Below are positions 1-64,000 of a stretch of DNA of 64,000 bases, piece by piece; the first letter of the stretch is position 1; each line of letters starts with the position of its first letter. The notes beneath the pieces are model-generated. The model did not search any database. It was not told the DNA's origin and worked only from the letters and a program-made list of their open reading frames with translations. The position numbers and the translations under genes are program-made. This DNA comes from Herbaspirillum rubrisubalbicans (lineage in GTDB: Bacteria; Pseudomonadota; Gammaproteobacteria; Burkholderiales; Burkholderiaceae_D): assembly GCF_003719195.1 (NCBI RefSeq), contig NZ_CP024996.1:3100001-3164000 (forward strand), given 5' to 3'.

Positions 1-841
1 TGCAGGCGGCCTTGCCCTTCATTTTGCCGATGCTGAAGTTGCGGGCGATCAGCGGGTCATGGGCCGGATTCCACAACTCGGCATCGATGGCGTTGGGAAT
101 GGCGCGCAGGTCCAGCTTGCGGAAGGACAGGATGCCATCCATGCCGCAGCCGAAACGCGGGGTCATGATTTCTTCGGCATAGTTGCGGCTGACGGTGGAG
201 ACGCAATCCGAGAAGCGGATGCCGGCCTTGAGGAAGGACAGCTTGCCCCAGTATTCGACGCCATCGCCGGTCAGCAGATGTTGCGGGATGCCGATCTGCT
301 CGGCCGACTCCAGGGCGAAGTTGCCCTGGAAGGCTAGGTTGTGGATGGTCAGCATGGTGCCGATGTGATCCAGCCCGCGCAACTTCAACAGACAAGGAAT
401 CAGACCGGCGTGCCAGTCGTTGGCGTGCACCACATGCGGTACCGGCAGACTGGTTTCTCCGGCGCAGATGGCCACGGCCGCGTGCGAGAGGTCGGCAAAG
501 CACAGCGCGTTGTCGCTGAACTCGACACCATCGGTATCGAGATAGGGATTGGCGCCGCGCTGGCGAAAGCGCGCCGTATCCAGCAGCAGCGCCGGCACGT
601 CGGTACCGGGGATGGTGCCGCGCAGAAGCCGACCGGCGCCGCCGGGCAGGCCGTGCTTCAAGCCGATCTGCACGGTCTCACCGAGGTTGCGGACCGCCTC
701 CGGATAGGCGGGCATGAGGATGCTGGCATCGATGCCAACGTGGCGCAATGACACCGCCAATGCGGTGATCACGTCGGCCAGGCCACCGGTCTTGACCAGC
801 GGCACGGCCTCTGAGCTGACTAACAGAACTCGAGCTTGCAA
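1..841 (-). CDS. glgA: Glycogen synthase, N-terminal part (gene runs off left edge)
   Basis: ADP-glucose:starch/glycogen glucosyltransferase (GT5, GT-B fold) that extends alpha-1,4-glucan in the cytoplasm. About 280 codons are present; the C-terminal half lies outside the window. Translation from the TTG codon at 841-839 gives MQARVLLVSSEAVPLVKTGG, which matches the GlgA N-terminus including the ADP-glucose-binding KTGGLADV motif. Further in are the GlgA-like segments PYLDTDGVEFSDN, HANDWHAGL and TIHNLAFQG. A stop codon lies in frame just upstream, and the TTG follows an AGGGG-like ribosome-binding stretch, so a TTG start is required; no ATG is available near the conserved start. No other glg gene is visible, because the downstream side is cut off. 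Confidence 0.93.
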   Translation of the reverse strand, partial: MQARVLLVSSEAVPLVKTGGLADVITALAVSLRHVGIDASILMPAYPEAVRNLGETVQIGLKHGLPGGAGRLLRGTIPGTDVPALLLDTARFRQRGANPYLDTDGVEFSDNALCFADLSHAAVAICAGETSLPVPHVVHANDWHAGLIPCLLKLRGLDHIGTMLTIHNLAFQGNFALESAEQIGIPQHLLTGDGVEYWGKLSFLKAGIRFSDCVSTVSRNYAEEIMTPRFGCGMDGILSFRKLDLRAIPNAIDAELWNPAHDPLIARNFSIGKMKGKAAC

Positions 842-1607
842 GATGGACCCCTAATGTGTGAAAGCACCTGAGATGGAAAGCACCCTTGGCTCGACGTATC
901 ACATCGATCTTCCCCTTGGCCGTGGCTTGATCCGGTGGGCCAGGGTGAAGACCCGCCCTTGTTGTGGTGTTGGATTGGACAGTCTTTTGTGCGCCGATGA
1001 TTAACGTTATACGGATCAGGAGCAGTCGCCACTATCGGACAGCCACGTGAGATGGCGTAGGATGAATCCTACTGTTGCAGCGCGGCGAAAACCGCGCGGG
1101 CAATGGCTTTGCGCGCCCCGCCCCAACATGGAAAATACGGATGAGGTGCTCATACTGCGCTGCCAGATGAGCTTGTCGAGACGCGGCTGGATATAAGATG
1201 AAAAATATGGAAGATGGCATTACCATATGAAAATAAGAATACCTGGTCCACCATCGCCAGATCCTCCGATCACCACCCGAAGACCGATCTTCCGGCTCAC
1301 CTGGAGGTGAGTACACACGGGTAGCGCATCCATTGCCGCGCAGCAAAGCAAGCCGATCCTGAAATGCGTAAATGATTGTCCGGCCTCAACACTACTGCGC
1401 TTCCTACAGAAAATTAAGTCAGCCAATACCTGTTGCAGCGCAACCAAAAGGGCTAATATTCCACTATCTGGCTTGCCATAATGTTCATATCTTTAATGCG
1501 CAGACTGTCGCCGCCTTCTTGGCTGGCGTGCGCCGAACATAGGCCGCCCTGCCCGTGCGCCACATGGCGGCGGGCCAGCACGAGATTTTCATCCCTTGGA
1601 GATCATC
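842..1607. other. 766-bp region without a convincing gene
   Basis: Upstream of glgA. Short open frames on the minus strand (around 1032-1447) show no recognisable protein, no good ribosome-binding sites and poor codon bias. The stretch near 1190-1250 is locally AT-rich. A perfect 7-bp hairpin (GTAGGAT, loop GA, ATCCTAC) lies near 1055-1070, and a CGCGG/CCGCG hairpin lies just after 1080. It probably holds the glgA promoter and leader; I cannot place promoter boxes with confidence. Confidence 0.4.
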
Positions 1608-1808
1608 ATGTCGCAACTCAACCCTGGCATTCCCAGCAGCACCCAAGCAAGTGCTCCCGTGAAGGTCATCAGCGCGCCGCCCGAAGACCTGCAACACGTC
1701 AACGACGATGCCGCTGCCGCCCGTCACCTGACCGCCATCCGCATCCGCGGACAACTGGCCGAACTGGACAGTGAGCCGCCTCAGGACGGATCGGTGCATC
1801 AGGCGTAA
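1608..1808 (+). CDS. Small hypothetical protein, 66 aa
   Basis: Unrecognised protein beginning MSQLNPGIPSSTQASAPV. The ATG at 1608 is preceded at good distance by GGAG (1598-1601), which is why it is preferred over an in-frame TTG at 1596. The N-terminal third is rich in Ser/Pro/Ala and probably disordered; the middle (HVNDDAAAARHLTAIRIRGQLAEL) could form a helix. No signal peptide or membrane segment. It stands alone and is followed by a clear intrinsic terminator, which supports a real monocistronic transcript. Function unknown. Confidence 0.6.
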   Translation: MSQLNPGIPSSTQASAPVKVISAPPEDLQHVNDDAAAARHLTAIRIRGQLAELDSEPPQDGSVHQA

Positions 1809-1835
1809 AGCTTCACTTACAGCACGACAAAACCG

Positions 1836-1885
1836 AGGCCGGAACCAGGATGGGCTGCTGCCCAGAAAGGTTCCGGTCTTTTTCT
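1836..1885 (+). terminator. Intrinsic terminator after the 66-aa gene
   Basis: Arms GGCCGGAACC (1837-1846) and GGTTCCGGTC (1869-1878, one G-U pair), an inner GGGC/GCCC hairpin, then TTTTT at 1879-1883. It ends just before the 3' end of norR on the other strand. Confidence 0.75.
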
Positions 1886-1897
1886 TTCATATAGCCC

Positions 1898-3487
1898 TTA
1901 ACGCAAGCCCAGCCGCCTGGCCAGTCGGCTCAGGTTGGCCCGGTCCAGTCCCAGTTCACGGGCGGCGGCGGCCAGGTTGCCGGCATTGCGTTCCAGGCTC
2001 TGGCGCACCAGTTGACGCTCGTAGCGCTCCACGGCCTGGCGCAGGCTGTCTGGCGCAGGCGCATCGTCTGAGCTCGGCTCGGCCAACGCGGCCACAGGCG
2101 CTGCGCTGGCTACCGGGCCCGGATCGGTCGCGTGCAACTCCAGCGCTTGGGCATCCAGCGTCAGGATGGCCGGACGCGTCGGGTGCGCAGCCAGGGCGCG
2201 CAAGGCGCTGCGACCGATCAGGTGTTCCAGCTCGCGGATATTGCCCGGCCACGGGTACGCCAGCAGGGAGTGCTGCGCATCGGCCGACAGGCGCAGGCTG
2301 GACAAGCCCAGTCGCGCCCGGTTCTGTTCCAGGAAATAGCCCGCCAGCAGCAAGACGTCGCGCCCGCGTTCGCGCAAGGGCGGCACGCGGATCGGAAACA
2401 CCGACAGGCGGTGATAGAAATCGGCCCGGAAATGGCCGCGCTTGACCTCTTCGGCCAGGTCGCGGTTGGTCGCGGCAATCAGGCGCACATCCACCCGGTG
2501 CTCGCGATCCGAGCCCACGCGCTGCAACTGGCCGCTCTGCAACACCCGCAACAGCTTGGCCTGTACCGCCAGCGGCAGTTCTCCCACCTCATCCAGGAAT
2601 AGCGTGCCGCCATCGGCCATCTCGAACTTGCCGCGCCGGTCGGCCACCGCCCCCGAGAACGCGCCCCGCACGTGGCCGAACAATTCGCTTTCCACCAGGG
2701 TATCGGGCAAGGCCGCGCAGTTCAGGCTGATCATGGGCTTGGCCGCACGCGGCGAGGCGGCGTGCAAGGCATGGGCCACCAGTTCCTTGCCGGTGCCGGT
2801 CTCACCGGTGACCAAGACCGTCATATCGCTGGGCGCGGCCATGCGGATTTCTTCCAGCAACTGGCGCTGGGCCGGACTCTGGCCGATCAGTTCGCGCTTG
2901 CCCTGGCTCTCTTCCAGCCCCAGCCGGTAGGCTTCGGCGCGCTGGCGCGCCTGCTCACCGGCTTGCGAGAGCGCATTGATGCGCTCGGCGACGTTGACAG
3001 TGGCCGCTGCCAGCGCGGCGAAGGCTTGCAGCGAGGCCATGTCCACCCCATCGAAACGCCCCGGTCCCAAGGCATCGAGCGTCATCAAGCCCCACGGGCG
3101 GCCATTGATGGACAAGGCGCAGCCCATGCAGTCATGCACTTCCAGCTCGCCCGAATGGGCATCGTTCAAGCCATCGACCAGGCCATCGTAGGGATCGGGC
3201 AAGGGTGAATCGGCGGGAAAGCGCGTCGGTGCGGCGTTAGTCAGCAGCACGCCGAAGCGCGGATGGTCGGCGATGCGAAAGCGTCGCCCCAGGGTATCGC
3301 TGGACAGGCCGTCGATGGCCAGCGGCACCAGCAAGTCCCCCTCCAACCGCAACAGGGCCGCCGCATCGCAGGGAAACAGCGCCCGCAGGCTGTGCAGCAG
3401 GCGGCGGTAACGCTCGCGGTCATCGATGTCGCGCGAGAGGTCGGCCACCAGGGGCAACAAGGCATCGAGCAGGGCTTTGGAAGTCAT
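1898..3487 (-). CDS. norR: NorR-type NO-sensing sigma-54 activator
   Basis: Transcriptional activator of nitric oxide detoxification genes, 529 aa, the usual NorR length. Order of domains: GAF sensor (about 20-170, non-haem iron NO sensor in the family), AAA+ sigma-54 interaction domain with Walker A GETGTGKE at 228-235, Walker B GGTLFLDEVGEL, and a Fis-type helix-turn-helix at about 485-529. The sigma-54-contacting loop reads GAFSGA (275-280) rather than the common GAFTGA. It is divergent from hmp, and the intergenic region carries GT-N7-AC enhancer motifs, one overlapping its own start codon, which suggests autoregulation. Start ATG at 3487. Confidence 0.93.
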   Translation of the reverse strand: MTSKALLDALLPLVADLSRDIDDRERYRRLLHSLRALFPCDAAALLRLEGDLLVPLAIDGLSSDTLGRRFRIADHPRFGVLLTNAAPTRFPADSPLPDPYDGLVDGLNDAHSGELEVHDCMGCALSINGRPWGLMTLDALGPGRFDGVDMASLQAFAALAAATVNVAERINALSQAGEQARQRAEAYRLGLEESQGKRELIGQSPAQRQLLEEIRMAAPSDMTVLVTGETGTGKELVAHALHAASPRAAKPMISLNCAALPDTLVESELFGHVRGAFSGAVADRRGKFEMADGGTLFLDEVGELPLAVQAKLLRVLQSGQLQRVGSDREHRVDVRLIAATNRDLAEEVKRGHFRADFYHRLSVFPIRVPPLRERGRDVLLLAGYFLEQNRARLGLSSLRLSADAQHSLLAYPWPGNIRELEHLIGRSALRALAAHPTRPAILTLDAQALELHATDPGPVASAAPVAALAEPSSDDAPAPDSLRQAVERYERQLVRQSLERNAGNLAAAARELGLDRANLSRLARRLGLR

Positions 3488-3539
3488 TTTAACCCATCAC
3501 AGAATGATATATAGTCATTATGACACAGGTTCAAACCAC
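3483..3539 (+). promoter_or_regulatory. Three candidate NorR enhancer sites (GT-N7-AC)
   Basis: The NorR core motif GT-N7-AC occurs at 3483-3493 (overlapping the norR start), 3514-3524 (a GTCAT/ATGAC palindrome) and 3529-3539. Tandem triplet sites upstream of a sigma-54 promoter are the known arrangement for E. coli NorR; the assignment here is by motif and context. Confidence 0.7.
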
Positions 3540-3551
3540 ATAGAAACAAGC

Positions 3552-3564
3552 CAAGCCCTTGATT
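3552..3564 (-). promoter_or_regulatory. Candidate IHF site
   Basis: CAA-GCCC-TTGATT matches the reverse form of the IHF consensus WATCAA-N4-TTR. It lies between the NorR-type sites and the sigma-54 promoter, where DNA bending by IHF normally acts. Confidence 0.55.
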
Positions 3565-3581
3565 TTATTGGGAATCGAGGG

Positions 3582-3597
3582 TGGCACGCCTCTTGTA
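3582..3597 (+). promoter_or_regulatory. Sigma-54 promoter of hmp
   Basis: TGGCAC (3582-3587), 5-nt spacer, TTGTA (3593-3597): a near-consensus -24/-12 element with the invariant GG and a TTG(T/C)A variation. It lies about 60 bp before the hmp start. Confidence 0.8.
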
Positions 3598-3655
3598 ACA
3601 AGCATGGTGGACCGGGCCATCCCGGCACATCCACTCCACCATTGAAAGGTCCGCC

Positions 3656-4849
3656 ATGCTTACCGATGCCCAACTTGCCATCGTCAAATCCACTGTTCCC
3701 CTGCTCGAATCGGGCGGCGAGGCGCTGACCACGCATTTCTACAAGTTGCTCATGCGTGACTATCCCCAGGTGCATCCGCTGTTCAACCGCGCCCACCAGG
3801 CCAGCGGCGACCAGCCGCGTGCGCTGGCCAATGGCGTGCTGATGTATGCGCGTCATATCGACCGCCTGGAAGAACTGGGGCCGCTGGCCGCGCAGATCAT
3901 CAACAAGCACGTGGCTGTGCAGGTCATGCCGGAACACTACCCCATGGTGGGCGACTGCCTGCTGCGCGCCATCCGCGAAGTGCTGGGCGCCGAGATCGCC
4001 ACCGACGCCGTGATCGATGCCTGGGCCGCTGCCTATGGCCAACTGGCCGACATCCTCATCGGTGCCGAGCGCCAGCAATACGATGCCAAGGCCGAGGCGC
4101 CCGGCGGCTGGCGCGGGGCGCGCAACTTCGTGGTCACGCGCAAGGTGGCAGAGAGCGAGGAAATCACCTCCTTCTACTTCATGCCCCAGGATGGCGGCGC
4201 GCTGCTGGACTTCGAGCCGGGCCAGTACATCGGCTTGCGCATGGTGGTCGATGGGCTGGAACAACGGCGCCAGTATTCGCTGTCGGCACCGCTGCGTCAG
4301 GCTGGCCAGCCGCTGCAATACCGCATCAGCGTCAAGCGCGAGGCCAGCGGCAAGGTCTCGCGCCAGTTGCACGACCATATCCACGTGGGCTCGGTGGTGG
4401 AACTGTTCCCGCCGGCCGGCGACTTCACGCTGACCGCCAATGCCAAGCCGCTGGCCTTGATCAGCGGTGGCGTGGGTATCACGCCGATGATGACCATGCT
4501 GGCGGCGGCCTTGCCCAGTGGGCGGCCGGTACACTTCATCCATGCCGCCCGTCACGCCGGGGTCCATGCCTTCCGGCGCGAGCTGGAACAACTGGCGGCA
4601 CAGCATCCGCAACTACAGCTGCACTTCTGCTACGAACAAGCGCGCGCCGGCGACCCGGCAGCCCACGCCAACGGCTTCATCGACCCGGCCCGGTTGCAGC
4701 AATGGCTGCCCGCCACGCGCGACATCGATGCCTACTTCGTCGGCCCCAAACCGTTCATGAAGGCCATCAAGCACGCATTGGCCGAGCTGGGGGTACCGGC
4801 GGCGCAGAGCCGATATGAATTTTTTGGTCCGGCTGCGACCTTGCAGTGA
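3656..4849 (+). CDS. hmp: Flavohaemoglobin / nitric oxide dioxygenase
   Basis: Cytoplasmic NO detoxification enzyme that converts NO plus O2 to nitrate using NAD(P)H. At 397 aa it has standard length. Globin domain 1-~140 with B10 Tyr29, E7 Gln53 and proximal F8 His85, the same positions as E. coli Hmp; FAD-binding domain about 150-255 (motif RQYSLSAP); NAD-binding domain from about 265 (LISGGVGITPMM). AAAGG lies about 8 nt before the ATG. It is divergent from norR and preceded by a sigma-54 promoter with NorR-type sites, so it is most likely induced by NO. Confidence 0.96.
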   Translation: MLTDAQLAIVKSTVPLLESGGEALTTHFYKLLMRDYPQVHPLFNRAHQASGDQPRALANGVLMYARHIDRLEELGPLAAQIINKHVAVQVMPEHYPMVGDCLLRAIREVLGAEIATDAVIDAWAAAYGQLADILIGAERQQYDAKAEAPGGWRGARNFVVTRKVAESEEITSFYFMPQDGGALLDFEPGQYIGLRMVVDGLEQRRQYSLSAPLRQAGQPLQYRISVKREASGKVSRQLHDHIHVGSVVELFPPAGDFTLTANAKPLALISGGVGITPMMTMLAAALPSGRPVHFIHAARHAGVHAFRRELEQLAAQHPQLQLHFCYEQARAGDPAAHANGFIDPARLQQWLPATRDIDAYFVGPKPFMKAIKHALAELGVPAAQSRYEFFGPAATLQ

Positions 4850-4886
4850 GTTTTTCGCCTCTTTTTTCAAGCAAGGATGAAGCATC

Positions 4887-4964
4887 ATGAATCTGGACAA
4901 GTGCCGCCCTCGCCCTGAACACGCCGAGGCCCATCGCCTGTCCAAACTGTTCGTCGAGCGGTAG
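4887..4964 (+). CDS. Possible 25-aa small protein after hmp
   Basis: A short frame beginning MNLDKCRPRPEHAEAHRL, ending ...LFVER, with AAGGA 9 nt before its ATG. It starts 37 nt after the hmp stop and is followed by a hairpin at 4987-5013, so it would be the last cistron of the hmp transcript. Charged, one Cys, no membrane segment. Coding status rests only on the Shine-Dalgarno and position. Confidence 0.3.
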   Translation: MNLDKCRPRPEHAEAHRLSKLFVER

Positions 4965-4986
4965 AAGCGGCCTGACGCGCTCTTCC

Positions 4987-5013
4987 AGGCGGCACACCCC
5001 TGTTGTGCCGCCT
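4987..5013 (+). terminator. Perfect 10-bp hairpin, probable hmp terminator
   Basis: AGGCGGCACA (4987-4996) pairs with TGTGCCGCCT (5004-5013), loop CCCCTGT. The downstream AATTTTCTTGATTCTTT is T-rich but lacks a clean T-run directly after the stem, so its strength is uncertain. Confidence 0.55.
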
Positions 5014-5149
5014 GGCAGCCAATTTTCTTGATTCTTTACAAAAATCGGTGCCCCCGAACCCACCCATTCGGGAAGGATTGATCTTCAACAACTTTCCGCG
5101 GCGCAGCAAATGCTAAGCTGTGTACTCCCCTCTCCGCCGAAAGACCATC

Positions 5150-5506
5150 ATGAGCGAAAAACTGAGCGCCGAGCGCCATACCCCCGATGAATTGAGCCAG
5201 GAGCTCGAAGCGCTGGACCTGGAAATCGTCCGCTTCGCCGTGATCTGTCAGGTGCGCCTGTTCGATCCAGGTGTACTGAACCATGTGATGGACAACAACG
5301 AACAAGTCTGCGGCCAACCCCATCCGACCGCCTTCCAGAGCCTGCGCGGCCTGCTCTATCTGCATTTCGACATGCACCGGCAACTGGCCCAGACCTATGG
5401 CGCAGCCGATGCCGAACAGATCATCCAGCGCGTGCATGAGCACCTGCGTCCGCGCATCGGCGAGCAACTGGGCTCGCTGTTCGATACCCGCCAAGTCCCT
5501 CACTGA
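5150..5506 (+). CDS. Hypothetical cytoplasmic protein, 118 aa
   Basis: Not recognised. It starts MSEKLSAERHTPDELSQELE; predicted largely helical with acidic N-terminus, a central segment FAVICQVRLFDPGVLNHVM, and HFDMHRQLAQTYG further on. No signal peptide or membrane segment. The ATG at 5150 is chosen over an upstream in-frame GTG (5120) because the extension looks non-coding; the Shine-Dalgarno is weak in either case. Its stop (5504-5506) abuts the stop of the convergent ldhA with no gap, and the frame shows normal host codon bias. Confidence 0.65.
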   Translation: MSEKLSAERHTPDELSQELEALDLEIVRFAVICQVRLFDPGVLNHVMDNNEQVCGQPHPTAFQSLRGLLYLHFDMHRQLAQTYGAADAEQIIQRVHEHLRPRIGEQLGSLFDTRQVPH

Positions 5507-6505
5507 TCAGGCCACCAGCCGTTCTCCCAGGCTCACGCCGGCAGCAAAATCGCTGAGATTGGCGATGGTGGTCTGCATGATCTGGCCGATGGCCTCTTCC
5601 GTGAAGAAGGCCTGGTGGCCGGTGACGATCACGTTGGGGAAAGATACCAGACGCTGGATCACGTCATCAGTGATGATGGTGGAAGACAGGTCCTGAAAGA
5701 ACAGGCTGGCTTCCTGTTCATAGACATCGATGGCCAGGCCGCGCAGCTGGCCACTCTTCAAGGCCGCAATCACGGCTTCCGTATCGACCAGACCGCCACG
5801 GCTGGTATTGACCAGGATGCAGCCGGGCTTGGTAGCGGCCAGGCTCTCGGCATTGACGATGTAGCGGGTAGCCTCGGTGAGCGGACAATGCAGCGAAATC
5901 ACATCACTGGCGGCAAAGAGCGCCTGCTTGTCGACGTAACGTCCACCCAGCGCTTCGAAGACGGGATTTTGATACATGTCGCTGCCCAGCAGCGTGCAAC
6001 CGAAACCGGCCATGATGCGGGCAAACAGTGCGCCAATCTTGCCGGTGCCGATCACGCCGACCGTCTTGCCATGCAAGTCGAAACCCATCAAGCCTTCCAG
6101 TTCGAAATTGCCTTCCCGGGTGCGCATACTGGCGCGCGCGATCTTGCGGTTGACCGCCAGCAGCAGGCCGACGGCGAATTCAGCGACCGAATAAGGTGAA
6201 TAATCCGCCACCCGCGCCACGCTGATGCCCAGTCGCCGCGCGGCCTGGGTATCGATGTGGTTGAAGCCGGTCGAGCGCGTGGTGATGAAACGCACGCCCT
6301 GGGCCGCTAGCCGCTCCAGCACGGCCGCGCCCAGGTCATCGTTGACGAAAGCCGCCACGGCGTCACAGCCCTGGGCCAGTTGTGCGCTGCTGCTATCGAG
6401 CCGGTCTTGCAGGAACACCAGTTCGTGGGTATTGCCGGCGGCGGCATTGGCCCGCTGCAGCAGGGTCTGGTCGTAGCGGCGGGCGCTGTAGACGGCAGTT
6501 TTCAT
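5507..6505 (-). CDS. ldhA: NAD-dependent D-lactate dehydrogenase
   Basis: Cytoplasmic fermentative reduction of pyruvate to D-lactate (D-isomer-specific 2-hydroxyacid dehydrogenase family). 332 aa, typical length. The NAD-binding glycine motif GTGKIG is at 153-158 and the catalytic triad residues are visible as Arg236 (NTSRGGLVD), Glu265 and His297 (VTGHQAFFTEEA). The last motif and the N-terminal segment (RSTGFNHID) fit the LdhA clade better than glycerate or formate dehydrogenases. AAAGG precedes the ATG. It is divergent from the MFS gene, with a 341-bp control region between them. Confidence 0.92.
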   Translation of the reverse strand: MKTAVYSARRYDQTLLQRANAAAGNTHELVFLQDRLDSSSAQLAQGCDAVAAFVNDDLGAAVLERLAAQGVRFITTRSTGFNHIDTQAARRLGISVARVADYSPYSVAEFAVGLLLAVNRKIARASMRTREGNFELEGLMGFDLHGKTVGVIGTGKIGALFARIMAGFGCTLLGSDMYQNPVFEALGGRYVDKQALFAASDVISLHCPLTEATRYIVNAESLAATKPGCILVNTSRGGLVDTEAVIAALKSGQLRGLAIDVYEQEASLFFQDLSSTIITDDVIQRLVSFPNVIVTGHQAFFTEEAIGQIMQTTIANLSDFAAGVSLGERLVA

Positions 6506-6846
6506 GGAGGCCTTTCAGCAGGAGAAGATGAGAGAGGGAGTGGCGCATTGCACCATATCCGGTGCAGGACTGCCTTGACGCATCTCAGCTTGCATCGTCC
6601 ACCAGACTTTTTTGCGCGATTCTGGCGCAAATACGGCGCGAAGCTTTCATCCAGCTATCGAAAAAACCGATATTTGCATCCATTGCCGCCCAAGGCGGTG
6701 CGCACACGCGATTTCGGGCATAGAATCGGCGGCGCAATAGCTGTCCCACAAAAAAAGATCCTGACACAAGCTGCCGCACGGCAGTACGAGACAGGCGCAA
6801 GACCGGAATCAACACGGTCCGCCCAATAGATAACGAGGCACATATC
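6506..6846. other. 341-bp ldhA / MFS divergent control region
   Basis: No coding sequence recognised. It contains an inverted repeat TTTGCGC (6610-6616) and GCGCAAA (6624-6630) with a 7-bp spacer, a plausible operator. The region just before the MFS gene holds GAGGCAC as Shine-Dalgarno. Confidence 0.45.
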
Positions 6847-8133
6847 ATGACGACATCCACTTCTTCGCAATCGAAGTTTTCCACCGTGCTGCGCGTTACC
6901 AGCGGCAACTTCATGGAAATGTTCGATTTCTTCCTGTTCGGTTTCTACGCGACGCACATCTCGAAGGCTTTCTTCCCCAGCGATAACGACTTCGCCTCGC
7001 TGATGCTGACCTTCATGACCTTCGGCGCTGGCTTCCTGATGCGTCCGCTGGGCGCCATCATCCTGGGCGCCTACGTGGACCGCGTGGGCCGCCGCCAGGG
7101 CCTGATCGTGACCCTGGCCCTGATGGCGCTGGGCACCATGCTCATCGCCTTTGTCCCCTCCTACGCCAGCATCGGCGCACTGGCACCGATGCTGGTACTG
7201 ATCGGCCGCCTGCTGCAAGGCTTCTCGGCCGGCGTGGAACTGGGCGGCGTGTCGGTCTACCTGGCCGAAATGGCTACGCCTGGCAACAAGGGCTTCTATG
7301 TGAGCTGGCAATCGGCCAGCCAACAGGTGGCCATCATCGTGGCAGCGGCCATCGGCTACGCCCTCTCGACCACCCTGACCCCGGCCCAGGTCGGTGACTG
7401 GGGCTGGCGCATTCCCTTCTTCATCGGCTGCCTGATCGTGCCGGTGCTGTTCGTGATTCGCCGCTCGCTGCAGGAAACCGAAGAATTCATGCGCCGCAAG
7501 CATCGTCCGAGCACTGGTCAGATCTTCCGCTCCATGATCGAGAACTGGAAGCTGGTGATTGCCGGCATGATGCTGGTGTCGATGACCACCGTGTCGTTCT
7601 ACCTGATCACGGTCTACACCCCGACCTTCGGCAAGAACGTCCTGAAGCTCTCCACCGAGGCCAGCCTGATCGTGACCCTGTGCGTGGGCCTGTCCAACTT
7701 CATTTGGCTGCCCATCATGGGCGCGTTGTCGGACCGCATCGGCCGTCGCCCGATCCTGGTGGTGTTCACCGTGCTGACCATTCTGACCGCCTACCCGGCC
7801 GTGAACTGGCTGGTGCATGACGCCACCTTCGCCAAGATGCTGATGGTCGAACTGTGGCTGTCCTTCCTGTACGCCAGCTATAACGGCGCCATGGTGGTCG
7901 CACTGACCGAAGTGATGCCGGCCGATGTGCGCACCGCTGGCTTCTCGCTGGCCTACAGCCTGGCCACCGCGGTCTTCGGCGGCTTCACCCCGGCCATCGC
8001 CACTGGCCTGATCCAGGCCACCGGTGACAAGGCGGCCCCAGGCATCTGGATGAGCACGGCCGCGGTGTGCGGCCTGATCGCCACCCTGATCCTGTATCGC
8101 AACAAGGCGGCACGGCAGGCAGTGACGGCCTGA
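6847..8133 (+). CDS. MFS citrate/tricarballylate-type proton symporter
   Basis: Inner-membrane secondary transporter of the metabolite:H+ symporter (MHS) family, 428 aa, 12 predicted membrane segments. Diagnostic segments include [16 protein letters not shown] in the first helix, the loop 2-3 motif [13 protein letters not shown], and [19 protein letters not shown]. This start and helix pattern is that of citrate/tricarballylate carriers (CitA, TcuC), so a tricarboxylate or related organic acid is the likely substrate; the exact substrate cannot be read from sequence. Single gene, closed by an intrinsic terminator at 8161-8184. Confidence 0.85.
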
Positions 8134-8160
8134 AGCAGGATTTCGCAATAGCTATTGAAC

Positions 8161-8184
8161 GGGCCGCTGATGCGGCCCTTTTTT
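8161..8184 (+). terminator. Intrinsic terminator of the MFS gene
   Basis: GGGCCGC (8161-8167), loop TGAT, GCGGCCC (8172-8178), then six T (8179-8184). Confidence 0.9.
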
Positions 8185-8197
8185 CATATCGACGATA

Positions 8198-8302
8198 TTA
8201 CGCTGTGCGAATTTCTTCCAACAGGTCAGGATGCCGATCCAACAACCTGAGCAGCTTGACCAAGGCCACTGGCGGCTTTGTCTTGCCATTAAACCAAAAA
8301 AA
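8198..8302 (-). pseudogene. Remnant of a HigA-like (XRE) antitoxin, C-terminal 34 codons
   Basis: Reading the minus strand to the stop at 8200-8198 gives FNGKTKPPVALVKLLRLL and then DRHPDLLEEIRTA, the typical last helices of RelE/HigB-associated antitoxins (usual form W-x-N-G-K-x-x-P...LL..L...P.LL). An in-frame TAG at 8305-8303 stands immediately upstream, and the helix-turn-helix portion is absent. It is therefore a truncated fragment, not a functional gene. No toxin gene is adjacent. Confidence 0.6.
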
Positions 8303-8364
8303 CTAATCGATCACGGTAAAGCAGCAAATCGGTCCGGGCTGAATCAAGCCAAATAGAAAAATTT

Positions 8365-8390
8365 CTTCAAGTCTTATATAAGAGTTGAAG
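8365..8390. promoter_or_regulatory. 26-bp palindrome upstream of icd
   Basis: CTTCAA-GT-CTTATATAAG-AG-TTGAAG: a near-perfect palindrome with a single non-symmetric pair. It lies 210 bp before icd and 60 bp upstream of the antitoxin remnant, so it may be either an operator for icd or the orphaned operator of the lost toxin-antitoxin operon. Confidence 0.4.
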
Positions 8391-8602
8391 CATTTCCTCC
8401 CGCTTAGGAGTAAACTACCGCTGTTTTTTGCCGTGGCTCCCTGGCAGCAATACGCCGGGAACGCCGCCCCGGGAGACGAATTTCCGCGTAGCAAGCCGCA
8501 AGGAGATGGCGCCCAGTCCAGGCCGACAGAGCCAGGACAGCCCATCCGGCGCTGCGAGGATCGCACCAAAGCACATCAACACACCAACGCAAGGACATCA
8601 TC

Positions 8603-10831
8603 GTGACTACTGGCAACCCGACCATCATCTATACGCTGACCGACGAGGCACCCTATCTGGCGACCCACTCGCTCTTGCCCATCGTCAAGAAGTTCACCGC
8701 TCCGGCTGGCATCGACGTCGTCGAAAGCGATATCTCTGTGGCTGCGCGTATCCTGGCTGAATTCCCGGAGTTCCTTACCGATGAGCAGAAAGTCCCCGAT
8801 AACCTGGCCGCACTGGGCGCCCTGACCCAGGACCCCAACGCCAACATCATCAAGCTGCCCAACATCAGCGCCTCCATCCTGCAACTGCAGGCGGCCATCC
8901 GCGAACTGCAGGCACGTGGCTACAAGCTGCCCGACTACCCGGAAAACCCGAGCACCGAAGAAGAAAAGGCCCTGCAAAAGCGCTACGCCAAGATCACCGG
9001 CAGCGCCGTCAACCCGGTCCTGCGCGAAGGCAACTCGGATCGCCGCGCCCCCAACGCCGTCAAGAACTACGCCCGCAAGCACCCGCACTCGATGGCCAAG
9101 TGGTCCATGGCCTCGCGCACCCACGTGGCGCACATGCACGGCGGCGACTTCTACGCCGGCGAAAAAAGCCTGACCCTGGACAAGGCGGTCGACGTCAAGA
9201 TGGACCTGGTCACCAAGTCGGGTGAAACCATCGTCTTGAAGCCCAAGCTGTCCCTGCAAGCCGGTGAAATCATCGACAGCATGTTCATGAGCAAGAAGGC
9301 CCTGTGCGCCTACTACGAAGAACAGATGCAAGACGCCTTCGAGACCGACCTGCTGCTGTCGGTGCACGTCAAGGCCACCATGATGAAGGTCTCGCACCCG
9401 ATCGTCTTCGGCCACGCCGTGCGTACCTACTACAAGGACACCTTCACCAAGCACGCCAAGCTGTTCGCCGAGATCGGCGTGAACCCGAACAACGGCATGT
9501 CCGGCGTCTACGAAAAGATCAACACCCTGCCCGAAGACAAGAAGGCCGAAGTGCTGGCTGACCTTAAGGCCGATGAAGCCAAGCGTCCGCGCCTGGCCAT
9601 GGTGGACTCCGCCAAGGGCATCACCAACCTGCACGCCCCCAACGACGTGATCGTCGATGCTTCCATGCCGGCCATGATCCGCGCCGGCGGCAAGATGTGG
9701 AACGCGGCCGGCAAGACCGAAGACACCAAGGCCCTGCTGCCGGAATCGACCTTTGCCCGTATCTACCAGGAGATGATCAACTTCTGCAAGACCAACGGCG
9801 CCTTCGACCCGACCACCATGGGCACCGTGCCCAACGTCGGCCTGATGGCCCAGAAGGCCGAGGAATACGGTTCGCACGACAAGACCTTCGAAATCGCGCA
9901 AGCCGGCGTGGCCCGCATCGTCACCCTGGACGGCCAGGTGCTGCTGGAGCAGAACGTGGAAGAAGGCGACATCTGGCGCATGTGCCAGGTCAAGGACGCC
10001 GCGGTCCGTGACTGGGTCAAGCTGGCCGTGACCCGTGCCCGCCTGTCCGGGATGCCGGCCGTGTTCTGGCTGGACCCGTACCGTCCGCACGAAGCCGAAC
10101 TGATCAAGAAGGTCAACACCTACCTGAAGGATCACGACCTGACTGGTGCCGACATCCAGATCATGTCGCAAGTACGTGCCATGCGTTACACCCTGGAACG
10201 CGTCATCCGCGGCCTGGACACCATCTCGGTGACCGGCAACATCCTGCGCGACTACCTGACCGACCTGTTCCCCATCATGGAACTGGGCACCTCGGCCAAG
10301 ATGCTGTCGATCGTCCCGCTGATGGCCGGTGGCGGCATGTTTGAAACCGGTGCCGGCGGTTCGGCTCCGAAGCACGTGCAACAGCTGGTCGGTGAAAACC
10401 ACCTGCGTTGGGATTCGCTGGGCGAGTTCCTGGCCCTGGCGGTGTCCATCGAAGAAGTGGGCATCAAGACCGGCAACAACAAGGCCAAGATCCTGGCCAA
10501 GACCCTGGACGCGGCCACCGGCAAGCTGCTGGACAACAACAAGTCGCCCTCGCCCAAGACCGGCGAACTGGACAACCGCGGCAGCCACTTCTACCTGGCC
10601 CTGTACTGGGCCCAGGAACTGGCCGCACAGAAGGACGACGCCGAACTGGCCAAGCAGTTCGCCCCGCTGGCCAAGGCACTGGCTGACAATGAGCAGAAGA
10701 TTGTCGAAGAGCTGAACTCGGTGCAGGGCAAGCAAGTGGATATCGGCGGTTACTACCTGCCGGACCGCGAGAAGACCTTCGCCGTGATGCGTCCGAGCGC
10801 CACCCTGAACCAGGCGCTGGAATCGGTGTAA
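8603..10831 (+). CDS. icd: Monomeric NADP-dependent isocitrate dehydrogenase
   Basis: TCA-cycle enzyme converting isocitrate plus NADP+ to 2-oxoglutarate, CO2 and NADPH in the cytoplasm. At 742 aa it belongs to the monomeric IDH class (about 740 aa), unrelated in length to the 415-aa dimeric enzyme. Recognisable segments: the N-terminus [19 protein letters not shown], the substrate-site region SNPNxR-like [15 protein letters not shown], and the C-terminal DIGGYYLPD. The GTG start at 8603 is preceded by AAGGA at proper spacing. Single gene. Its original terminator has been split by the IS element downstream. Confidence 0.96.
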
Positions 10832-10888
10832 GGCGTTGACGCTTGCAGGAGGGTGGATGCTTCGCCCTCCTCCGCAGCGCAAAGAAAA

Positions 10889-10912
10889 GGCCGCGAACTT
10901 GCGTTCGCGGCC
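10889..10912. repeat. Left 24-bp copy of duplicated terminator stem-loop
   Basis: Arms GGCCGCGAAC and GTTCGCGGCC, loop TTGC, preceded by AGAAAA. It is identical to 12481-12504 and directly abuts the left end of the IS. On this side the T-run that should follow the hairpin is missing; it is found after the right copy. This reads as a target-site duplication covering the whole stem-loop. Confidence 0.85.
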
Positions 10913-10925
10913 TCAGATTGATGAC
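10913..10925 (+). repeat. IS left terminal inverted repeat
   Basis: TCAGATTGATGAC; pairs with 12468-12480 with one mismatch. Confidence 0.85.
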
Positions 10926-10958
10926 AAAGCCTTGGCGAGAGCCAAGGCTTTGTTGTTT
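10925..10958 (+). terminator. Terminator inside left end of the IS
   Basis: CAAAGCCTTGGC (10925-10936), loop GAGA, GCCAAGGCTTTG (10941-10952), then TTGTTT. It faces transcription entering from icd and would shield the transposase gene, which starts 9 nt after it. Confidence 0.75.
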
Positions 10959-10966
10959 AATCGGTC

Positions 10967-12433
10967 ATGCTCAAAAAACCGACAGCCGCCCAGCACGAGT
11001 TAGAGATGGTGACCATCGAGATGCTCGTGCCCAAGGACCACCTGCTGCGCAAGATCGACGCGGCGGTGGATTTCGAGTTCATCCGAGAGAAGGTGGCGCA
11101 TCTGTATTGCGCCGACAATGGCCGCCCGGCACTGGACCCGGTGGTACTCTTCAAGCTCTTGTTCATCGGTTACCTCTTCGGTATCCGCAGCGAGCGCCAG
11201 CTCATCCGCGAGGTCCAGGTCAATGTGGCCTATCGCTGGTTTGCCGGATTCCGTTTGACCGACAAGGTACCGGACTCCTCCACCTTCTCCCAGAACCGGC
11301 GCCGCCGCTTCATTGATACCACCGTCTATCAAGAGATCTTCGACGAGATCGTGCGCCAGGCCATTGGACGCGGCATGGTCGATGGCCGTGTGCTCTACAG
11401 CGACAGCACCCACCTCAAGGCCAACGCCAACAAGAACAAGTTCGACTACGTTCAAGTTACCCAGACCCCCTCGGCCTATCTGGCCGAATTGGATGCCGCT
11501 GTGGATATCGACCGTGCCGAGCATGGCAAGAAACCGCTCAAGCGTGACGACGATGATGAGCCGCCCACCAAAGAGATCAAGGTCAGTCGCACCGATCCCG
11601 AGAGTGGCTACATGGTGCGCGACGACAAGCCCAAGGGCTTCTTCTACCTGGATCACCGCACCGTCGATGCCAAGCATTCCATCATTACCGATACCCATGT
11701 CACGCCCGCCTCAGTCCATGACAGTCAGCCTTATCTGGCGCGCCTGGATCGTCAGCGCCAGACGTTCGGATTTGATGTACAGGCCGTTGGCCTGGATGCG
11801 GGCTACTTCACACCGGCCGTCTGCCAGGGACTGGAGAATCGCGAGATCAGCGGCGTGATGGGCTACCGCACACCCAACCACAAGCCGGGGACATTCTTTA
11901 AACGGGCGTATGAGTACGATGCCTACCGTGACGAATACATCTGCCCGCAGGGTCAACCCTTGCGCTACAGCACGACCAATCGACTGGGGTATCGGGAATA
12001 CAAATCCAACCCTGAGCAATGCCGAGGCTGCAAGGTACGCGAGCAATGCACCAATAGCGCCAATGCGGTCAAGGTGGTGACGCGCCATGTGTGGGAGCGT
12101 TCCAAGGAGAAGGTGGATGATCGGCGTCGTACCGAATGGGGCAAGCGCATCTATGCCCGACGCAAGGAAACGGTAGAACGCAGCTTCGCCGACGCCAAGC
12201 AATTGCACGGACATCGTTATGCCCGTATGCGGGGATTGCGCAAGGTCGCCGAGCAGTGCTTGTTGGCGGCGGCGGCCCAGAACATGAAGAAGATTGCCCT
12301 GTTGGTGGCGCGCTTGCGCGCGCTTTTACACGGCTTGAGCGCCTCTGCCAGCGTACAAAAGTGGCTACAGCGAAAAATGAGCGCCTTGCTTGGCTTCTGC
12401 GCCATCGACCATCTGCAAATTACCTGCGCCTGA
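10967..12433 (+). CDS. IS1182-family DDE transposase
   Basis: 488 aa. The N-terminal DUF772-type DNA-binding region (about 15-115) includes LDPVVLFKLLFIGYLFGIRSE in two blocks and the DSSTFSQNRRRRF motif; the catalytic DDE domain follows. Likely catalytic residues: Asp146 (YSDSTH), Asp277 (VGLDAGY) and Glu404 (KETVERSFADAK). A Cys cluster (Cys326, 352, 355, 361) precedes the Glu, as in other family members. Start ATG at 10967 lies directly after the IS-encoded hairpin; no strong Shine-Dalgarno is visible, consistent with low expression. Frame is intact. Confidence 0.93.
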   Translation: MLKKPTAAQHELEMVTIEMLVPKDHLLRKIDAAVDFEFIREKVAHLYCADNGRPALDPVVLFKLLFIGYLFGIRSERQLIREVQVNVAYRWFAGFRLTDKVPDSSTFSQNRRRRFIDTTVYQEIFDEIVRQAIGRGMVDGRVLYSDSTHLKANANKNKFDYVQVTQTPSAYLAELDAAVDIDRAEHGKKPLKRDDDDEPPTKEIKVSRTDPESGYMVRDDKPKGFFYLDHRTVDAKHSIITDTHVTPASVHDSQPYLARLDRQRQTFGFDVQAVGLDAGYFTPAVCQGLENREISGVMGYRTPNHKPGTFFKRAYEYDAYRDEYICPQGQPLRYSTTNRLGYREYKSNPEQCRGCKVREQCTNSANAVKVVTRHVWERSKEKVDDRRRTEWGKRIYARRKETVERSFADAKQLHGHRYARMRGLRKVAEQCLLAAAAQNMKKIALLVARLRALLHGLSASASVQKWLQRKMSALLGFCAIDHLQITCA

Positions 12434-12440
12434 AAAACAA

Positions 12441-12466
12441 AACCCCGTGTTCGAAAACACGGGGTT
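12441..12466 (-). terminator. Terminator inside right end of the IS
   Basis: AACCCCGTGTT (12441-12451), loop CGAA, AACACGGGGTT (12456-12466). On the minus strand the stem is followed by TTGTTTTTC, so it blocks transcription entering from the eut side. On the plus strand it closes the transposase transcript. Confidence 0.7.
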
Positions 12467-12467
12467 C

Positions 12468-12480
12468 GTCATCAACCTGA
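12468..12480 (-). repeat. IS right terminal inverted repeat
   Basis: GTCATCAACCTGA; complement of the left end with one mismatch. Confidence 0.85.
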
Positions 12481-12509
12481 GGCCGCGAACTTGCGTTCGC
12501 GGCCTTTTC
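12481..12509 (+). terminator. Right copy of the icd/eutC terminator stem-loop with T-run
   Basis: Same 24-bp stem-loop as 10889-10912 followed by TTTTCTG. Joining the left flank (AGAAAA) with this copy rebuilds a perfectly symmetric bidirectional terminator between convergent icd and eutC. Confidence 0.8.
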
Positions 12510-12546
12510 TGTTTGGGCTGTCCGAGTGCGGCCTGGCTCCAATTCG

Positions 12547-13416
12547 CTAGCGATCACCCAATAGGAAATTACGCCGCACATCCAGTTCCTGCCCCTCGCT
12601 GGCGGTCTCATCCTTCAAGGCCACGCCCGACAGGCTGCGCTGGTGCGCCTGCGCCATCAGGTAATGCAGCTTGTAGGCTGCCTCCGGGTAGGACAAGCCT
12701 TCCGGTCGCACATTGGAGATACAGTTGCGGCTGGCATCGGTCAGTCCGCGCGCAGGCATCCAGGTCAGGTACAAGCCCATGCTATCGGGCGAACTCAAGC
12801 CTGGTCGCTCACCGATCAGGATCACCACCAGCTTCACGCCCAGCAACTCACCGATCTCATCGGCCACCGCTACGCGCCCCTGCTGCACGATCACCGGAGG
12901 CGCCAGCGACCAGCCTTGAGGGGCGATCCTGTGCATCACCTCGGCCAGGAATGGCGCAGCATTACGCACGATGGCCAGGGCCGACAAGCCATCGGCGATG
13001 ACGAAGCCGACATCGTAGCGACGTTCGCCCACGGTGCCGAAACGCTCAAGCAATTGCTGGCGCGAGGCATCGGACAATCTGCGCCCCAGGTCCGGTCGCT
13101 GCAGATACACCAGCCGGTCCGCTGCCGCGCTCTGCACCTGCAGCACATCCTCGGCGCGACAGATGCCATGCTGCTGCAATTGATTCTTCAGCGCCTCCAC
13201 CTCCAACGGCAGATGCACCGCATCGCGTGCCTGTGCATGGGCCAGTTGGAAAGCCAGTTGTGGCGCGGTCGGCAGGCTCACGCCGCTGCGTCCCAGGGCG
13301 ATGCGTGCAGCGGTAAAACGGCGCAGCGCTTCCCATGGATTGGCGGTGACCGTTTCTGCACCAGGGCTGACGTTTTCTGCACCTTGCGGTGCGATGTCTT
13401 GATCGCCCATGCTCAT
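12547..13416 (-). CDS. eutC: Ethanolamine ammonia-lyase small subunit
   Basis: Light chain of the adenosylcobalamin-dependent lyase that splits ethanolamine into acetaldehyde and ammonia. 289 aa, normal size. Recognised by [49 protein letters not shown] and [11 protein letters not shown], segments that help form the cobalamin and substrate site. The first ~25 residues are a variable extension typical of the family. Its ATG overlaps the eutB stop by 4 nt (ATGA), showing translational coupling. The 3' end faces the IS-disrupted terminator. Confidence 0.95.
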
Positions 13417-14819
13417 TGCAGCCGCAGCAAGGTATCGCGAAAACCGGGAGCCATGTCGGCATGAAGACGGAAAGTCGTCTCATCGCCGCCTGGGTTGAAG
13501 ATCTGCATCCGGTGCAGCCAGGCTTCGAATTCCGGCGCGGGCCGGGAGCCCAGCACACGGCGGGCATAGAGGGCATCGTGGAAGGAGGTGGTCTGATAGT
13601 TCAGCATGATATCGTCCGATCCGGGAATGCCCATGACGAAGGTACAACCGGCCACGCCCAACAGGGTCAGCAGCACGTCCATGTCGTTCTGGTCGGCCTC
13701 GGCGTGATTGGTGTAGCAAACGTCGCAACCCATGGGCAGGCCCAGCAGCTTGGCGCAGAAATGATCTTCCAGCCCGGCGCGGATGATCTGCTTGCCATCG
13801 TAGAGATATTCCGGCCCGATGAAGCCGACCACGGTATTGACCAACAGCGGCTTGAAAGCGCGCGCCACCGCGTAGGCGCGCGCCTCGCAGGTCTGCTGGT
13901 CGATGCCGTGATGGGCATTGGCCGAGAGCGCACTGCCCTGCCCGGTTTCGAAATACATGACGTTCTCGCCCACCGTACCGCGTTGCAAGGACAGCGCCGC
14001 CTCACGTGCCTCGCCCAGGATCGCCAGGTCGATGCCAAAGCCCCGATTGGCCGCCTCGGTGCCGGCAATGGACTGGAACACCAGGTCCACCGGCGCGCCG
14101 CGCTCGATGGCGGCGATCGTATTGGTGACGTGGGTCAGCACGCAGGATTGGGTGGGGATCTCGTAACGCGCGATGACATCGGCCATCATACCGACCAGCT
14201 TGACCACCTGCGGCACATTGTCGGTGGCTGGATTGATACCGATGACCGCATCGCCATTGCCATACATCAGGCCATCGAGAATGCTGGCGGCAATGCCGCT
14301 GGCATCATCGGTCGGATGATTGGGTTGCAGGCGCGTCGAGAGCCGCCCCGGCAAGCCGATGGTATTGCGAAAGGCGGTGACCACGCGGCACTTCTTGCCC
14401 ACCAGGATCAGGTCCTGGTTGCGCATGATCTTGGAGACGGCGGCGGCCATCTCGGGCGTGATACCGGGCGCCACGGCCGCCAGCACCGTGCTGTCGGTGT
14501 CGTCCTTCAACAGCCAGTTGCGCAGATCGCCCACGGTCAGATGCGCAATCGGGGCGAAGGCGGCGCGGTCGTGGCTGTCGATGATGAGGCGGGTGACCTC
14601 ATCGTCTTCGTAGGGGATCAAGGGTTCTTCCAGGAATATCTTCAGCGGTAGCTCGGCCAGCGCCATCTGGGCAATGGCACGCTCCTCGGCACTGGCCGCC
14701 GCGACCCCGGCCAGCAGGTCGCCCGAACGCGCCGGGCTGGCCTTGGCCATTAACTCCTTCAGATTGCGAAACACGTAGCTGGCGCTACCCACGCTGTGGC
14801 GAAAACGATGTGTCACCAT
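13413..14819 (-). CDS. eutB: Ethanolamine ammonia-lyase large subunit
   Basis: Catalytic heavy chain (TIM barrel) of ethanolamine ammonia-lyase, 468 aa. Start set at ATG 14819 ([20 protein letters not shown]) because AGGGAG precedes it and this is the EutB N-terminus; the open frame upstream is not conserved-looking. Characteristic segments: [56 protein letters not shown] and [19 protein letters not shown]. It is in one operon with eat upstream (43-bp gap) and eutC downstream (overlap). No EutA reactivase or microcompartment shell genes are next to it. Confidence 0.96.
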
Positions 14820-14862
14820 GGTCGCTTGCTCCCTGAAAAGCGCTCCGTCGCAACCATTGGCA

Positions 14863-16236
14863 TCAGGCCAGCAGGCCGCGCCCCGAGCGTTGACGCGCCA
14901 AGGCAAGGTAGCACACATAACCCAATGCCAGCAGTGCCACGAAAATACCGAAAATAAGCGGGTTGTAGTAGATCATCGTGGCCATGCATACCAGCGCGCC
15001 AAACAAGGCAAAGGCCGGGAAGTAAGGATACAGCGGCGCACGGAACGGCCGCTCCAGCCCTGCCTCGGCGCGGCGCAGGCGGAACAGCGCCAGCATCGAC
15101 AGGATGTACATCAGGATCGCGCCAAACACCGACATGGTCACGATGTTGGCCGTGAGCGTCTGACCACCCAGCGTGATCCATTCATCGCTGTAGATGGCGG
15201 CGATGCCCACCACGCCTCCGGCCAGGATGGCGCGATGCGGAGTCTTGAAGCGCGGATGGACACGCGCGAAATACTTCGGCAGGTAGCCCTCGCGCGCCAG
15301 TGCGAAGATCTGGCGCGAATAGCCCAGGATGATGCCGTGGAACGACGCCACCAGCCCGAACAGACCCAGCCACACCAGCATGTGCAACCAGTTGCTGTTA
15401 TTGCCGACGATCAGTTTCATGGCCTGCGGCAGCGGATCATTGATGTTGGCCAACTTGGTCCAGTCGCCCGCGCCACCGGCAAAGAGCATCACACCGATGG
15501 CCAGCACCACCAGCGTGAGGATGCCGGTGATGTAGGCAATCGGAATGGAGCGCTTGGGATCCTTGGCCTCTTCGGCCGCCATGGCCACGCCTTCGATGGC
15601 CAGGAAGAACCAGATCGCAAAGGGAATCGCGGCGAACATGCCGGGCACCGCCGCCAGGCTGAAACCATCACTGCCGGACCAGCCGCCCTTGGTGAAATTG
15701 GCAACCGAAAAGCCCGGCGCCACCACCCCCATGAAGACCAGCAACTCGAAGATCGCCAACAGCGTCACGAACAGTTCGAAGGTGGCGGCAATCTGCACCC
15801 CCACGATGTTGAGCGTCATGAAGAGCAAATAGGCGCCCAGCGCCGCCAGCTTGGGGTCGAGCTGCGGGAACTGCACGTTCAGATAGGCGCCAATGGCCAG
15901 GGCGATGGCCGGAGGTGCGAAGACGAATTCGATCAGCGTGGCAGCCCCGGCCAGATAGCCGCCCACCGGCCCGAAAGCGCGCTTGCTGTAGGCAAACGGC
16001 CCGCCCGCGTGCGGAATGGAAGTGGTCAGTTCGGTGAAGCTGAAGATGAAGGTGGCATACATGGCCGCGATGAACAGCGCCGTCACCGTAAAGCCCAGCG
16101 TGCCAGCGCTGGCCCAGCCATAGCTCCAGCCGAAGTATTCCCCGGAGATCACCAGCCCGACCGCAATGGCCCAGAGCTGCAGGGTGGAGAGGACAGGCTT
16201 GAGCGTGTGGTCTTGCCCGGAAGAGCGTGCATTCAT
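14863..16236 (-). CDS. eat: Ethanolamine permease
   Basis: Inner-membrane APC-superfamily transporter (about 12 membrane segments) importing ethanolamine. Start at ATG 16236 with AGGAG upstream gives 457 aa, the usual Eat length; the open frame extends 29 codons further but lacks a ribosome site there. Family marks: GLVISGEYFGWSYGW in the first helix, SIPHAGGPFAYSKRAFGP and AIEGVAMAAEEAKDP. First gene of the eat-eutB-eutC operon and divergent from the AraC-type regulator. Confidence 0.93.
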   Translation of the reverse strand: MNARSSGQDHTLKPVLSTLQLWAIAVGLVISGEYFGWSYGWASAGTLGFTVTALFIAAMYATFIFSFTELTTSIPHAGGPFAYSKRAFGPVGGYLAGAATLIEFVFAPPAIALAIGAYLNVQFPQLDPKLAALGAYLLFMTLNIVGVQIAATFELFVTLLAIFELLVFMGVVAPGFSVANFTKGGWSGSDGFSLAAVPGMFAAIPFAIWFFLAIEGVAMAAEEAKDPKRSIPIAYITGILTLVVLAIGVMLFAGGAGDWTKLANINDPLPQAMKLIVGNNSNWLHMLVWLGLFGLVASFHGIILGYSRQIFALAREGYLPKYFARVHPRFKTPHRAILAGGVVGIAAIYSDEWITLGGQTLTANIVTMSVFGAILMYILSMLALFRLRRAEAGLERPFRAPLYPYFPAFALFGALVCMATMIYYNPLIFGIFVALLALGYVCYLALARQRSGRGLLA

Positions 16237-16453
16237 CGGATTCTCCTGTTGGCGCGAGAGGTAGGGCCGCGACATGACGGCCATTGTTATAGGACTGGCA
16301 GGATTGGCAAAACTTGCGGGCATGGCGCTTGCTTGATTTTCGTCAACACGCTGCCCTAGCGACGCAATATAGCAACGGCGAAATTGGCGGCGTTATCGAA
16401 ATTCGGCAAAACTGCGCGGCCTGCGGGCCGGCAGTCGATCAAGGAGTGGCCTT

Positions 16454-17458
16454 ATGTCTTTTCTTTCACTGTCCCAGGCTGACACAGCTGCCACGCCCAC
16501 CCAGCGGGCATTGCGCACCGCCATTGCGCGCGACGTGGATGAGCACGCCCACAACCTGACCAATTGGGAACAGCGCTACGACCAGATCACCTGCGGCCGT
16601 TTCGAAGGCGTACTGCAGGAGTGGCAGAGCAGTGGCCTGCAGATCTTCCGCGAAGCCAGCAGCCGCGCCGTACGCCAGTCCTGCCAAGTGTGGCCGGATG
16701 CGTACTGGTTCGGCATCGAGGTGCGCACCAGCGGGATGCGCATCAATGGCCGCCCGGTGGCTGAGGATATGGTAATGACCCGCCCCGGCACCTGCGAATT
16801 CGAACTGGTCACGCCCGACGCCCATGAGATCTTCGGCATCGTGGTCCAGCGCGACGCCTTGCAGGCCAGCGCGGCACGACTTGGCTGCCAGCCCGACTGG
16901 GGCCGCCTGGGCCAGGCTGAACTGTTGAAGGTGGAGCATGGCGGCCTGCAGGATTGCCGCCAGCACATCAGCGCCCTGCTGGCCCTGGCCGACCAGGCCA
17001 GAGGCGCGCACGCCCATGCGGCGCTGCAGTTGCGACAGGAAGCGGTGCTGGTGTCGCTGCTGGCCCTGCTTGATGACAGCGAGATAGAGGCCGAAGCGGG
17101 GTCCAGCTTCCTGCGCCGCCGCCGCATCGTCAACGATGCCCGCGAATTCGCTCTGGCCCACCAGGAAAGCCCGGTCACGGTCCCCATGCTGTGCGAGGCG
17201 GTGCATGTGAGCCGGCGCACGCTGCAATACTGTTTCGAGGACGTGCTGGGCATGAGTCCGATCAGCTACCTGCGCTCGCTACGCCTCAACGGTGTGCGCC
17301 GCGCGCTATGCCAGGGTGACGGTAGCCAGGCCATGGGCAGCATCGGTGACATCGCTGCAGCCTGGGGCTTTGCCAATTTCAGCCAGTTCTCGTGTGATTA
17401 CAAGAAACTGTTCGGCCAGACGCCCTCGGCCATGTTGCAGGCACGCACCCGGCATTGA
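16454..17458 (+). CDS. eutR: AraC-family activator of ethanolamine genes
   Basis: 334 aa. The N-terminal ligand domain (about 30-220) is EutR-like, beginning with the NLTNWEQRYDQITCGRFEG segment; the C-terminal AraC domain has two helix-turn-helix units (MLCEAVHVSRRTLQYCFEDVLG and the GSIGDIAAAWGFANFSQFSCDYKKLFG region). It is divergent from eat across a 217-bp gap. In enterobacteria EutR responds to ethanolamine plus adenosylcobalamin; the same job here is inferred from domain similarity and position. Confidence 0.85.
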   Translation: MSFLSLSQADTAATPTQRALRTAIARDVDEHAHNLTNWEQRYDQITCGRFEGVLQEWQSSGLQIFREASSRAVRQSCQVWPDAYWFGIEVRTSGMRINGRPVAEDMVMTRPGTCEFELVTPDAHEIFGIVVQRDALQASAARLGCQPDWGRLGQAELLKVEHGGLQDCRQHISALLALADQARGAHAHAALQLRQEAVLVSLLALLDDSEIEAEAGSSFLRRRRIVNDAREFALAHQESPVTVPMLCEAVHVSRRTLQYCFEDVLGMSPISYLRSLRLNGVRRALCQGDGSQAMGSIGDIAAAWGFANFSQFSCDYKKLFGQTPSAMLQARTRH

Positions 17459-17545
17459 TCACCCGCGGCACTTGCCGTGCCGGTGATGCGTTGACGCGCT
17501 ATATTTCAGGCGTATGCATCGACATGCCAACCTTCACCTGAACCT

Positions 17546-18580
17546 ATGGCTCGTTTATCCGCCCTGCTTCTGACTGCCTTGCTGTCCTTGCCCCTGTTGC
17601 CGGCCCAGGTTGCCGCCCAGGCCCGCCAGCCCCTATCCTTGGGCGGCGCCACGCCCTACACCATGGCCGTCTATGCCAATGCCGATCTGAACCAATTGCC
17701 CAGCCATGTGCAACGGGCAGTCGTCATCGTGCATGGGGTCAAACGCAATGCCATGAATTATTTCGCCATCGGCCAGCACTTGCTGCAGATGGCCCAACTG
17801 ACAGCGTCCGATACACTCCTGCTGGCGCCCAACTTCATGGCCAGGAAAGATGCCGGCCTGCTGCCGGACATGCCGATCTGGGGCGGCGCTGCCTGGATGC
17901 AGGGCAAAGCCTCGACCAGGGGAGTGACCGGCATTACCAGCTTCCAGGCATTGGACGACCTGCTGCGTTGGCTGGCCGACCCCGGTCGCTTTCCCGACCT
18001 GCGCGAGATCGTGCTGATCGGCCACTCGGCCGGTGCGCAGTTGATGCAGCGCTATGCCCTGCTCAATGACCTCACGGAAACCTTGCAGCAAGGCGGCATC
18101 CACCTGCGTTACATCATCTCCAGCCCCTCCTCCTACCTCTACCTGAGTCCCGAACGCCCCACGGACGGGGACTTTGCGGTGCCACCCGGCACCAGTTGCC
18201 CGCGCTACGACGACTATCGCTATGGGCTGGGCCAGCCGCCAGCCTACCTGGCGCAACAGCATCTGGATGGACACCAGTTGTTCGCCCGCTATGCCGCGCG
18301 CGACGTGCGCTACCTGGTCGGCGGGCGCGATGTCGACCCGCAGCACCGCTTCCTTGACCGCTCCTGCGGCGCCGCCCTACAGGGAACCACACGCCTGGCC
18401 AGGCAACTGGCTTACGTGAGCTACGAACAGTTCCTGGCACGGCAATGGCAGAGCCCGGTCAAGCACCCACAGCAGGTGATCCCGGATGCCACCCATGATC
18501 CGGCCAGGCTGTACCGCTCGCCATTGGCCCTGGGGCTGATCTTCCCCGAGCTGCTTGATCGTCAGCCCGGCCAGCGCTAA
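17546..18580 (+). CDS. Secreted alpha/beta-hydrolase-like protein
   Basis: 344 aa with a clear N-terminal signal peptide (LLLTALLSLPLLPAQVAAQA). The body shows an alpha/beta-hydrolase pattern: VVIVHGVKRNAMNYF (oxyanion-loop region), nucleophile elbow GHSAG (IVLIGHSAGAQLMQRY), and a late His in PDATHDPARLY. A conserved pair of Cys (TSCPRYDDYRYG and DRSCGAAL) may form a disulfide. Periplasmic or secreted. Substrate unknown; similar proteins are annotated only as hypothetical hydrolases. Stands 68 bp before the glycosyltransferase gene on the same strand, possibly co-transcribed. Confidence 0.7.
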   Translation: MARLSALLLTALLSLPLLPAQVAAQARQPLSLGGATPYTMAVYANADLNQLPSHVQRAVVIVHGVKRNAMNYFAIGQHLLQMAQLTASDTLLLAPNFMARKDAGLLPDMPIWGGAAWMQGKASTRGVTGITSFQALDDLLRWLADPGRFPDLREIVLIGHSAGAQLMQRYALLNDLTETLQQGGIHLRYIISSPSSYLYLSPERPTDGDFAVPPGTSCPRYDDYRYGLGQPPAYLAQQHLDGHQLFARYAARDVRYLVGGRDVDPQHRFLDRSCGAALQGTTRLARQLAYVSYEQFLARQWQSPVKHPQQVIPDATHDPARLYRSPLALGLIFPELLDRQPGQR

Positions 18581-18647
18581 AGCACTGGCCCTCACGCGGT
18601 AGAGACGGCACAATGCCGGCTGCCTTTCTTGATGAAGAGACCCCGCG

Positions 18648-20516
18648 ATGACGGCCAGCCAAGACGATATTTTCTCCCTGGAAAAATTCGAGTACCTCTG
18701 CTACGGACGCCAGCAGGAAGCGGCGGCGCGCGAACTGGTGCGGCTCTTGATGCTGATCGATCGCCACTACGGGCAACTGGCCGGCAATTTCTCGCTACAG
18801 GTCTCGCCCGCCGTCACCCAGGCCGAACTGGAACAGCACATGCTGACACGCATCACCAGTGCCATCTCGGCCCTGCTGTCGGACCCCAGCTTCCACATCA
18901 GCCCCAACGGTTTCGGCCAACTCATCAACTTCCAGCGCTGGCTGGCCGCCCTGTTCGGTGCCAGCCACTTCATCAATGCCGACCACATCCTGCGTTCGCT
19001 CAAGCTAGGCGGACCGCAAGCCGAAGTGTTCGAGGTCAAGCCGCTGGACCTGGTGAAATTCTGCCTGCTCTACTCCCCCGAATCCGAATTGCCGCTGGAC
19101 GTGGAAGCACTCTGGGCGCAGAACAAACCACTGGCCGCCGCCCTGTTCCTGGCGTTGATGTCGCCGCGCTTCCTCGGCACCCCCGCCGCCCACTCCAAGC
19201 GCGAGGCGCTGCTCAACTGGCTGCCCGACCGGCTGCAGGAACTGGATTCGCTGGAAGGCTTGCCGGTGGGAGTGCTGCACGACGTCTACATGCATTGCAG
19301 CTACGCCGACCTGCCGCAGCGTCACCGCATCAAGGGAGCCATCAACCAGTTGATCCTCAAGAAGCTGCAGGCCGATGGACTGGGCGACCTGCAACATGAA
19401 GGAAGCGGCCGGGTCGCTGGCAAACCGGTCATGCTGGTGTTGCTGGAATGGTTTTCCGGCGGCCATTCGATCTACCGCACGCATTCCAAGACCCTGGAGG
19501 CGGCACGCCGTCATTTCCATGTGGTGGCCATGGGCTACGCCGCCAATACCGATGAACTGGGGCGGGCCGTCTTCGATGAATTCATCACCCTGGACCACCC
19601 GGCCGACCTGCCAGGCTGCCTGCGCACCCTGCGCCAGACTGCCCTGACACGCCAGCCGCGGGTGTTCTACATGCCCAGCGTAGGCATGTTCCCCATCACC
19701 ATGTTTGCCGCCAATCTGCGGGTGGCGCCCTTGCAGGTCGCCGCACTCGGTCACCCGGCCACCACCTGCTCGCCGCGCATCGACTACATCAGTGTGGAAG
19801 AGGATTTCGTAGGCGACGCCGCCTGCTTCACCGAAGCACTGCTGCGCCTGCCGGCCGATGGCCAGCCCTATCGCCCCACCGCCATTCCCTTTGCCGTACC
19901 GCGCCTGGAACGGCGCGACCAGGCCGTGGTCAACGTCGCCATTGCCGCCACCACCATGAAGCTCAATCCGCGCTTCCTGGCGGCGTGCCAGAAGATCGTC
20001 GAACTGGCCGCGCAAGCGCCGCAGGGCGTCGCCCGGCAAGTGCAGCTGCATTTCCTGGTGGGCCAGGCCCAGGGGCTGCTGTATCCGCAGCTGCAACGCC
20101 TGATCCTGCGCTACGTGCCCAGCGCCCAGGTCTATGCGCACCAGCCTTACCAGCAATACCTGTCGCTGTTCAACCAGTGCGACATGTTCCTCTCACCGCT
20201 GCCCTTCGGCAATACCAATGGCATCATCGATGCCTTCACGGTGGGCTTGCCGGGCGTGTGCAAGACCGGGCCGGAAGTCTTCGAACACATCGACGAGGGG
20301 CTGTTCCGCCGCGTCGGTCTGCCCGACTGGACCATCGCGGCCACCCTGGACGACTACATCCTGGCAGCCGTGCGCATGGCCACCGACTATCCGACGCGCA
20401 GCGCTCTGTATGCGCAACTGGCCCAGCCGCAGGCCATGCAACGACTGTTCGAGGGAAGACCGGAAGCACTGGGCGATGCCCTGGCTGCGCTGTGTGCCGC
20501 AGAGCCGGCGCAGTAA
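18648..20516 (+). CDS. HMW1C-family protein N-glycosyltransferase (GT41)
   Basis: 622 aa, the size of the soluble cytoplasmic N-glucosyltransferases HMW1C / ApNGT (~620 aa), which use UDP-hexoses to modify Asn in Asn-X-Ser/Thr of adhesins. An N-terminal all-helical domain (1-~250) precedes a GT-B fold. Family marks are GGHSIYRTHSKTLEAAR, the donor-site segment PLPFGNTNGIIDAFTVGL, then GVCKTGPEVFEHIDEGLFRR. Weak Shine-Dalgarno. No two-partner adhesin or transporter (HMW1A/B) is adjacent, so the acceptor is unknown. An alternative name, SPINDLY/OGT-like transferase, is less likely since no TPR array is seen. Confidence 0.85.
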   Translation: MTASQDDIFSLEKFEYLCYGRQQEAAARELVRLLMLIDRHYGQLAGNFSLQVSPAVTQAELEQHMLTRITSAISALLSDPSFHISPNGFGQLINFQRWLAALFGASHFINADHILRSLKLGGPQAEVFEVKPLDLVKFCLLYSPESELPLDVEALWAQNKPLAAALFLALMSPRFLGTPAAHSKREALLNWLPDRLQELDSLEGLPVGVLHDVYMHCSYADLPQRHRIKGAINQLILKKLQADGLGDLQHEGSGRVAGKPVMLVLLEWFSGGHSIYRTHSKTLEAARRHFHVVAMGYAANTDELGRAVFDEFITLDHPADLPGCLRTLRQTALTRQPRVFYMPSVGMFPITMFAANLRVAPLQVAALGHPATTCSPRIDYISVEEDFVGDAACFTEALLRLPADGQPYRPTAIPFAVPRLERRDQAVVNVAIAATTMKLNPRFLAACQKIVELAAQAPQGVARQVQLHFLVGQAQGLLYPQLQRLILRYVPSAQVYAHQPYQQYLSLFNQCDMFLSPLPFGNTNGIIDAFTVGLPGVCKTGPEVFEHIDEGLFRRVGLPDWTIAATLDDYILAAVRMATDYPTRSALYAQLAQPQAMQRLFEGRPEALGDALAALCAAEPAQ

Positions 20517-20520
20517 GGCG

Positions 20521-20961
20521 TCAGGCGGCGATGATAGGAGCAGCCTGCTGCGGTGGCAGGGCCTCCAACGCCGGCAAACCCAACGCGTGGCGCCGTTGCT
20601 GGCATTCTGGATTGGGCTGGCCATCGGCCTCCCAGGGAGAAAACTCGCGACAGGGACTGGGCCGCCGATCGTAGATGCTGCAAGCCACGCCACGCTGACC
20701 AAGTTCGCCGATGAGCGCAATGCAGCGGCCATGGCCATGTTCTGTGCCCTTCATGCAGGCCAGGGTGTCATTGACCTTGCTGGTCAGCTCCACCGGCACC
20801 ATGCCGCCGAGTCCATCGCTGAGCTCGCCGCAATAGAAGGACACGCGGAAATGCGCGCAGCAGCCACCGCAGGCGGTACAGGGGTTGTCGGGGGCGTCGG
20901 CCATGTCGGTGAAGAGGCGGTCTTCATCGATGATCCAGTGGAGGGCGGTGATTTCAGGCAT
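20521..20961 (-). CDS. YkgJ-family cysteine-cluster protein
   Basis: 146 aa. Contains the CxxCxxCC signature at 28-35 (CTACGGCC) followed by further Cys residues (LACMKG, GRCIAL, VACSIYDRRPSPCREF, PECQQR), the pattern of the UPF0153/YkgJ zinc- or iron-binding family of unknown function. Start at 20961 is tentative: a later Met (MADAPDNPC) also gives a complete motif. Convergent with the glycosyltransferase gene, with only 4 bp between the stops. Confidence 0.8.
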   Translation of the reverse strand: MPEITALHWIIDEDRLFTDMADAPDNPCTACGGCCAHFRVSFYCGELSDGLGGMVPVELTSKVNDTLACMKGTEHGHGRCIALIGELGQRGVACSIYDRRPSPCREFSPWEADGQPNPECQQRRHALGLPALEALPPQQAAPIIAA

Positions 20962-21029
20962 GAGGAAGCGAAGGCTATACGTCGAACGGATTCAAATGAC
21001 TTGCACCTGCTACGAAGATACGGCGGCAT

Positions 21030-21323
21030 TCAGTCCTCAACCGGAGGCCACTGTTGCGCGCCATGCAGCAGACGCATCACCTCAATGACCCGTTGACGTG
21101 GCCGGTAACGATAAACGGCAATAAAGGGCGTGCCACCGATGACCAGCTCACGCGTGCCGTGGATCCGTCCCGCTCGCCCCAACAGGGGATGAGCAACCAG
21201 ATGCAGGAGCTGATCCTCAATTTTGTCACCCTGATCAATCGCAGCGCGCAGGCTATGCTGCGCGATGTAATCGATCAATGCATCGCGATCATGCAGCGCC
21301 GTGGGAAGCCAGCGCAGGATCAA
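21030..21323 (-). CDS. ParE/RelE-superfamily toxin
   Basis: 97 aa. Typical ParE layout: LRWLPTALHDRDALIDYIAQHS at the N-terminus, then KIEDQLLHLVAHPLLGRAGR, the conserved GTRELVI strand, PFIAVYRYRPRQRVIEVMRLLHGAQQWP. ParE toxins poison DNA gyrase and RelE toxins cleave mRNA; sequence alone favours the ParE side. The start codon overlaps the antitoxin stop by 4 nt, so the toxin is translationally coupled behind the antitoxin. Confidence 0.88.
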   Translation of the reverse strand: MILRWLPTALHDRDALIDYIAQHSLRAAIDQGDKIEDQLLHLVAHPLLGRAGRIHGTRELVIGGTPFIAVYRYRPRQRVIEVMRLLHGAQQWPPVED

Positions 21324-21811
21324 TCACTTCCCCTCTTCATCTGCTTCAACAGCTTGGCCCGTTTCTTGGCCCAGCTTGCCTGCGCTTGCTCCTGCGTGAC
21401 CCACTGCGTGGCGGGATCATCGGCTTGTGTCAATGCCTGCTCTACTTGCGAGCGAAACCAGCGGTCGTGCTCGACGGCTTCATGGGCATTCTTCATGGCC
21501 ACAGCCCGATCAGGCCGGGTCCGTGCCAAGGGCTTGAGTTCGGGGTTCCAATTGGAAATATCAAACGTACCTACCATCAAGCCAAGCTTGCGCAACAAGG
21601 TAATTGCCGGAAGCGGATTGGGAAAAGTACGTGGCTCATCGCTGCGCGCATGGGACAGCACGGCTTGGCCGTTATTCTTGGTGGTGATCTGGACATAGAA
21701 ACCACCGCCTTCGGCCCGCAACTTGACGGCAGCCACACCACCTGCCTCGGTCGCAGTACGCAACTGCTCAAGAGTCCAGCTTTGCATGAAGCCACCCCGC
21801 GAGGAAGTCAT
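21320..21811 (-). CDS. Two-part antitoxin: ParC-like N-domain fused to PaaA-like C-domain
   Basis: 163 aa. The N-terminal ~85 residues (MQSWTLEQLRTATEAGGV... GGGFYVQITTKNNGQAVL ... RTFPNPLPAITLLRKLG) resemble partition-associated ParC-like domains. The C-terminal ~60 residues (AVEHDRWFRSQVEQAL ... EQAQASWAKKRAKLLKQ) resemble PaaA2/stability-determinant antitoxins that wrap ParE. Start may be Met1 at 21811 or Met9 (MQSWTLEQ). Just upstream lies an 11-bp inverted repeat that fits an autoregulated promoter. The domain names are from memory of the families and should be treated as tentative; the antitoxin role is firm from operon position. Confidence 0.7.
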   Translation of the reverse strand: MTSSRGGFMQSWTLEQLRTATEAGGVAAVKLRAEGGGFYVQITTKNNGQAVLSHARSDEPRTFPNPLPAITLLRKLGLMVGTFDISNWNPELKPLARTRPDRAVAMKNAHEAVEHDRWFRSQVEQALTQADDPATQWVTQEQAQASWAKKRAKLLKQMKRGSD

Positions 21812-21819
21812 TAATGATT

Positions 21820-21857
21820 AAGAGTCTGCAAGTTTAATATAAAACATGCAGACTCTT
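21820..21857 (-). promoter_or_regulatory. Inverted-repeat operator of the toxin-antitoxin operon
   Basis: AAGAGTCTGCA (21820-21830) and TGCAGACTCTT (21847-21857), perfect 11-bp arms around an AT-rich 16-bp spacer that on the minus strand contains a TATATT -10-like box. It lies 9 bp before the antitoxin start. Confidence 0.65.
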
Positions 21858-21912
21858 CAACAATGATCTCAGCTCAGCGACTCGGTGCTTGTTGTAGGTG
21901 GTTGCAGGTGGT

Positions 21913-22929
21913 TCAACTCCCCTTGCGCTCCTTGAACGCCGGCACGAACATCTCATTCCACACCGCCGGCTTGGTCTTGATGGTGCCGGCTTTGCTCATG
22001 AAGACCACGTACTGCATGATGTCCACCGGGGTAGTCGAAAACTCGGTACCAGGGTCAGCCAGCATCTGCTCCACTTCTTCCTGCGGCAACTTCAGCTTGG
22101 ACACGCGCAGGAATATCTCGGCGGCGCCCTTGCGGTTCTTGGCGATGTAGGCGTTGGCTTCTTCCTGCGCGGCCATGACGGCCTGGGTCAGCTTGGGGTT
22201 CTTGTCGGTGAAGGACTTGAGCGCAAAGACCACGTCGATGGTGATGTGGCCCAGCACGTCCGTGGAGTTCAGCACGCGGGTGATGCCGGGCGCCTTGGCT
22301 TCCTGGTAGGAGAACGGCGGCGAGGTGAAGTGGGCAGTGATCTCGGTCTTGCCCGAGACCAGCGAGGCCATCGCTTCCGGGTGCGACAGGCTCACCGTCA
22401 AGGGGTCCAGCTTGGCGTAGTTCTCGATGCCGAAGGTCTTGGCGGCCGCCATCTGCAACAGCACCGCCGACAGCGAAGTCTTGATGCCGGGGATGGCGAT
22501 CTTGTCCTTGGGCGTGAAATCCTTGAGCGACTTGACGTTGGGGTTATTGGTGTTGAGCCACAAGGGCGAGGTCGACAGCGCGCCCAGCCCCACCACTTCC
22601 GAACGCGGGATGCCGTGCGCCTTGGACCACAGCGTCACGAAGCCTGGCGCGCCGGTACCGGCGATATCCAGATTGCCGGCCAGCATGGCGTCATTGATGA
22701 CGTTGCCACCATCAAGCAGCACCCACTTGGTTTTCACATCGCCCAGGCCCATCGCCTTGGCGTGCTTCTCCACCAGGCCCTGGTCGCGCATCACCATCAG
22801 CGGCAGGTACAGCAGGCCATAGCCGTGCGAGATGCGTACTTCCTGGGCTTCGGCGCGGGCGGCACCGGAGGCGCCGGACAACGCCAGGGCGCTGGCGATC
22901 ATGAGGCTGGTAAAGCTACGTCGTTTCAT
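21913..22929 (-). CDS. NitT/TauT-type ABC importer, periplasmic binding protein
   Basis: 338 aa with Sec signal peptide (MKRRSFTSLMIASALALSG, cleavage near ARA-EA). The body is an SsuA/TauA/NrtA-like fold: VRISHGYGLLYLPLMVMRDQGLVEKHA, LLDGGNVINDAMLAGNLDIAGTG and LTVSLSHPEAMASLVSG. These bind nitrate, sulfonates, taurine, thiamine precursors or aromatics; the ligand is not deducible. Last gene of an ATPase-permease-binding-protein operon, 61 bp after the permease. Confidence 0.87.
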   Translation of the reverse strand: MKRRSFTSLMIASALALSGASGAARAEAQEVRISHGYGLLYLPLMVMRDQGLVEKHAKAMGLGDVKTKWVLLDGGNVINDAMLAGNLDIAGTGAPGFVTLWSKAHGIPRSEVVGLGALSTSPLWLNTNNPNVKSLKDFTPKDKIAIPGIKTSLSAVLLQMAAAKTFGIENYAKLDPLTVSLSHPEAMASLVSGKTEITAHFTSPPFSYQEAKAPGITRVLNSTDVLGHITIDVVFALKSFTDKNPKLTQAVMAAQEEANAYIAKNRKGAAEIFLRVSKLKLPQEEVEQMLADPGTEFSTTPVDIMQYVVFMSKAGTIKTKPAVWNEMFVPAFKERKGS

Positions 22930-22990
22930 ATTGGTCTCCTGAAGGTCGTCAGTTTATAAGTTTGTAGGGAGTCGCAAGGTCAAGCATCCA

Positions 22991-23860
22991 TCAGTGCTGC
23001 ATCCCCCAGCGACGGATGGTGCGTTTTTCGATCTGGGCAAAGATCAGGTTCTCCACCACCAGGCCGATGATGATGACGAAGAACAGGCCAGAGAACACAT
23101 TGGCCGTTTCCAGCTGGTTACGGTTTTCGAAGATGTACCAGCCCAGGCCGCCGGCGCCGGAAGACACGCCAAAGACCAGTTCGGCGGCGATCAAGGTACG
23201 CCAGGCAAAGGCCCAGCCCACCTTGAGACCCGTGAGGATGCTCGGGAAGGCAGCGGGAATGAGGATGGATTTCACCAGCGAGAAGCGGCGCAATCCATAG
23301 TTCTGGCCCACCATGCGCAAGGTATTGGAGACCGCACGGAAGCCGCCATGGGTATTCAAGGCCACCGCCCACAGCACCGAGTGCACCAGCACGAAGATGA
23401 TGCTGCCGGTGCCCAGGCCGAACCAGATCAGTGCCAGCGGCAAGAGCGCAATGGCCGGCAGCGGGTTGAACATGGAGGTCAGGGTTTCCAGCAAGTCGTT
23501 GCCGATGCGCGAACTGATGGCCACCGTGGTCAGCAAGCCGGCCAACAGGATGCCCAGGCCATAGCCCACCAGCAGGGTCTGCATCGACACGGCGGCGCGT
23601 TGCAGCAGTACGCCGCTGCCGATGCCGGAGAGGAAGGCTTGCACCGTTTCGCTGAAGCTGGGGAACAGCAAAGCATTGTCCAGCCAGCGGCCATAGACTT
23701 CCCAGATCGCCGCCAGTACCAGCAGGATCACGGTCTTGCGCAGCCAGCCCAGGCGATAGAGCGATTCAAAGGCCGACAGCGGGCGCTGGACTTCGGCGGT
23801 GGCATGGGGATTGGGGTCCACCAGGATTTCCGGGCGGACAAAGGGCAGATTGGTTTGCAT
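22991..23860 (-). CDS. NitT/TauT-type ABC importer, permease
   Basis: 289 aa inner-membrane subunit with about six membrane segments (first near LRKTVILLVLAAIWEVYG). The ATPase-contacting EAA-like loop is visible as SILIPAAFPSILTGLKVGWAFAWR split around residues 205-228. It forms the channel with the upstream ATPase and downstream binding protein. 21-bp gap from the ATPase gene supports co-transcription. Confidence 0.88.
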   Translation of the reverse strand: MQTNLPFVRPEILVDPNPHATAEVQRPLSAFESLYRLGWLRKTVILLVLAAIWEVYGRWLDNALLFPSFSETVQAFLSGIGSGVLLQRAAVSMQTLLVGYGLGILLAGLLTTVAISSRIGNDLLETLTSMFNPLPAIALLPLALIWFGLGTGSIIFVLVHSVLWAVALNTHGGFRAVSNTLRMVGQNYGLRRFSLVKSILIPAAFPSILTGLKVGWAFAWRTLIAAELVFGVSSGAGGLGWYIFENRNQLETANVFSGLFFVIIIGLVVENLIFAQIEKRTIRRWGMQH

Positions 23861-23881
23861 GTGAAAGTCTCCGGCGCGAAA

Positions 23882-24673
23882 TCAGTGGTGGGCGAACAGC
23901 ATGTCGTTGATGCGGGTTTCCAGCTCGGCCTGGGCGGCCGTGCCAAGCTGGCTCGGATCAATGCTGTTGAGTTCGGCGCGGACCTGGCCCGGATGGGGCG
24001 TCAGGAGCAGGATGCGGGTGCCGACCCGGATGGCTTCCTCGATCGAGTGGGTCACGAAGAGGACCGTGAATTGGGTGTCATCCCACAGGCGCAGCAGTTC
24101 GTCCTGCATCTTGCGACGGGTCAGTGCATCCAGCGCGGCGAAGGGTTCATCCATCAGCAGTACATCGGGCTCCATGGCCATGCCACGGGCAATCGAGACG
24201 CGCTGCTTCATGCCGCCGGAGAGCATGTGCGGATAACTGTCGATGAACTTGGCCAGGCCGACCTTGCCGATGTAGTACTCGGCGCGCTCGGCGGCGGCAC
24301 GGCCGTGCAGGCGGCCACTGGCGTGCAGGGCGAATTCGACGTTCTGGCGCACGGTCTTCCAGGGCAGCAACTGGTCGAACTCCTGGAACACCATCATGCG
24401 GTCCGGGCCCGGTTCATGCACTTCCCGTCCCTTCAAGCGGATCGCCCCGGAGGTCGGTTGCAGGTAGCCGCCGATGGCCTTCAAGAGCGTAGATTTGCCG
24501 CATCCCGAGGGGCCCAGCAAGATGTAGCGGTCGCCCGGATGGACGTTGAAACTCACGCTCTGGGTGGCCGTCACCAGCGAATCGCTGGTCTTGTATTGCA
24601 GGGTGACACGGTCGATTTCCAGCAATGGACGTGACGGGTCGATGGCCGATGTGCCAGGGGCATGGTCGCTCAT
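23882..24673 (-). CDS. NitT/TauT-type ABC importer, ATPase
   Basis: 263 aa. Walker A GPSGCGKST, Q-loop FQEFDQLLPW, signature LSGGMKQR, Walker B VLLMDEPFAALD, switch His in THSIEEA. The open frame continues far upstream, but ATG 24673 with GGAG before it yields the family-length protein MSDHAPGTSAID. First gene of the importer operon; divergent from the response regulator across 180 bp. Confidence 0.93.
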   Translation of the reverse strand: MSDHAPGTSAIDPSRPLLEIDRVTLQYKTSDSLVTATQSVSFNVHPGDRYILLGPSGCGKSTLLKAIGGYLQPTSGAIRLKGREVHEPGPDRMMVFQEFDQLLPWKTVRQNVEFALHASGRLHGRAAAERAEYYIGKVGLAKFIDSYPHMLSGGMKQRVSIARGMAMEPDVLLMDEPFAALDALTRRKMQDELLRLWDDTQFTVLFVTHSIEEAIRVGTRILLLTPHPGQVRAELNSIDPSQLGTAAQAELETRINDMLFAHH

Positions 24674-24853
24674 GCAAGTCTCCAAATGATTTATAGGATT
24701 TTTTATACTGACGGCGATGCTAGGCCGCGAAGCTGTAACCAATCTGACTAAATCCTGACGGCCATGGTGGTGGGATGCCGGTTCGGGCATACAATGGCGC
24801 CCTGCCCAAGCAACGCCCAACAGTTGCGGCATCGTCAAATACTGGAGACCCCC

Positions 24854-25576
24854 ATGCGCATCCTGCTGGTCGAAGACACCGCCGACGTGGCCGAGGCCAT
24901 CGTTTCCCATCTCACCCGCATCGGTCATACCGTGGAATGGGAAAGCCACGGCGCCCATGCCAGTGGCCGCCTGGGCGAAGCCTTCGACCTGCTGATCCTG
25001 GACGTGATGCTGCCGCATACCGATGGCTTTGGCTTGCTGCAACAGTTGCGCGCCCGGGGCCAGCACACGCCCGTGCTGATGCTGACCGCCTGCGGCGAGA
25101 TTGAAGAGCGGGTACGCGCACTCGACCTGGGCGCCGACGATTACCTGGTCAAGCCGTTCGATTTCCGTGAGCTGGAGGCGCGCATCCGCGTGCTGTTGCG
25201 CCGTAGCGGCGGGGAATCGACCAACCTGCTGCACTGTGCCAACCTGTGCATCGACCGCAAGAGCCGCACCGCCACGCTGGACGGCCAACCCATTGAATTG
25301 ACCCGGCGCGAGGTGACTCTGCTGGAAATCATCGCGGCCCGGCCGGGGCGCATCTTCAACAAGGATGAGTTGATGGACCGGCTCTTCACGGTCGATGACA
25401 CGCCCAACGCCAACACCGTCGAGCAATACGTGGCGCGCCTGCGCAAGAAGCTGGCCGGGGCGGGTTTCGAGATCCGCACCCTGCGCGGCCTGGGTTACCA
25501 GTTGGTGCTACAGCAGGCTGCCGCTGAAGTGGCGCTGGTGGCCCCGGCGGGCCTGAATTCAGGCGCGCGGTCCTGA
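24854..25576 (+). CDS. OmpR-family response regulator, TctD-like
   Basis: 240 aa. Receiver domain with acidic pocket Glu7/Asp8, phospho-acceptor Asp50 (LLILDVMLP) and Lys in YLVKPFD; winged-helix DNA-binding domain from about 125 (ELTRREVTLLEIIAARPGRIFNKDELMDR in parts). Followed by the cognate kinase with TGATG overlap. The pair resembles TctD/TctE, which control tricarboxylate transport in enterobacteria. Being divergent from the ABC importer, it may control that operon; this is inference. Confidence 0.9.
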   Translation: MRILLVEDTADVAEAIVSHLTRIGHTVEWESHGAHASGRLGEAFDLLILDVMLPHTDGFGLLQQLRARGQHTPVLMLTACGEIEERVRALDLGADDYLVKPFDFRELEARIRVLLRRSGGESTNLLHCANLCIDRKSRTATLDGQPIELTRREVTLLEIIAARPGRIFNKDELMDRLFTVDDTPNANTVEQYVARLRKKLAGAGFEIRTLRGLGYQLVLQQAAAEVALVAPAGLNSGARS

Positions 25577-26973
25577 TGCACGACCGTCCCCAGCAGGTGC
25601 TCGCCGGGCCTTCGCTCTATACCCGGCTGGTGGTGCGGGTGGGCGCAGTGCTGCTGGTGAGTGCCGCGGCCCTGCTGATCGCCATCTGGATTTCCACCCA
25701 ACTGGCGGCGCGCCAGGCCTATGACCGCATCCTGGCCGGCAGCGCCCTGCAGATCGCCGAGAATACCTGGTACGACCATGGCGAAGTCAACGTCGATGTG
25801 CCACTGGCGGCGCTGTCGATGCTGGGCACCGGCGACCATGCGATCTATGTGGTATTCGACCCGCGCGGCCGGGTGATTGCGGGCGATGCCGAATTCCGGC
25901 CCGAGATTCCCTGGAGCGAGCTGGAGCAAGGCCCGTTGCTGCGCGATGGTCAATACCTGGGTACGCCCGTGCGCATGGCCATCATCGGCCGCCGTATGCC
26001 GGTCAACAGTCCCCATCCCTGGGCCGTGATCGTGCTGGCGCAGACCAACAATGCCCGCATGTCCTTTGCCCAGAGCCTGGGCAGCAAGGCGCTGATGGTG
26101 ATCGTGGCCATGAGCGTGCTCACCTTGGTGGCAGCAATGTTCACCTTGTACCAGGCACTGGCGCCCTTGAAGCGTATCGAGGCGGCCATCCGCGAACGCG
26201 ACCTGAACGATCTTTCACCTCTGTCCTTAACCGTGCCCGCCGAGACCCATGCCCTGGTGTCGGCCATCAATGCCTTCATGCAGCGCCTGGAAGTGCATCG
26301 CGCCACCATGCGCCGCGTCATCGGTGACGCTGCCCACCAGTTGCGCACGCCGGTGACGGCGCTGGTGGCGCAGATGGAACTGCTGGCCAATGAAAGCAAT
26401 GAAGACAAGCGCCAGCGCCACCTGGCCCTGTTGCGCGAACGTACCGGCAACCTGGGCGCGCTGGTCAATCAGCTCATCAATCATGCGATGGTCCAGCATC
26501 GCAATGACAGCAGCCTGCAAGCCCCCATCGACTTGGGCGAGCTGGTGCGCTCGCAGATGACCGAGGTACTGTCCAATCGCAGTCGCACCCCGCACGACCT
26601 GGCGCTGGACGTGCCGCCCCTGCCCTGCCTGATCCGGGGCGACACCATCGCGCTGGGCGAAGCGATCAAGAACATCCTCGACAATGCCCTGCAATACGGC
26701 GCACCGGGCTTGCTGCAGGTCAGGCTGGACAGCGATGGCCAGCGCCACCAACTGCGTTTCATCGATGATGGACCGGGCATTGCGGCCAAGGATTGGGAGC
26801 GACTGCGCAAGCCCTTCGCTCCCCGCAGCGAAAACCGCATGGGCGCCAGCCTGGGGCTGTCCATCGTCGAAGAGGTGATGCGCGCCCATGGCGCCGAGAT
26901 GCGCTTTGCCTATCTGCCCAACGGGTATTTCTCGGTCGTGCTGGACTTTCCTGCCTGGCAGGAAGCGGTCTGA
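25576..26973 (+). CDS. Sensor histidine kinase, TctE-like
   Basis: 465 aa. Two membrane segments (about 19-42 and 171-194) flank a periplasmic sensor region of the 2CSK_N type. HAMP-like linker, then dimerisation domain with His254 (DAAHQLRTPVT), N-box NILDNALQYG and G-box SLGLSIVEEVM. Start codon overlaps the regulator stop by 1 nt. Shared operon with the TctD-like regulator; stimulus unknown, possibly an organic acid by family analogy. Confidence 0.9.
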   Translation: MHDRPQQVLAGPSLYTRLVVRVGAVLLVSAAALLIAIWISTQLAARQAYDRILAGSALQIAENTWYDHGEVNVDVPLAALSMLGTGDHAIYVVFDPRGRVIAGDAEFRPEIPWSELEQGPLLRDGQYLGTPVRMAIIGRRMPVNSPHPWAVIVLAQTNNARMSFAQSLGSKALMVIVAMSVLTLVAAMFTLYQALAPLKRIEAAIRERDLNDLSPLSLTVPAETHALVSAINAFMQRLEVHRATMRRVIGDAAHQLRTPVTALVAQMELLANESNEDKRQRHLALLRERTGNLGALVNQLINHAMVQHRNDSSLQAPIDLGELVRSQMTEVLSNRSRTPHDLALDVPPLPCLIRGDTIALGEAIKNILDNALQYGAPGLLQVRLDSDGQRHQLRFIDDGPGIAAKDWERLRKPFAPRSENRMGASLGLSIVEEVMRAHGAEMRFAYLPNGYFSVVLDFPAWQEAV

Positions 26974-26985
26974 TTCAGCAGCAGC

Positions 26986-27426
26986 TTACTTCCATTCCAG
27001 GATGGCATTGCGGCGATCCAGCCAATGCACCTTCACGCCACTCGGCGCCACCTTGCGGCCGGCACAGGCACTGGCGGCCAGCGCAAACGGGGCGTCATAG
27101 TAGCGCCCGCTGGCCGAGGAACGCAGCGCGGTCTGCGGCGCATTGCGAGCGATCCAGTCAGCCGCGTTGGTGCGCAGGAAGATCATGCAGGCGCCGCCGC
27201 TGGTCTCGGCCACCTGACAAGTGCAGCTATTGCCGGAGGTGGTGATGGGTTCGCTCAGGGGCGCATTGCGGTTCAGTACATCCGGCACCGGAACGGGAAC
27301 CGGGACCGGAACAGGTAGCGCCTGTTGCGGCCCATAGTGCCCACCCAGGTCGCGCGTGGTGACCTGGGCCGTGGCCGGCCATATCGATGCGCACAAGAGC
27401 AGCGCGAGAAGCTGGGTCGGTTTCAT
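26986..27426 (-). CDS. Small secreted protein with Val-Pro repeat
   Basis: 146 aa, not recognised. Signal peptide at 1-20 (LLALLLCASIWPATAQ). A short VPVPVPVPVPD tract around 38-48 is encoded by a degenerate 6-bp repeat. The mature part has four Cys (NSCTCQV, GGACMIF, SACAGRK) that could make disulfides in the periplasm. It is convergent with the kinase gene (13-bp gap) and 33 bp downstream of the methyltransferase gene on the same strand. Confidence 0.65.
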   Translation of the reverse strand: MKPTQLLALLLCASIWPATAQVTTRDLGGHYGPQQALPVPVPVPVPVPDVLNRNAPLSEPITTSGNSCTCQVAETSGGACMIFLRTNAADWIARNAPQTALRSSASGRYYDAPFALAASACAGRKVAPSGVKVHWLDRRNAILEWK

Positions 27427-27459
27427 GGGATGCGCCTTTCTGCCCGGTTGTGAGGGGAC

Positions 27460-28644
27460 TTAGCCCCGTGCGCGCAGGCGCCACAGGGTGGTGGTTTCCT
27501 TGCTGCGGGCAGCGTGCAGCGGATCCTCGCGATCGGCGGCCTTGCCGTGGCGCGGCTTGATGTCATGACGCGCCACCACCGTCAGGCCAGCCTGCGCGAT
27601 GGCCTCGGCCAACATGCCGGGGGCGCGCAAGCCCAGATGCTCGGCGAAGTCCGACATGATGAGCCAGCCTTCACCCTGGGGCGTGAGATGAGCTGCCAGG
27701 CCATTGAGAAAGCCCAGCAGCATCCGGCTTTCCGGGTCGTAGACGGCCTGCTCGATGGGCGAGCTCGGGCGGGCCGGCAGCCAGGGTGGATTGCAGACGA
27801 TCAGCGGCGCACGCCCCGGCGGGAACAGGTCGGCCTGCTGCAACTCCACCTGCTCCAGCACCCCCAGGGCTTGCAGGTTTTCGCGGGCGCAAGCCAGGGC
27901 GCGCGGGTCCATGTCGGTGGCGACGATCTTGCGCACGCCACGCTGCGCCAGTACCGCCGAGAGCACGCCACTGCCCACGCCGATATCGAAGGCCAGTTCG
28001 GTGGCGGGCAACGGCGCTTGCGCCACCAGGTCCACGTATTCGCCGCGCACCGGAGAAAAGACGCCATACCAGGGATGGATGCGCGCGCCCAGCGCGCCGA
28101 TCTCGACCCCCTTCTTGCGCCATTCGTGCGCACCGATCAAGCCTTGCAGTTCGCGCAGCGAGACCGCGAAGGCCTCGCCGGCCAGCGCCGCGCCATAGGT
28201 CTGGTGGCACGCGGCCTGCACATCCGGCGCGCGCCGCAGCGGCACCACGAAACCGGGATCGAGCGGGATCAGCAGCATCCCCAGGATGCGTGCGCGCTGC
28301 GCCTGCATCTGGCGATGATGATGGAAAGCCTGCGCCGGGCTGTCGCTGGTCGCCGGCTGGCCCCGGCTCTTGGTACTGGCCCGTTCGCGCGCGCGGTCCA
28401 CGCGGCGCCCCAGCGCCTGCAACAGTTGGCGCGCATTCTGGAAGTCGCCGCGCCAGAGCAGACCTGTGCCTTCGCACGCCAGGCGATAGGCGGTATCGGC
28501 AGCGATCTGGTCATCGGCCAGCACGACCCGCTTGGGGGCTGGGTTGCCGGCTTCGGAATGCCAGCGCAGTTGCTGCTGGGTGTGGCCGTCCTGCCAGTTC
28601 AAATAGGCAACGGCAGCGGCCAGGGAATCGTCGTGTGAGGTCAT
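27460..28644 (-). CDS. Class I SAM-dependent methyltransferase (small-domain MTS type)
   Basis: 394 aa. The N-terminal ~180 residues are an accessory domain of unknown role; the C-terminal catalytic domain shows the SAM-binding motif AFDIGVGSGVLSAVLAQRG and the amino-group methyltransferase motif NPPW (VCNPPWLP). NPPY/NPPW enzymes methylate exocyclic amines of rRNA bases or glutamine side chains, so an RNA or protein N-methyltransferase is likely. Substrate not determinable. ATG at 28644 is the only suitable start. Confidence 0.8.
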   Translation of the reverse strand: MTSHDDSLAAAVAYLNWQDGHTQQQLRWHSEAGNPAPKRVVLADDQIAADTAYRLACEGTGLLWRGDFQNARQLLQALGRRVDRARERASTKSRGQPATSDSPAQAFHHHRQMQAQRARILGMLLIPLDPGFVVPLRRAPDVQAACHQTYGAALAGEAFAVSLRELQGLIGAHEWRKKGVEIGALGARIHPWYGVFSPVRGEYVDLVAQAPLPATELAFDIGVGSGVLSAVLAQRGVRKIVATDMDPRALACARENLQALGVLEQVELQQADLFPPGRAPLIVCNPPWLPARPSSPIEQAVYDPESRMLLGFLNGLAAHLTPQGEGWLIMSDFAEHLGLRAPGMLAEAIAQAGLTVVARHDIKPRHGKAADREDPLHAARSKETTTLWRLRARG

Positions 28645-28865
28645 GAATCAGGATCAACAAGGCGGGCCAGGGAGGGCCGTGCGCCAAAACAGCCGCCAGT
28701 GTAACAAAGCATGAGGCCATGGGGCGGTAACGTGCGCCGGAACTTAGTTCGCAGCATCGCAACCAAACACGAGAACTTGACGCGGGGCAAACCCAAAGAG
28801 CTTTTTTCGCCGGCCGAGCGGCAATGCGCCTATGATGGAGCCGGTCAATCACCCAAGGAGAATCC

Positions 28866-29153
28866 ATGAGCGAGCAAATGCAAACCCCAGGTTTCGATCA
28901 CCAGCGCCTGCTGGACATGGTCGGCCAGTTCGAGGCGGAACTGCAGAAACTGCCCGCCGGCAGCAGCGAAGCCGACCAACTGCGCGAAGACATCGCGCGC
29001 CTGCGGCAACACCTGAGCCAACCGCAGCCGCACGCCGGCCAGGTCAACGATACCTGGCAATCGCTGCGCCGCGCCGCCGACAACCTGGAAAACCAGGTTC
29101 TCAAGGATAGCCCCTACATCACCGAGATCGGTCGTATCATCGGTCTGCTGTAA
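28866..29153 (+). CDS. Small helical protein, 95 aa (DUF4404-like)
   Basis: Begins MSEQMQTPGFDHQRLLDMVG; nearly all helical with heptad-like spacing (LLDMVGQFEAELQKL, REDIARLRQHLSQ, LRRAADNLENQVL), ending ITEIGRIIGLL. It resembles small DUF4404-type proteins of unknown function, a weak match by eye. AAGGAG stands 5 nt before the ATG, and a strong terminator follows, so it is a well-expressed monocistronic gene. Confidence 0.7.
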   Translation: MSEQMQTPGFDHQRLLDMVGQFEAELQKLPAGSSEADQLREDIARLRQHLSQPQPHAGQVNDTWQSLRRAADNLENQVLKDSPYITEIGRIIGLL

Positions 29154-29198
29154 AGCCGTTCCGAGGCCGGTGGCTGGTGGATGATTAGCCGGCCCATA

Positions 29199-29241
29199 CA
29201 AAACCGCCTGCCGCATCGATTGCGGCAGGCGGTTTTGTTTT
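29199..29241. terminator. Strong bidirectional terminator
   Basis: Perfect 17-bp stem: CAAAACCGCCTGCCGCA (29199-29215) with 29221-29237, loop TCGAT, then TTTT. A-rich upstream arm makes it work for the convergent pirin gene too. Confidence 0.9.
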
Positions 29242-29268
29242 GCCTCACCCCCGTTGAGCCGTTCAGCG

Positions 29269-30147
29269 TCAGTGGGCCGGCAGCGGAATCCACTCGGTCT
29301 CGCCCGGGATGTCGGGGAAGACCTGCTTGTTGCGGCTGTTCCAGGCCTCTTTGGCGGCCTCGATCTTGTCGCGCGAGGTGGCGACGAAATTCCACCACAC
29401 GAAGCGCGGGCCATCCAGCGGCGCACCGCCCAGGATCATGAACACCGATTCGCCCACGGCCTTGAACGCCACGCTCGCCCCAGGTTGCAGGATGGCCAGG
29501 GTGCCGGCTTCCAGGCGCTCGCCGTCGAGTGTCACATCGCCACGCACCACATAGAGGGCGCGCTCCTGGACCTCGGCGGCAATCTCCAGTTCGGCACCAT
29601 CGGTGGTGCTGCCGGCCACGTACAGCGTCGGGCTGGCCGTGATCACCGGGGAACTCACGCCGAAGGCCGAACCGGCCAGCACATGCAGGCGGGCGCCGCC
29701 CACGGTGGTCTCGGGCATCTCCTGGGCGGAGTAATGACGGAACAGGGGTTCGCCCTCTTCCTGCTCGGCGGGCAGCGCTACCCACATCTGCAAGCCATGC
29801 ACCGGCACCTTCTGCTCGCGGATATCGTCGGGAATGCGCTCGGAGTGCACGATGCCGCGCCCCGCCGCCATCCAGTTGACCGCCCCGGGGGTGATGCGCT
29901 GGACCACGCCCAGGCTGTCACGATGCATCATGGCGCCGGAGAACAGGTAAGTCACGGTGGCCAGGCCGATGTGCGGATGCGGGCGGACATCGCCCTCGGT
30001 GGTGCCGGCATCGAATTCCACCGGGCCCATATGATCGAAAAAGACGAAGGGACCGACGGTACGCGCAGCCGCCGCTGGTAGCAGGCGACGGACCGGGAAA
30101 CCGATGTCGCGGGTCAGGCCCTGGATCTTATGAAGGATGTTACTCAT
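29269..30147 (-). CDS. Pirin-family bicupin protein (first copy)
   Basis: 292 aa from ATG 30147 (MSNILHKIQGLTRDIGFPVRR), preceded by GGAGA. N-terminal cupin with metal ligands HPHIGLATVTYLF and HSE; pirin core PFVFFDHMGP. Bacterial pirins are iron-binding and some are quercetinases or redox-linked regulators; no specific role can be assigned. It lies 36 bp downstream of a second pirin gene, and both follow a LysR-controlled region with DoxX. Confidence 0.87.
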   Translation of the reverse strand: MSNILHKIQGLTRDIGFPVRRLLPAAAARTVGPFVFFDHMGPVEFDAGTTEGDVRPHPHIGLATVTYLFSGAMMHRDSLGVVQRITPGAVNWMAAGRGIVHSERIPDDIREQKVPVHGLQMWVALPAEQEEGEPLFRHYSAQEMPETTVGGARLHVLAGSAFGVSSPVITASPTLYVAGSTTDGAELEIAAEVQERALYVVRGDVTLDGERLEAGTLAILQPGASVAFKAVGESVFMILGGAPLDGPRFVWWNFVATSRDKIEAAKEAWNSRNKQVFPDIPGETEWIPLPAH

Positions 30148-30183
30148 GCGGTTCTCCAGAATAAGGTTGGCTAGCAATTGAGC

Positions 30184-31044
30184 TCAGAAGCGGCCGGCGC
30201 GGAAATCGTCGATGGCTTCTTCGACCTGCTCGCGGGTATTCATCACGAACGGCCCCCATTGGGCGATCGGCTCGTTCAAGGGCCGACCAGCGATCAGCAG
30301 GAAGCGGCTGGCCTGCTCGGCCCTGAGCGTCACCCCTGCGGCATCGGCCACATTGGACAGCAGCGCCATGCGTCCCGCCTCGGCCAGGCGCGCTTCGCTG
30401 CCTTGCGGGCCGACGGCCAGCCTGCCTTCATAGACATAGAGGAAGGCATTGTGGGTCGCCGCAATCGGCAGATCCAGGGTGACGCCGGCTTCCAGGTGCA
30501 GGTCCAGATACAGTGGTTCGGTGGTCTCGCGACGGATCGCGCCATCCACCCCGAAGGCGCTGCCGGCCAACACGCGTACCTTCACGCCCGGTTGCGGCGA
30601 GGTCTCGGGAATACCGGCGGCCGGAATGTCCTGGTAGCCGGGCGTAGTCATCTTGTCCTTGGCGGCCAGGTTGACCCAGAGCTGGAAACCGCTCATCAGG
30701 CCATCTTCCTGTTCCGGCAATTCCGAGTGGACCAGGCCGCGCCCGGCAGTCATCCATTGCATCCCGCCCGGTTCCAGCAAACCTTCGTTGCCGGCATTGT
30801 CGCGGTGGCGCATCCGGCCGGCCAGCATGTAGGTCACGGTTTCGAAACCACGATGCGGATGGTCGGGGAAGCCGGCCAGGTAATCGCTGGGTTCGTCGGA
30901 ATGGAAGGCGTCCAACATCAGGAACGGATCCAGGCGGCGTTGCAGGTCATGGGTCAGCACGCGGGTCAGACTCACGCCGGCGCCGTCCTGGGTGGCGATG
31001 CCCTTGACCAGGCGTTCGATCTGGCGGGTGTAGGGGGTGCTCAT
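30184..31044 (-). CDS. Pirin-family bicupin protein (second copy)
   Basis: 286 aa from ATG 31044 (MSTPYTRQIERLVKG), preceded by AAGGAGAG. Cupin metal site HPHRGFETVTYML with HRD and HSELPE; DPFLMLDAFHSDEPSDY is the pirin signature region. Only moderately similar to the neighbouring copy, so an old duplication. Middle gene of the DoxX-pirin-pirin set. Function in the family: iron-dependent quercetinase or redox-linked regulator, unresolved here. Confidence 0.87.
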   Translation of the reverse strand: MSTPYTRQIERLVKGIATQDGAGVSLTRVLTHDLQRRLDPFLMLDAFHSDEPSDYLAGFPDHPHRGFETVTYMLAGRMRHRDNAGNEGLLEPGGMQWMTAGRGLVHSELPEQEDGLMSGFQLWVNLAAKDKMTTPGYQDIPAAGIPETSPQPGVKVRVLAGSAFGVDGAIRRETTEPLYLDLHLEAGVTLDLPIAATHNAFLYVYEGRLAVGPQGSEARLAEAGRMALLSNVADAAGVTLRAEQASRFLLIAGRPLNEPIAQWGPFVMNTREQVEEAIDDFRAGRF

Positions 31045-31130
31045 GTTCTCTCCTTGGAAAGGTCCGCAGCCCATTCTCATGGCTGCGGGCGGGTCATGCG
31101 TTATGCGATAGGTACGCTTGGGCTGCGGCG

Positions 31131-31160
31131 ATCAACGACGATCAGCGACGATCAGCGACG
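31131..31160. repeat. Three tandem 10-bp repeats
   Basis: Unit ATCAGCGACG three times (first copy ATCAACGACG). They overlap the DoxX gene stop, so slippage here would alter only the last residues or the intergenic length. Confidence 0.7.
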
Positions 31161-31547
31161 CTCTTCCGGCTGCGCTTGCGGGTCGATGGAAGACACCAGC
31201 AGCAGCGCACCGATCAGGGCCACGTTCTTGAGGAAGTGGATCATCTGAGCTTGTGCGGCGGCGCCTTCCATGGTCCAGAAGTGATGGGCCGACAAGGTGG
31301 CGCCGACGGTAAACAGGGCAATCACCAGCGACACCGGGCGCACGCCACGGCCAGTCATCAACAACAGGCCACCGCCGACTTCGACCAGGATGGTGAGCAG
31401 CACCACCAGGGTCGGGGCAGGCAGGCCCAGGCTGGAAAAATAGCCGACCGTGCCGGCGAAGCCGATGATCTTGAAGATCCCGGAAATGACGAACAAGGAA
31501 GCCAGCAGGACGCGGCCAATGCGGAAGGTGGTGAAGTTGGTGATCAT
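31152..31547 (-). CDS. DoxX-family membrane protein
   Basis: 131 aa, four predicted membrane helices (FRIGRVLLASLFVISGIFKI, APTLVVLLTILVEVGGGLLL, VSLVIALFTVGATL, NVALIGALLLVSS). DoxX/DoxD family; some members take part in thiosulfate or redox-stress complexes, but function here is unknown. First gene of the DoxX-pirin-pirin cluster, divergent from the LysR regulator, which probably controls it. Confidence 0.85.
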   Translation of the reverse strand: MITNFTTFRIGRVLLASLFVISGIFKIIGFAGTVGYFSSLGLPAPTLVVLLTILVEVGGGLLLMTGRGVRPVSLVIALFTVGATLSAHHFWTMEGAAAQAQMIHFLKNVALIGALLLVSSIDPQAQPEERR

Positions 31548-31702
31548 GGTAAGCCTCTCTGTGTTGGGTGAACTATGTTGGTTTGTTTTTTCTTGCAGTC
31601 GTTGCTGCGGTTGCCTGATATCAATGTCTTGCCTGATCTGCTTGCTACTGCTTCGCTGCAGCCAGTGACGACAGAATAGGCAAGTTCGCCCTCGGAAAAA
31701 AC

Positions 31703-31739
31703 TGATTATCTTTTTATAATCATGATCTAAATTTTAGAT
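31703..31739. promoter_or_regulatory. Two adjacent palindromes, LysR-type operator
   Basis: TGATTAT (31703-31709) with ATAATCA (31716-31722), and ATCTAAATTTTAGAT (31725-31739), which contains the LysR T-N11-A motif. They lie 34-70 bp before the LysR gene in the shared region with DoxX. Confidence 0.6.
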
Positions 31740-31772
31740 ATAGTTGGCACTTCATCAGATATCGAGGTCAGT

Positions 31773-32729
31773 ATGAATATTGAGCGCCTGTCGCTGGATC
31801 AGTTGCGTGTCTTCGTCCAGGTAGCCGACAGCGGCAGCTTCCTGGCCGCCGCCCGCAAGCTGGCGCGCGCCCAGTCCGCGGTCAGCTACGCCATCGCCAC
31901 GCTGGAAGAGCAGCTCGGCGTGCTGCTGTTCGACCGCAGCGGCTACCGGCCGCAGTTGACCGCGCCAGGGGTGGCCTTGCTGGCCGATGCGCGCCAGGTG
32001 CTGGACCATGTGGATTCCTTGCAGGTGCGGGCCAGCTCCTATGCGCGCGGGCAGGAACTGGAAGTATCGCTGGCGGTGGACGTGTTCTTTCCTACCGATT
32101 GCCTGGTGGACCTGCTGCAGCGCTTCCGCCTGGCCTTCCCGGAGGTGACGGTGCGGCTGGAGGTGGAAGCCCTGGGGGCGGTGGCCGAGCGCGTCATCGA
32201 TGGGCGTTCCATGCTGGGCATCCTGGGCACGTTGCCCACCACGCCGCCCAACCTGCTGCGTATTACCCTGCCCAGCGTGCAACTGGTGGCGGTGGTGGCG
32301 CCGGATCATCCGCTGGCCAAGGTGCGGGGGCGGATTTCGGAAAAGCTGTTGCAGCAGCAGACCCAACTGGTACTTTCCGACCGCAGCGAATTGACGGCGC
32401 GCCAGGATTTCTCGGTGCACTCGCGCCTGACCTGGCGCATGAGCGACCTCGGAACCAAGCACGCCCTGCTGCGCGCCGGCATGGGCTGGGGCAACATGCC
32501 ACGGCATGTGGTGCAGGACGACCTGGACCACGGAAGGCTGGTGAGCATCAGTACCATCCACCACCCGCCGCAAGGGGCGGAGTTGCCCATCCAGTGTGTC
32601 TACAAGCCCGACCATCCGGCCGGCCCGGCGCTGTCGTGGTGGCTGGATTCGCTGGCGGCGCTGACCGCACTGGCACCAGGAGCAGCTGCAGGCGAAATAC
32701 AAGCCAAGGGCGATAAATCGAATTTATAA
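31773..32729 (+). CDS. LysR-family transcriptional regulator
   Basis: 318 aa. N-terminal winged helix-turn-helix: LDQLRVFVQVADSGSFLAAARKL then AQSAVSYAIATLEEQLG; the C-terminal effector domain follows from about 90. Divergent from doxX-pirin-pirin, with palindromes carrying T-N11-A between. Likely activates that cluster and represses itself, as usual for LysR pairs. Effector unknown. A large hairpin begins directly at its stop codon. Confidence 0.9.
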   Translation: MNIERLSLDQLRVFVQVADSGSFLAAARKLARAQSAVSYAIATLEEQLGVLLFDRSGYRPQLTAPGVALLADARQVLDHVDSLQVRASSYARGQELEVSLAVDVFFPTDCLVDLLQRFRLAFPEVTVRLEVEALGAVAERVIDGRSMLGILGTLPTTPPNLLRITLPSVQLVAVVAPDHPLAKVRGRISEKLLQQQTQLVLSDRSELTARQDFSVHSRLTWRMSDLGTKHALLRAGMGWGNMPRHVVQDDLDHGRLVSISTIHHPPQGAELPIQCVYKPDHPAGPALSWWLDSLAALTALAPGAAAGEIQAKGDKSNL

Positions 32730-32791
32730 GATAAAAGCGATAAATTACAAAAACAAGAGATTTCTTGTATTGTGCATTTATCGCTCTTATC
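32730..32791. repeat. 62-bp near-perfect inverted repeat
   Basis: Arms GATAAAAGCGATAAAT (32730-32745) and ATTTATCGCTCTTATC (32776-32791), one mismatch, enclosing an inner ACAAGA/TCTTGT hairpin (32753-32768). AT-rich against a GC-rich background. It may terminate the LysR transcript, though it lacks a T-run and looks more like a cruciform or mobile-element scar. Confidence 0.6.
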
Positions 32792-32799
32792 CCCTATTC

Positions 32800-32901
32800 A
32801 TGCCAGAGGGCCGCCTGCGCCAGCGCTATCGGCTGGCCTCCATCGAAGTCTTTGACTTGCAGCAGGCGCTGGGACACGATTGCGTCGGCGCCGGGCAATG
32901 A
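32800..32901. other. Coding-like remnant between inverted repeat and GlxA-type gene
   Basis: Both strands are open with high third-position GC. Plus strand: 33 codons starting MPEGRLRQRYRLASIEVFD. Minus strand: AIVSQRLLQVKDFDGGQPIA and on to a TAG at 32798. I cannot tell which, if either, is real; it may be a relic of a lost gene. Confidence 0.25.
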
Positions 32902-32904
32902 GGC

Positions 32905-33891
32905 TCAGGCCGCGGCAAAGCGTTCGCGATACTGCCCTGGACTGACGCCCAACTGGCGCAGGAAGACCCGGCGCAGGTTCTGTTCCTCGCCGTAACCGGA
33001 CTGGCTGGCGATGCGCTTGAGGGGCAGACGGGTTTCTTCCAGGGCGCGCCTGGCCGCTTCCAATCGCATCAATTCCACCGTGCGGGCCGGGGTACGGCCA
33101 GTCTCGGCGACATACAGGCGGGCAAAGGTGCGCGGGCTCATATTGACTTGGCGGGCCAGGTTCTCGACCCGCAAATCCGCCTCCAGATGGCCGGCAATCC
33201 AGGCGTGCAGCTCCACGAAACGCCCGACTCCGGCCGACTGCGAGGCCAGCGGCGCGCTGAACTGGGATTGTCCGCCCGGACGCTTGATGAACATCACCAA
33301 CTGGCGCGCCGTGGCAATGGCAGCGGCATGACCGAGATCCTGCTCCACCAGGGCCAACGTGAGGTCGATGCCAGCCGTCACCCCCGCCGAGGTCCAGATG
33401 CGTCCCTGGCGGATGTAGATCGGCTCGCCATCCACCTGCAGAGCCGGATAGCGGCGCTGCAACTGCGCTACCGAATCCCAGTGGGTGGTCACCCGCAAGC
33501 CATCCAGCAGACCGGCCTCGGCCAGGTGGAAGGCGCCGCTGCAGACCGAACAGATGCGTTGCGCCTGCGGTGCTCTTTGCCGTATCCACGCCACCAGCGC
33601 CGGATCAAGGCGGAACTGGTCACCCTGGCTGCCACCGGGCGAAACCAGGGTATGCAAGGGCGCGCCGGCCAGCGCCTGGTCCAGCTCGGCCAGCGATTGG
33701 GTGAGTACCGGCAGGCCGGCACTGGTGACGATGGCGCCGCCCTGGGCCGAGGCCACGTGCAGCCGGTAGATGTCCTGGGCTTGCAGGCGGTTGGTGGTGG
33801 CCAGTGCCTGCATGGGGCCGGCCAGGTCCAGCAGGTTCATGCCCTCATAGGCGAGCAGAACGACGTGGCGTGGGGGGTGGCTCGATGACAT
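32905..33891 (-). CDS. GlxA-type AraC regulator with DJ-1/PfpI domain
   Basis: 328 aa. N-terminal DJ-1/PfpI-like domain (1-~190) with the elbow ICSVCSGAFHLAEAG, where the second Cys sits at the nucleophile position; C-terminal AraC domain (about 220-325; MSPRTFARLYVAETGRTPA, RIASQSGYGEEQNLRRVF). Architecture as in GlxA/FtrA/GbdR regulators. GbdR- or FtrA-like roles (betaine, stress) are possible but not indicated. Next to an MFS gene on the same strand (30-bp gap). Confidence 0.9.
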   Translation of the reverse strand: MSSSHPPRHVVLLAYEGMNLLDLAGPMQALATTNRLQAQDIYRLHVASAQGGAIVTSAGLPVLTQSLAELDQALAGAPLHTLVSPGGSQGDQFRLDPALVAWIRQRAPQAQRICSVCSGAFHLAEAGLLDGLRVTTHWDSVAQLQRRYPALQVDGEPIYIRQGRIWTSAGVTAGIDLTLALVEQDLGHAAAIATARQLVMFIKRPGGQSQFSAPLASQSAGVGRFVELHAWIAGHLEADLRVENLARQVNMSPRTFARLYVAETGRTPARTVELMRLEAARRALEETRLPLKRIASQSGYGEEQNLRRVFLRQLGVSPGQYRERFAAA

Positions 33892-33921
33892 GGAAGACCG
33901 ATATGAAAGATTATTCCGATC

Positions 33922-35172
33922 TTAGCGCAGGCCGCCTGCCAGCGCCGCCCCCTGGGTACGCTGCGCCAACATCCAGCGCAAGGTGAACAAAGCTGATAAC
34001 AACAGCACCGGCAGGATCGCTGCGTTCAAGCTTTCCCAGCCAAAGCGCGCCAGCAAGGGCCCGGCCCCGAGCGTGGCCAGGGCGGTGGCGGCATAGCGCA
34101 TCAGTTCGGCCAGGCCCTGGGTCTTGGCGCGCTCGCTGGGGGTGTAAGACTGCGCCAGCAAGGTCGTGCCACCGACGAACATGAAATTCCAACCCACGCC
34201 CAGCAGCAGCAAGGCCACATAGAACGCCGGCAGCGTGGTGGAGCACATGGCGATGAGCGCGCACCCCAGGTTCATCCCCAGCCCGGCCAGCAATACCGAA
34301 CCCAGGCCGAAGCGCTGGATCAGCCGACCGGCAAAGAAGGATGGGGCATACATCCCTATCAGGTGCCACTGGATGATGGCCGCGCCATCGTCGATACCGT
34401 GATGGCAGGCCACAGCGGCCAGCGGTGCGGCGGTCATGATGAACATCATCACCATCGAGCCGGCCACGTTATTGGCCACCGAGGCCAGAAAGACCGGCGT
34501 ACGCGCAATACGCGTCAAGGGTCGGGGCGGGGCCGCCTCGGCGCTGGTCATCGCTGCCGCAGCACCCGGCTGCTCCTGGTCGCGGTAGAACAGCAGCAGC
34601 ACCAGCACCGACAGCAGGCCCATGCTTGCAACCACCAGGTAGGCGCCGGCAAACAAGGCCGTCGGGAACCAGTCCTTGCTCCAGGCGGCCAAGGCCGGGC
34701 CGACCAGGGCCGCAATCACGCCCCCGGCCAGCACGGTGGAGATGGCGCGGCTCTTGGCGGCCTCACTGACGGCATCGGCGGCGGCCAGCCGGTAATACTG
34801 GGCGAAGGCCTGGAACACCCCGACCAGGGCGGTACCGGCGCAAAAGCTCCAGAACTGGGCATGAAACACCGACCACACCGAAATCAGCCCGCCCACACAG
34901 CAACTGGCCGCGCCCAGCACGAAGGCCCAGCGTCGTCCCAGGCGCTGGATCAGGAAGGCGGCAAACCAGGTCACCACGGCCCCGGCCACCGTGATGAGGG
35001 CAAACGGCAAGGTGGCCAGCGCCTTGTCAGGGGCCAGTTGCCAGCCGGTCAGCGCGGTCAGGGTCAGGTCGATCGAGATGGCGCAGGTGAACAAGCCCTG
35101 GCACAGGGCCAGGATAGCGGCGTTGCGGCTGCCGGGCGGGATGGTGGAGGGGATGGCGGGAGTGTGACGCAT
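33922..35172 (-). CDS. MFS transporter
   Basis: 416 aa, 12 predicted membrane segments with loop 2-3 motif IQRLGRRWAFVLGAA. A cytoplasmic loop near residue 205-225 separates the two halves (RDQEQPGAAAAMTSAEAAPP). Segments YYRLAAADAVSEAAKSRAIS and GWNFMFVGGTTLLAQSYTPSERAK match uncharacterised MFS proteins in Burkholderiales. Substrate unknown. Upstream of the GlxA-type regulator on the same strand, so perhaps regulated by it. Confidence 0.85.
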   Translation of the reverse strand: MRHTPAIPSTIPPGSRNAAILALCQGLFTCAISIDLTLTALTGWQLAPDKALATLPFALITVAGAVVTWFAAFLIQRLGRRWAFVLGAASCCVGGLISVWSVFHAQFWSFCAGTALVGVFQAFAQYYRLAAADAVSEAAKSRAISTVLAGGVIAALVGPALAAWSKDWFPTALFAGAYLVVASMGLLSVLVLLLFYRDQEQPGAAAAMTSAEAAPPRPLTRIARTPVFLASVANNVAGSMVMMFIMTAAPLAAVACHHGIDDGAAIIQWHLIGMYAPSFFAGRLIQRFGLGSVLLAGLGMNLGCALIAMCSTTLPAFYVALLLLGVGWNFMFVGGTTLLAQSYTPSERAKTQGLAELMRYAATALATLGAGPLLARFGWESLNAAILPVLLLSALFTLRWMLAQRTQGAALAGGLR

Positions 35173-35284
35173 GAGATTTGCTCCTGGCGGTCATTTGAGG
35201 AGAAAATTGTCGAATTCCCACCCGCTTGGCGTCAATGACACAACACCGTCAATTCCTGCCAAGCCTCGACGATAGGACAAACCC

Positions 35285-35815
35285 ATGCTGATCCAGGCCA
35301 ACGAATCCGCCCTGCTGGTCATCGATCCCCAGGAACGACTCTTGCCCGCCATCCATGACGGCCAGGCTGTCCTGGCCCAGACCGTGCGCATGGCGACGAT
35401 TGCCCGCCTGCTCGGCATCCCCGTGATTGGCACCGAGCAAATGCCTGACAAGCTCGGCCCCAATCACCCCGACATCCGCCCGCTGTGCGAGGTAACGCTC
35501 TCCAAGCACCATTTCGATGCCTGCGCCGCAGGTTTGCTGCCGCTCATCCCCGCTAGCGTGCGGCAGATCGTGGTGGCGGGGTGCGAAGCCCATATCTGCG
35601 TGCTGCAAACCGCACTTTCCCTGTTACAACAAGGCTATCGGGTGCTACCGCTACTGGAAGCCTGTGGCTCGCGCCGGGCCGTAGACCGCGACGCTGCCTT
35701 CGAGCGCCTGCGAGCCGCCGGTGCCACCCCGGTCACGCTGGAAATGGTGGCCTATGAATGGTTGCGCGAGAGCCAACATCCGCAGTTCCGGGCGGTGTTG
35801 AAGCTGATCAAATAG
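35285..35815 (+). CDS. Isochorismatase-like cysteine hydrolase
   Basis: 176 aa, YcaC-like size. The catalytic triad of the family is visible: Asp14 (LLVIDPQERL), Lys74 (TLSKHHF) and Cys105 (AGCEAHICVLQTA), the last after the usual cis-peptide region. Members hydrolyse amides or imides such as nicotinamide or ureidoglycolate-type compounds; substrate not determinable. Cytoplasmic, single gene, divergent from the MFS gene. Confidence 0.87.
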   Translation: MLIQANESALLVIDPQERLLPAIHDGQAVLAQTVRMATIARLLGIPVIGTEQMPDKLGPNHPDIRPLCEVTLSKHHFDACAAGLLPLIPASVRQIVVAGCEAHICVLQTALSLLQQGYRVLPLLEACGSRRAVDRDAAFERLRAAGATPVTLEMVAYEWLRESQHPQFRAVLKLIK

Positions 35816-35827
35816 CCATTCGGCGGG

Positions 35828-35882
35828 CAGAAATGAAGAAAAAATGAAGGAAATAAAAGAAATGAAAAAAATGATAGGAAAA
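35828..35882 (+). repeat. Purine-rich AATGAA low-complexity tract
   Basis: About 55 bp almost entirely A and G, with four loose repeats of (A)AATGAA. It lies between the isochorismatase-like gene and the FNR-type gene, in a 277-bp gap. May act as an AT-rich upstream promoter element; no other role seen. Confidence 0.45.
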
Positions 35883-36092
35883 TCCTTACGTAACTAAAAA
35901 GCACACCAGCACTGAAACTGATGAAAGTTTTTGCTCGCCCGTCTGCTGAATGCATTCCGCAAGCGAAACTGTGGTAAAAGTACTGGAAAAAATAGCTGCG
36001 TGGCCGCATGACAATGTGGCGCATTCACAGATCATTACGCCAATAACCTGGCCAGCCGACGCCGCCACAACAAAGAGGAAAACCAAACGCTT

Positions 36093-36860
36093 ATGTCCAG
36101 TCTACCCGCCCACAGCCCCGTCCATGCCCCACCTCCGCTCACCTTGCACGCGCTGCGTGCCAGTTGTTCGGCCTGCAGTATGCACCAGCTCTGCCTGCCG
36201 ATGGGACTGGACCAGGGTGACATGCAGCGGCTGGAACAGGTCATCAACCGCCGCCGCAAGGTCAAGCGCGATGAAAGCCTGTACCGGCTCAATGACAAGT
36301 TCGACATGCTCTACGCGATCCGCCTGGGGCATTTCAAGACCTTCCAGGGCAACCCCAACGGCGGCCAGCAGATTACCGGCTTCCAGATGGCCGGCGAACT
36401 GCTGGGCATGGATGCCATCGGCGCCGGTCACCACCTGTGCGAGGCGGTAGCGCTGGAAGACAGTGAAGTCTGTGAAATCCCCTTCGCCCGCCTGGAAGAC
36501 CTGTTCCGCGACATGCCCACCCTGCTGCGCCAGTTCCATCGCATGATGAGCCTGGAAATCTCGCGCGAACAGCGCGTCATGCTGACCCTGGGCAGCATGA
36601 CGGTCCAGCAGAAGATGGCCGCCTTCCTGCTCAACCTGTCCTCGCGCTACGCCAGCCGGGGCTATTCGAGCACCCGCTTCCAGTTGCGCATGACGCGCGA
36701 AGAAATCGGCAACTATCTGGGCCTGGCGGTGGAAAGCGTGAGCCGCCTGCTGACCAACTTCAAGAAGACCGGCGTGATCGAAGTCAGCCACCGCGACGTC
36801 GAACTGTGCGACCTGGTAGCCTTGCGCGCCATTGCGCTGGGCAACGATCCCTGCGCCTGA
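36093..36860 (+). CDS. fnr: FNR-type oxygen-responsive regulator
   Basis: 255 aa CRP/FNR-family protein. Four Cys suited to bind an oxygen-labile [4Fe-4S] cluster: Cys25, Cys28, Cys34 and Cys116 (HHLCEAVAL). cAMP-binding-like beta roll in the middle; helix-turn-helix MTREEIGNYLGLAVESVSRLL with the E-x-x-S-R recognition residues of FNR, specific for TTGAT-N4-ATCAA. Starts MSSLPAHSPVHAPPP. Likely master switch for low-oxygen genes; may be one of several FNR paralogues in this genus. Confidence 0.92.
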   Translation: MSSLPAHSPVHAPPPLTLHALRASCSACSMHQLCLPMGLDQGDMQRLEQVINRRRKVKRDESLYRLNDKFDMLYAIRLGHFKTFQGNPNGGQQITGFQMAGELLGMDAIGAGHHLCEAVALEDSEVCEIPFARLEDLFRDMPTLLRQFHRMMSLEISREQRVMLTLGSMTVQQKMAAFLLNLSSRYASRGYSSTRFQLRMTREEIGNYLGLAVESVSRLLTNFKKTGVIEVSHRDVELCDLVALRAIALGNDPCA

Positions 36861-36939
36861 GGCGGCCCGTACAGTTGACCCCTGCTGCCCCCTTAGCGCG
36901 CCTTGCCGGCGCCGGGGTAGCTGAGGGTAGAATGCCCGG

Positions 36940-37737
36940 ATGACAGACCGACCCCACCCAACTGATCGTCCAGATCGCACGCTTGCCCCCTCTGCCACGC
37001 TCACTCGCTTCCTGCGCGCTCGCCTGGCACGCGACCATCATCTTGGCCTGCCGCTAACCACGGGCCTGATGGCGGTCGTCTCCACCGTCCTGCTGTTCGC
37101 CCTGATTGCCTACGAAGTCAGCACCCACGGCGCTCTCACGCGCCTGGACCAGCAACTGGCCGACTGGTTCAACCAGCACGCCTTCTCGCCGCTGACCGAA
37201 CTGGTGCTGGGCTATACCCATCTGCATGGCACCATCGGGGTGCTGGTGATGGGCCTGGCGCTGCTCTGGCATATGCTGCAACAGCGGCGCTGGGCCTGGG
37301 TGATCGACCTGTTGCTGGTGCTGCCGGGCGGCATGTTGTGCAATTTCATCCTCAAGCATCTGTTTGCGCGCCTGCGTCCCAGCTTCGACGATCCCATCCT
37401 GGTGCTGCACAGCTACAGCTTCCCCAGCGGCCACACCATCGGCGCCACCCTGCTCTATGCCATGCTGGCGGCCTATCTGCTCAATCAGCCGAGCATCTTG
37501 GCAGCCATCGGTGCGCGCCTCAAGACCGGTGAGTCCGGTGTGCGCCTGAGCGTGATCGGCGTGGCCCTGCTGCTGGTGGTGCTGACCGGGTTCAGCCGGG
37601 TCTATCTGGGCGCGCATTTCCTGAGCGACGTGCTGGGCGCCATGCTGCTGGGCACGGCCTGGTTTGCGCTGTGGAGCACGCTGGTTTTCACGTGGCAGCG
37701 GCACTATTACGGCCTGCCGCGCTCCAACAGGCTTTGA
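36940..37737 (+). CDS. PAP2-family membrane phosphatase
   Basis: 265 aa with about six membrane helices. All three phosphatase motifs are present: KHLFARLRP, SFPSGH and SRVYLGAHFLSD. Acts on lipid phosphates such as phosphatidic acid or undecaprenyl diphosphate at the periplasmic face. Followed after 18 bp by a lipid-kinase-like gene and then a phosphoesterase, suggesting a joint phospholipid or isoprenoid-phosphate function. Confidence 0.9.
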   Translation: MTDRPHPTDRPDRTLAPSATLTRFLRARLARDHHLGLPLTTGLMAVVSTVLLFALIAYEVSTHGALTRLDQQLADWFNQHAFSPLTELVLGYTHLHGTIGVLVMGLALLWHMLQQRRWAWVIDLLLVLPGGMLCNFILKHLFARLRPSFDDPILVLHSYSFPSGHTIGATLLYAMLAAYLLNQPSILAAIGARLKTGESGVRLSVIGVALLLVVLTGFSRVYLGAHFLSDVLGAMLLGTAWFALWSTLVFTWQRHYYGLPRSNRL

Positions 37738-37755
37738 ATCCACCCTCGCCTGCGG

Positions 37756-38760
37756 ATGCCAGACCAACACCCGACCACGGACTTTCCCGCCAACAATGGC
37801 CGCCCGGACGTAGTTGCCGTCATCAATGCCAAGGCCGGTGGCGGACACGCCGAGAAACTGGCCAACCACATCACCGACCAATTCGCCAGCCATGGCCTGC
37901 GCGCCCGCGTACACCTGGCACACAGCGGCCAGGACATGCTGCAAGTGGCACGCCAGGCGGTGCGCGAGAAGGTGCCGGTGGTGGCCGCTGGCGGCGGCGA
38001 TGGCAGTATCAATGCCGTGGCTTCGATCCTGCTGGCCGAACCGCAGTGCCAAAGCGCGCTGGGCGTGTTGCCGCTGGGCACGCTGAACCACTTCGCCAAG
38101 GATCTGAATATCCCTTTGGCACTGGAAGAAGCGATTGCCAACATCGCCAGCGGACGGCGTATCAAGGTCGATAGTGGTGAAGTCAATGGCGCAGCCTTCA
38201 TCAACAATTCCAGCCTGGGCCTGTATCCAGACATCGTGCGCGAGCGCGAAAAACAGCAGGCGCGCCTGGGCCGCGGCAAATGGCTGGCCTTTACCTGGGC
38301 TGCGATGGGGGCCTTGCGGCGCTATCCCTTCCTGCGCGTGCGGTTGTCCATCGATGGCCAGGAGCACTGGCGGCGCACACCCTTCGTGTTCATCGGCAAT
38401 AACGCGTATCTGATGCGCGGGCTGGACATCGGCAAGCGTTCCACCCTGACCGAGGGCCGCCTGAGCCTCTATGCCTGCCACCACACAGGGCGCTGGGGCT
38501 TGCTGCGCCTGGCCTTGCACGCGCTGTTCGGACGCCTGCACGAGGCGCACGACTTCGATGTGCTGACCGCCACCGAGATCCTCATCGAAACCCACAGGAA
38601 ACGGATGCGCGTAGCCACCGATGGCGAAGTCAACCTGATGGCCACGCCGCTGCACTATCGCATCCGCCCGGCCTCGCTGGAAGTGATCGTGCCGCAGGTG
38701 GCCGCGCAACCGCGCAATGGCCAGGCCGGCCTGTTGGACAAGTTGCTGGGAGAACCGTGA
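37756..38760 (+). CDS. Diacylglycerol/sphingosine-kinase-family lipid kinase
   Basis: 334 aa. DAGK catalytic domain with VINAKAGGG, nucleotide-binding VVAAGGGDGSINAVAS and PLGTLNHFAKDL; C-terminal domain with TDGE-like VATDGEVN. YegS/DgkB-like soluble enzyme that phosphorylates diacylglycerol or related lipids with ATP. Start ATG 37756 lacks a strong Shine-Dalgarno, fitting coupling to the PAP2 gene. The stop overlaps the next start (TGATG). Confidence 0.9.
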   Translation: MPDQHPTTDFPANNGRPDVVAVINAKAGGGHAEKLANHITDQFASHGLRARVHLAHSGQDMLQVARQAVREKVPVVAAGGGDGSINAVASILLAEPQCQSALGVLPLGTLNHFAKDLNIPLALEEAIANIASGRRIKVDSGEVNGAAFINNSSLGLYPDIVREREKQQARLGRGKWLAFTWAAMGALRRYPFLRVRLSIDGQEHWRRTPFVFIGNNAYLMRGLDIGKRSTLTEGRLSLYACHHTGRWGLLRLALHALFGRLHEAHDFDVLTATEILIETHRKRMRVATDGEVNLMATPLHYRIRPASLEVIVPQVAAQPRNGQAGLLDKLLGEP

Positions 38761-39593
38761 TGCGCAAGCTCATCCACCTGTCGGACCTGCATTTCGGCCG
38801 TATCGATGCGCATATCATCGAGCCCCTGATCGCCCAGATCCACGAATTGCGCCCGGATCTCATCGTGGTTTCCGGCGACCTCACCCAGCGTGCGCGCAGC
38901 AAGCAGTTCAAGCAGGCACGCCAGTTCCTCGATGCCCTGCCCCAGCCGCAACTGGTGGTGCCGGGCAATCATGACGTGCCGCTGTTCAATGTCGCCGCCC
39001 GGCTGCTGCAACCGCTACGCCAGTACAAGCGCCATATCACCCCGGACCTGCAACCGAAGTACGTGGATGAAGAGATCGCAGTGGTCGGCATCAATACCGC
39101 CCGTTCACTGACCATCAAGGATGGCCGCGTCAATGATCGCCAGATCGAGCTGGCGCGGCGCGAGCTGGCCGCCGTGGGCGAGCATCTGGTCAAGATCATC
39201 GTCACCCATCACCCCTTCGACCTGCCAGCGGGACCGCAGCATCACGGCCTGGTCGGTCAGGCGGTGCCGGCCATGCGCGCCTTTGCGCTGTGCGGCGCCG
39301 ACCTGCTGCTGGCCGGGCACGTGCATACCAGCTCGGCCGCCAGCAGTGCCGGGCGTTATCACATCCCCGGCTATTCGGCCCTGGTGGTGCAGGCCGGCAC
39401 GGCCACCTCCACCCGTGGCCGGGGAGAAAATAATTCCTTCAATGTGCTGCAGGTGGAAGCGCACCAGATCGTGGTGCATAGACTGGGTTGGGAATCGGAG
39501 CAGAACAGCTTTGCACTGGCCGCGTCGCAGACCTTCGTGCAACGCGGCAGTGAATGGTTCGAGCAAAAACCGGATGGCCAGCTCGCCGAATAA
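38760..39593 (+). CDS. Calcineurin-like metallophosphoesterase
   Basis: 277 aa from ATG 38760, which overlaps the preceding stop by 1 nt; a GTG one codon earlier is also possible. Metal ligands: DLHFGRID, GDLTQRA, GNHD, VTHHPFD and GHVHTS. Binuclear metallophosphoesterase of the Icc/cAMP-phosphodiesterase-like group. Position after a lipid kinase suggests a role in phospholipid or phosphodiester turnover. Cytoplasmic. Confidence 0.9.
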   Translation: MRKLIHLSDLHFGRIDAHIIEPLIAQIHELRPDLIVVSGDLTQRARSKQFKQARQFLDALPQPQLVVPGNHDVPLFNVAARLLQPLRQYKRHITPDLQPKYVDEEIAVVGINTARSLTIKDGRVNDRQIELARRELAAVGEHLVKIIVTHHPFDLPAGPQHHGLVGQAVPAMRAFALCGADLLLAGHVHTSSAASSAGRYHIPGYSALVVQAGTATSTRGRGENNSFNVLQVEAHQIVVHRLGWESEQNSFALAASQTFVQRGSEWFEQKPDGQLAE

Positions 39594-39614
39594 GCCACCG
39601 TCAATGGCGGCACG

Positions 39615-41018
39615 TCAACGCAGGCTGCGCCGATAGCGGATCACATCGACCAGCAGGAACACCAGCAGGCTCACGCCCATCAGCGGCAGATTCCAGCCCA
39701 GCAGCAAGGCCAGCACGGCCAATGTGATGCGCTGCAGGGGTGGCAAGCGCATGACCGCTTCCATCAACGGCGCCAGGCTGGCACCGGCAGCCGGACGGCG
39801 GCGCCACCACATCAGGTAACCCAGCACGATCAAGCCGCTCAGGGCGAACCCAAAAAGCGCCATCAGGATCTGGTTGGCCACCCCGAACAGCACGCCCATA
39901 TGCGCATCCACGCCCCAGCGCACCAGCTTGGCGACCAGCGGGAAGTTGGCGAAATCGGCGCGGCTGGTGATGACCATGCGATCGGCATCGATCGCCACCG
40001 TATCGACCTGGGTCGGCCAAGAACGGTCCACCTCGCGCACCACCCAGGCCTGATCGGCCGCGCGCGGTGGACGGATCTCGATGTCGGCGGCATCGATGCC
40101 ACCGGCGCGGGCGATGTGCTGCACCATGTCGAAGCGCGCCGGGTCACCCACCTGTGGCATGGACATGCTCATGCCATGCGCGGCCATGTGGTCGGCGTGC
40201 TCGCCCATGTTCATGGCCGGTGCGCCCGGCTGCAACTGGGTCGAGACCGACGGCGTGATCCAGCCCAATTGCGCGCGCATCTGGCTGACCCGCTCGCCGG
40301 CCCAGCGCGACCAAGTCAACCCGGTGGCCGAGAAGAACACCAACCCGATCACGATCCACAATCCCAGCAGCGTATGCAGGCGGCGCACGTTCAGAGGGCG
40401 CGCTACCCGCAGCGCGCGCTGTGGCCGGCGTCCCCGCCACCACAGCCACACACCGCCCAGCGCCCCCAGCCACAACCAGGAGGCGGCCAGTTCGCTGTAG
40501 TTGCGGCCCAGTGAGCCCAGCATCAGATTGCGGTGCAGGTAGTCCAGGGTGGTGCGCAGCGGTAGCACGCCGCTGGTGCCATAGACGATCAGGTCGCCCC
40601 TGACCTGCAGGCTCACAGGATCGACGAAGATGGCGCGGCTTTCCGAGTCACCCAGTCCGCTCTGGCTGAACATGACCCGCGTATTCCAGCCGGCTGCTCT
40701 GGCCGGACGCACCGCGAACAGGCGCGCATCCGGCCCCAGAAAGGCTTGGGCTGCTGCCACCTGGTCGGCCAGCGGTCGGACCACGCCGGAGGTGCGATTG
40801 TAGAGCTGCTGCGCATACAGGTGCGACTCGATCTGCGGCGTAAGGACATACAGCGTGCCGGTGAGCGCGGCCACCAGGATGAAGGGGCCGACGAACAGGC
40901 CGATGTAGAAATGCAGGCGCAGCAGCACCGCCTGCACGGCAGAGACCGCTGGACGGGCGCGGCTGGCAGCGGTGACGGCAGCGCCATCAGCGGCGGGCTG
41001 GAGGGAGTGGGTAGTCAT
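39615..41018 (-). CDS. PepSY-type membrane protein with Met/His-rich loop
   Basis: 467 aa from ATG 41018 (MTTHSLQPAADG); a TTG 7 codons earlier is the alternative. Four to five membrane helices in PepSY_TM arrangement: LHFYIGLFVGPFILVAALTG at the N-terminus, then LHTLLGLWIVIGLVFFSATG and two near the C-terminus. PepSY_TM proteins are often iron- or siderophore-linked inner-membrane reductases. A periplasmic loop around residues 270-300 is rich in Met and His (MGEHADHMAAHGMSMSM), suggesting copper or other soft-metal binding. No metal genes flank it. Confidence 0.85.
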   Translation of the reverse strand: MTTHSLQPAADGAAVTAASRARPAVSAVQAVLLRLHFYIGLFVGPFILVAALTGTLYVLTPQIESHLYAQQLYNRTSGVVRPLADQVAAAQAFLGPDARLFAVRPARAAGWNTRVMFSQSGLGDSESRAIFVDPVSLQVRGDLIVYGTSGVLPLRTTLDYLHRNLMLGSLGRNYSELAASWLWLGALGGVWLWWRGRRPQRALRVARPLNVRRLHTLLGLWIVIGLVFFSATGLTWSRWAGERVSQMRAQLGWITPSVSTQLQPGAPAMNMGEHADHMAAHGMSMSMPQVGDPARFDMVQHIARAGGIDAADIEIRPPRAADQAWVVREVDRSWPTQVDTVAIDADRMVITSRADFANFPLVAKLVRWGVDAHMGVLFGVANQILMALFGFALSGLIVLGYLMWWRRRPAAGASLAPLMEAVMRLPPLQRITLAVLALLLGWNLPLMGVSLLVFLLVDVIRYRRSLR

Positions 41019-41128
41019 GCAGGCAAGGTCGACGCGCAAGGCGGACGCAAAGGATCATCAGGTGCGCGATTGTAGGCTGCGCAGCCGCGGCTGCGAATGT
41101 GGCAATTTGTCGCAGCCAGGCGCCCATG

Positions 41129-41163
41129 AAAAAAGAGCCGACGGTAGTGACCGTGCGGCTCTT
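41129..41163 (-). terminator. Intrinsic terminator of the 74-aa gene
   Basis: Minus-strand stem AAGAGCCG (complement 41156-41163) with CGGCTCTT (41133-41140), inner ACGGT/ACCGT pairing, then TTTTTT. Confidence 0.8.
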
Positions 41164-41218
41164 CTATACCAGGTGCTTGGCAGCGCAGCCCGACTGCCGG
41201 TAGGCTGCATCCAGCGGA

Positions 41219-41443
41219 TCACATGGGGTTTTCGTCGATCCAGTCGCCCGAAAAATCGAGGATGTAGGCAATGGCCTCGTCTTCGGTATCGAATTCATTG
41301 GTAGGCGCCTTGCGCTGGTAGCGCAGCTTGCCGCTGCCATCCTTGCCCTCGTGGATCACGAAGCAAGCCATGAATTTACCGTTATCGAGCGTCTTGATCT
41401 CTGGAATGACGGCATTTCCCTTGTACGGGAAGATCTGGGACAT
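41219..41443 (-). CDS. Small hypothetical protein, 74 aa
   Basis: MSQIFPYKGNAVIPEIKTLD... ending FSGDWIDENPM. Predicted mixed alpha/beta, acidic C-terminus. The ATG 41443 carries an excellent AAGGAGG at 9-nt spacing, and an intrinsic terminator lies downstream, so it is well supported as a real gene; the longer frame upstream is not. Not recognised. Divergent from the COG0523-folE2 operon, with 216 bp between starts containing the twin palindromes, so it might share that control. Confidence 0.8.
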   Translation of the reverse strand: MSQIFPYKGNAVIPEIKTLDNGKFMACFVIHEGKDGSGKLRYQRKAPTNEFDTEDEAIAYILDFSGDWIDENPM

Positions 41444-41553
41444 GTGATGAAACCTCCTTGTTGCGAGGCGCAATGCTAGCACAAGCCGGGCTTTCGCACC
41501 GGAGCGCCCCCCTGCAGCGAGGCCCATCAATGAGCACCTGGTCCGCACAAATT

Positions 41554-41596
41554 TGCAACATTGTTGCATTTGTGCGATATTTGCAACCAAGTTGCA
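41554..41596. promoter_or_regulatory. Twin palindromes, candidate Zur operators
   Basis: TGCAAC-ATT-GTTGCA (41554-41568) and TGCAAC-CAA-GTTGCA (41582-41596), centres 28 bp apart. The first is extended by outer arms GCACAAA and TTTGTGC. Position before a COG0523 GTPase and folE2 points to the zinc uptake regulator Zur; assignment by context, not by a checked motif. Confidence 0.6.
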
Positions 41597-41659
41597 TTTT
41601 TTGCGACCGCATGTACATATTGCCCGGACTTCCCCCAGCCCACCATTTCCACTCTTTTC

Positions 41660-42874
41660 ATGACCACCACCCAACGCCAGCCCGGCGATCGCCGGCTTCC
41701 CGTGACGGTGCTTTCCGGCTTCCTCGGTGCCGGCAAGACCACCTTGCTCAACCACATCCTGAACAACCGCGAAGGCCGCCGCGTGGCGGTGATCGTCAAT
41801 GACATGTCAGAGGTCAACATCGATGCCGCGCTGGTACGCGACGGTGGCGCCGACCTCTCGCGCACCGAGGAAAAACTGGTGGAGATGAGCAATGGCTGCA
41901 TCTGTTGCACCCTGCGCGAAGACTTGCTCATGGAAGTGCGCAAGCTGGCCCGCGAGCGCCGCTTCGACCAGTTGGTGATCGAATCGACCGGCATCTCGGA
42001 GCCGCTGCCGGTGGCCGAAACGTTCACGTTCACCGATGAAGAGGGCGCCAGCCTGTCGGATGTGGCACGCCTGGACACCATGGTGACGGTGGTCGATGCC
42101 TTCAACTTCCTCAAGGACTACAGCTCCCAGGACAGCCTGCAGGAGCGTGGCGAATCGATGGGCGAGGAAGATGGCCGCACGGTGGTCGATCTGCTCATCG
42201 AGCAGATCGAATTCTGCGACGTGATCGTCCTCAACAAGCTTGACCTGGTCGCGCCGGCCGACCTGGAACGCCTGCACGCCATCCTGCACAAGCTCAACCC
42301 GCGCGCGCGCATGGTCACGGCGCAATTCGGCAAGGTTGCGCTGGACCAGGTGTTGAACACCGGTCTGTTCGACTTCGAGCAAGCCAGCCAGGCCCCCGGC
42401 TGGCTGCAGGAATTGCGCGGCGAGCACGTGCCGGAGACCGAACAGTACGGTATTACCAGCTTCGCCTGGCGTGCGCGTCGACCCATGCATCCACAGCGTT
42501 TCTTTGACCTGGTCAACCGTGAATGGCCGGGGGTGGTGCGCTCCAAGGGCTTTTTCTGGCTGGCGACGCGACCAGCCCATGCCGGCTCCTGGTCGCAGGC
42601 CGGGGCCGTGTGCCGCCATGGACTGGCCGGCAAGTGGTGGGCCGCAGTGCCACGTGAGCAATGGCCGCAGGAACAGGAATCCATCGATTTCATCCTGCAG
42701 CAATGGGATGAGAACGTGGGCGATGCCCGCCAGGAGCTGGTCTTGATCGGCATCGAGATGGACCAGCAAGCCCTGCGCGCCCGTCTCGACGCCTGCCTGC
42801 TGTCGGATGCCGAGATGGCGCAAGGCCCGCTGGGCTGGTCGCGCATGGCCGACCCCTTCCCCGCCTGGGAGTGA
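41660..42874 (+). CDS. COG0523-family zinc-handling GTPase
   Basis: 404 aa from ATG 41660 ([20 protein letters not shown]). G3E-family metal chaperone: Walker [10 protein letters not shown], metal-binding [10 protein letters not shown] (CxCC), Walker B IEST, base-recognition NKLD; C-terminal CobW_C domain. Zinc-responsive members (ZigA, YeiR, ZNG1) deliver Zn to client enzymes in starvation. Paired with folE2, the classic backup enzyme, and preceded by twin palindromes; so it is likely Zur-regulated. Confidence 0.9.
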
Positions 42875-42879
42875 TGCGC

Positions 42880-43803
42880 ATGGCCGAGTTCAACAAGCGC
42901 CCGCTGCCTGACGTGGCCCGCGAGGAGCGCCCGGCCATCGCGCTGCCGCTGGAATGGGTCGGAATGCGCGGCATCGCCCTGCCGCTGCAACTGGACAGCG
43001 GCAAGACGGTAGCGGCCAGCGCCGAGGTAGCGGTGGATCTGCCTGATCCGCACGCCAAGGGCATCCACATGTCGCGCCTGTACCTGCTGCTGGACACCTT
43101 CGCCAGCCGCGCGCGACTCACACCCGTCGCCCTGCACGAACTGCTGCGCCAACTGCGCGAAAGCCATGCCGATTGCCATTCCCGCGCCGCCGCGCTACGA
43201 CTGGACTTTGCCTTGCTGCAGCAACGCGCGGCACTGGTCACCCCTGACCTCGACGGCTGGAAGAGCTATCCAGTCACCCTCTCCGCCGAATTGCATGACG
43301 ATGTGCTGGAGATCAGTCTGCGGGTGAGCATCGCCTATTCCTCCACCTGCCCCTGTTCGGCCGCCTTGTCGCGCCAGGCGCTGCAGGATGCCTTCGCCCA
43401 GGCTTTCGCCGGGCAACCGGCCATCGAGCGCGAAGCCGCCCTGGCCTGGCTGCAGCGCAACGCCAGCCTGGCCACGCCGCATAGCCAGCGCAGCCAAGCC
43501 GAACTCAGCATCAATGTGTCGCCCAAGGCCGAGCAGCTACCCATTGCCGCCCTGATCGATACCGCCGAAGCGGCCCTGGGCACGGCAGTGCAGACGGCGG
43601 TGCGGCGTGCCGATGAACAAGCCTTCGCGCTGGCCAATGGCGCCAACCTGATGTACGTGGAAGATGCCGCGCGGCGCCTGCGGCAGGCGCTGGAAACCCG
43701 CTTTGGCGCTTGCGCGGTACGGGTGGCACACTTGGAAAGCCTTCATGCCCATGACGCCGTGGCAGCCACTGCCACGCCAGGCTGGCAAGACCGCGTGCGT
43801 TAA
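42880..43803 (+). CDS. folE2: GTP cyclohydrolase IB
   Basis: 307 aa. Makes dihydroneopterin triphosphate from GTP for folate. FolE2 is the metal-flexible isozyme used when zinc-dependent FolE fails. Begins MAEFNKRPLPDVAREERPAI, with LPLEWVGMRGIALPL, metal-ligand Cys region STCPCSAALSRQAL, and SQRSQAELSINV. GGGAG 8 nt before the ATG 42880 favours this start; an in-frame ATG at 42874 overlaps the upstream stop. Co-transcribed with the COG0523 GTPase. Confidence 0.93.
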   Translation: MAEFNKRPLPDVAREERPAIALPLEWVGMRGIALPLQLDSGKTVAASAEVAVDLPDPHAKGIHMSRLYLLLDTFASRARLTPVALHELLRQLRESHADCHSRAAALRLDFALLQQRAALVTPDLDGWKSYPVTLSAELHDDVLEISLRVSIAYSSTCPCSAALSRQALQDAFAQAFAGQPAIEREAALAWLQRNASLATPHSQRSQAELSINVSPKAEQLPIAALIDTAEAALGTAVQTAVRRADEQAFALANGANLMYVEDAARRLRQALETRFGACAVRVAHLESLHAHDAVAATATPGWQDRVR

Positions 43804-43908
43804 TGCGGCAGACGAAACTTGTCCATGGTGCGGGAGGGCAGTGGCAGGCTACCCCGAACCGGGGTATCGTTGCCGCTTTCGTGTTCTTGTGTATCCAAGC
43901 TGCCCATC

Positions 43909-44874
43909 ATGTCCGCTCCCTTTCCTTCTTCCCTGCAACGCCTGCAATATGCCGCCTTCGCCCCCGGTCCGCGCCTGCTGATCCTGGGGGCGGTGCATGG
44001 CAATGAAACCTGCGGCACCCAGGCCATCGGCCGCCTGCAACGCGAACTCGACAGCGGCCGGCTGCGCATCCAGCGCGGCTTGCTCACGCTGGTGCCGGTC
44101 ACCAATCCGCTGGCCTACCAATTGCAGCAGCGCCAAGGGGAACGCAATCTGAATCGCAATCTGCGTGCGCATCCGGCCCCCGCCAATTTCGAAGACCAGC
44201 TCTGCAACCTGCTCTGTCCCTGGATCGATGAGCATGACGTCCTGCTGGACCTGCACTCCTTCCACACCGGCGGCCAGCCCTTCGCCATGCTGGGACCGGA
44301 AGACAACCACGATGACATCGAACCCTTCGCCCATGCCGCAGCCGAACAGCGCATGGTGGCCCACCTGGGTTGCCAGCGCGTGGTGGAAGGATGGATGGGC
44401 GCCTATGTGCGCGGCGTGGAACGGCGCCGCCAGCAGGGTCGCGCCATGTCCCCCGACCTGCTGGACCGCCAGTATGGCGTGGGCACCACCGAATATGCGC
44501 GCAGCAAGGGCTTGTATGGTGTAACACTGGAATGCGGCCAGCACGATGACCCGCAAGCCCCCGAGGTGGCCTACCGGGCCATCCTGCAGACGCTGGCCCT
44601 GCATGACATGATCGACCTGCCGCTGCAGCCCCCGGTGGCCGATATCCAGCTTATCCGGCTGGTCGACGTGATCGACATGGAGCACCCGCAAGACCGCTTC
44701 AGCCGCGACTGGTCCAGCTTCGACCGCGTGCAGCAGGGTGAAGTGATCGGCCATCGGCATGACGGCCAGGCTGTCATCGCGCCTGCTGCCGGCTATATTG
44801 TCTTCCCCAACCCGCGCGCCCTGCCGGGAAATGAATGGTTCTACTTCGGAGAAGACAGTCAGCGCAAGCTTTGA
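43909..44874 (+). CDS. Succinylglutamate desuccinylase/aspartoacylase-family protein
   Basis: 321 aa from ATG 43909 (MSAPFPSSLQRLQYAAFAP); the open frame continues 30 codons upstream but with unlikely sequence. M14-type zinc hydrolase: HGNE (LGAVHGNETCGT) supplies His and Glu ligands, DLHSFHTG the third His; TLECGQHDDP holds the catalytic Glu. Deacylates an N-acyl amino acid or similar; substrate unknown. The C-terminal beta domain ends PGNEWFYFGED. Confidence 0.85.
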   Translation: MSAPFPSSLQRLQYAAFAPGPRLLILGAVHGNETCGTQAIGRLQRELDSGRLRIQRGLLTLVPVTNPLAYQLQQRQGERNLNRNLRAHPAPANFEDQLCNLLCPWIDEHDVLLDLHSFHTGGQPFAMLGPEDNHDDIEPFAHAAAEQRMVAHLGCQRVVEGWMGAYVRGVERRRQQGRAMSPDLLDRQYGVGTTEYARSKGLYGVTLECGQHDDPQAPEVAYRAILQTLALHDMIDLPLQPPVADIQLIRLVDVIDMEHPQDRFSRDWSSFDRVQQGEVIGHRHDGQAVIAPAAGYIVFPNPRALPGNEWFYFGEDSQRKL

Positions 44875-44881
44875 ACGGGCT

Positions 44882-45364
44882 TCAGCAATCCAACGCGTAG
44901 AAGCGCGTGTCGACCGTCATCACCGGGAAGGCGGCGGGCAGGTCGCTCTTTTCGATCAAGCGGAAGCCATTCTTTTCATAGAAGCGATGTGCCGCCAGGA
45001 ACTTGGCGGTAGTGCCGAGAAAGACCTGGCGCACGCCCTGTTCCCTGGCCCAGGCCAGCGCCCCCTCCAGCAGGCGCACGGCGGTGCCATGCTCCTTGCC
45101 GCGATGGCTGGCGGCCACGAACATCTTGCGCAGCGCCACCTGCTGGTTGCCGATGTCGAGCAGGGAAATGCTTCCCACCACCTTGCCGGCATCGAGCGCC
45201 ACCCAGAAATTGCCCAAGCCCTTCTGGTAGAAGCCGGCGATATCCTTCAGATCCGGCTGGCCCTCCAGCGTGATGGGAATGTCGAACTCCTGTTGCTGGA
45301 TGGGCAGGATGAGGTCGACCACGCCCTGGGCGTGTTGCGGGGCAAAGGCGAGTATTTCGATCAT
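44882..45364 (-). CDS. GNAT-family N-acetyltransferase (1)
   Basis: 160 aa. Acetyl-CoA site motif VAASHRGKEHGTAVRLLE (R/Q-x-x-G-x-G/A relaxed to RGKEHG) and C-terminal AAHRFYEKNGFRLIEKSDLP. Resembles small-molecule or protein N-acetyltransferases of unknown substrate. 28 bp downstream of another GNAT gene on the same strand; convergent with the deacylase, with 7 bp between stops. Confidence 0.85.
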   Translation of the reverse strand: MIEILAFAPQHAQGVVDLILPIQQQEFDIPITLEGQPDLKDIAGFYQKGLGNFWVALDAGKVVGSISLLDIGNQQVALRKMFVAASHRGKEHGTAVRLLEGALAWAREQGVRQVFLGTTAKFLAAHRFYEKNGFRLIEKSDLPAAFPVMTVDTRFYALDC

Positions 45365-45392
45365 GGCGTATCTTGATAAATGATTTATAGCA

Positions 45393-45806
45393 TTATTTCA
45401 GTTCATGCCCGGGCGTAAGCTCCCAGCAACGCGGGCTGTGGGCGAAGCCGATATGACTGTAGTAGTCGGTGGCATCGGGTGCGGCCAGCAGGCGCAGGCG
45501 GCAACGCGGCCCGAGGCGGCTGCGAGCAGCGCGGATGAGTTCCTTGCCGATGCCCTGGCGCTGGTAGCGCTCATCCACGGCCAGTTCCGACATGTAGCAA
45601 GCGTAGACGAAATCGGTCACGCAACGCGCCACGCCGACCAGCACATCGCCGTCCCAGGCGGTCGCGATCAGGCTGGCATGGCTGACCATCGCTTCCATGC
45701 AATCGCGGTCCTCCAGTGGACGGCGCGGCCCCAGTGACGTGCGGGAAAGGACATCGATGAATTGCTCCGCCGTAAGACGAAGATCGGTGCGGTACACGAT
45801 GGACAT
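45393..45806 (-). CDS. GNAT-family N-acetyltransferase (2)
   Basis: 137 aa, compact GNAT. Acetyl-CoA motif VDERYQRQGIGKELIRAA is canonical (Q-x-x-G-I-G). C-terminal DATDYYSHIGFAHSPRCWEL is typical of the YhbS/arylamine-type small group. Starts MSIVYRTDLRLTAEQFIDVL. Substrate unknown; possibly co-transcribed with the other GNAT gene. Confidence 0.88.
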   Translation of the reverse strand: MSIVYRTDLRLTAEQFIDVLSRTSLGPRRPLEDRDCMEAMVSHASLIATAWDGDVLVGVARCVTDFVYACYMSELAVDERYQRQGIGKELIRAARSRLGPRCRLRLLAAPDATDYYSHIGFAHSPRCWELTPGHELK

Positions 45807-45854
45807 GCGCGGCTCACTGTCGGTCAGTCGAAACCGCCCACGTTAACATAAAAC

Positions 45855-45886
45855 GGCTGCCTATAGACAATAGGCCATAGGCAGCC
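45855..45886 (-). terminator. Terminator of the acyl-CoA operon
   Basis: GGCTGCCTAT (45855-45864) and ATAGGCAGCC (45877-45886), perfect 10 bp; on the minus strand followed by GTTTTATG. Confidence 0.8.
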
Positions 45887-45956
45887 CCACATCCGTGCCG
45901 CATCAGGTCATGGTGCAGAAAACGTCAGCCGATGTGCCGCTTCGTTCAATCGGGCA

Positions 45957-46739
45957 TCAGGCGTTTTTCCACTGTGGCGGACGTTTTTCGAGGAAGGCTT
46001 GGACGCCCTCCTGCTGGTCCTGGGTATCGAACAGATCGACGAACAGTTCGCGTTCGGTCTGCAGGATAGTGCCCAGCGGATTGTGACGCGCCCCTTGAAT
46101 CAGCTTCTTGCTGGCCGCTACCGAGGAAGGACTCTGCTTTTGCGCCTGCTGCGCCAGCGCCAGCGCCCGTTCGCGCGCCTGGCCACGCGGCACCACTTCT
46201 TCCACCAGGCCGATGCGCAGCGCCGTCTCGGCATTGACCCGCTCGCCGCACAGGATCATGCGCTTGGCCCACCCCTCACCGACCAGCCAGGGCAGGTTCT
46301 GGGTGCCGCCGGCACACGGCAACAGGCCCACCGCTGCCTCCGGCAAGGCCATCTGGGCTTGCTCCTCGGCGATGCGGATGTCGCAAGCCAGCGCACATTC
46401 CAGACCGCCGCCCATGGCATAGCCATTGATGGCGGCAATGGAGACGCCGCGGAAGGACGACAGCGTCTCGAAGGCTTCGCCGAAGCGGCGCGCCATCTCG
46501 CGCGCCATGGCCTTGTCGCCATCGGCAAACAGTTTCAGGTCGGCGCCGGCGGAGAAGAATTTTTCCCCCTCGCCAGTGACCACCAGGGTGTAGATTTCGC
46601 GCTCGGCATTGAGCTCCTTGACCAGGCGCGTGAGGTCCGAGAGGGCCTGGCGGGTCCAGGTATTGGCCGGTGGATTGGACAGTGTCAGTACGGCGGTGTG
46701 GCCGTGTTTTTCCAGCTTCAGGTTGGTATAGGTGCTCAT
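45957..46739 (-). CDS. Enoyl-CoA hydratase/isomerase-family protein
   Basis: 260 aa crotonase fold. Both catalytic Glu positions of hydratases are kept: AMGGGLECALACDIRIA and ALPEAAVGLLPCAGGTQN; oxyanion-hole segment FSAGADLKLFADGD. Hydrates a 2-enoyl-CoA. The gene is 23 bp after an acyl-CoA dehydrogenase, so the two likely act in sequence in fatty-acid or branched-chain (valine) degradation. Confidence 0.9.
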   Translation of the reverse strand: MSTYTNLKLEKHGHTAVLTLSNPPANTWTRQALSDLTRLVKELNAEREIYTLVVTGEGEKFFSAGADLKLFADGDKAMAREMARRFGEAFETLSSFRGVSIAAINGYAMGGGLECALACDIRIAEEQAQMALPEAAVGLLPCAGGTQNLPWLVGEGWAKRMILCGERVNAETALRIGLVEEVVPRGQARERALALAQQAQKQSPSSVAASKKLIQGARHNPLGTILQTERELFVDLFDTQDQQEGVQAFLEKRPPQWKNA

Positions 46740-46762
46740 GTTCTTCCTTGAAAGGGGTTGGC

Positions 46763-47923
46763 TCAGCGAATGTCGTCCAGCGTGTCGCGGCCCAACAGAT
46801 TGCGCGAGATGATGACGCGCATGATTTCATTGGTGCCTTCCAGGATCTGGTGTACCCGCACGTCGCGGAAATAGCGCTCCAGCGGATATTCGCGGATGTA
46901 GCCATAGCCGCCATGCAATTGCAGCGCCTCATTGCAGATGTTGAAGCCCAGGTCGGTGGCCAGGCGCTTGGCCATGGCGCAATAGGTGGTGGCCTCGGGT
47001 GAGCCGGCATCCAGTTTGGTGGCTGCCAGACGTACCATCTGGCGGGCCGCCACCAGCTCGGTCTGCATGTCGGCCAGCTTGAATTGCAGCGCCTGGAAAT
47101 CGGCAATGGGACGGCCGAACTGCTTGCGCTCCTTGATGTAGGCATGGGCCGCATCCAGCGCCGCCTGGGCCGCACCGACCGAACAGGTGGCGATGTTGAT
47201 GCGCCCGCCATCGAGCCCCTTCATGGCGAACACAAAGCCCTCGCCCTCCTCGCCCAGCAGGTTGCCCACCGGCACCTTGACGTTGTCGAAGCTGATGGTG
47301 CGGGTGGGCTGGCTGTTCCAGCCCATCTTGCTTTCCTTCTTGCCATAGCTGATGCCGGGAGTGTCGCCGGGCACCACGATGGCCGACACGCCGCGCGCAC
47401 CGGGGCCACCGGTGCGCGCCATCACCACCAGCAGATCGGTGCTGCCAGCGCCCGAGATGAAGGCCTTGGAACCGTTGATGAGATAGAAGTCGTCGACCCG
47501 GCGCGCGGTGGTCTTGAGCGAGGCGGCATCCGAACCCGAGCCCGGTTCGGTCAGACAATAGGAACCGATCTTGTGCCCGGCCGCCAATTGCGCGCACCAT
47601 TCTTCCTTCAGTTCGCCCTGCCCCCAGGTGGCCACCATCCAGCTGACCATGTTGTGGATGGTGAGATAGGCGGCAGTCGAAGTACAGGCGCGTGCCAGTT
47701 CTTCGAAGACGATGGTCGCATCCAGCCGTGACAGCCCCAGGCCACCCTCATTTTCGGGGGTATAGAGGCCGCAAAAGCCCAGTTCGCCGGCCTTGGCGAT
47801 CACGTCCAGGGGGAAATGCGCCTCTTCATCCCACTTGGCCGCAAAGGGCGCCATCTCGCCGGCAGCAAAGGCGCGGGCGCTTTGCTGGAAGGCCAGTTGG
47901 TCTTCGTTGAGTTCAAAATCCAT
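46763..47923 (-). CDS. Acyl-CoA dehydrogenase, short/branched-chain type
   Basis: 386 aa from ATG 47923 (MDFELNEDQLAFQQSARAFA). FAD enzyme; SYCLTEPGSGSDAASLKT and HGGYGYIREYPLERYFRDVRVHQI are diagnostic, and the catalytic Glu sits in QILEGTNEIMR. Sequence flavour matches isobutyryl-CoA dehydrogenase (ACAD8-like), which fits valine breakdown with the following hydratase. Electron acceptor is ETF, not in the window. Confidence 0.9.
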   Translation of the reverse strand: MDFELNEDQLAFQQSARAFAAGEMAPFAAKWDEEAHFPLDVIAKAGELGFCGLYTPENEGGLGLSRLDATIVFEELARACTSTAAYLTIHNMVSWMVATWGQGELKEEWCAQLAAGHKIGSYCLTEPGSGSDAASLKTTARRVDDFYLINGSKAFISGAGSTDLLVVMARTGGPGARGVSAIVVPGDTPGISYGKKESKMGWNSQPTRTISFDNVKVPVGNLLGEEGEGFVFAMKGLDGGRINIATCSVGAAQAALDAAHAYIKERKQFGRPIADFQALQFKLADMQTELVAARQMVRLAATKLDAGSPEATTYCAMAKRLATDLGFNICNEALQLHGGYGYIREYPLERYFRDVRVHQILEGTNEIMRVIISRNLLGRDTLDDIR

Positions 47924-48038
47924 GCTTGTCTCCGGTTCATTGTCGTTCTGCGTGCATTGCATTGGCGCCATAGCTTAATGGAATTCGCGCCGGGCAGTTG
48001 TCACCGGCGCGACATTGGCGCGCAGCAAGACAGCAGGC

Positions 48039-51000
48039 TCAGGCCGCCGCTTCCACCGAGGGCTGGCCCGCCCGTTCGAAGGCCGCCAGCAAGCTCGCCT
48101 GACGGGCGTGCATGTGCTCCACGGCCTGCTGCTTGACGTGACCATAGCCGCGTACCAGTTGCGGCAACTGTGCCAGTTCGATGGCGGTAGGCAGATTGTC
48201 AGTCGTCAGGCGCGGCAACAGGCCCAATACCAGAGAGCGATATTGCACGATCAGGGCGCGCTCCATGCGACGCTCCGCCGTGCGGCCAAAGACGTCCAGC
48301 ACACCACCGCGCAAGCCCTTCATGCGCGCCAGCAGCTTGAAGGCCGTCATCATCCAACCACCATAGCGGGCCTTGAGCAGATGCCCCTGACCATCCTTGC
48401 GCGCCAGGACCGGCGGTGCCAGGTGGAAGCTGAGCGTGAAATCTCCCTCGAACTGCTGCGCCAGCGCCTGCTGGAACTGACCATTGGTATAGAGCCGCGC
48501 CACTTCGTATTCATCCTTGTAGGCCATCAACCTGGACAGCTGTCGGGCCACCGTCATGCTCAGCTTGTCGCTGCCCAGCGGTGCTTCGGCGGCGTGTACT
48601 GCTTCCACCACTTCGGCATACTGGGCGGCATAGGCGGCATCCTGGTAATCGGTCAGCAAGGCCACGCTGCGCTTGATCCATTGCTCCAGCGAGAGCGGCA
48701 TGTGCAACACCACCGGCTGCGCCGGCACAGCGATATTTTCCACCTTCAGCAGATCGACCGCAGCCCGCCGCCCCCAGCCGAAGGCGCTCTGGTTGGCCTG
48801 CACCGCCACGCCATTGAGTTCGATGGCACGCAGCAGTGCGGCTTCGGTCAGCGGCAATTCACCGCGCTGCCAGGCATAGCCCAGCATGAAGAGATTGGTG
48901 GCGATGGCATCCCCCATGAGCGCCGTGGCCAGGCGTGTGGCGTCGATGAAGTCGGCCTGCTGGCCCACCGATTCGATGATCAGGGCCTTGACCTCCTCCA
49001 GGGGGAACTGCCAGTCCGGGTTGCGTGCGAATTGGCCCGGGGGTTGCTGGTGCAGGTTCACCACGGCGCGGGTGCGACCGGGGCGCATCTTGGAGATGGC
49101 ATCGAAGGCGCCTGCGGTGAGCATGTCGCAGCCCAGCACCAGGTCGGCTTCGCCGGTGGCGATGCGCTGCGCGCCAATGGCCTCGCGCCGGGCGGCGATG
49201 CGCACGTGCGAGGTCACCGAGCCATTCTTTTGCGACATGCCGGTCATGTCCAGCACCGAGACGCCCTTGCCTTCCAGGTGTGCGGCCATGCCCATCAAGG
49301 CGCCGATGGTGATGACCCCGGTGCCGCCGATGCCGTTGATGAGGATGTTGAAGGGCGTGTCGCAGGAGGGCAGGACCGGCTGCGGCAGTGGGCCGAAATC
49401 ATACTCGGCGCCCTGCCTGGTGGTGCCGGTGCGCGACTTCTTGAGCTTGCCGCCGGTGACCGTCACGAAGCTGGGACAGAAGCCTTTCACACAGGAATAA
49501 TCCTTGTTGCAAGAGGATTGATCGATGACGCGCTTGCGGCCCAGCTCGGTTTCCAGCGGCAGGATAGCGGTGCAGTTCGATTGCGTGCCGCAATCGCCGC
49601 AGCCTTCGCAGACGGCGGAGTTGATGAAGAGACGTTCATCGGGATCGGGCAATTGTCCCTTCTTGCGACGCCGACGCTTTTCCGCCGCGCAGGTCTGGTC
49701 ATAAATAATGACGCTCACGCCCGGCCACTCGCGCAGTTCGCGCTGGACCGCATCCATCTGCTGACGATCATGCACGCTCACGATGGACGGCAACTGGGTG
49801 CGCTCGGCATAGCGCGCGATGTCTTCGGACACCAGGGCGATACGCTGCACGCCTTCGGCCGCCATCTGCTGCGCAATCATCGGCACCGAGATCGTACCGT
49901 CGACCGGCTGGCCTCCGGTCATGGCCACCGCATCGTTGTAGAGGATCTTGTAGGTGATATTGACCTTGGCCGCCACGGCGGCGCGAATGGCGAGGTAACC
50001 GGAATGGAAATAGGTGCCATCGCCCAGGTTGGCAAACACGTGCGGCACCTTGGAAAAAGGCGCCTGCCCGATCCAGGGCGCACCCTCGCCGCCCATGTGG
50101 GTGGTCAGCTTGTTGAATTCGGGATAGATGGCGGTAGCCATGACGTGACAGCCGATGCCGGCCAGCGCAAAGCTGCCCTCGGGCACGCGGGTGGAGGTAT
50201 TGTGCGGGCAGCCCGAGCAATAGTAGGCCGGGCGCGGCGGCGTATTGACCGCCTTGGTGAGCACCGCATCCTTGGCATCGAGAAAGGCCAGGCGCGCCTT
50301 GATGAGGTCGCTGGTATGAAAGCGCGCGATGCGCGCAGCGATCACGCGGGCGATCTGGGCCACCGAGAAATCGGCCTTGGAAGTGAGCAGCCACTCGCCG
50401 CGCGGGGCCACCCATTCCCCCTTTTCATCGAACTTGCCGATCACGCGCGGACGCACGTCGTCGCGCCAGTTGTAAAGCTGTTCCTTCAACTGGTATTCGA
50501 CCATCTGGCGTTTTTCTTCCACCACCAGGATTTCATCCAGGCCTTGCGCAAATTCGCGCACGCCTTCCGGTTCCAGCGGCCAGGGCATGGAGACCTTGAA
50601 CAGCCGCAAGCCGATCTCGGCGGCAAAGGCTTCATCGATGCCCAGCTCGGACAGCGCTTCCAACACGTCGAGATAGGATTTGCCAGAAGCGATGATGCCC
50701 AGCCGCGCACGGGGACTGTCGATCATCACGCGATTGAGCTGGTTGGCACGCGCATAGGCCAGCGCGGCATAGATCTTGTAGTCCTGCATCAGCGCTTCCT
50801 GCTTGCGCGCCTGTACGCCCAGGGTGTCGGTGGACAGGCGCGCATTCAAGCCGCCCGGGGGCATGACGAAATCGGTCGGCAAGCGGATCTCGACCCGCAA
50901 CGGATTGGCATCCACCGAAGCACTCGACTCGACCGTATCGGCCAGCGCCTTGAAGCCAACCACGCAACCGGAGTAACGCGACATGGCCCAACCATGCAGC

Positions 51001-51755
51001 CCCAGGTCCAGGTATTCCTGGACGTTGCAGGGATAGAGCATGGGGATCATCGAGGCCGAGAAGATGTGATCGGACTGGTGCGGCAGCGTCGAGGAATAGG
51101 CGCCATGATCGTCTCCAGCCACCAGCAGCACGCCGCCGTGGGCCGAGGTGCCGGCATGGTTCATGTGCTTGAGCACATCGCCGCAGCGGTCCACGCCCGG
51201 CCCCTTGCCATACCACATGGCATAGACGCCGTCGTAGTCGGAGGGCCCGATCAGTTTGATCTGCTGCGTGCCCCAGACGGCCGTGGCGGCCATGTCTTCG
51301 TTCACGCCCGGCTGGAACTTCACGCGCTGCGCGGCCAGGTGCGGCTGGGCCTGCCACAGTGCTTCATCCAGCCCGCCCAGGGGCGAGCCGCGATAGCCCG
51401 AAATGAAACCGGCTGTATTCAGGCCCGCGGCGCGGTCACGGATCTGCTGCAACATGGGCAGGCGCACCAGGGCCTGGATGCCGGAGAGATAGATGCTGCC
51501 TGCGGTAGCGGTGTATTTGTCGTCCAGACTGACAGGCGCCAGCCCGGAAGTGTCAGCAACTGTATCGGTAGAGTGTGCGCAGACGGTAGGCAAGCCGTCT
51601 GTCGCGGGGGAACCGGGTGTCTGCTGTGACTGTGATACCTCTTGCAGGACCGGCCAGTGAGCGCTCACTTGGGTCGCAGCCTGTGCGCAGTTGCGATCGC
51701 CCTCTACGGTAGGCGTCGCCGCTGCGGCAGGCTCAGCTGCCGAACGGATGTGCAT
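48039..51755 (-). CDS. Fused indolepyruvate ferredoxin oxidoreductase
   Basis: 1238 aa from ATG 51755 with GGAG upstream. Single-chain alpha-beta form of the TPP-dependent 2-ketoacid oxidoreductase that decarboxylates aryl pyruvates to acyl-CoA and reduces ferredoxin. Alpha pyrimidine domain from about 80 (ISGYRGSPLGGLDEALW), TPP-binding ANLGDGTYFHSGYLA, Fe-S cluster CEGCGDCGTQSNC, gamma-like domain INGIGGTGVITIGALMG. The first ~75 residues are a low-complexity Ala/Thr/Gln extension before the conserved start LDDKYTATAG. Relevant to aromatic amino-acid catabolism and possibly auxin precursor turnover. Standalone gene. Confidence 0.92.
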   Translation of the reverse strand: MHIRSAAEPAAAATPTVEGDRNCAQAATQVSAHWPVLQEVSQSQQTPGSPATDGLPTVCAHSTDTVADTSGLAPVSLDDKYTATAGSIYLSGIQALVRLPMLQQIRDRAAGLNTAGFISGYRGSPLGGLDEALWQAQPHLAAQRVKFQPGVNEDMAATAVWGTQQIKLIGPSDYDGVYAMWYGKGPGVDRCGDVLKHMNHAGTSAHGGVLLVAGDDHGAYSSTLPHQSDHIFSASMIPMLYPCNVQEYLDLGLHGWAMSRYSGCVVGFKALADTVESSASVDANPLRVEIRLPTDFVMPPGGLNARLSTDTLGVQARKQEALMQDYKIYAALAYARANQLNRVMIDSPRARLGIIASGKSYLDVLEALSELGIDEAFAAEIGLRLFKVSMPWPLEPEGVREFAQGLDEILVVEEKRQMVEYQLKEQLYNWRDDVRPRVIGKFDEKGEWVAPRGEWLLTSKADFSVAQIARVIAARIARFHTSDLIKARLAFLDAKDAVLTKAVNTPPRPAYYCSGCPHNTSTRVPEGSFALAGIGCHVMATAIYPEFNKLTTHMGGEGAPWIGQAPFSKVPHVFANLGDGTYFHSGYLAIRAAVAAKVNITYKILYNDAVAMTGGQPVDGTISVPMIAQQMAAEGVQRIALVSEDIARYAERTQLPSIVSVHDRQQMDAVQRELREWPGVSVIIYDQTCAAEKRRRRKKGQLPDPDERLFINSAVCEGCGDCGTQSNCTAILPLETELGRKRVIDQSSCNKDYSCVKGFCPSFVTVTGGKLKKSRTGTTRQGAEYDFGPLPQPVLPSCDTPFNILINGIGGTGVITIGALMGMAAHLEGKGVSVLDMTGMSQKNGSVTSHVRIAARREAIGAQRIATGEADLVLGCDMLTAGAFDAISKMRPGRTRAVVNLHQQPPGQFARNPDWQFPLEEVKALIIESVGQQADFIDATRLATALMGDAIATNLFMLGYAWQRGELPLTEAALLRAIELNGVAVQANQSAFGWGRRAAVDLLKVENIAVPAQPVVLHMPLSLEQWIKRSVALLTDYQDAAYAAQYAEVVEAVHAAEAPLGSDKLSMTVARQLSRLMAYKDEYEVARLYTNGQFQQALAQQFEGDFTLSFHLAPPVLARKDGQGHLLKARYGGWMMTAFKLLARMKGLRGGVLDVFGRTAERRMERALIVQYRSLVLGLLPRLTTDNLPTAIELAQLPQLVRGYGHVKQQAVEHMHARQASLLAAFERAGQPSVEAAA

Positions 51756-52126
51756 TGCTTGTCTCCAAAATTTTTGTTTCAGATAGCGTCTGCCATTACT
51801 GCGCCGGGTACGGCACATCACTGCCAGACACATCGACCGTGGTAGCGGTCAACACAACAATCTCCGTCTCGAAAACTGCTGTGACTGAAGTCTATCCGCA
51901 GGGCGCGAAGAGGCACAAATACCGAATGAGGATAGGGATATAAGAAAAAACGATGACCGATCAAACAGCATTGCCGGAAGGCAATGAAACGTTTGCCTGC
52001 CGTAGGCATATTTTTCATCTGCCTGACAGCAAGAGGCGTTATGCTTGCGCACACTGCCTGCAATGGCCGTTCTGACCGGGCCAGGCAGTCCTCTTACAAC
52101 CTATCTCGCCCCCCCCCTCGACAGCC
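51756..52126. other. 371-bp divergent region, ior / GGDEF gene
   Basis: No coding sequence supported. Locally AT-rich around 51920-51960. Contains the tandem hairpins at 51969-52016 described separately. A TATAAG box near 51939 could be a -10 element, but I see no clear -35. Confidence 0.4.
51969..52016 (+). ncRNA. Tandem hairpins with T-run: possible leader attenuator or small RNA 3' end
   Basis: Hairpin 1: CATTGCC, loop GGAA (GNRA type), GGCAATG (51969-51986). Hairpin 2: TGCCT, loop GCCGT, AGGCA (51994-52008), followed by TATTTTTC. It lies about 110 bp before the diguanylate cyclase start. I compared it by eye with the GEMM c-di-GMP riboswitch and did not find its conserved core. Could also simply be a short terminator. 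Confidence 0.35.
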
Positions 52127-53071
52127 ATGACCAACCACACACAAGAACAAATGGAACCCGATAGTGCGGTCTACAAGACCTTGCTGGAATCGACCAAGGC
52201 GATTCCCTGGAAGATCGACTGGAGCACCATGCAATTCACCTACATCGGCCCGCAGATCGAACAATTGCTGGGCTGGACACCGGAGAGCTGGAAGAGCGCC
52301 GACGACTGGGCCATGCGCATCCATGCCGACGAGCGTGAAGCGGTGGTCAATTTCTGCATCTCGCAATCCAAGGCCGGTGCCGATCATGAGGCCGACTACC
52401 GGGCGCTGACCCGCGATGGTGAACACGTCTGGATCCGCGACGTGGTGCACGTGGTACGCAATCCCGATGGCAGCCCCAATGCGCTGATCGGCTTCATGTT
52501 CGACATCACCGAGCGCAAGAAGACCGAGGCGCGTCTAATCGAATTGCAGAAGGAACTGGAAGCGCTGTCCTACCGGGATGGCCTGACCAATGTGGCCAAC
52601 CGCCGCATGTTCGATTCCGCACTCGAAGTGGAGTGGGCCAATGCGATAAACACCCGCGCGCCGCTGTCGCTGATCATGCTCGACATCGATTACTTCAAGC
52701 AATACAACGACCACTACGGCCACATCCGCGGCGATGAATGCTTGAAACAGGTGGCCCAGCTCCTGAGCCAGACCGCGACCCGCAGCCGCGATTTCTTCGC
52801 CCGCTATGGTGGCGAGGAATTCGTGCTGATCCTGCCGGAGTGCGATGAAAAGGCCGCCCTGCAAGTGGCCCAGCGCTGCCGTAGCCTGATTGCGCAAGCC
52901 GCCATTCCCCATGCCGGCTCACAGGTGGCGCCACACATCACCATCAGCCAGGGCGTGAGCACCATCGTGCCTTCGCCCATGGACCAGCGCATTGACTTCC
53001 TGGAACTGGCCGACCGCCGTCTGTACCGTGCCAAGCAACTGGGCCGTAACTGTATCGCCGTGGACGAGTGA
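52127..53071 (+). CDS. PAS-GGDEF diguanylate cyclase
   Basis: 314 aa, cytoplasmic. N-terminal PAS/PAC (about 15-130: ST-KAIPWKIDWSTMQFTYIG, PAC end LIGFMFDITERKK), then GGDEF domain (about 145-312) with active-site GGEEF (FFARYGGEEFVLIL) and an RSRD product-inhibition site 5 residues upstream. Makes c-di-GMP from GTP; should be active and feedback-controlled. PAS ligand unknown. Monocistronic or followed by phzF-like gene 70 bp on. Confidence 0.93.
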   Translation: MTNHTQEQMEPDSAVYKTLLESTKAIPWKIDWSTMQFTYIGPQIEQLLGWTPESWKSADDWAMRIHADEREAVVNFCISQSKAGADHEADYRALTRDGEHVWIRDVVHVVRNPDGSPNALIGFMFDITERKKTEARLIELQKELEALSYRDGLTNVANRRMFDSALEVEWANAINTRAPLSLIMLDIDYFKQYNDHYGHIRGDECLKQVAQLLSQTATRSRDFFARYGGEEFVLILPECDEKAALQVAQRCRSLIAQAAIPHAGSQVAPHITISQGVSTIVPSPMDQRIDFLELADRRLYRAKQLGRNCIAVDE

Positions 53072-53141
53072 ACTGTATCTGTCTGGCAGCGGGGAGCGTG
53101 GCTACAATCAAGCGCTCCTACTCCACTGCTGCGAGACTGCC

Positions 53142-54032
53142 ATGCCTGCTACTTACACCTACCGCCTGCTCAACGTCTTCGCCGAATCGACCTTCGGCGG
53201 CAATCCCCTGTGCGTGTTCGAAGACGCACGCGGCCTGGATGAGGCCACCATGCAGGCGCTGGCGCTGCAATTCAACCTTTCGGAAACCACCTTCATTTTT
53301 CCCTCGACGCTGGCCGATGCGCGGGTACGTATCTTCACCACCGGTTATGAAATGCCCTTTGCCGGCCATCCCACACTGGGTACGGCACAGGTGGTGCGCG
53401 AGTTGCGCGGCTGCGGCGATGCGCTGACGCTGGAATTCAAGGCTGGGGTGGTGCCGGTCAACGCACGCGACAATGTCTGGACCTTCACCGCGCCCTGCCC
53501 CGGTGGAGCCAAAACCGCCCCCTCCCCGCTCACCCGCGCCGAGGTAGCCGCCTTGCTGGGCCTGCAAGTCAGCGACCTGGCCAGTGATCCACTGTGGGTC
53601 GATACCGGGGCCGACCAGTTCCTGATCCCGCTGCGCTCACCCGAGGCCGTGCGCCGCGCCCAACCCGACAGTGCACTGCTGGAACGCTGGCCCACCAGCA
53701 GCCTGGGACGCAGGACGGCGTATGTGTTCGCCTTCGACGAAGAAGCACCGGACCAGGTGCTGGCACGCTACTTTTTCACCAAGCAGGGCGGCGGCGTAGC
53801 CGAAGATCCGGGCACCGGCTCGGCCTGCGCCAACCTGGGCGGTTGGCTGATGGCCACCGGCCATGCATTACCGGCCCGCTATGCCATCTCCCAGGGCGCG
53901 GCGGTGGATCGTCCTTCGCTCCTGTACCTCGATGTCAGCGCAGCGGGAGCAATCCAGGTGGGTGGCCGGGTCATCGAGATCGGGCGCGGTACCGTCACCA
54001 TCGATCCGGTCGGCCAGACCATGCTGGCCTGA
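53142..54032 (+). CDS. PhzF-family isomerase-like protein
   Basis: 296 aa from ATG 53142 (MPATYTYRLLNVFAEST). Two-domain diaminopimelate-epimerase fold; catalytic Glu48 (LSETTFIF), EMPFAGHPTLGTA and GGGVAEDPGTGSACANLGG are intact. Family catalyses an isomerisation like that of PhzF in phenazine synthesis, but no other phz genes are present, so the substrate is unknown and phenazine production should not be inferred. Confidence 0.88.
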   Translation: MPATYTYRLLNVFAESTFGGNPLCVFEDARGLDEATMQALALQFNLSETTFIFPSTLADARVRIFTTGYEMPFAGHPTLGTAQVVRELRGCGDALTLEFKAGVVPVNARDNVWTFTAPCPGGAKTAPSPLTRAEVAALLGLQVSDLASDPLWVDTGADQFLIPLRSPEAVRRAQPDSALLERWPTSSLGRRTAYVFAFDEEAPDQVLARYFFTKQGGGVAEDPGTGSACANLGGWLMATGHALPARYAISQGAAVDRPSLLYLDVSAAGAIQVGGRVIEIGRGTVTIDPVGQTMLA

Positions 54033-54060
54033 ACCATTGGCCCCTGGCCTCCGGCTCCAT

Positions 54061-54144
54061 TCACGCGACCAATCCACCTTCCTGCGTGAGCGGGAAGATC
54101 AGCGCATGTAGCCAATCCATGAACTCCAGCAGCCGTGCCGGCAC
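54061..54144 (-). pseudogene. 3' remnant of a LysR-family regulator
   Basis: Minus-strand frame of 28 codons to the stop at 54061: PARLLEFMDWLHALIFPLTQ then EGGLVA, the usual tail of LysR effector domains (R-x-x-x-F-x-D-W-L). The rest of the gene is missing; sequence changes abruptly at ~54145 into an SDR fragment on the other strand. Confidence 0.6.
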
Positions 54145-54320
54145 GTGGCGGCTGGCCGAGGGTGGTCGCATCATCAACATCTCCAGCGGCCTGGCGCGCT
54201 TCTCGCTGCCGGGCTGGCCGGCCGGATGATATCGGCGCTGCCATCGCCTCCCTGCTGCGCCCCGACAATGGCTGGATCAATGCCCAGCGCGTGGAAGTCT
54301 CGGGCGGCATGTTCATCTAA
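54145..54320 (+). pseudogene. Short-chain dehydrogenase fragment with internal deletion
   Basis: First piece LAEGGRIINISSGLARFSLP is the SDR strand carrying the catalytic Ser region. It runs directly, with a frameshift near 54228, into DDIGAAIASLLRPDNGWINA and QRVEVSGGMFI, the SDR C-terminus ending at TAA 54320. The YxxxK segment between is lost, as is the Rossmann N-terminus. Non-functional. Confidence 0.75.
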
Positions 54321-54623
54321 GGCTGATAAGGCTGATGGATGCGGGTGGGAACCCTGCTCGCGTCCATTGCCATGCCGGTATTGTCTGTGATTTTTCATGC
54401 CATCCTGATCACCTCCCCGAGGCTTTTCGTCTGCCTCGCCACATCGGCTGCAGACCCGCTCCCAGCCTGCCGCGATCACATCCTTCGCATTCTGTTGCGC
54501 AATGGAATCTGCTCGGGTAACATCGCTCGGCGCCTGGTAACCCACCGGTCCGGCAGCAGCAACAGAACAACAGCAAGGGCGCCGCCCCGGGTGCGGCGCT
54601 TTCGGAAAGGATGAGACACCGGC
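54321..54623. other. 303-bp region before the periplasmic binding protein gene
   Basis: No gene recognised; open frames here lack conserved sequence. A hairpin GCGCCGC (54579-54585), loop CCCGGGT, GCGGCGC (54593-54599) followed by TTTC stands 20 bp before the next start and might be a weak terminator of upstream reads or an attenuator. Confidence 0.45.
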
Positions 54624-55541
54624 ATGATTGGCATGACTGGCGCAACAGGGCGCCGCCGCTGGCGTCCAGAAGATGGCGTATTCACAGGGGGCAGTATTTT
54701 CAGTCGACTCTTTCGCATTGGCGCAGTGCGCCGCTGCGCGAGCGCAGCCATGCTGTTGTCCACCTTGTTGGCGGGCCCTGCTGTCCACGCCGCCAGCCCC
54801 GCCGTACCGGGCGGACCTGATTGCTCGCGCCCCTATACCCTGGCCCTGCACGACCATGGCCTGCTCTACTCGGCCGCCACCGATACCGGCATCGACAAGG
54901 ATTTCGCCGATGAGCTGATCCGTCGCAGCGGATGTAAGGTCAATGTCAGCCTGATGTCGCGTGCGCGCATCTGGCAACTGATCGAGTCCGGCGCGCTGGA
55001 CTTCAGCCTGTCAGGCATCACCAATGCCGATCGCGACAAGTTCGCCTCCTTCGCCTGGTACTTCAGCAACAAGTACTACCTGCTGGTGCGCAAGGATGCC
55101 GGCATCGCGCAACTGGCCGATGTGGCGCGCAACCCGCGCTTCCAGTTGGGCGTCATCCGCAGCTTCCGCTATAGCAACAATGCCAACCGCATGGTGGACC
55201 AGCTCAGCGCCGCCAACCGCGTGACCCAGGCTGGTGGTCTGGAACCGCTCTACGAAGCCCTGCTGCAGAACCGTATCCAGGGCATGATCATGGAGCCCTT
55301 CGATTACCCGGTGGTGGAAGAAAAACGCATCCGTGACGCCACCACCATCATCAGCTTCGAAGACCCATCGGTGCTGCATGGGCTCATCATGTCGCGGCGC
55401 GCGCTGCCTGCAACCGAGCAGGAAAAATGGCGGGCCCTGGTCAATGGCATGTTGGCCGATGGCACCGTCTTGCGCATCTTCCAGAAATACTTCAATGCGG
55501 AACTGGCAGCGGCCATGGTCCAATTCCAGAGCAAACCGTGA
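54624..55541 (+). CDS. Periplasmic binding-protein-like sensor partner (SBP_bac_3 type)
   Basis: 305 aa. Long N-region then hydrophobic stretch AAMLLSTLLAGPAVHAA (signal peptide ending near residue 57); the true start may lie later. Mature part is a family-3 solute-binding fold: YTLALHDHGLLYSA, GIDKDFADELIRRSGCKV, GALDFSLSGITNADRDKFASF, LGVIRSFRYSNNANRMVDQL. No transporter genes are near. Its stop overlaps the start of the CHASE-GGDEF-EAL gene (GTGA), so it probably presents a ligand to that sensor rather than to an ABC permease. Confidence 0.8.
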   Translation: MIGMTGATGRRRWRPEDGVFTGGSIFSRLFRIGAVRRCASAAMLLSTLLAGPAVHAASPAVPGGPDCSRPYTLALHDHGLLYSAATDTGIDKDFADELIRRSGCKVNVSLMSRARIWQLIESGALDFSLSGITNADRDKFASFAWYFSNKYYLLVRKDAGIAQLADVARNPRFQLGVIRSFRYSNNANRMVDQLSAANRVTQAGGLEPLYEALLQNRIQGMIMEPFDYPVVEEKRIRDATTIISFEDPSVLHGLIMSRRALPATEQEKWRALVNGMLADGTVLRIFQKYFNAELAAAMVQFQSKP

Positions 55542-58500
55542 ACTGGATACGCCTGATCCTGCTGCCCCTGCTCATCCTGGTCACAGGATTGGGCGTGACC
55601 TGGACTGCCTGGGACCATGAACGCCAGGCCGCTGCCAAGGAATTGCATACGCAGTTCGCCTCGGTGCTGCGCGAGACGGTCAGCCGCATCGAGCAGCGCA
55701 TGGCGTCCTACGAACAGATGCTGCACGGCGTGCAAGGGCTTATCTCGGCCACCGGCAATATCGACCGCAGCCAGTTCCGTGACTATGTCGAGGCGCTCAA
55801 CCTGGACGCCAACTTCTCCGGCATCCAGGCCATTGCCATCGAAGAGTGGATTCCCGCCACCCAACTGGATGCGCACCTGGCCCGCATGGCGCATCAGGGT
55901 CTGGCCGACTACGCGATCCGCCCCTCGGGTGCACGCGACGCCTATGCTCCCACCATCCTGCGCGAGCCCTACATGGGGCGCAATCGTATGCCCTTCGGCA
56001 ATGACCAGTGGGCCGATCCGGTACGCCGCGCGGCCATGGAAAAAGCGCGCGACTCGGGCATGGCGACCATCTCCGGCAAGGTCCAATTGTCCAACACGGA
56101 GCCGTCCATCCCGGCCTTCATGATGTACCTGCCGCTGTACCAGCGCGGCAAGCCACAATCGACCATTGCCGAACGGCGCGCCAGCCTGGTGGGCTGGGTC
56201 CATGCAGTGTTCCGCATGAGCGACGTCATCGCCAGTCTCTATGGCGAGAGCAACCACACCATCGGCTTTGCACTCTATGACGGTGTGGTGCAGGAGCCCG
56301 ATGCCCTGCTCTACAGCTCCGCCCCCAGCAGCTTCCGGCAGCGCTCGCCGCGCCTGCACGCCGACGAATACCTGGTGGTGGCCAATCACAACTGGACCCT
56401 GTCCTTGAGCACCACCGATGCCTTCACCGCCCAGTTCGGTCGCAATGCCGAGCCCCTCATTGCCGCCACCGGCATCGGCATGAGCGTGACCCTGGCGCTG
56501 CTGGCCTGGTTGATGATGTCCAGCCGCGTGCGCGCGGTGCGCCTGGCCGAAAAGATGACGGCCGAGCTGCGTGCCAGCGAAGAACAGTTCCGCGCCATCG
56601 CCGACTGCACCGTCAACTGGGAAGTCTGGTGGGGCCTGGACGGGCGGCCGCGCTGGATCAACCATGCGGTCTACGACTACACCGGCTACACGGTGACCGA
56701 ATGCCTGTCCATGCCGGACTTCATCGGCAGTATCGTCCACCCCGACGACGAACGCCGCATCCGCGCCGAGCTGGCGCGCTGCATGGATGGCCAGAAACGC
56801 GAAGACGTGGAATTGCGCTGCGTGCGCAAGGACGGTTCGGTATTCTGGCTGGCCTTGTCCTCAGCCCCGATCACCGATGCCCAGGGACGCTTCACGGGCT
56901 TTCGTACCAGCAGCCGCGACATCACCGACCGCAAGCAGATCGAAGCCGAACTGCGCATCTCGGCGGTGGCCTTCGATTCCCGCGAGGGTATGTTGATCAC
57001 CGATGCCAACAGCCGCATCCTGCGCGTCAACAAGGCCTTCACCGAGATCACCGGCTACACCGCCGAGGAAATCGTCGGCAAGCACCCCAACCTGCTGCGC
57101 TCGGACCGCCACGGCCCGGCCTTCTTCCAGGAAATGCGCGAGAGCATCCGCCGCTTCGGCAAATGGCAAGGCGAGATCTGGGACCGCCGCAAGAATGGCG
57201 AGGTCTATCCCGAATGGCTGACCATCTCGGCGGTCAAGAACAAGGATCACCAGATCACCCACTACGTGAGCACCCATCACGACATCAGCGACCGCAAGCT
57301 GGCCGAGGAACGCATCCGCGAACTGGCCTTCTTCGATGCCCTGACCCGCCTGCCCAACCGCACCCTGCTGCTAGACCGCCTCAAGCAAGCCATCGCCCTG
57401 TCCTTGCGCACCCGCACCTGCGGCGCGCTGCTGTTCATCGACCTGGATCACTTCAAGACCTTGAACGATACCGTCGGCCACGAAAAGGGCGATGTGCTCC
57501 TGAAACAGGTGGCCCAGCGCGTCGTGGCCAACGTGCGCGAAAACGACACCGTGGCGCGCGTGGGCGGCGATGAATTCGTGGTGGTACTGGAAGGCCTGAA
57601 CGATACCCAGCAGGAAGCCGCCACCCAGACCCGCGCCATCGGCGAGAAGATCCTGGCGGCACTGGGCGAGACCTATCAGCTCGACGATGTCGAATACCGC
57701 ACCACCGCCAGCATCGGTGCCACCGTCTTCCTGGGCCGTGCGGCCTCGGTGGATGAACTCATGAAGCAGGCTGACCTGGCCATGTACAAGGCCAAGGAAA
57801 CCGGCCGCAACTCACTGCGCTTCTTCGACCCGGCCATGCAGACCGCGGTGCTGGAACGCGCTACCCTGGAAGCCGGACTGCGCAAGGCCATCGAGAGTAA
57901 CCAGTTGCTGCTGCACTACCAGCCGCAGGTGGTCGATGGTGGTCGCGTGACCGGTGCAGAAGTGCTGGTGCGCTGGCAGCACCCACAGCGCGGCATGGTG
58001 CCGCCGGGCGACTTCATCCCGCTGGCAGAAGAAACCGGCTTGATCCTGTCGCTGGGCAACTGGGTGCTGGAAACCGCCTGCAAGCAACTGGCCGAATGGG
58101 CCAAGCGGGCGCGCATGGATGAACTGAGCATCGCCGTCAACGTCAGCGCGCCGCAATTGCGCGAACCTGATTTCGTGCAGACGGTGCTGGACATCATCGA
58201 ACGCACCGGCGCCAATCCGCGCCGCCTCAAGCTGGAACTGACCGAGAGCCTGCTGGTGGACAATGTGGAAGACATCATCCAGAAGATGTTCGCCTTGAAG
58301 GCCTATGGCGTGGAGTTTTCGTTGGACGATTTCGGCACCGGTTATTCCTCGCTGTCCTACCTCAAGCGGCTGCCCTTGAATCAGCTTAAAATCGACCAGT
58401 CATTCGTGCGCGATGTCCTGATCGATCCCAACGACGCCTCGATTGCCAAGACCATCGTCAACCTGGCCCAGAGCCTGGGGCTGGGGGTCATTGCCGAGGG

Positions 58501-58642
58501 CGTGGAAACCGATGCCCAGCGCAGTTTCCTGGCCGATGCCGGCTGCCATGCCTACCAGGGGTACTACTTCTGCCGGCCAGTGGCGGTGGAAGCCTTCGAG
58601 AAATTCACCCAGGACCGCGATCTTCATCTATCCGTTGCCTAG
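55538..58642 (+). CDS. CHASE-PAS-PAS-GGDEF-EAL membrane protein
   Basis: 1034 aa from GTG 55538 (VNWIRLILLPLLILVTG), overlapping the binding-protein stop by 4 nt. TM1 about 3-24; periplasmic CHASE domain about 35-300; TM2 about 307-327; PAS1 about 345-470; PAS2 about 475-595; GGDEF about 610-770 with GGDEF motif intact near 675 (VARVGGDEFVVVL); EAL about 785-1030 with EVL in place of EAL but with NVSAPQL, ELTESLL, DDFGTGYSS and EGVET kept. Could both make and break c-di-GMP in response to a periplasmic signal. No RxxD inhibitory site is seen at the usual place. Confidence 0.93.
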   Translation: MNWIRLILLPLLILVTGLGVTWTAWDHERQAAAKELHTQFASVLRETVSRIEQRMASYEQMLHGVQGLISATGNIDRSQFRDYVEALNLDANFSGIQAIAIEEWIPATQLDAHLARMAHQGLADYAIRPSGARDAYAPTILREPYMGRNRMPFGNDQWADPVRRAAMEKARDSGMATISGKVQLSNTEPSIPAFMMYLPLYQRGKPQSTIAERRASLVGWVHAVFRMSDVIASLYGESNHTIGFALYDGVVQEPDALLYSSAPSSFRQRSPRLHADEYLVVANHNWTLSLSTTDAFTAQFGRNAEPLIAATGIGMSVTLALLAWLMMSSRVRAVRLAEKMTAELRASEEQFRAIADCTVNWEVWWGLDGRPRWINHAVYDYTGYTVTECLSMPDFIGSIVHPDDERRIRAELARCMDGQKREDVELRCVRKDGSVFWLALSSAPITDAQGRFTGFRTSSRDITDRKQIEAELRISAVAFDSREGMLITDANSRILRVNKAFTEITGYTAEEIVGKHPNLLRSDRHGPAFFQEMRESIRRFGKWQGEIWDRRKNGEVYPEWLTISAVKNKDHQITHYVSTHHDISDRKLAEERIRELAFFDALTRLPNRTLLLDRLKQAIALSLRTRTCGALLFIDLDHFKTLNDTVGHEKGDVLLKQVAQRVVANVRENDTVARVGGDEFVVVLEGLNDTQQEAATQTRAIGEKILAALGETYQLDDVEYRTTASIGATVFLGRAASVDELMKQADLAMYKAKETGRNSLRFFDPAMQTAVLERATLEAGLRKAIESNQLLLHYQPQVVDGGRVTGAEVLVRWQHPQRGMVPPGDFIPLAEETGLILSLGNWVLETACKQLAEWAKRARMDELSIAVNVSAPQLREPDFVQTVLDIIERTGANPRRLKLELTESLLVDNVEDIIQKMFALKAYGVEFSLDDFGTGYSSLSYLKRLPLNQLKIDQSFVRDVLIDPNDASIAKTIVNLAQSLGLGVIAEGVETDAQRSFLADAGCHAYQGYYFCRPVAVEAFEKFTQDRDLHLSVA

Positions 58643-58651
58643 GAGCCCTTC

Positions 58652-59359
58652 ATGAGCCATGCCCTGTCCGCCTTCCCGATCAACCAGAAATGGCCGGCGC
58701 AACACCCCGAGCGCATCCAGTTGTATTCGCTGCCCACGCCCAATGGCGTGAAGGTCTCGATCATGCTGGAAGAAACCGGCCTGCCCTACGAAGCCCACCT
58801 GGTGAGCTTCGAGAGCAATGACCAGATGTCGCCGGAGTTCTTGTCGCTCAACCCGAACAACAAGATCCCCGCCATCATCGACCCCAACGGCCCCGGTGGC
58901 CAGCCGCTGCCGCTGTTCGAATCCGGCGCCATCCTGCTGTACCTGGCCGAAAAGAGTGGCCAGTTCCTGCCCGCCGACGCGGCGGCGCGCTACCAGGTGA
59001 TCCAGTGGGTGATGTTCCAGATGGGTGGCGTGGGGCCGATGTTCGGCCAGTTGGGCTTCTTCCATCGCTTTGCCGGCAAGGACTACGAAGACAAGCGTCC
59101 GCGCGACCGCTACGTCAATGAAAGCAAGCGCCTGCTGGGCGTGATGGAACAGCGCCTGGCGCAGAGCCAGTGGCTGGGCGGCGATGCCTATTCGATTGCC
59201 GACATCGCCACCTTCCCGTGGATCCGCAACCTGATCGGCTTCTATGAAGCGGCCGAACTGGTCGGTTTCCACCACTTCCCGCATGTGGCCCGCGCACTGG
59301 AGGCTTTCGTGGCACGGCCAGCGGTGGTGCGCGGACTCAATATTCCGGCCCGCGGCTAA
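58652..59359 (+). CDS. Glutathione S-transferase, YghU/YfcG-like
   Basis: 235 aa. Thioredoxin-like domain with IQLYSLPTPNGVKVSIMLEE and FESGAILLYLAEKSG (the E-S glutathione gamma-Glu site); helical domain WVMFQMGGVGPMFGQLGFFHRFA is typical of Nu-class/Ure2p-like YfcG and YghU. The Thr/Asn at TPNG is the activating residue region. Uses glutathione in disulfide-bond or peroxide reduction. 9 bp after the EAL gene, so possibly read-through expressed. Confidence 0.92.
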   Translation: MSHALSAFPINQKWPAQHPERIQLYSLPTPNGVKVSIMLEETGLPYEAHLVSFESNDQMSPEFLSLNPNNKIPAIIDPNGPGGQPLPLFESGAILLYLAEKSGQFLPADAAARYQVIQWVMFQMGGVGPMFGQLGFFHRFAGKDYEDKRPRDRYVNESKRLLGVMEQRLAQSQWLGGDAYSIADIATFPWIRNLIGFYEAAELVGFHHFPHVARALEAFVARPAVVRGLNIPARG

Positions 59360-59467
59360 GCGGCTAAGTCAGCACGCGCCATGCCGATGCAGGGTGTAAA
59401 TCATTTTGCCTCGGCGTAACCGGCGCGTTAACATGGCGCCCATCTCCGCGAACGCAACCAGCCTGCC

Positions 59468-60604
59468 ATGACGATACGTTTTCCGTCGCGCCCCGCCCTC
59501 GCCCCTGCTGCCTTTTCCTGCCGTCGTCCCTTGGCACCCATGCGCCGGCTCCTGCTGGCAGCGCTGTGCGGGTGTTCTCTCTTGAGCGCCCTGCCCGCCA
59601 ACGCCGTGGACCTGTCGCTGAAGACCATCCGCGTGGGCAATCTGGCACGCGCCTATTTCTCCGAACGCAACAGCATTGGCGAGCCGCGCCCGCTGATCAT
59701 CGCGCTTCATGCCAGCGGCTCCAGCGGTTCGCTCATGGCGCGCGCCACCGGCTTGACCGAGATTGCCGAAGCGGCCGGCTACATGATCGTCTATCCCAAC
59801 GGCACTGGCCTGGCCATCGATGCCCGCACCTGGAATTCGGGCGGCTGCTGCGGTTACGCCCAGATGCACAAGGTCGATGACGTGGCCTTCCTGCGCGCGC
59901 TCATCGATAAGCTGGTCAAGGATGGCTTGGCCGATCCGCAGCGGGTCTATCTGGTGGGGGTCTCCAATGGTGGCATGATGGCCTACCGCATGGCGGCCGA
60001 GGCACCGGAACTGTTCAAGGCGGTGGCCGTAGTCAGCGCCGTGCTGGACGTGCCGCCCGAGACCGTCAAGGCGCCCATGCCGCTGCTGCACATCCACGGC
60101 AGCGATGATCCTTTCATCCCCTTCCTGGGCGGCATCGGCAAGCAGGAAGTCTCGCAGTTGCCACGCCTGTCGGTGGCGCGCAGTATCGAAGCCTTCATCA
60201 AGGCCGATGGCGCCGCACCGCGCCCGAGCGTGACCGACATCCCCGATACCGCCAATGACGGCACCACCATCCGCCAATACACCTATGCCAGCAAGAGCGA
60301 CCCGCAAGCGGTGGTGCTCTACGAGGTCAAGGGTGGTGGTCATGCCTGGCCCGGTGGCGTGGTCCCCATCATCAATGGCGGCAAGTCTTCGCAGAACCTG
60401 GATACCTCGCGCACCGTGATCAACTTCTTCAACGCGCACGGCGGCGGGCGCAAGAGCGAACCGGAAGACGACGACCTGCCACCGGGCGCGACGCCGCTGC
60501 CGGCTGCAGCCGGTGCAGCGACCAAGACGCCCGCAAGCACTGCCCCGGTCTCGCCTGCCCCCACGCCGATGCCGCCCGGCACGAAAGGCCAAGCCCCACG
60601 CTGA
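59468..60604 (+). CDS. Secreted LpqC/PHB-depolymerase-family esterase
   Basis: 378 aa. N-terminal signal sequence with a long basic lead (MRRLLLAALCGCSLLSALPANA). Alpha/beta-hydrolase: PLIIALHASGSSGSLM, WNSGGCCGYAQ, nucleophile in VYLVGVSNGGMMAYRMA (Ser about 166), Asp in HGSDDPFIPF, His in GGGHAWPGG. Matches the LpqC/feruloyl esterase/PHB depolymerase group, exported. C-terminal ~45 residues are a Pro/Ala/Thr tail. The natural ester substrate cannot be deduced. Confidence 0.88.
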   Translation: MTIRFPSRPALAPAAFSCRRPLAPMRRLLLAALCGCSLLSALPANAVDLSLKTIRVGNLARAYFSERNSIGEPRPLIIALHASGSSGSLMARATGLTEIAEAAGYMIVYPNGTGLAIDARTWNSGGCCGYAQMHKVDDVAFLRALIDKLVKDGLADPQRVYLVGVSNGGMMAYRMAAEAPELFKAVAVVSAVLDVPPETVKAPMPLLHIHGSDDPFIPFLGGIGKQEVSQLPRLSVARSIEAFIKADGAAPRPSVTDIPDTANDGTTIRQYTYASKSDPQAVVLYEVKGGGHAWPGGVVPIINGGKSSQNLDTSRTVINFFNAHGGGRKSEPEDDDLPPGATPLPAAAGAATKTPASTAPVSPAPTPMPPGTKGQAPR

Positions 60605-60668
60605 AGCTGCCAGCCCGAGCAAATCGCACTATCATAACGACCAGCGTTCAACCTTCTTCGCCCCGACA

Positions 60669-60824
60669 ATGAAAAGACTCCTGACCAGCATCCTGATCGC
60701 CATCGTCCTGTATTTCCTGTTGCCCTTCGTGGGCAAGCTGATTCCGCATTACCGCCTGGCCGTGATCTGCATCACCGCCGGCATCGTCTCCTTCGCGATC
60801 TCGACGCTGATGGACAAGACCTGA
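60669..60824 (+). CDS. Small two-helix membrane protein, 51 aa
   Basis: Two hydrophobic helices (LLTSILIAIVLYFLLPF and LAVICITAGIVSFAISTLM) with short Lys/His-containing turn, N-terminus MKR. Too short for a family call. No strong Shine-Dalgarno is visible. It lies 64 bp after the esterase gene and ends at a very strong terminator. Confidence 0.65.
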   Translation: MKRLLTSILIAIVLYFLLPFVGKLIPHYRLAVICITAGIVSFAISTLMDKT

Positions 60825-60844
60825 ATCCTGTCCGGGCTCGCCCA

Positions 60845-60884
60845 GCAAAACGGCCGCAACGTCTTCACGTTGCGGCCGTTTTGC
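60845..60884. terminator. Bidirectional intrinsic terminator
   Basis: Perfect 18-bp stem, arms 60845-60862 and 60867-60884 (core ACGGCCGCAACGT), loop CTTC, A-run before and T-run in the arm. Serves the convergent genes on both sides. Confidence 0.92.
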
Positions 60885-60896
60885 TTGTTGCTCGGT

Positions 60897-61319
60897 TCAG
60901 CATTCTCCCTTGCGTGCATGACCGGGGGGACAATCACGTCCAGGGCCGGGGCCTGGTCCGCGACGATCATCATCCCAATCGCGCGGACCCGGACCGCGTC
61001 CCGGAGGCGGACCGCCGCGCCAGCCACCACGATCCAGCTCCCAGCCACGCGGCCCCTGACGCCATACCGGTTGGGCATAGACGTAACCGGGACGCTCGCG
61101 TAACCAGTGACCCTCGCGCCAGAGATGACGATGGCCGTCCCAATCCCAGAATCCCGGTACCCAGACATAGCCATGGCGCGGCGGCGGCAGGATCTCCTCG
61201 CGCGGCGGCGGCGGTGCGCCGATGTTGATGTTGACCGACACTTGCGCCTGGGCAACGGGCAACACGGCAGAAGAGGCCGCCAGCGCCACCAGGCCGGTGA
61301 GTATTATTTTTTTCATCAT
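60897..61319 (-). CDS. YXWGXW-repeat secreted protein
   Basis: 140 aa with signal peptide (LTGLVALAASSAVLPVAQA). Mature region: Pro-rich APPPPREEILPPPRHG, then aromatic repeats YVWVPGFWDWDGHRHLWREG, HWLRERPGYVYAQPVWRQ, typical of YXWGXW proteins, and a Gly/Pro/Arg-rich C-terminus. Periplasmic or outer-surface. Function in the family unknown. Confidence 0.85.
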   Translation of the reverse strand: MMKKIILTGLVALAASSAVLPVAQAQVSVNINIGAPPPPREEILPPPRHGYVWVPGFWDWDGHRHLWREGHWLRERPGYVYAQPVWRQGPRGWELDRGGWRGGPPPGRGPGPRDWDDDRRGPGPGPGRDCPPGHARKGEC

Positions 61320-61394
61320 ATAGAGCAGTCAGGAGGTGAAGATATTGCTGTGACCTCAGCCGGGCCTGTACAGTTCCAGCCCGGCCTGCCGGCC

Positions 61395-62672
61395 TCAATT
61401 GCCCTTGGCATTCTTGAACATGGTCTTGATCCCGCGAATGGCCTGGCGGATGCGGGATTCGTTTTCGATCAGGGCGAAGCGCACGTATTCATCGCCGTAG
61501 TCACCAAAGCCGATACCGGGCGAAACGCACACCTTGGCCTGTTCCAGCAGGATGCGCGAAAACTCCAGCGAACCGAACTGGCGATACGGCTCCGGGATAC
61601 GCGCCCAGATGTACATCGAGGCCTTGGGCACATCGACCATCCAGCCGGCCTCGTGCAAGCCCTTGACCAGCACGTTGCGGCGCTTCTCGTAATTGGCGCG
61701 GATCTCTTCCACGCAAGACTGGTCGCCCTCCAGCGCGGCAATCGCCGCCACCTGCACCGGCGTGAAGCTGCCATAGTCGTGATAGCTCTTGATGCGCGCC
61801 AGTGCCGCCACCAGGCGCGCATTGCCGACCATGAAGCCGATCCGCCAGCCGGCCATGTTGTAGCTCTTGGAAAGCGTGAAGAATTCCACCGCAACCTCCC
61901 TCGCACCCGGCACCTGCATGATGGACGGCGCTTTCCAGCCATCGAAGGTGATATCGGCATAGGCCAGGTCATGCACCACCAGAATCTGGTGTTCACGCGC
62001 CAGCTTGACGACACGCTCGAAAAATTCCAGCTCCACGCATTGCGCCGTCGGATTGGAGGGGAAGCCCAGGATCATCATCTTGGGCTTGGGGTAGCTCTCG
62101 CGCACCGCGCGTTCCAGCTCATCGAAAAAATCCACGCCCGGGCTCATGCGCACCGAGCGGATATTGGCGCCGGCAATGACCGCGCCATAGATGTGGATGG
62201 GGTAGCTGGGATTGGGCACCAGCACGGTATCGCCCTTGTCCAGCGTGGCCAGCATCAGGTGCGCCAGTCCCTCCTTGGAACCGATGGTGACGATGGCTTC
62301 GCTGTCGGGATCGAAGTCGACCTCGTAGCGGCTGCGGTACCAGTGGGCAATGGCGCGACGCAGGCGCGGGATGCCCTTGGAGGAGGAATAGCCGTGGGTG
62401 TCGGGGCGCTGCGCGACTTCCACCAGCTTCTCGACGATGTGCGGCGGCGTGGGGCCATCCGGGTTGCCCATGGACATGTCGATGATGTCCTCGCCGCGAC
62501 GGCGCGCAGCCATCTTCAGTTCGGCGGTGATGTTGAAGACGTAGGGCGGCAGGCGTTCGATGCGCGGGAAGCTGACCGGGAAGGCGTCGGGAGAAACGGC
62601 AGAAGAAACAGCAGGAGAAGCGGAAACGGCAGGCGAGCGCGAGGGATCGCGCGAATCGGCGGATTGCATCAT
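61395..62672 (-). CDS. alaC: PLP aminotransferase, AlaC-like
   Basis: 425 aa. Fold type I aminotransferase; N-terminal [21 protein letters not shown] contacts [14 protein letters not shown] and FPSNPTA, Schiff-base Lys in [14 protein letters not shown]. AlaC makes alanine from pyruvate and glutamate. The first ~35 residues ([18 protein letters not shown]) are a repetitive Ser/Ala/Pro/Val lead absent from typical AlaC, encoded by a GA-rich stretch (62589-62650); a later start (around Phe-Pro-Arg-Ile) cannot be chosen because no Met lies there. Confidence 0.88.
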
Positions 62673-62809
62673 GGAGGTCTTTCACGTAAGCGCCCGGAAC
62701 CGTCCGAGCGACGTTGGAACCAATGTTCCGTTGCCGATTCTATGCGCGAAACTTCACCTGCACAAGTCTAGATGAGCCAGGAAGATCGATATATGCCCTT
62801 TTCCTTCAT

Positions 62810-64000
62810 TTATTCGTATTTTCGGGCATCTTCAATGACCTTGCCATCATTGGGCAGGCTGCCCGGCGCCACCAGCAAGACTTCGCCACGCAGCTTGGTG
62901 ACCTCGCGCAGGCTGCCGGCCAGCGCAGCGACATCGATGGCCGGGTGTTCCGGGTCGCCCACTTCGCAATGCAGGGTCATGACGTCATTGGCCATCTCGC
63001 CCGAAACCACCAAGCGCGCGCGCAGCACATCCCCGTGCCGGCGCAGCACATCGGCCACCTGCGAAGGATGCACGAACATGCCGCGCACCTTGGTGGTCTG
63101 GTCGGCGCGTCCCATCCAGCCCTTGATGCGGGTATTGGTACGCCCGCAGGGAGAAGGGCCCGGCACCACCGCCGACAGGTCGCCGGTGCCGAAACGGATC
63201 AGCGGATAGTCGGGATTGAAGGAGGTCACCACCACCTCCCCCACCTCGCCCTCGGCCACCGGATCGCCGGTACCGGGCCGCACGATTTCCAGGATCAGCG
63301 CTTCGTCCAGCACCATGCCGGGATGCACCACGCCGTCGCTCATGGTCTCGTAGGCGATATTGCCGATATCGGCCGAGGCATACAGTTGCAGCACCTGCGC
63401 CACGCCGTGTTCATGGAACCAGTGGCGCAGCGAGGGCGGCAGCGCTTCGGCACTGACCAGGGCGCGCTGCACGCTGGAGATATCGGCGCCCATCTCCTGC
63501 GCCTTCTCGATGATGATCTTCAGGAACGAGGGCGTGCCGACATAGGCATCGGGCTTCAAAGCCGCCATCGCATTGACCTGCAATTCGGTCTGGCCGATGC
63601 CGGCCGGAATCACCGCGCAACCGAGACGGGCCGCTGCGCCTTCGACCATGAAGGCGGCCGGCGTGAAGTGATAGGCAAAACAGTTCTGCAGGATATGCCC
63701 GCCCTGCAGTCCGAGTGCCTTCAGCGCACTGGCAAAACGCCACCAATCCGCGCCCTGCCCCTCGGGATCGTAGATCGGGCCGGGCGAGACGAAGAGCCGC
63801 CGCAATTGCCGGGCAGGCGTGGTGTTCAAGCCACCGAAGGGACGCTCGCGGGTCTGCAGTTCCTTCAGGTCGGACTTGCGCGTGACCGGCAATTGCGCCA
63901 ACGCGGCGCGCGAGTCGATCGCCGCCGCGTCCACGCCATCCAGAATGCGCGCCCAGCCCGCCGCCCCTTGCGCCCGTGCCAACAGTTGCGGCAAGGCCCG
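62810..64000 (-). CDS. Phenylacetate-CoA ligase-like AMP-forming enzyme, N-terminus cut by window edge
   Basis: About 397 codons visible; the gene continues past 64000, since PaaK-like ligases have 20-40 residues before PQLLARAQGAAGWARIL. Segments VSPGPIYDPEGQGADWWRF, QLYASADIGNIAYET, IRFGTGDLSAVVPGPSPCGR and GRADQTTKVRGMFVHPSQV match PaaK-type acyl-CoA ligases; C-terminal lid domain present, ending GKVIEDARKYE. Activates an aryl or other carboxylic acid with ATP and CoA. Tempting partner for the indolepyruvate oxidoreductase, but the genes are 10 kb apart. Confidence 0.87.
   Translation of the reverse strand, partial: RALPQLLARAQGAAGWARILDGVDAAAIDSRAALAQLPVTRKSDLKELQTRERPFGGLNTTPARQLRRLFVSPGPIYDPEGQGADWWRFASALKALGLQGGHILQNCFAYHFTPAAFMVEGAAARLGCAVIPAGIGQTELQVNAMAALKPDAYVGTPSFLKIIIEKAQEMGADISSVQRALVSAEALPPSLRHWFHEHGVAQVLQLYASADIGNIAYETMSDGVVHPGMVLDEALILEIVRPGTGDPVAEGEVGEVVVTSFNPDYPLIRFGTGDLSAVVPGPSPCGRTNTRIKGWMGRADQTTKVRGMFVHPSQVADVLRRHGDVLRARLVVSGEMANDVMTLHCEVGDPEHPAIDVAALAGSLREVTKLRGEVLLVAPGSLPNDGKVIEDARKYE

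Follow-up and report, generated by a model that had tools for sequence, protein, structure and literature searches.

Duplication of intrinsic-terminator hairpins by a putative clade of IS1182-family insertion sequences

Introduction

An insertion sequence (IS) lying between the convergent genes icd and eutC of a Herbaspirillum genome carries the same terminator-like hairpin on both of its sides, which raises the question of whether the hairpin belongs to the element or is the target into which the element inserted, and, if it is the target, what decides how much of it is duplicated. DDE transposases usually duplicate a target segment of fixed length, and the IS1182 family is defined by one DDE transposase gene flanked by terminal inverted repeats. 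IS1182-type transposition has been reported to occur with or without duplication or deletion at targets set by sequence or by structure (PMC12056078), and the family was found to be over-represented between convergent genes (PMC9208149). That some members target palindromes has been credited to the review of Siguier and colleagues (PMC4923244, PMC5678879).

The window analysed here, a stretch of 64,000 nucleotides, is part of a 5.6-Mb single-contig genome (G000). It was compared with a congener (G024), with further members of the genus and with more distant relatives; L numbers denote individual loci.

Results and Discussion

The element between icd and eutC

The transposase scored 494.6 bits against the IS1182-family model NF033551 (cut-off 270), and the element showed the architecture of that family, with a single 488-aa DDE_Tnp_1 reading frame and 12-nt ends matching at 11 of 12 positions (Table 1). 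Its closest named IS relatives were from Burkholderiales. No solved structure matched the family profile at E values up to 1, and the one structure model made of the transposase had a mean pLDDT of 68. Calling gene orientation by the longest reading frame was unreliable in this GC-rich genome, where an antisense frame was chosen over icd, and was not used.

The limits of the IS, CAG...CTG, were fixed at 1,566 bp by copies in which the adjacent base is neither T nor A (L004, L009, L044), and with these boundaries the identical repeat on both sides, AGGCCGCGAACTTGCGTTCGCGGCCT, is 26 bp rather than 24. The sequence-only reading of this DNA, which had described a 1568-bp IS between identical 24-bp stem-loop copies, was therefore right about the identical flanking hairpins and slightly wrong about both lengths. 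Its proposal that the flanks rebuild one symmetric terminator between the two convergent genes was confirmed: the joined flanks formed a 36-nt perfect palindrome of 16 pairs with a 4-nt loop (-28.3 kcal/mol), and none of 200 shuffles folded equally well. The repeat consists of the GC-rich stem-loop plus one A:T pair and is shorter than this palindrome.

Table 1. Positions of the insertion sequence, its flanking repeats and the neighbouring genes in the window
Feature	Position	Strand	Remarks
icd, monomeric NADP-dependent isocitrate dehydrogenase	8603..10831	+	lies upstream of the terminator
Duplicated terminator hairpin, left copy, 26 bp	10888..10913	.	A-tract outside; inward T-tract gone
IS1182-family IS, 1,566 bp, CAG...CTG	10914..12479	+	
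Left terminal inverted repeat	10914..10925	+	CAGATTGATGAC
Inner terminator-like hairpin at the left IS end, 13 pairs	10924..10953	+	T-tract inward
Transposase, 488 aa	10967..12433	+	DUF772, DDE_Tnp_1, DDE_Tnp_1_6; NF033551
Inner terminator-like hairpin at the right IS end, 11 pairs	12441..12466	-	T-tract inward
Right terminal inverted repeat	12468..12479	-	minus strand = CAGGTTGATGAC
Duplicated terminator hairpin, right copy, 26 bp	12480..12505	.	outer T-tract comes next
eutC, ethanolamine ammonia-lyase light chain	12547..13416	-	convergent with icd

Copies in two Herbaspirillum genomes

Copy searches, in each of which 40 of 96 first-look candidates were scored, recovered 23 full copies and 2 fragments in G000 and 18 copies, about 97% identical, in G024; a pattern taken from the right end of the IS likewise found 25 and 18 places. 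Two G000 copies (L022, L023) are array neighbours of L005 and were omitted, leaving 21 independent full copies, with the repeat of L005 scored using the outer flank of L022. An exact repeat lay on a hairpin at all 21 of these (17-28 bp) and at all 18 copies in G024 (19-28 bp), and at 39/39 the hairpin was that of an intrinsic terminator with an A- or T-tract, so that the expectation drawn from the single locus, that all copies would sit at terminators with the repeat on the stem-loop, held throughout both genomes. At both G000 fragments a hairpin still adjoined the surviving end.

The repeats were centred exactly on the hairpin dyad in 36 of the 39 copies, being off by 1 nt at L008 and L020 and by 1.5 nt at L053. 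They started with A and ended with T in 34 copies, and in 34 they paired end to end over at least 7 pairs, the other five being hairpins with shifted or unpaired ends; the repeats of L014 and L043 ended in unpaired bases. For each repeat length, a perfect end-to-end stem of at least 7 pairs was present at 8-17 of about 64,000 window positions, compared with 34 of the 39 repeats. The IS was 97-100% identical among copies while the flanking hairpin varied by site. Two main variants of the IS, approximately 9 substitutions apart and joined by intermediates, were seen in G000 (L001-L023). Short matches to the IS ends occurred elsewhere in the genus, and none of the three inspected (L028, L029, L037) was an IS copy.

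Empty sites and repeated insertions

G024 lacked the IS at all 16 G000 sites that could be aligned, with 24-238 bp between the aligned flanks. Exactly one perfect hairpin was present at 12 of these empty sites, the single copy that a target-site duplication predicts; the hairpin was altered at three (slightly, by alignment, at L012 and L017, and at L002, where it lay beside another hairpin) and absent at L014 only. Empty sites had been named by the sequence-only reading as a check on its interpretation, and they favoured it. A two-sided G024 locus was missing for four G000 sites (L005, L009, L011, L021), and L013 was occupied in G024. The region downstream of icd gave matches in 33 of 34 genomes, and among the 30 loci listed, none of the 29 from congeners, compared beside the window's own locus, held the IS. 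The icd end was located in 28 of these 29, and in ten (L071-L078, L080, L082) the same hairpin could still be recognised.

At L013 the same terminator held the IS in both G000 and G024, in opposite orientations and with different loops, which indicated that this terminator was struck twice. A three-copy array in G000 had a single hairpin between copies, and its member L005 differed by 9 substitutions from its two identical neighbours while being identical to L004 elsewhere in the genome, indicating that a distinct IS variant had entered the duplicated hairpin of the array. A tandem pair in G302 (L168/L171) shared one short hairpin, resembling the G000 array.

Distribution of hairpin-duplicating elements

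The family was present in 28 of 299 genomes of the phylum, G000 included (E up to 1e-80). Fifty-seven wider loci, collected from similarity matches, six rescanned genomes, regions and plasmid records (20 chosen for variety out of 160 listed), were taken together in one analysis. This analysis omitted L204, L205 and L206, which are of the short-repeat kind; L212, with the same flanks as L203; L163 and L167, second matches in G343 and G103 that have no hairpin-type ends; L063, L064, L065, L068 and L069, which are partial or other matches; and the G000 copies L130 and L158. Both ends were found in 50 of the 57 loci, and 40 of these had exact dyad-centred repeats, one (L173) had an exact repeat on an imperfect hairpin, seven had a hairpin at each end with no exact repeat, and two (L132, L060) had diverged hairpin copies. 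The ends were not found in L165, L218, L062, L201, L209, L213 and L214, although other searches had shown L165 and L218 to have exact repeats on a hairpin, of 22 and 20 bp respectively.

With the wider loci included, repeat length took every value from 15 to 28 bp. Exact hairpin repeats were found in Burkholderia, Collimonas, Rhizobium, Providencia, Salinivibrio, Enterococcus, Brevibacillus and Lentisphaera, and unlike hairpins at the two IS ends in Staphylococcus, Peribacillus and one E. faecalis record. At L137, L203, L208, L210 and L217 different hairpins adjoined the two ends of one IS copy, which recombination between copies or an adjacent deletion into a second hairpin would explain.

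In a tree of 45 transposases, one branch with support of 100/99 separated 25 hairpin-type rows, including the window element, from 20 others; the hairpin and short labels use end sequences as well as repeats, and the loci were collected by similarity. Seven of the 25 hairpin-type representatives (L132, L137, L199, L203, L208, L210, L217) had no exact repeat in the 57-locus analysis, with L199 having one in another register. On the other side, 13 of the 20 rows had 4-bp repeats, L205 had 6 bp and L151 had 8 bp, and no repeat was called for L138, L145, L149, L188 and L206. The repeat of L151, a distant member in G112, lay exactly in the middle of an 18-bp palindrome and may represent a third mode. 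Judged from these sequences, the hairpin-duplicating elements appear to form one clade with members in three phyla.

Target recognition and the length of the repeat

The position of the repeat followed the GC-rich part of the hairpin. Its 5′ end lay 1-3 nt outside the GC core in 35 of the 39 Herbaspirillum copies, at the core edge in 2 and 1 nt inside it in 2, while its 3′ end lay 1-3 nt outside in 33, 4 nt outside in 2, at the edge in 2 and 1 nt inside in 2, and both edges stayed near the GC stem even at sites with a longer palindrome. Repeat length correlated with GC-core length across the 39 copies (r = 0.83, p = 5e-11) when the core was bounded by a run of three A:T pairs. This was the second definition of the core; a first one gave r = 0.53, as three sites have G:C pairs of the palindrome past an A/T run, and the end-to-end stem count, affected by the five repeats with shifted or unpaired ends, was rejected as a predictor (r = 0.12). 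The idea that the duplication equals the full hairpin stood insofar as the GC stem-loop is duplicated. It failed for the full palindrome, which was ruled out in favour of the GC stem-loop with, in most cases, 1-3 A:T pairs added, and for the three repeats that are off centre.

We consider it probable that a clade of IS1182-family DDE transposons targets the hairpins of intrinsic terminators under the guidance of hairpin or cruciform structure, joining at both 5′ feet. The transposase would recognise a GC-rich palindrome that is flanked by A/T tracts and extruded as a hairpin or cruciform. On both strands, the 3′ ends of the IS would be linked to the two 5′ feet of this structure, in most cases 1-3 bp beyond the GC stem. 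All sequence between the feet would then be copied by repair, giving a direct repeat that equals the stem-loop, and as both 5′ feet of an extruded hairpin would be close together at any stem length, the length of the repeat would follow the target. Recognition of a palindromic terminator, proposed by the sequence-only reading, agrees with the location of 39/39 copies on tract-flanked hairpins; the extrusion that it also proposed, together with the chemistry at the 5′ feet, we infer from the geometry of the repeats. Several observations run against a structural model: three of 39 repeats were off centre, five wider loci had unlike end hairpins, L132 and L060 had diverged copies, and IS1272, which is also an IS1182-family member, deletes the hairpin that it targets (PMC5678879, PMC4923244).

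That the cut falls at the GC/AT boundary also in palindromes extending beyond it likewise counts against a structural model, as a transposase reading boundaries in duplex DNA predicts the same. In such a mechanism a transposase dimer would read ordinary duplex DNA at two inverted half-sites, each made of an A-tract next to a GC run, and cut at each boundary, the hairpin mattering only for its symmetry. The concentration of cuts 1-3 nt outside the core on either side, the A...T termini of the repeats and a preference for two-sided tracts (present at 29 of the 39 targets and 13 of 30 background terminators, p = 0.013) are all in keeping with it. However, all spacings between the cuts from 15 to 28 bp are represented, a range of more than one helical turn, and a rigid dimer on B-DNA should favour certain phases. 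The GC cores of the targets (mean 20.4) resembled those of 30 background terminators (mean 20.9, p = 0.55), and therefore neither a length nor a helical phase was visibly preferred. We regard reading of duplex half-sites as unlikely.

An A- or T-tract was found at 39/39 targets but, among the 198 perfect hairpins counted in 400 kb of G000, at only 30 (p = 4e-26), from which a genome total of approximately 420 such targets, about 5% of them occupied, was extrapolated. Such a strict association with terminator-like sites could also arise if the transposase were attracted to RNA polymerase or open DNA at sites of termination, rather than to a DNA hairpin. Termination is directional, however, whereas the preference for two-sided tracts and the exact dyad symmetry of the repeats point to a symmetric DNA signal, and one terminator held the IS in both orientations, making such coupling to transcription rather improbable. 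Insertion might instead be widespread, with only the harmless insertions at terminators lasting, and terminators are indeed intergenic, where insertions should be tolerated. Other intergenic sites should be equally tolerable, yet none of the 39 and 50 resolved copies of the clade lay elsewhere, and survival alone leaves unexplained both the dyad centring (36/39) and a repeat length that tracks the stem-loop; we give this explanation very little weight. That the hairpins are long outer ends of the element, as a hairpin or diverged copy at both ends of every resolved copy might suggest and as the sequence-only reading had allowed as the case against itself, was refuted and has next to no probability, because the hairpin differs from site to site beside a nearly constant IS and 12 empty G024 sites carry one perfect hairpin.

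Termination at the insertion site

At an occupied terminator, each target copy is expected to retain its outward T-tract and to lose most of the inward one. In the rebuilt empty sites, 66 of 78 directions had at least 5 T among the 8 nt following the GC core (mean 5.9). After insertion this was the case in 66/78 reading out of the IS and in 0/78 reading into it, where the mean was 3.2 of 8, a residue of T that leaves the loss of termination less than certain.

The IS carried terminator-like hairpins of its own. In 24 hairpin-type representatives, 42 of the 48 ends had an inner hairpin immediately after the terminal 12 nt. When the sequence behind nt 12 was shuffled (40 rounds), such hairpins appeared at 1.0 of 48 ends on average and at no more than 4. 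The same rule found none at 20 ends of ten short-repeat relatives. The 6 ends without an inner hairpin all belonged to Bacillota elements. Behind the inner hairpins, T averaged 5.3 in the inward direction, where 33 of 42 had at least 4 and 9 had fewer, and 3.0 in the outward direction, where 17 of 42 had at least 4. A terminator scan of the window called the right target copy outward, the left target copy outward and the right inner hairpin inward, three calls versus 1.7 expected from shuffles, which is weak when taken alone.

These inner hairpins, with T-tracts mostly inward, could stop host transcripts coming into the IS, while the target copies could stop IS transcripts going out, and the inner hairpins could in this way restore the termination lost on insertion. 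The safe-site strategy credited to the element on first reading thus needs amending, as insertion leaves a hairpin without a T-tract facing the incoming transcript, a defect that the end hairpins of the IS may repair. The exact 22-nt core of the right inner hairpin was also found as a hairpin outside any IS at L028 (G010) and L029 (G013), and with one mismatch in two more congeners, G008 and G028.

Comparison with known elements

Targeting of hairpins within the IS1182 family is already in print for IS1272. Like the window element, IS1272/TnSha1 of staphylococci belongs to this family and targets inverted repeats or terminator hairpins that share no sequence (PMC5678879, PMC4923244), and its insertion into terminator hairpins was reported with deletion, one terminator being hit repeatedly and in both orientations (PMC4923244). 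IS1272 is larger, at 1,945 bp with a 548-aa transposase, compared with 1,566 bp and 488 aa here. The main difference concerns the outcome: IS1272 replaces or partly deletes the hairpin with no target duplication (PMC5678879, PMC4923244), whereas the window element duplicates the whole stem-loop. Replacement of the IS1272 type was not what we found, since the hairpin was present twice at 39/39 copies and once at 12 of 16 empty sites. Duplication of the whole stem-loop does appear as pathway b of the IS1272 model of Wan and colleagues (PMC5678879, section 29, Fig 13 legend).

Among closer relatives, a transposase labelled ISBma2 (P0017) showed 86% identity over 91% of the query, and the Burkholderia and Collimonas loci L057-L059 matched the window element in the type of their ends and of their hairpin repeats. 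A statement of a target rule for ISBma2 was not found in the open-licence literature, in which PMC10433421 has one passage on the location of ISBma2. The short-repeat members of the family (ISPse1, with 4 bp in PMC3281130, and here L135, L139, L140, L190 and others) share the NF033551 model and the DDE transposase with the window element. They differ in their ends, most of which are (C/G)AG.CTGTGTGAAAACG, in the 4-bp repeats without a hairpin at 13 of 20, and in their position on the opposite side of the 100/99 branch; the 17-28 bp repeats of the window element and its copies do not fit the 4-bp duplication of that branch.

Outside the family, ISPpu9, ISPpu10 and IS1397 resemble the window element in that the available descriptions give their target as intergenic palindromic DNA (REP or palindromic units). 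These elements use conserved REP sequences, not arbitrary terminators, and to our knowledge duplication of a whole hairpin is not a rule for any of them. Exact duplication of the hairpin as a clade-wide rule was not found in the open-licence literature, and as far as our searches reach, this study adds the duplication rule, the precision with which it holds, the clade to which it applies and the hairpins found at the ends of the IS.

Conclusions

In its broadest form the proposal is that a whole DDE clade in at least three phyla recognises a folded hairpin instead of a sequence or a fixed stagger, that the target sets the length of the duplication, and that the end hairpins replace the split terminator, rebuilding working terminators in both directions with each insertion; we hold the arguments for and against this complete picture to be evenly balanced. 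Without folding of the target, it would be difficult to account for a duplication of 15-28 bp that tracks the target hairpin. Comparing the clade with its short-repeat relatives would be a natural way to locate the part of the transposase that reads the hairpin, and taken together with IS1272 they would represent one family able either to duplicate or to delete the same kind of target. Insertion at terminators would also give a simple account of how an IS could reach more than 20 copies in a genome with little damage, and suggests an enzyme that finds DNA shape over sequence, at sites where insertion does little harm.
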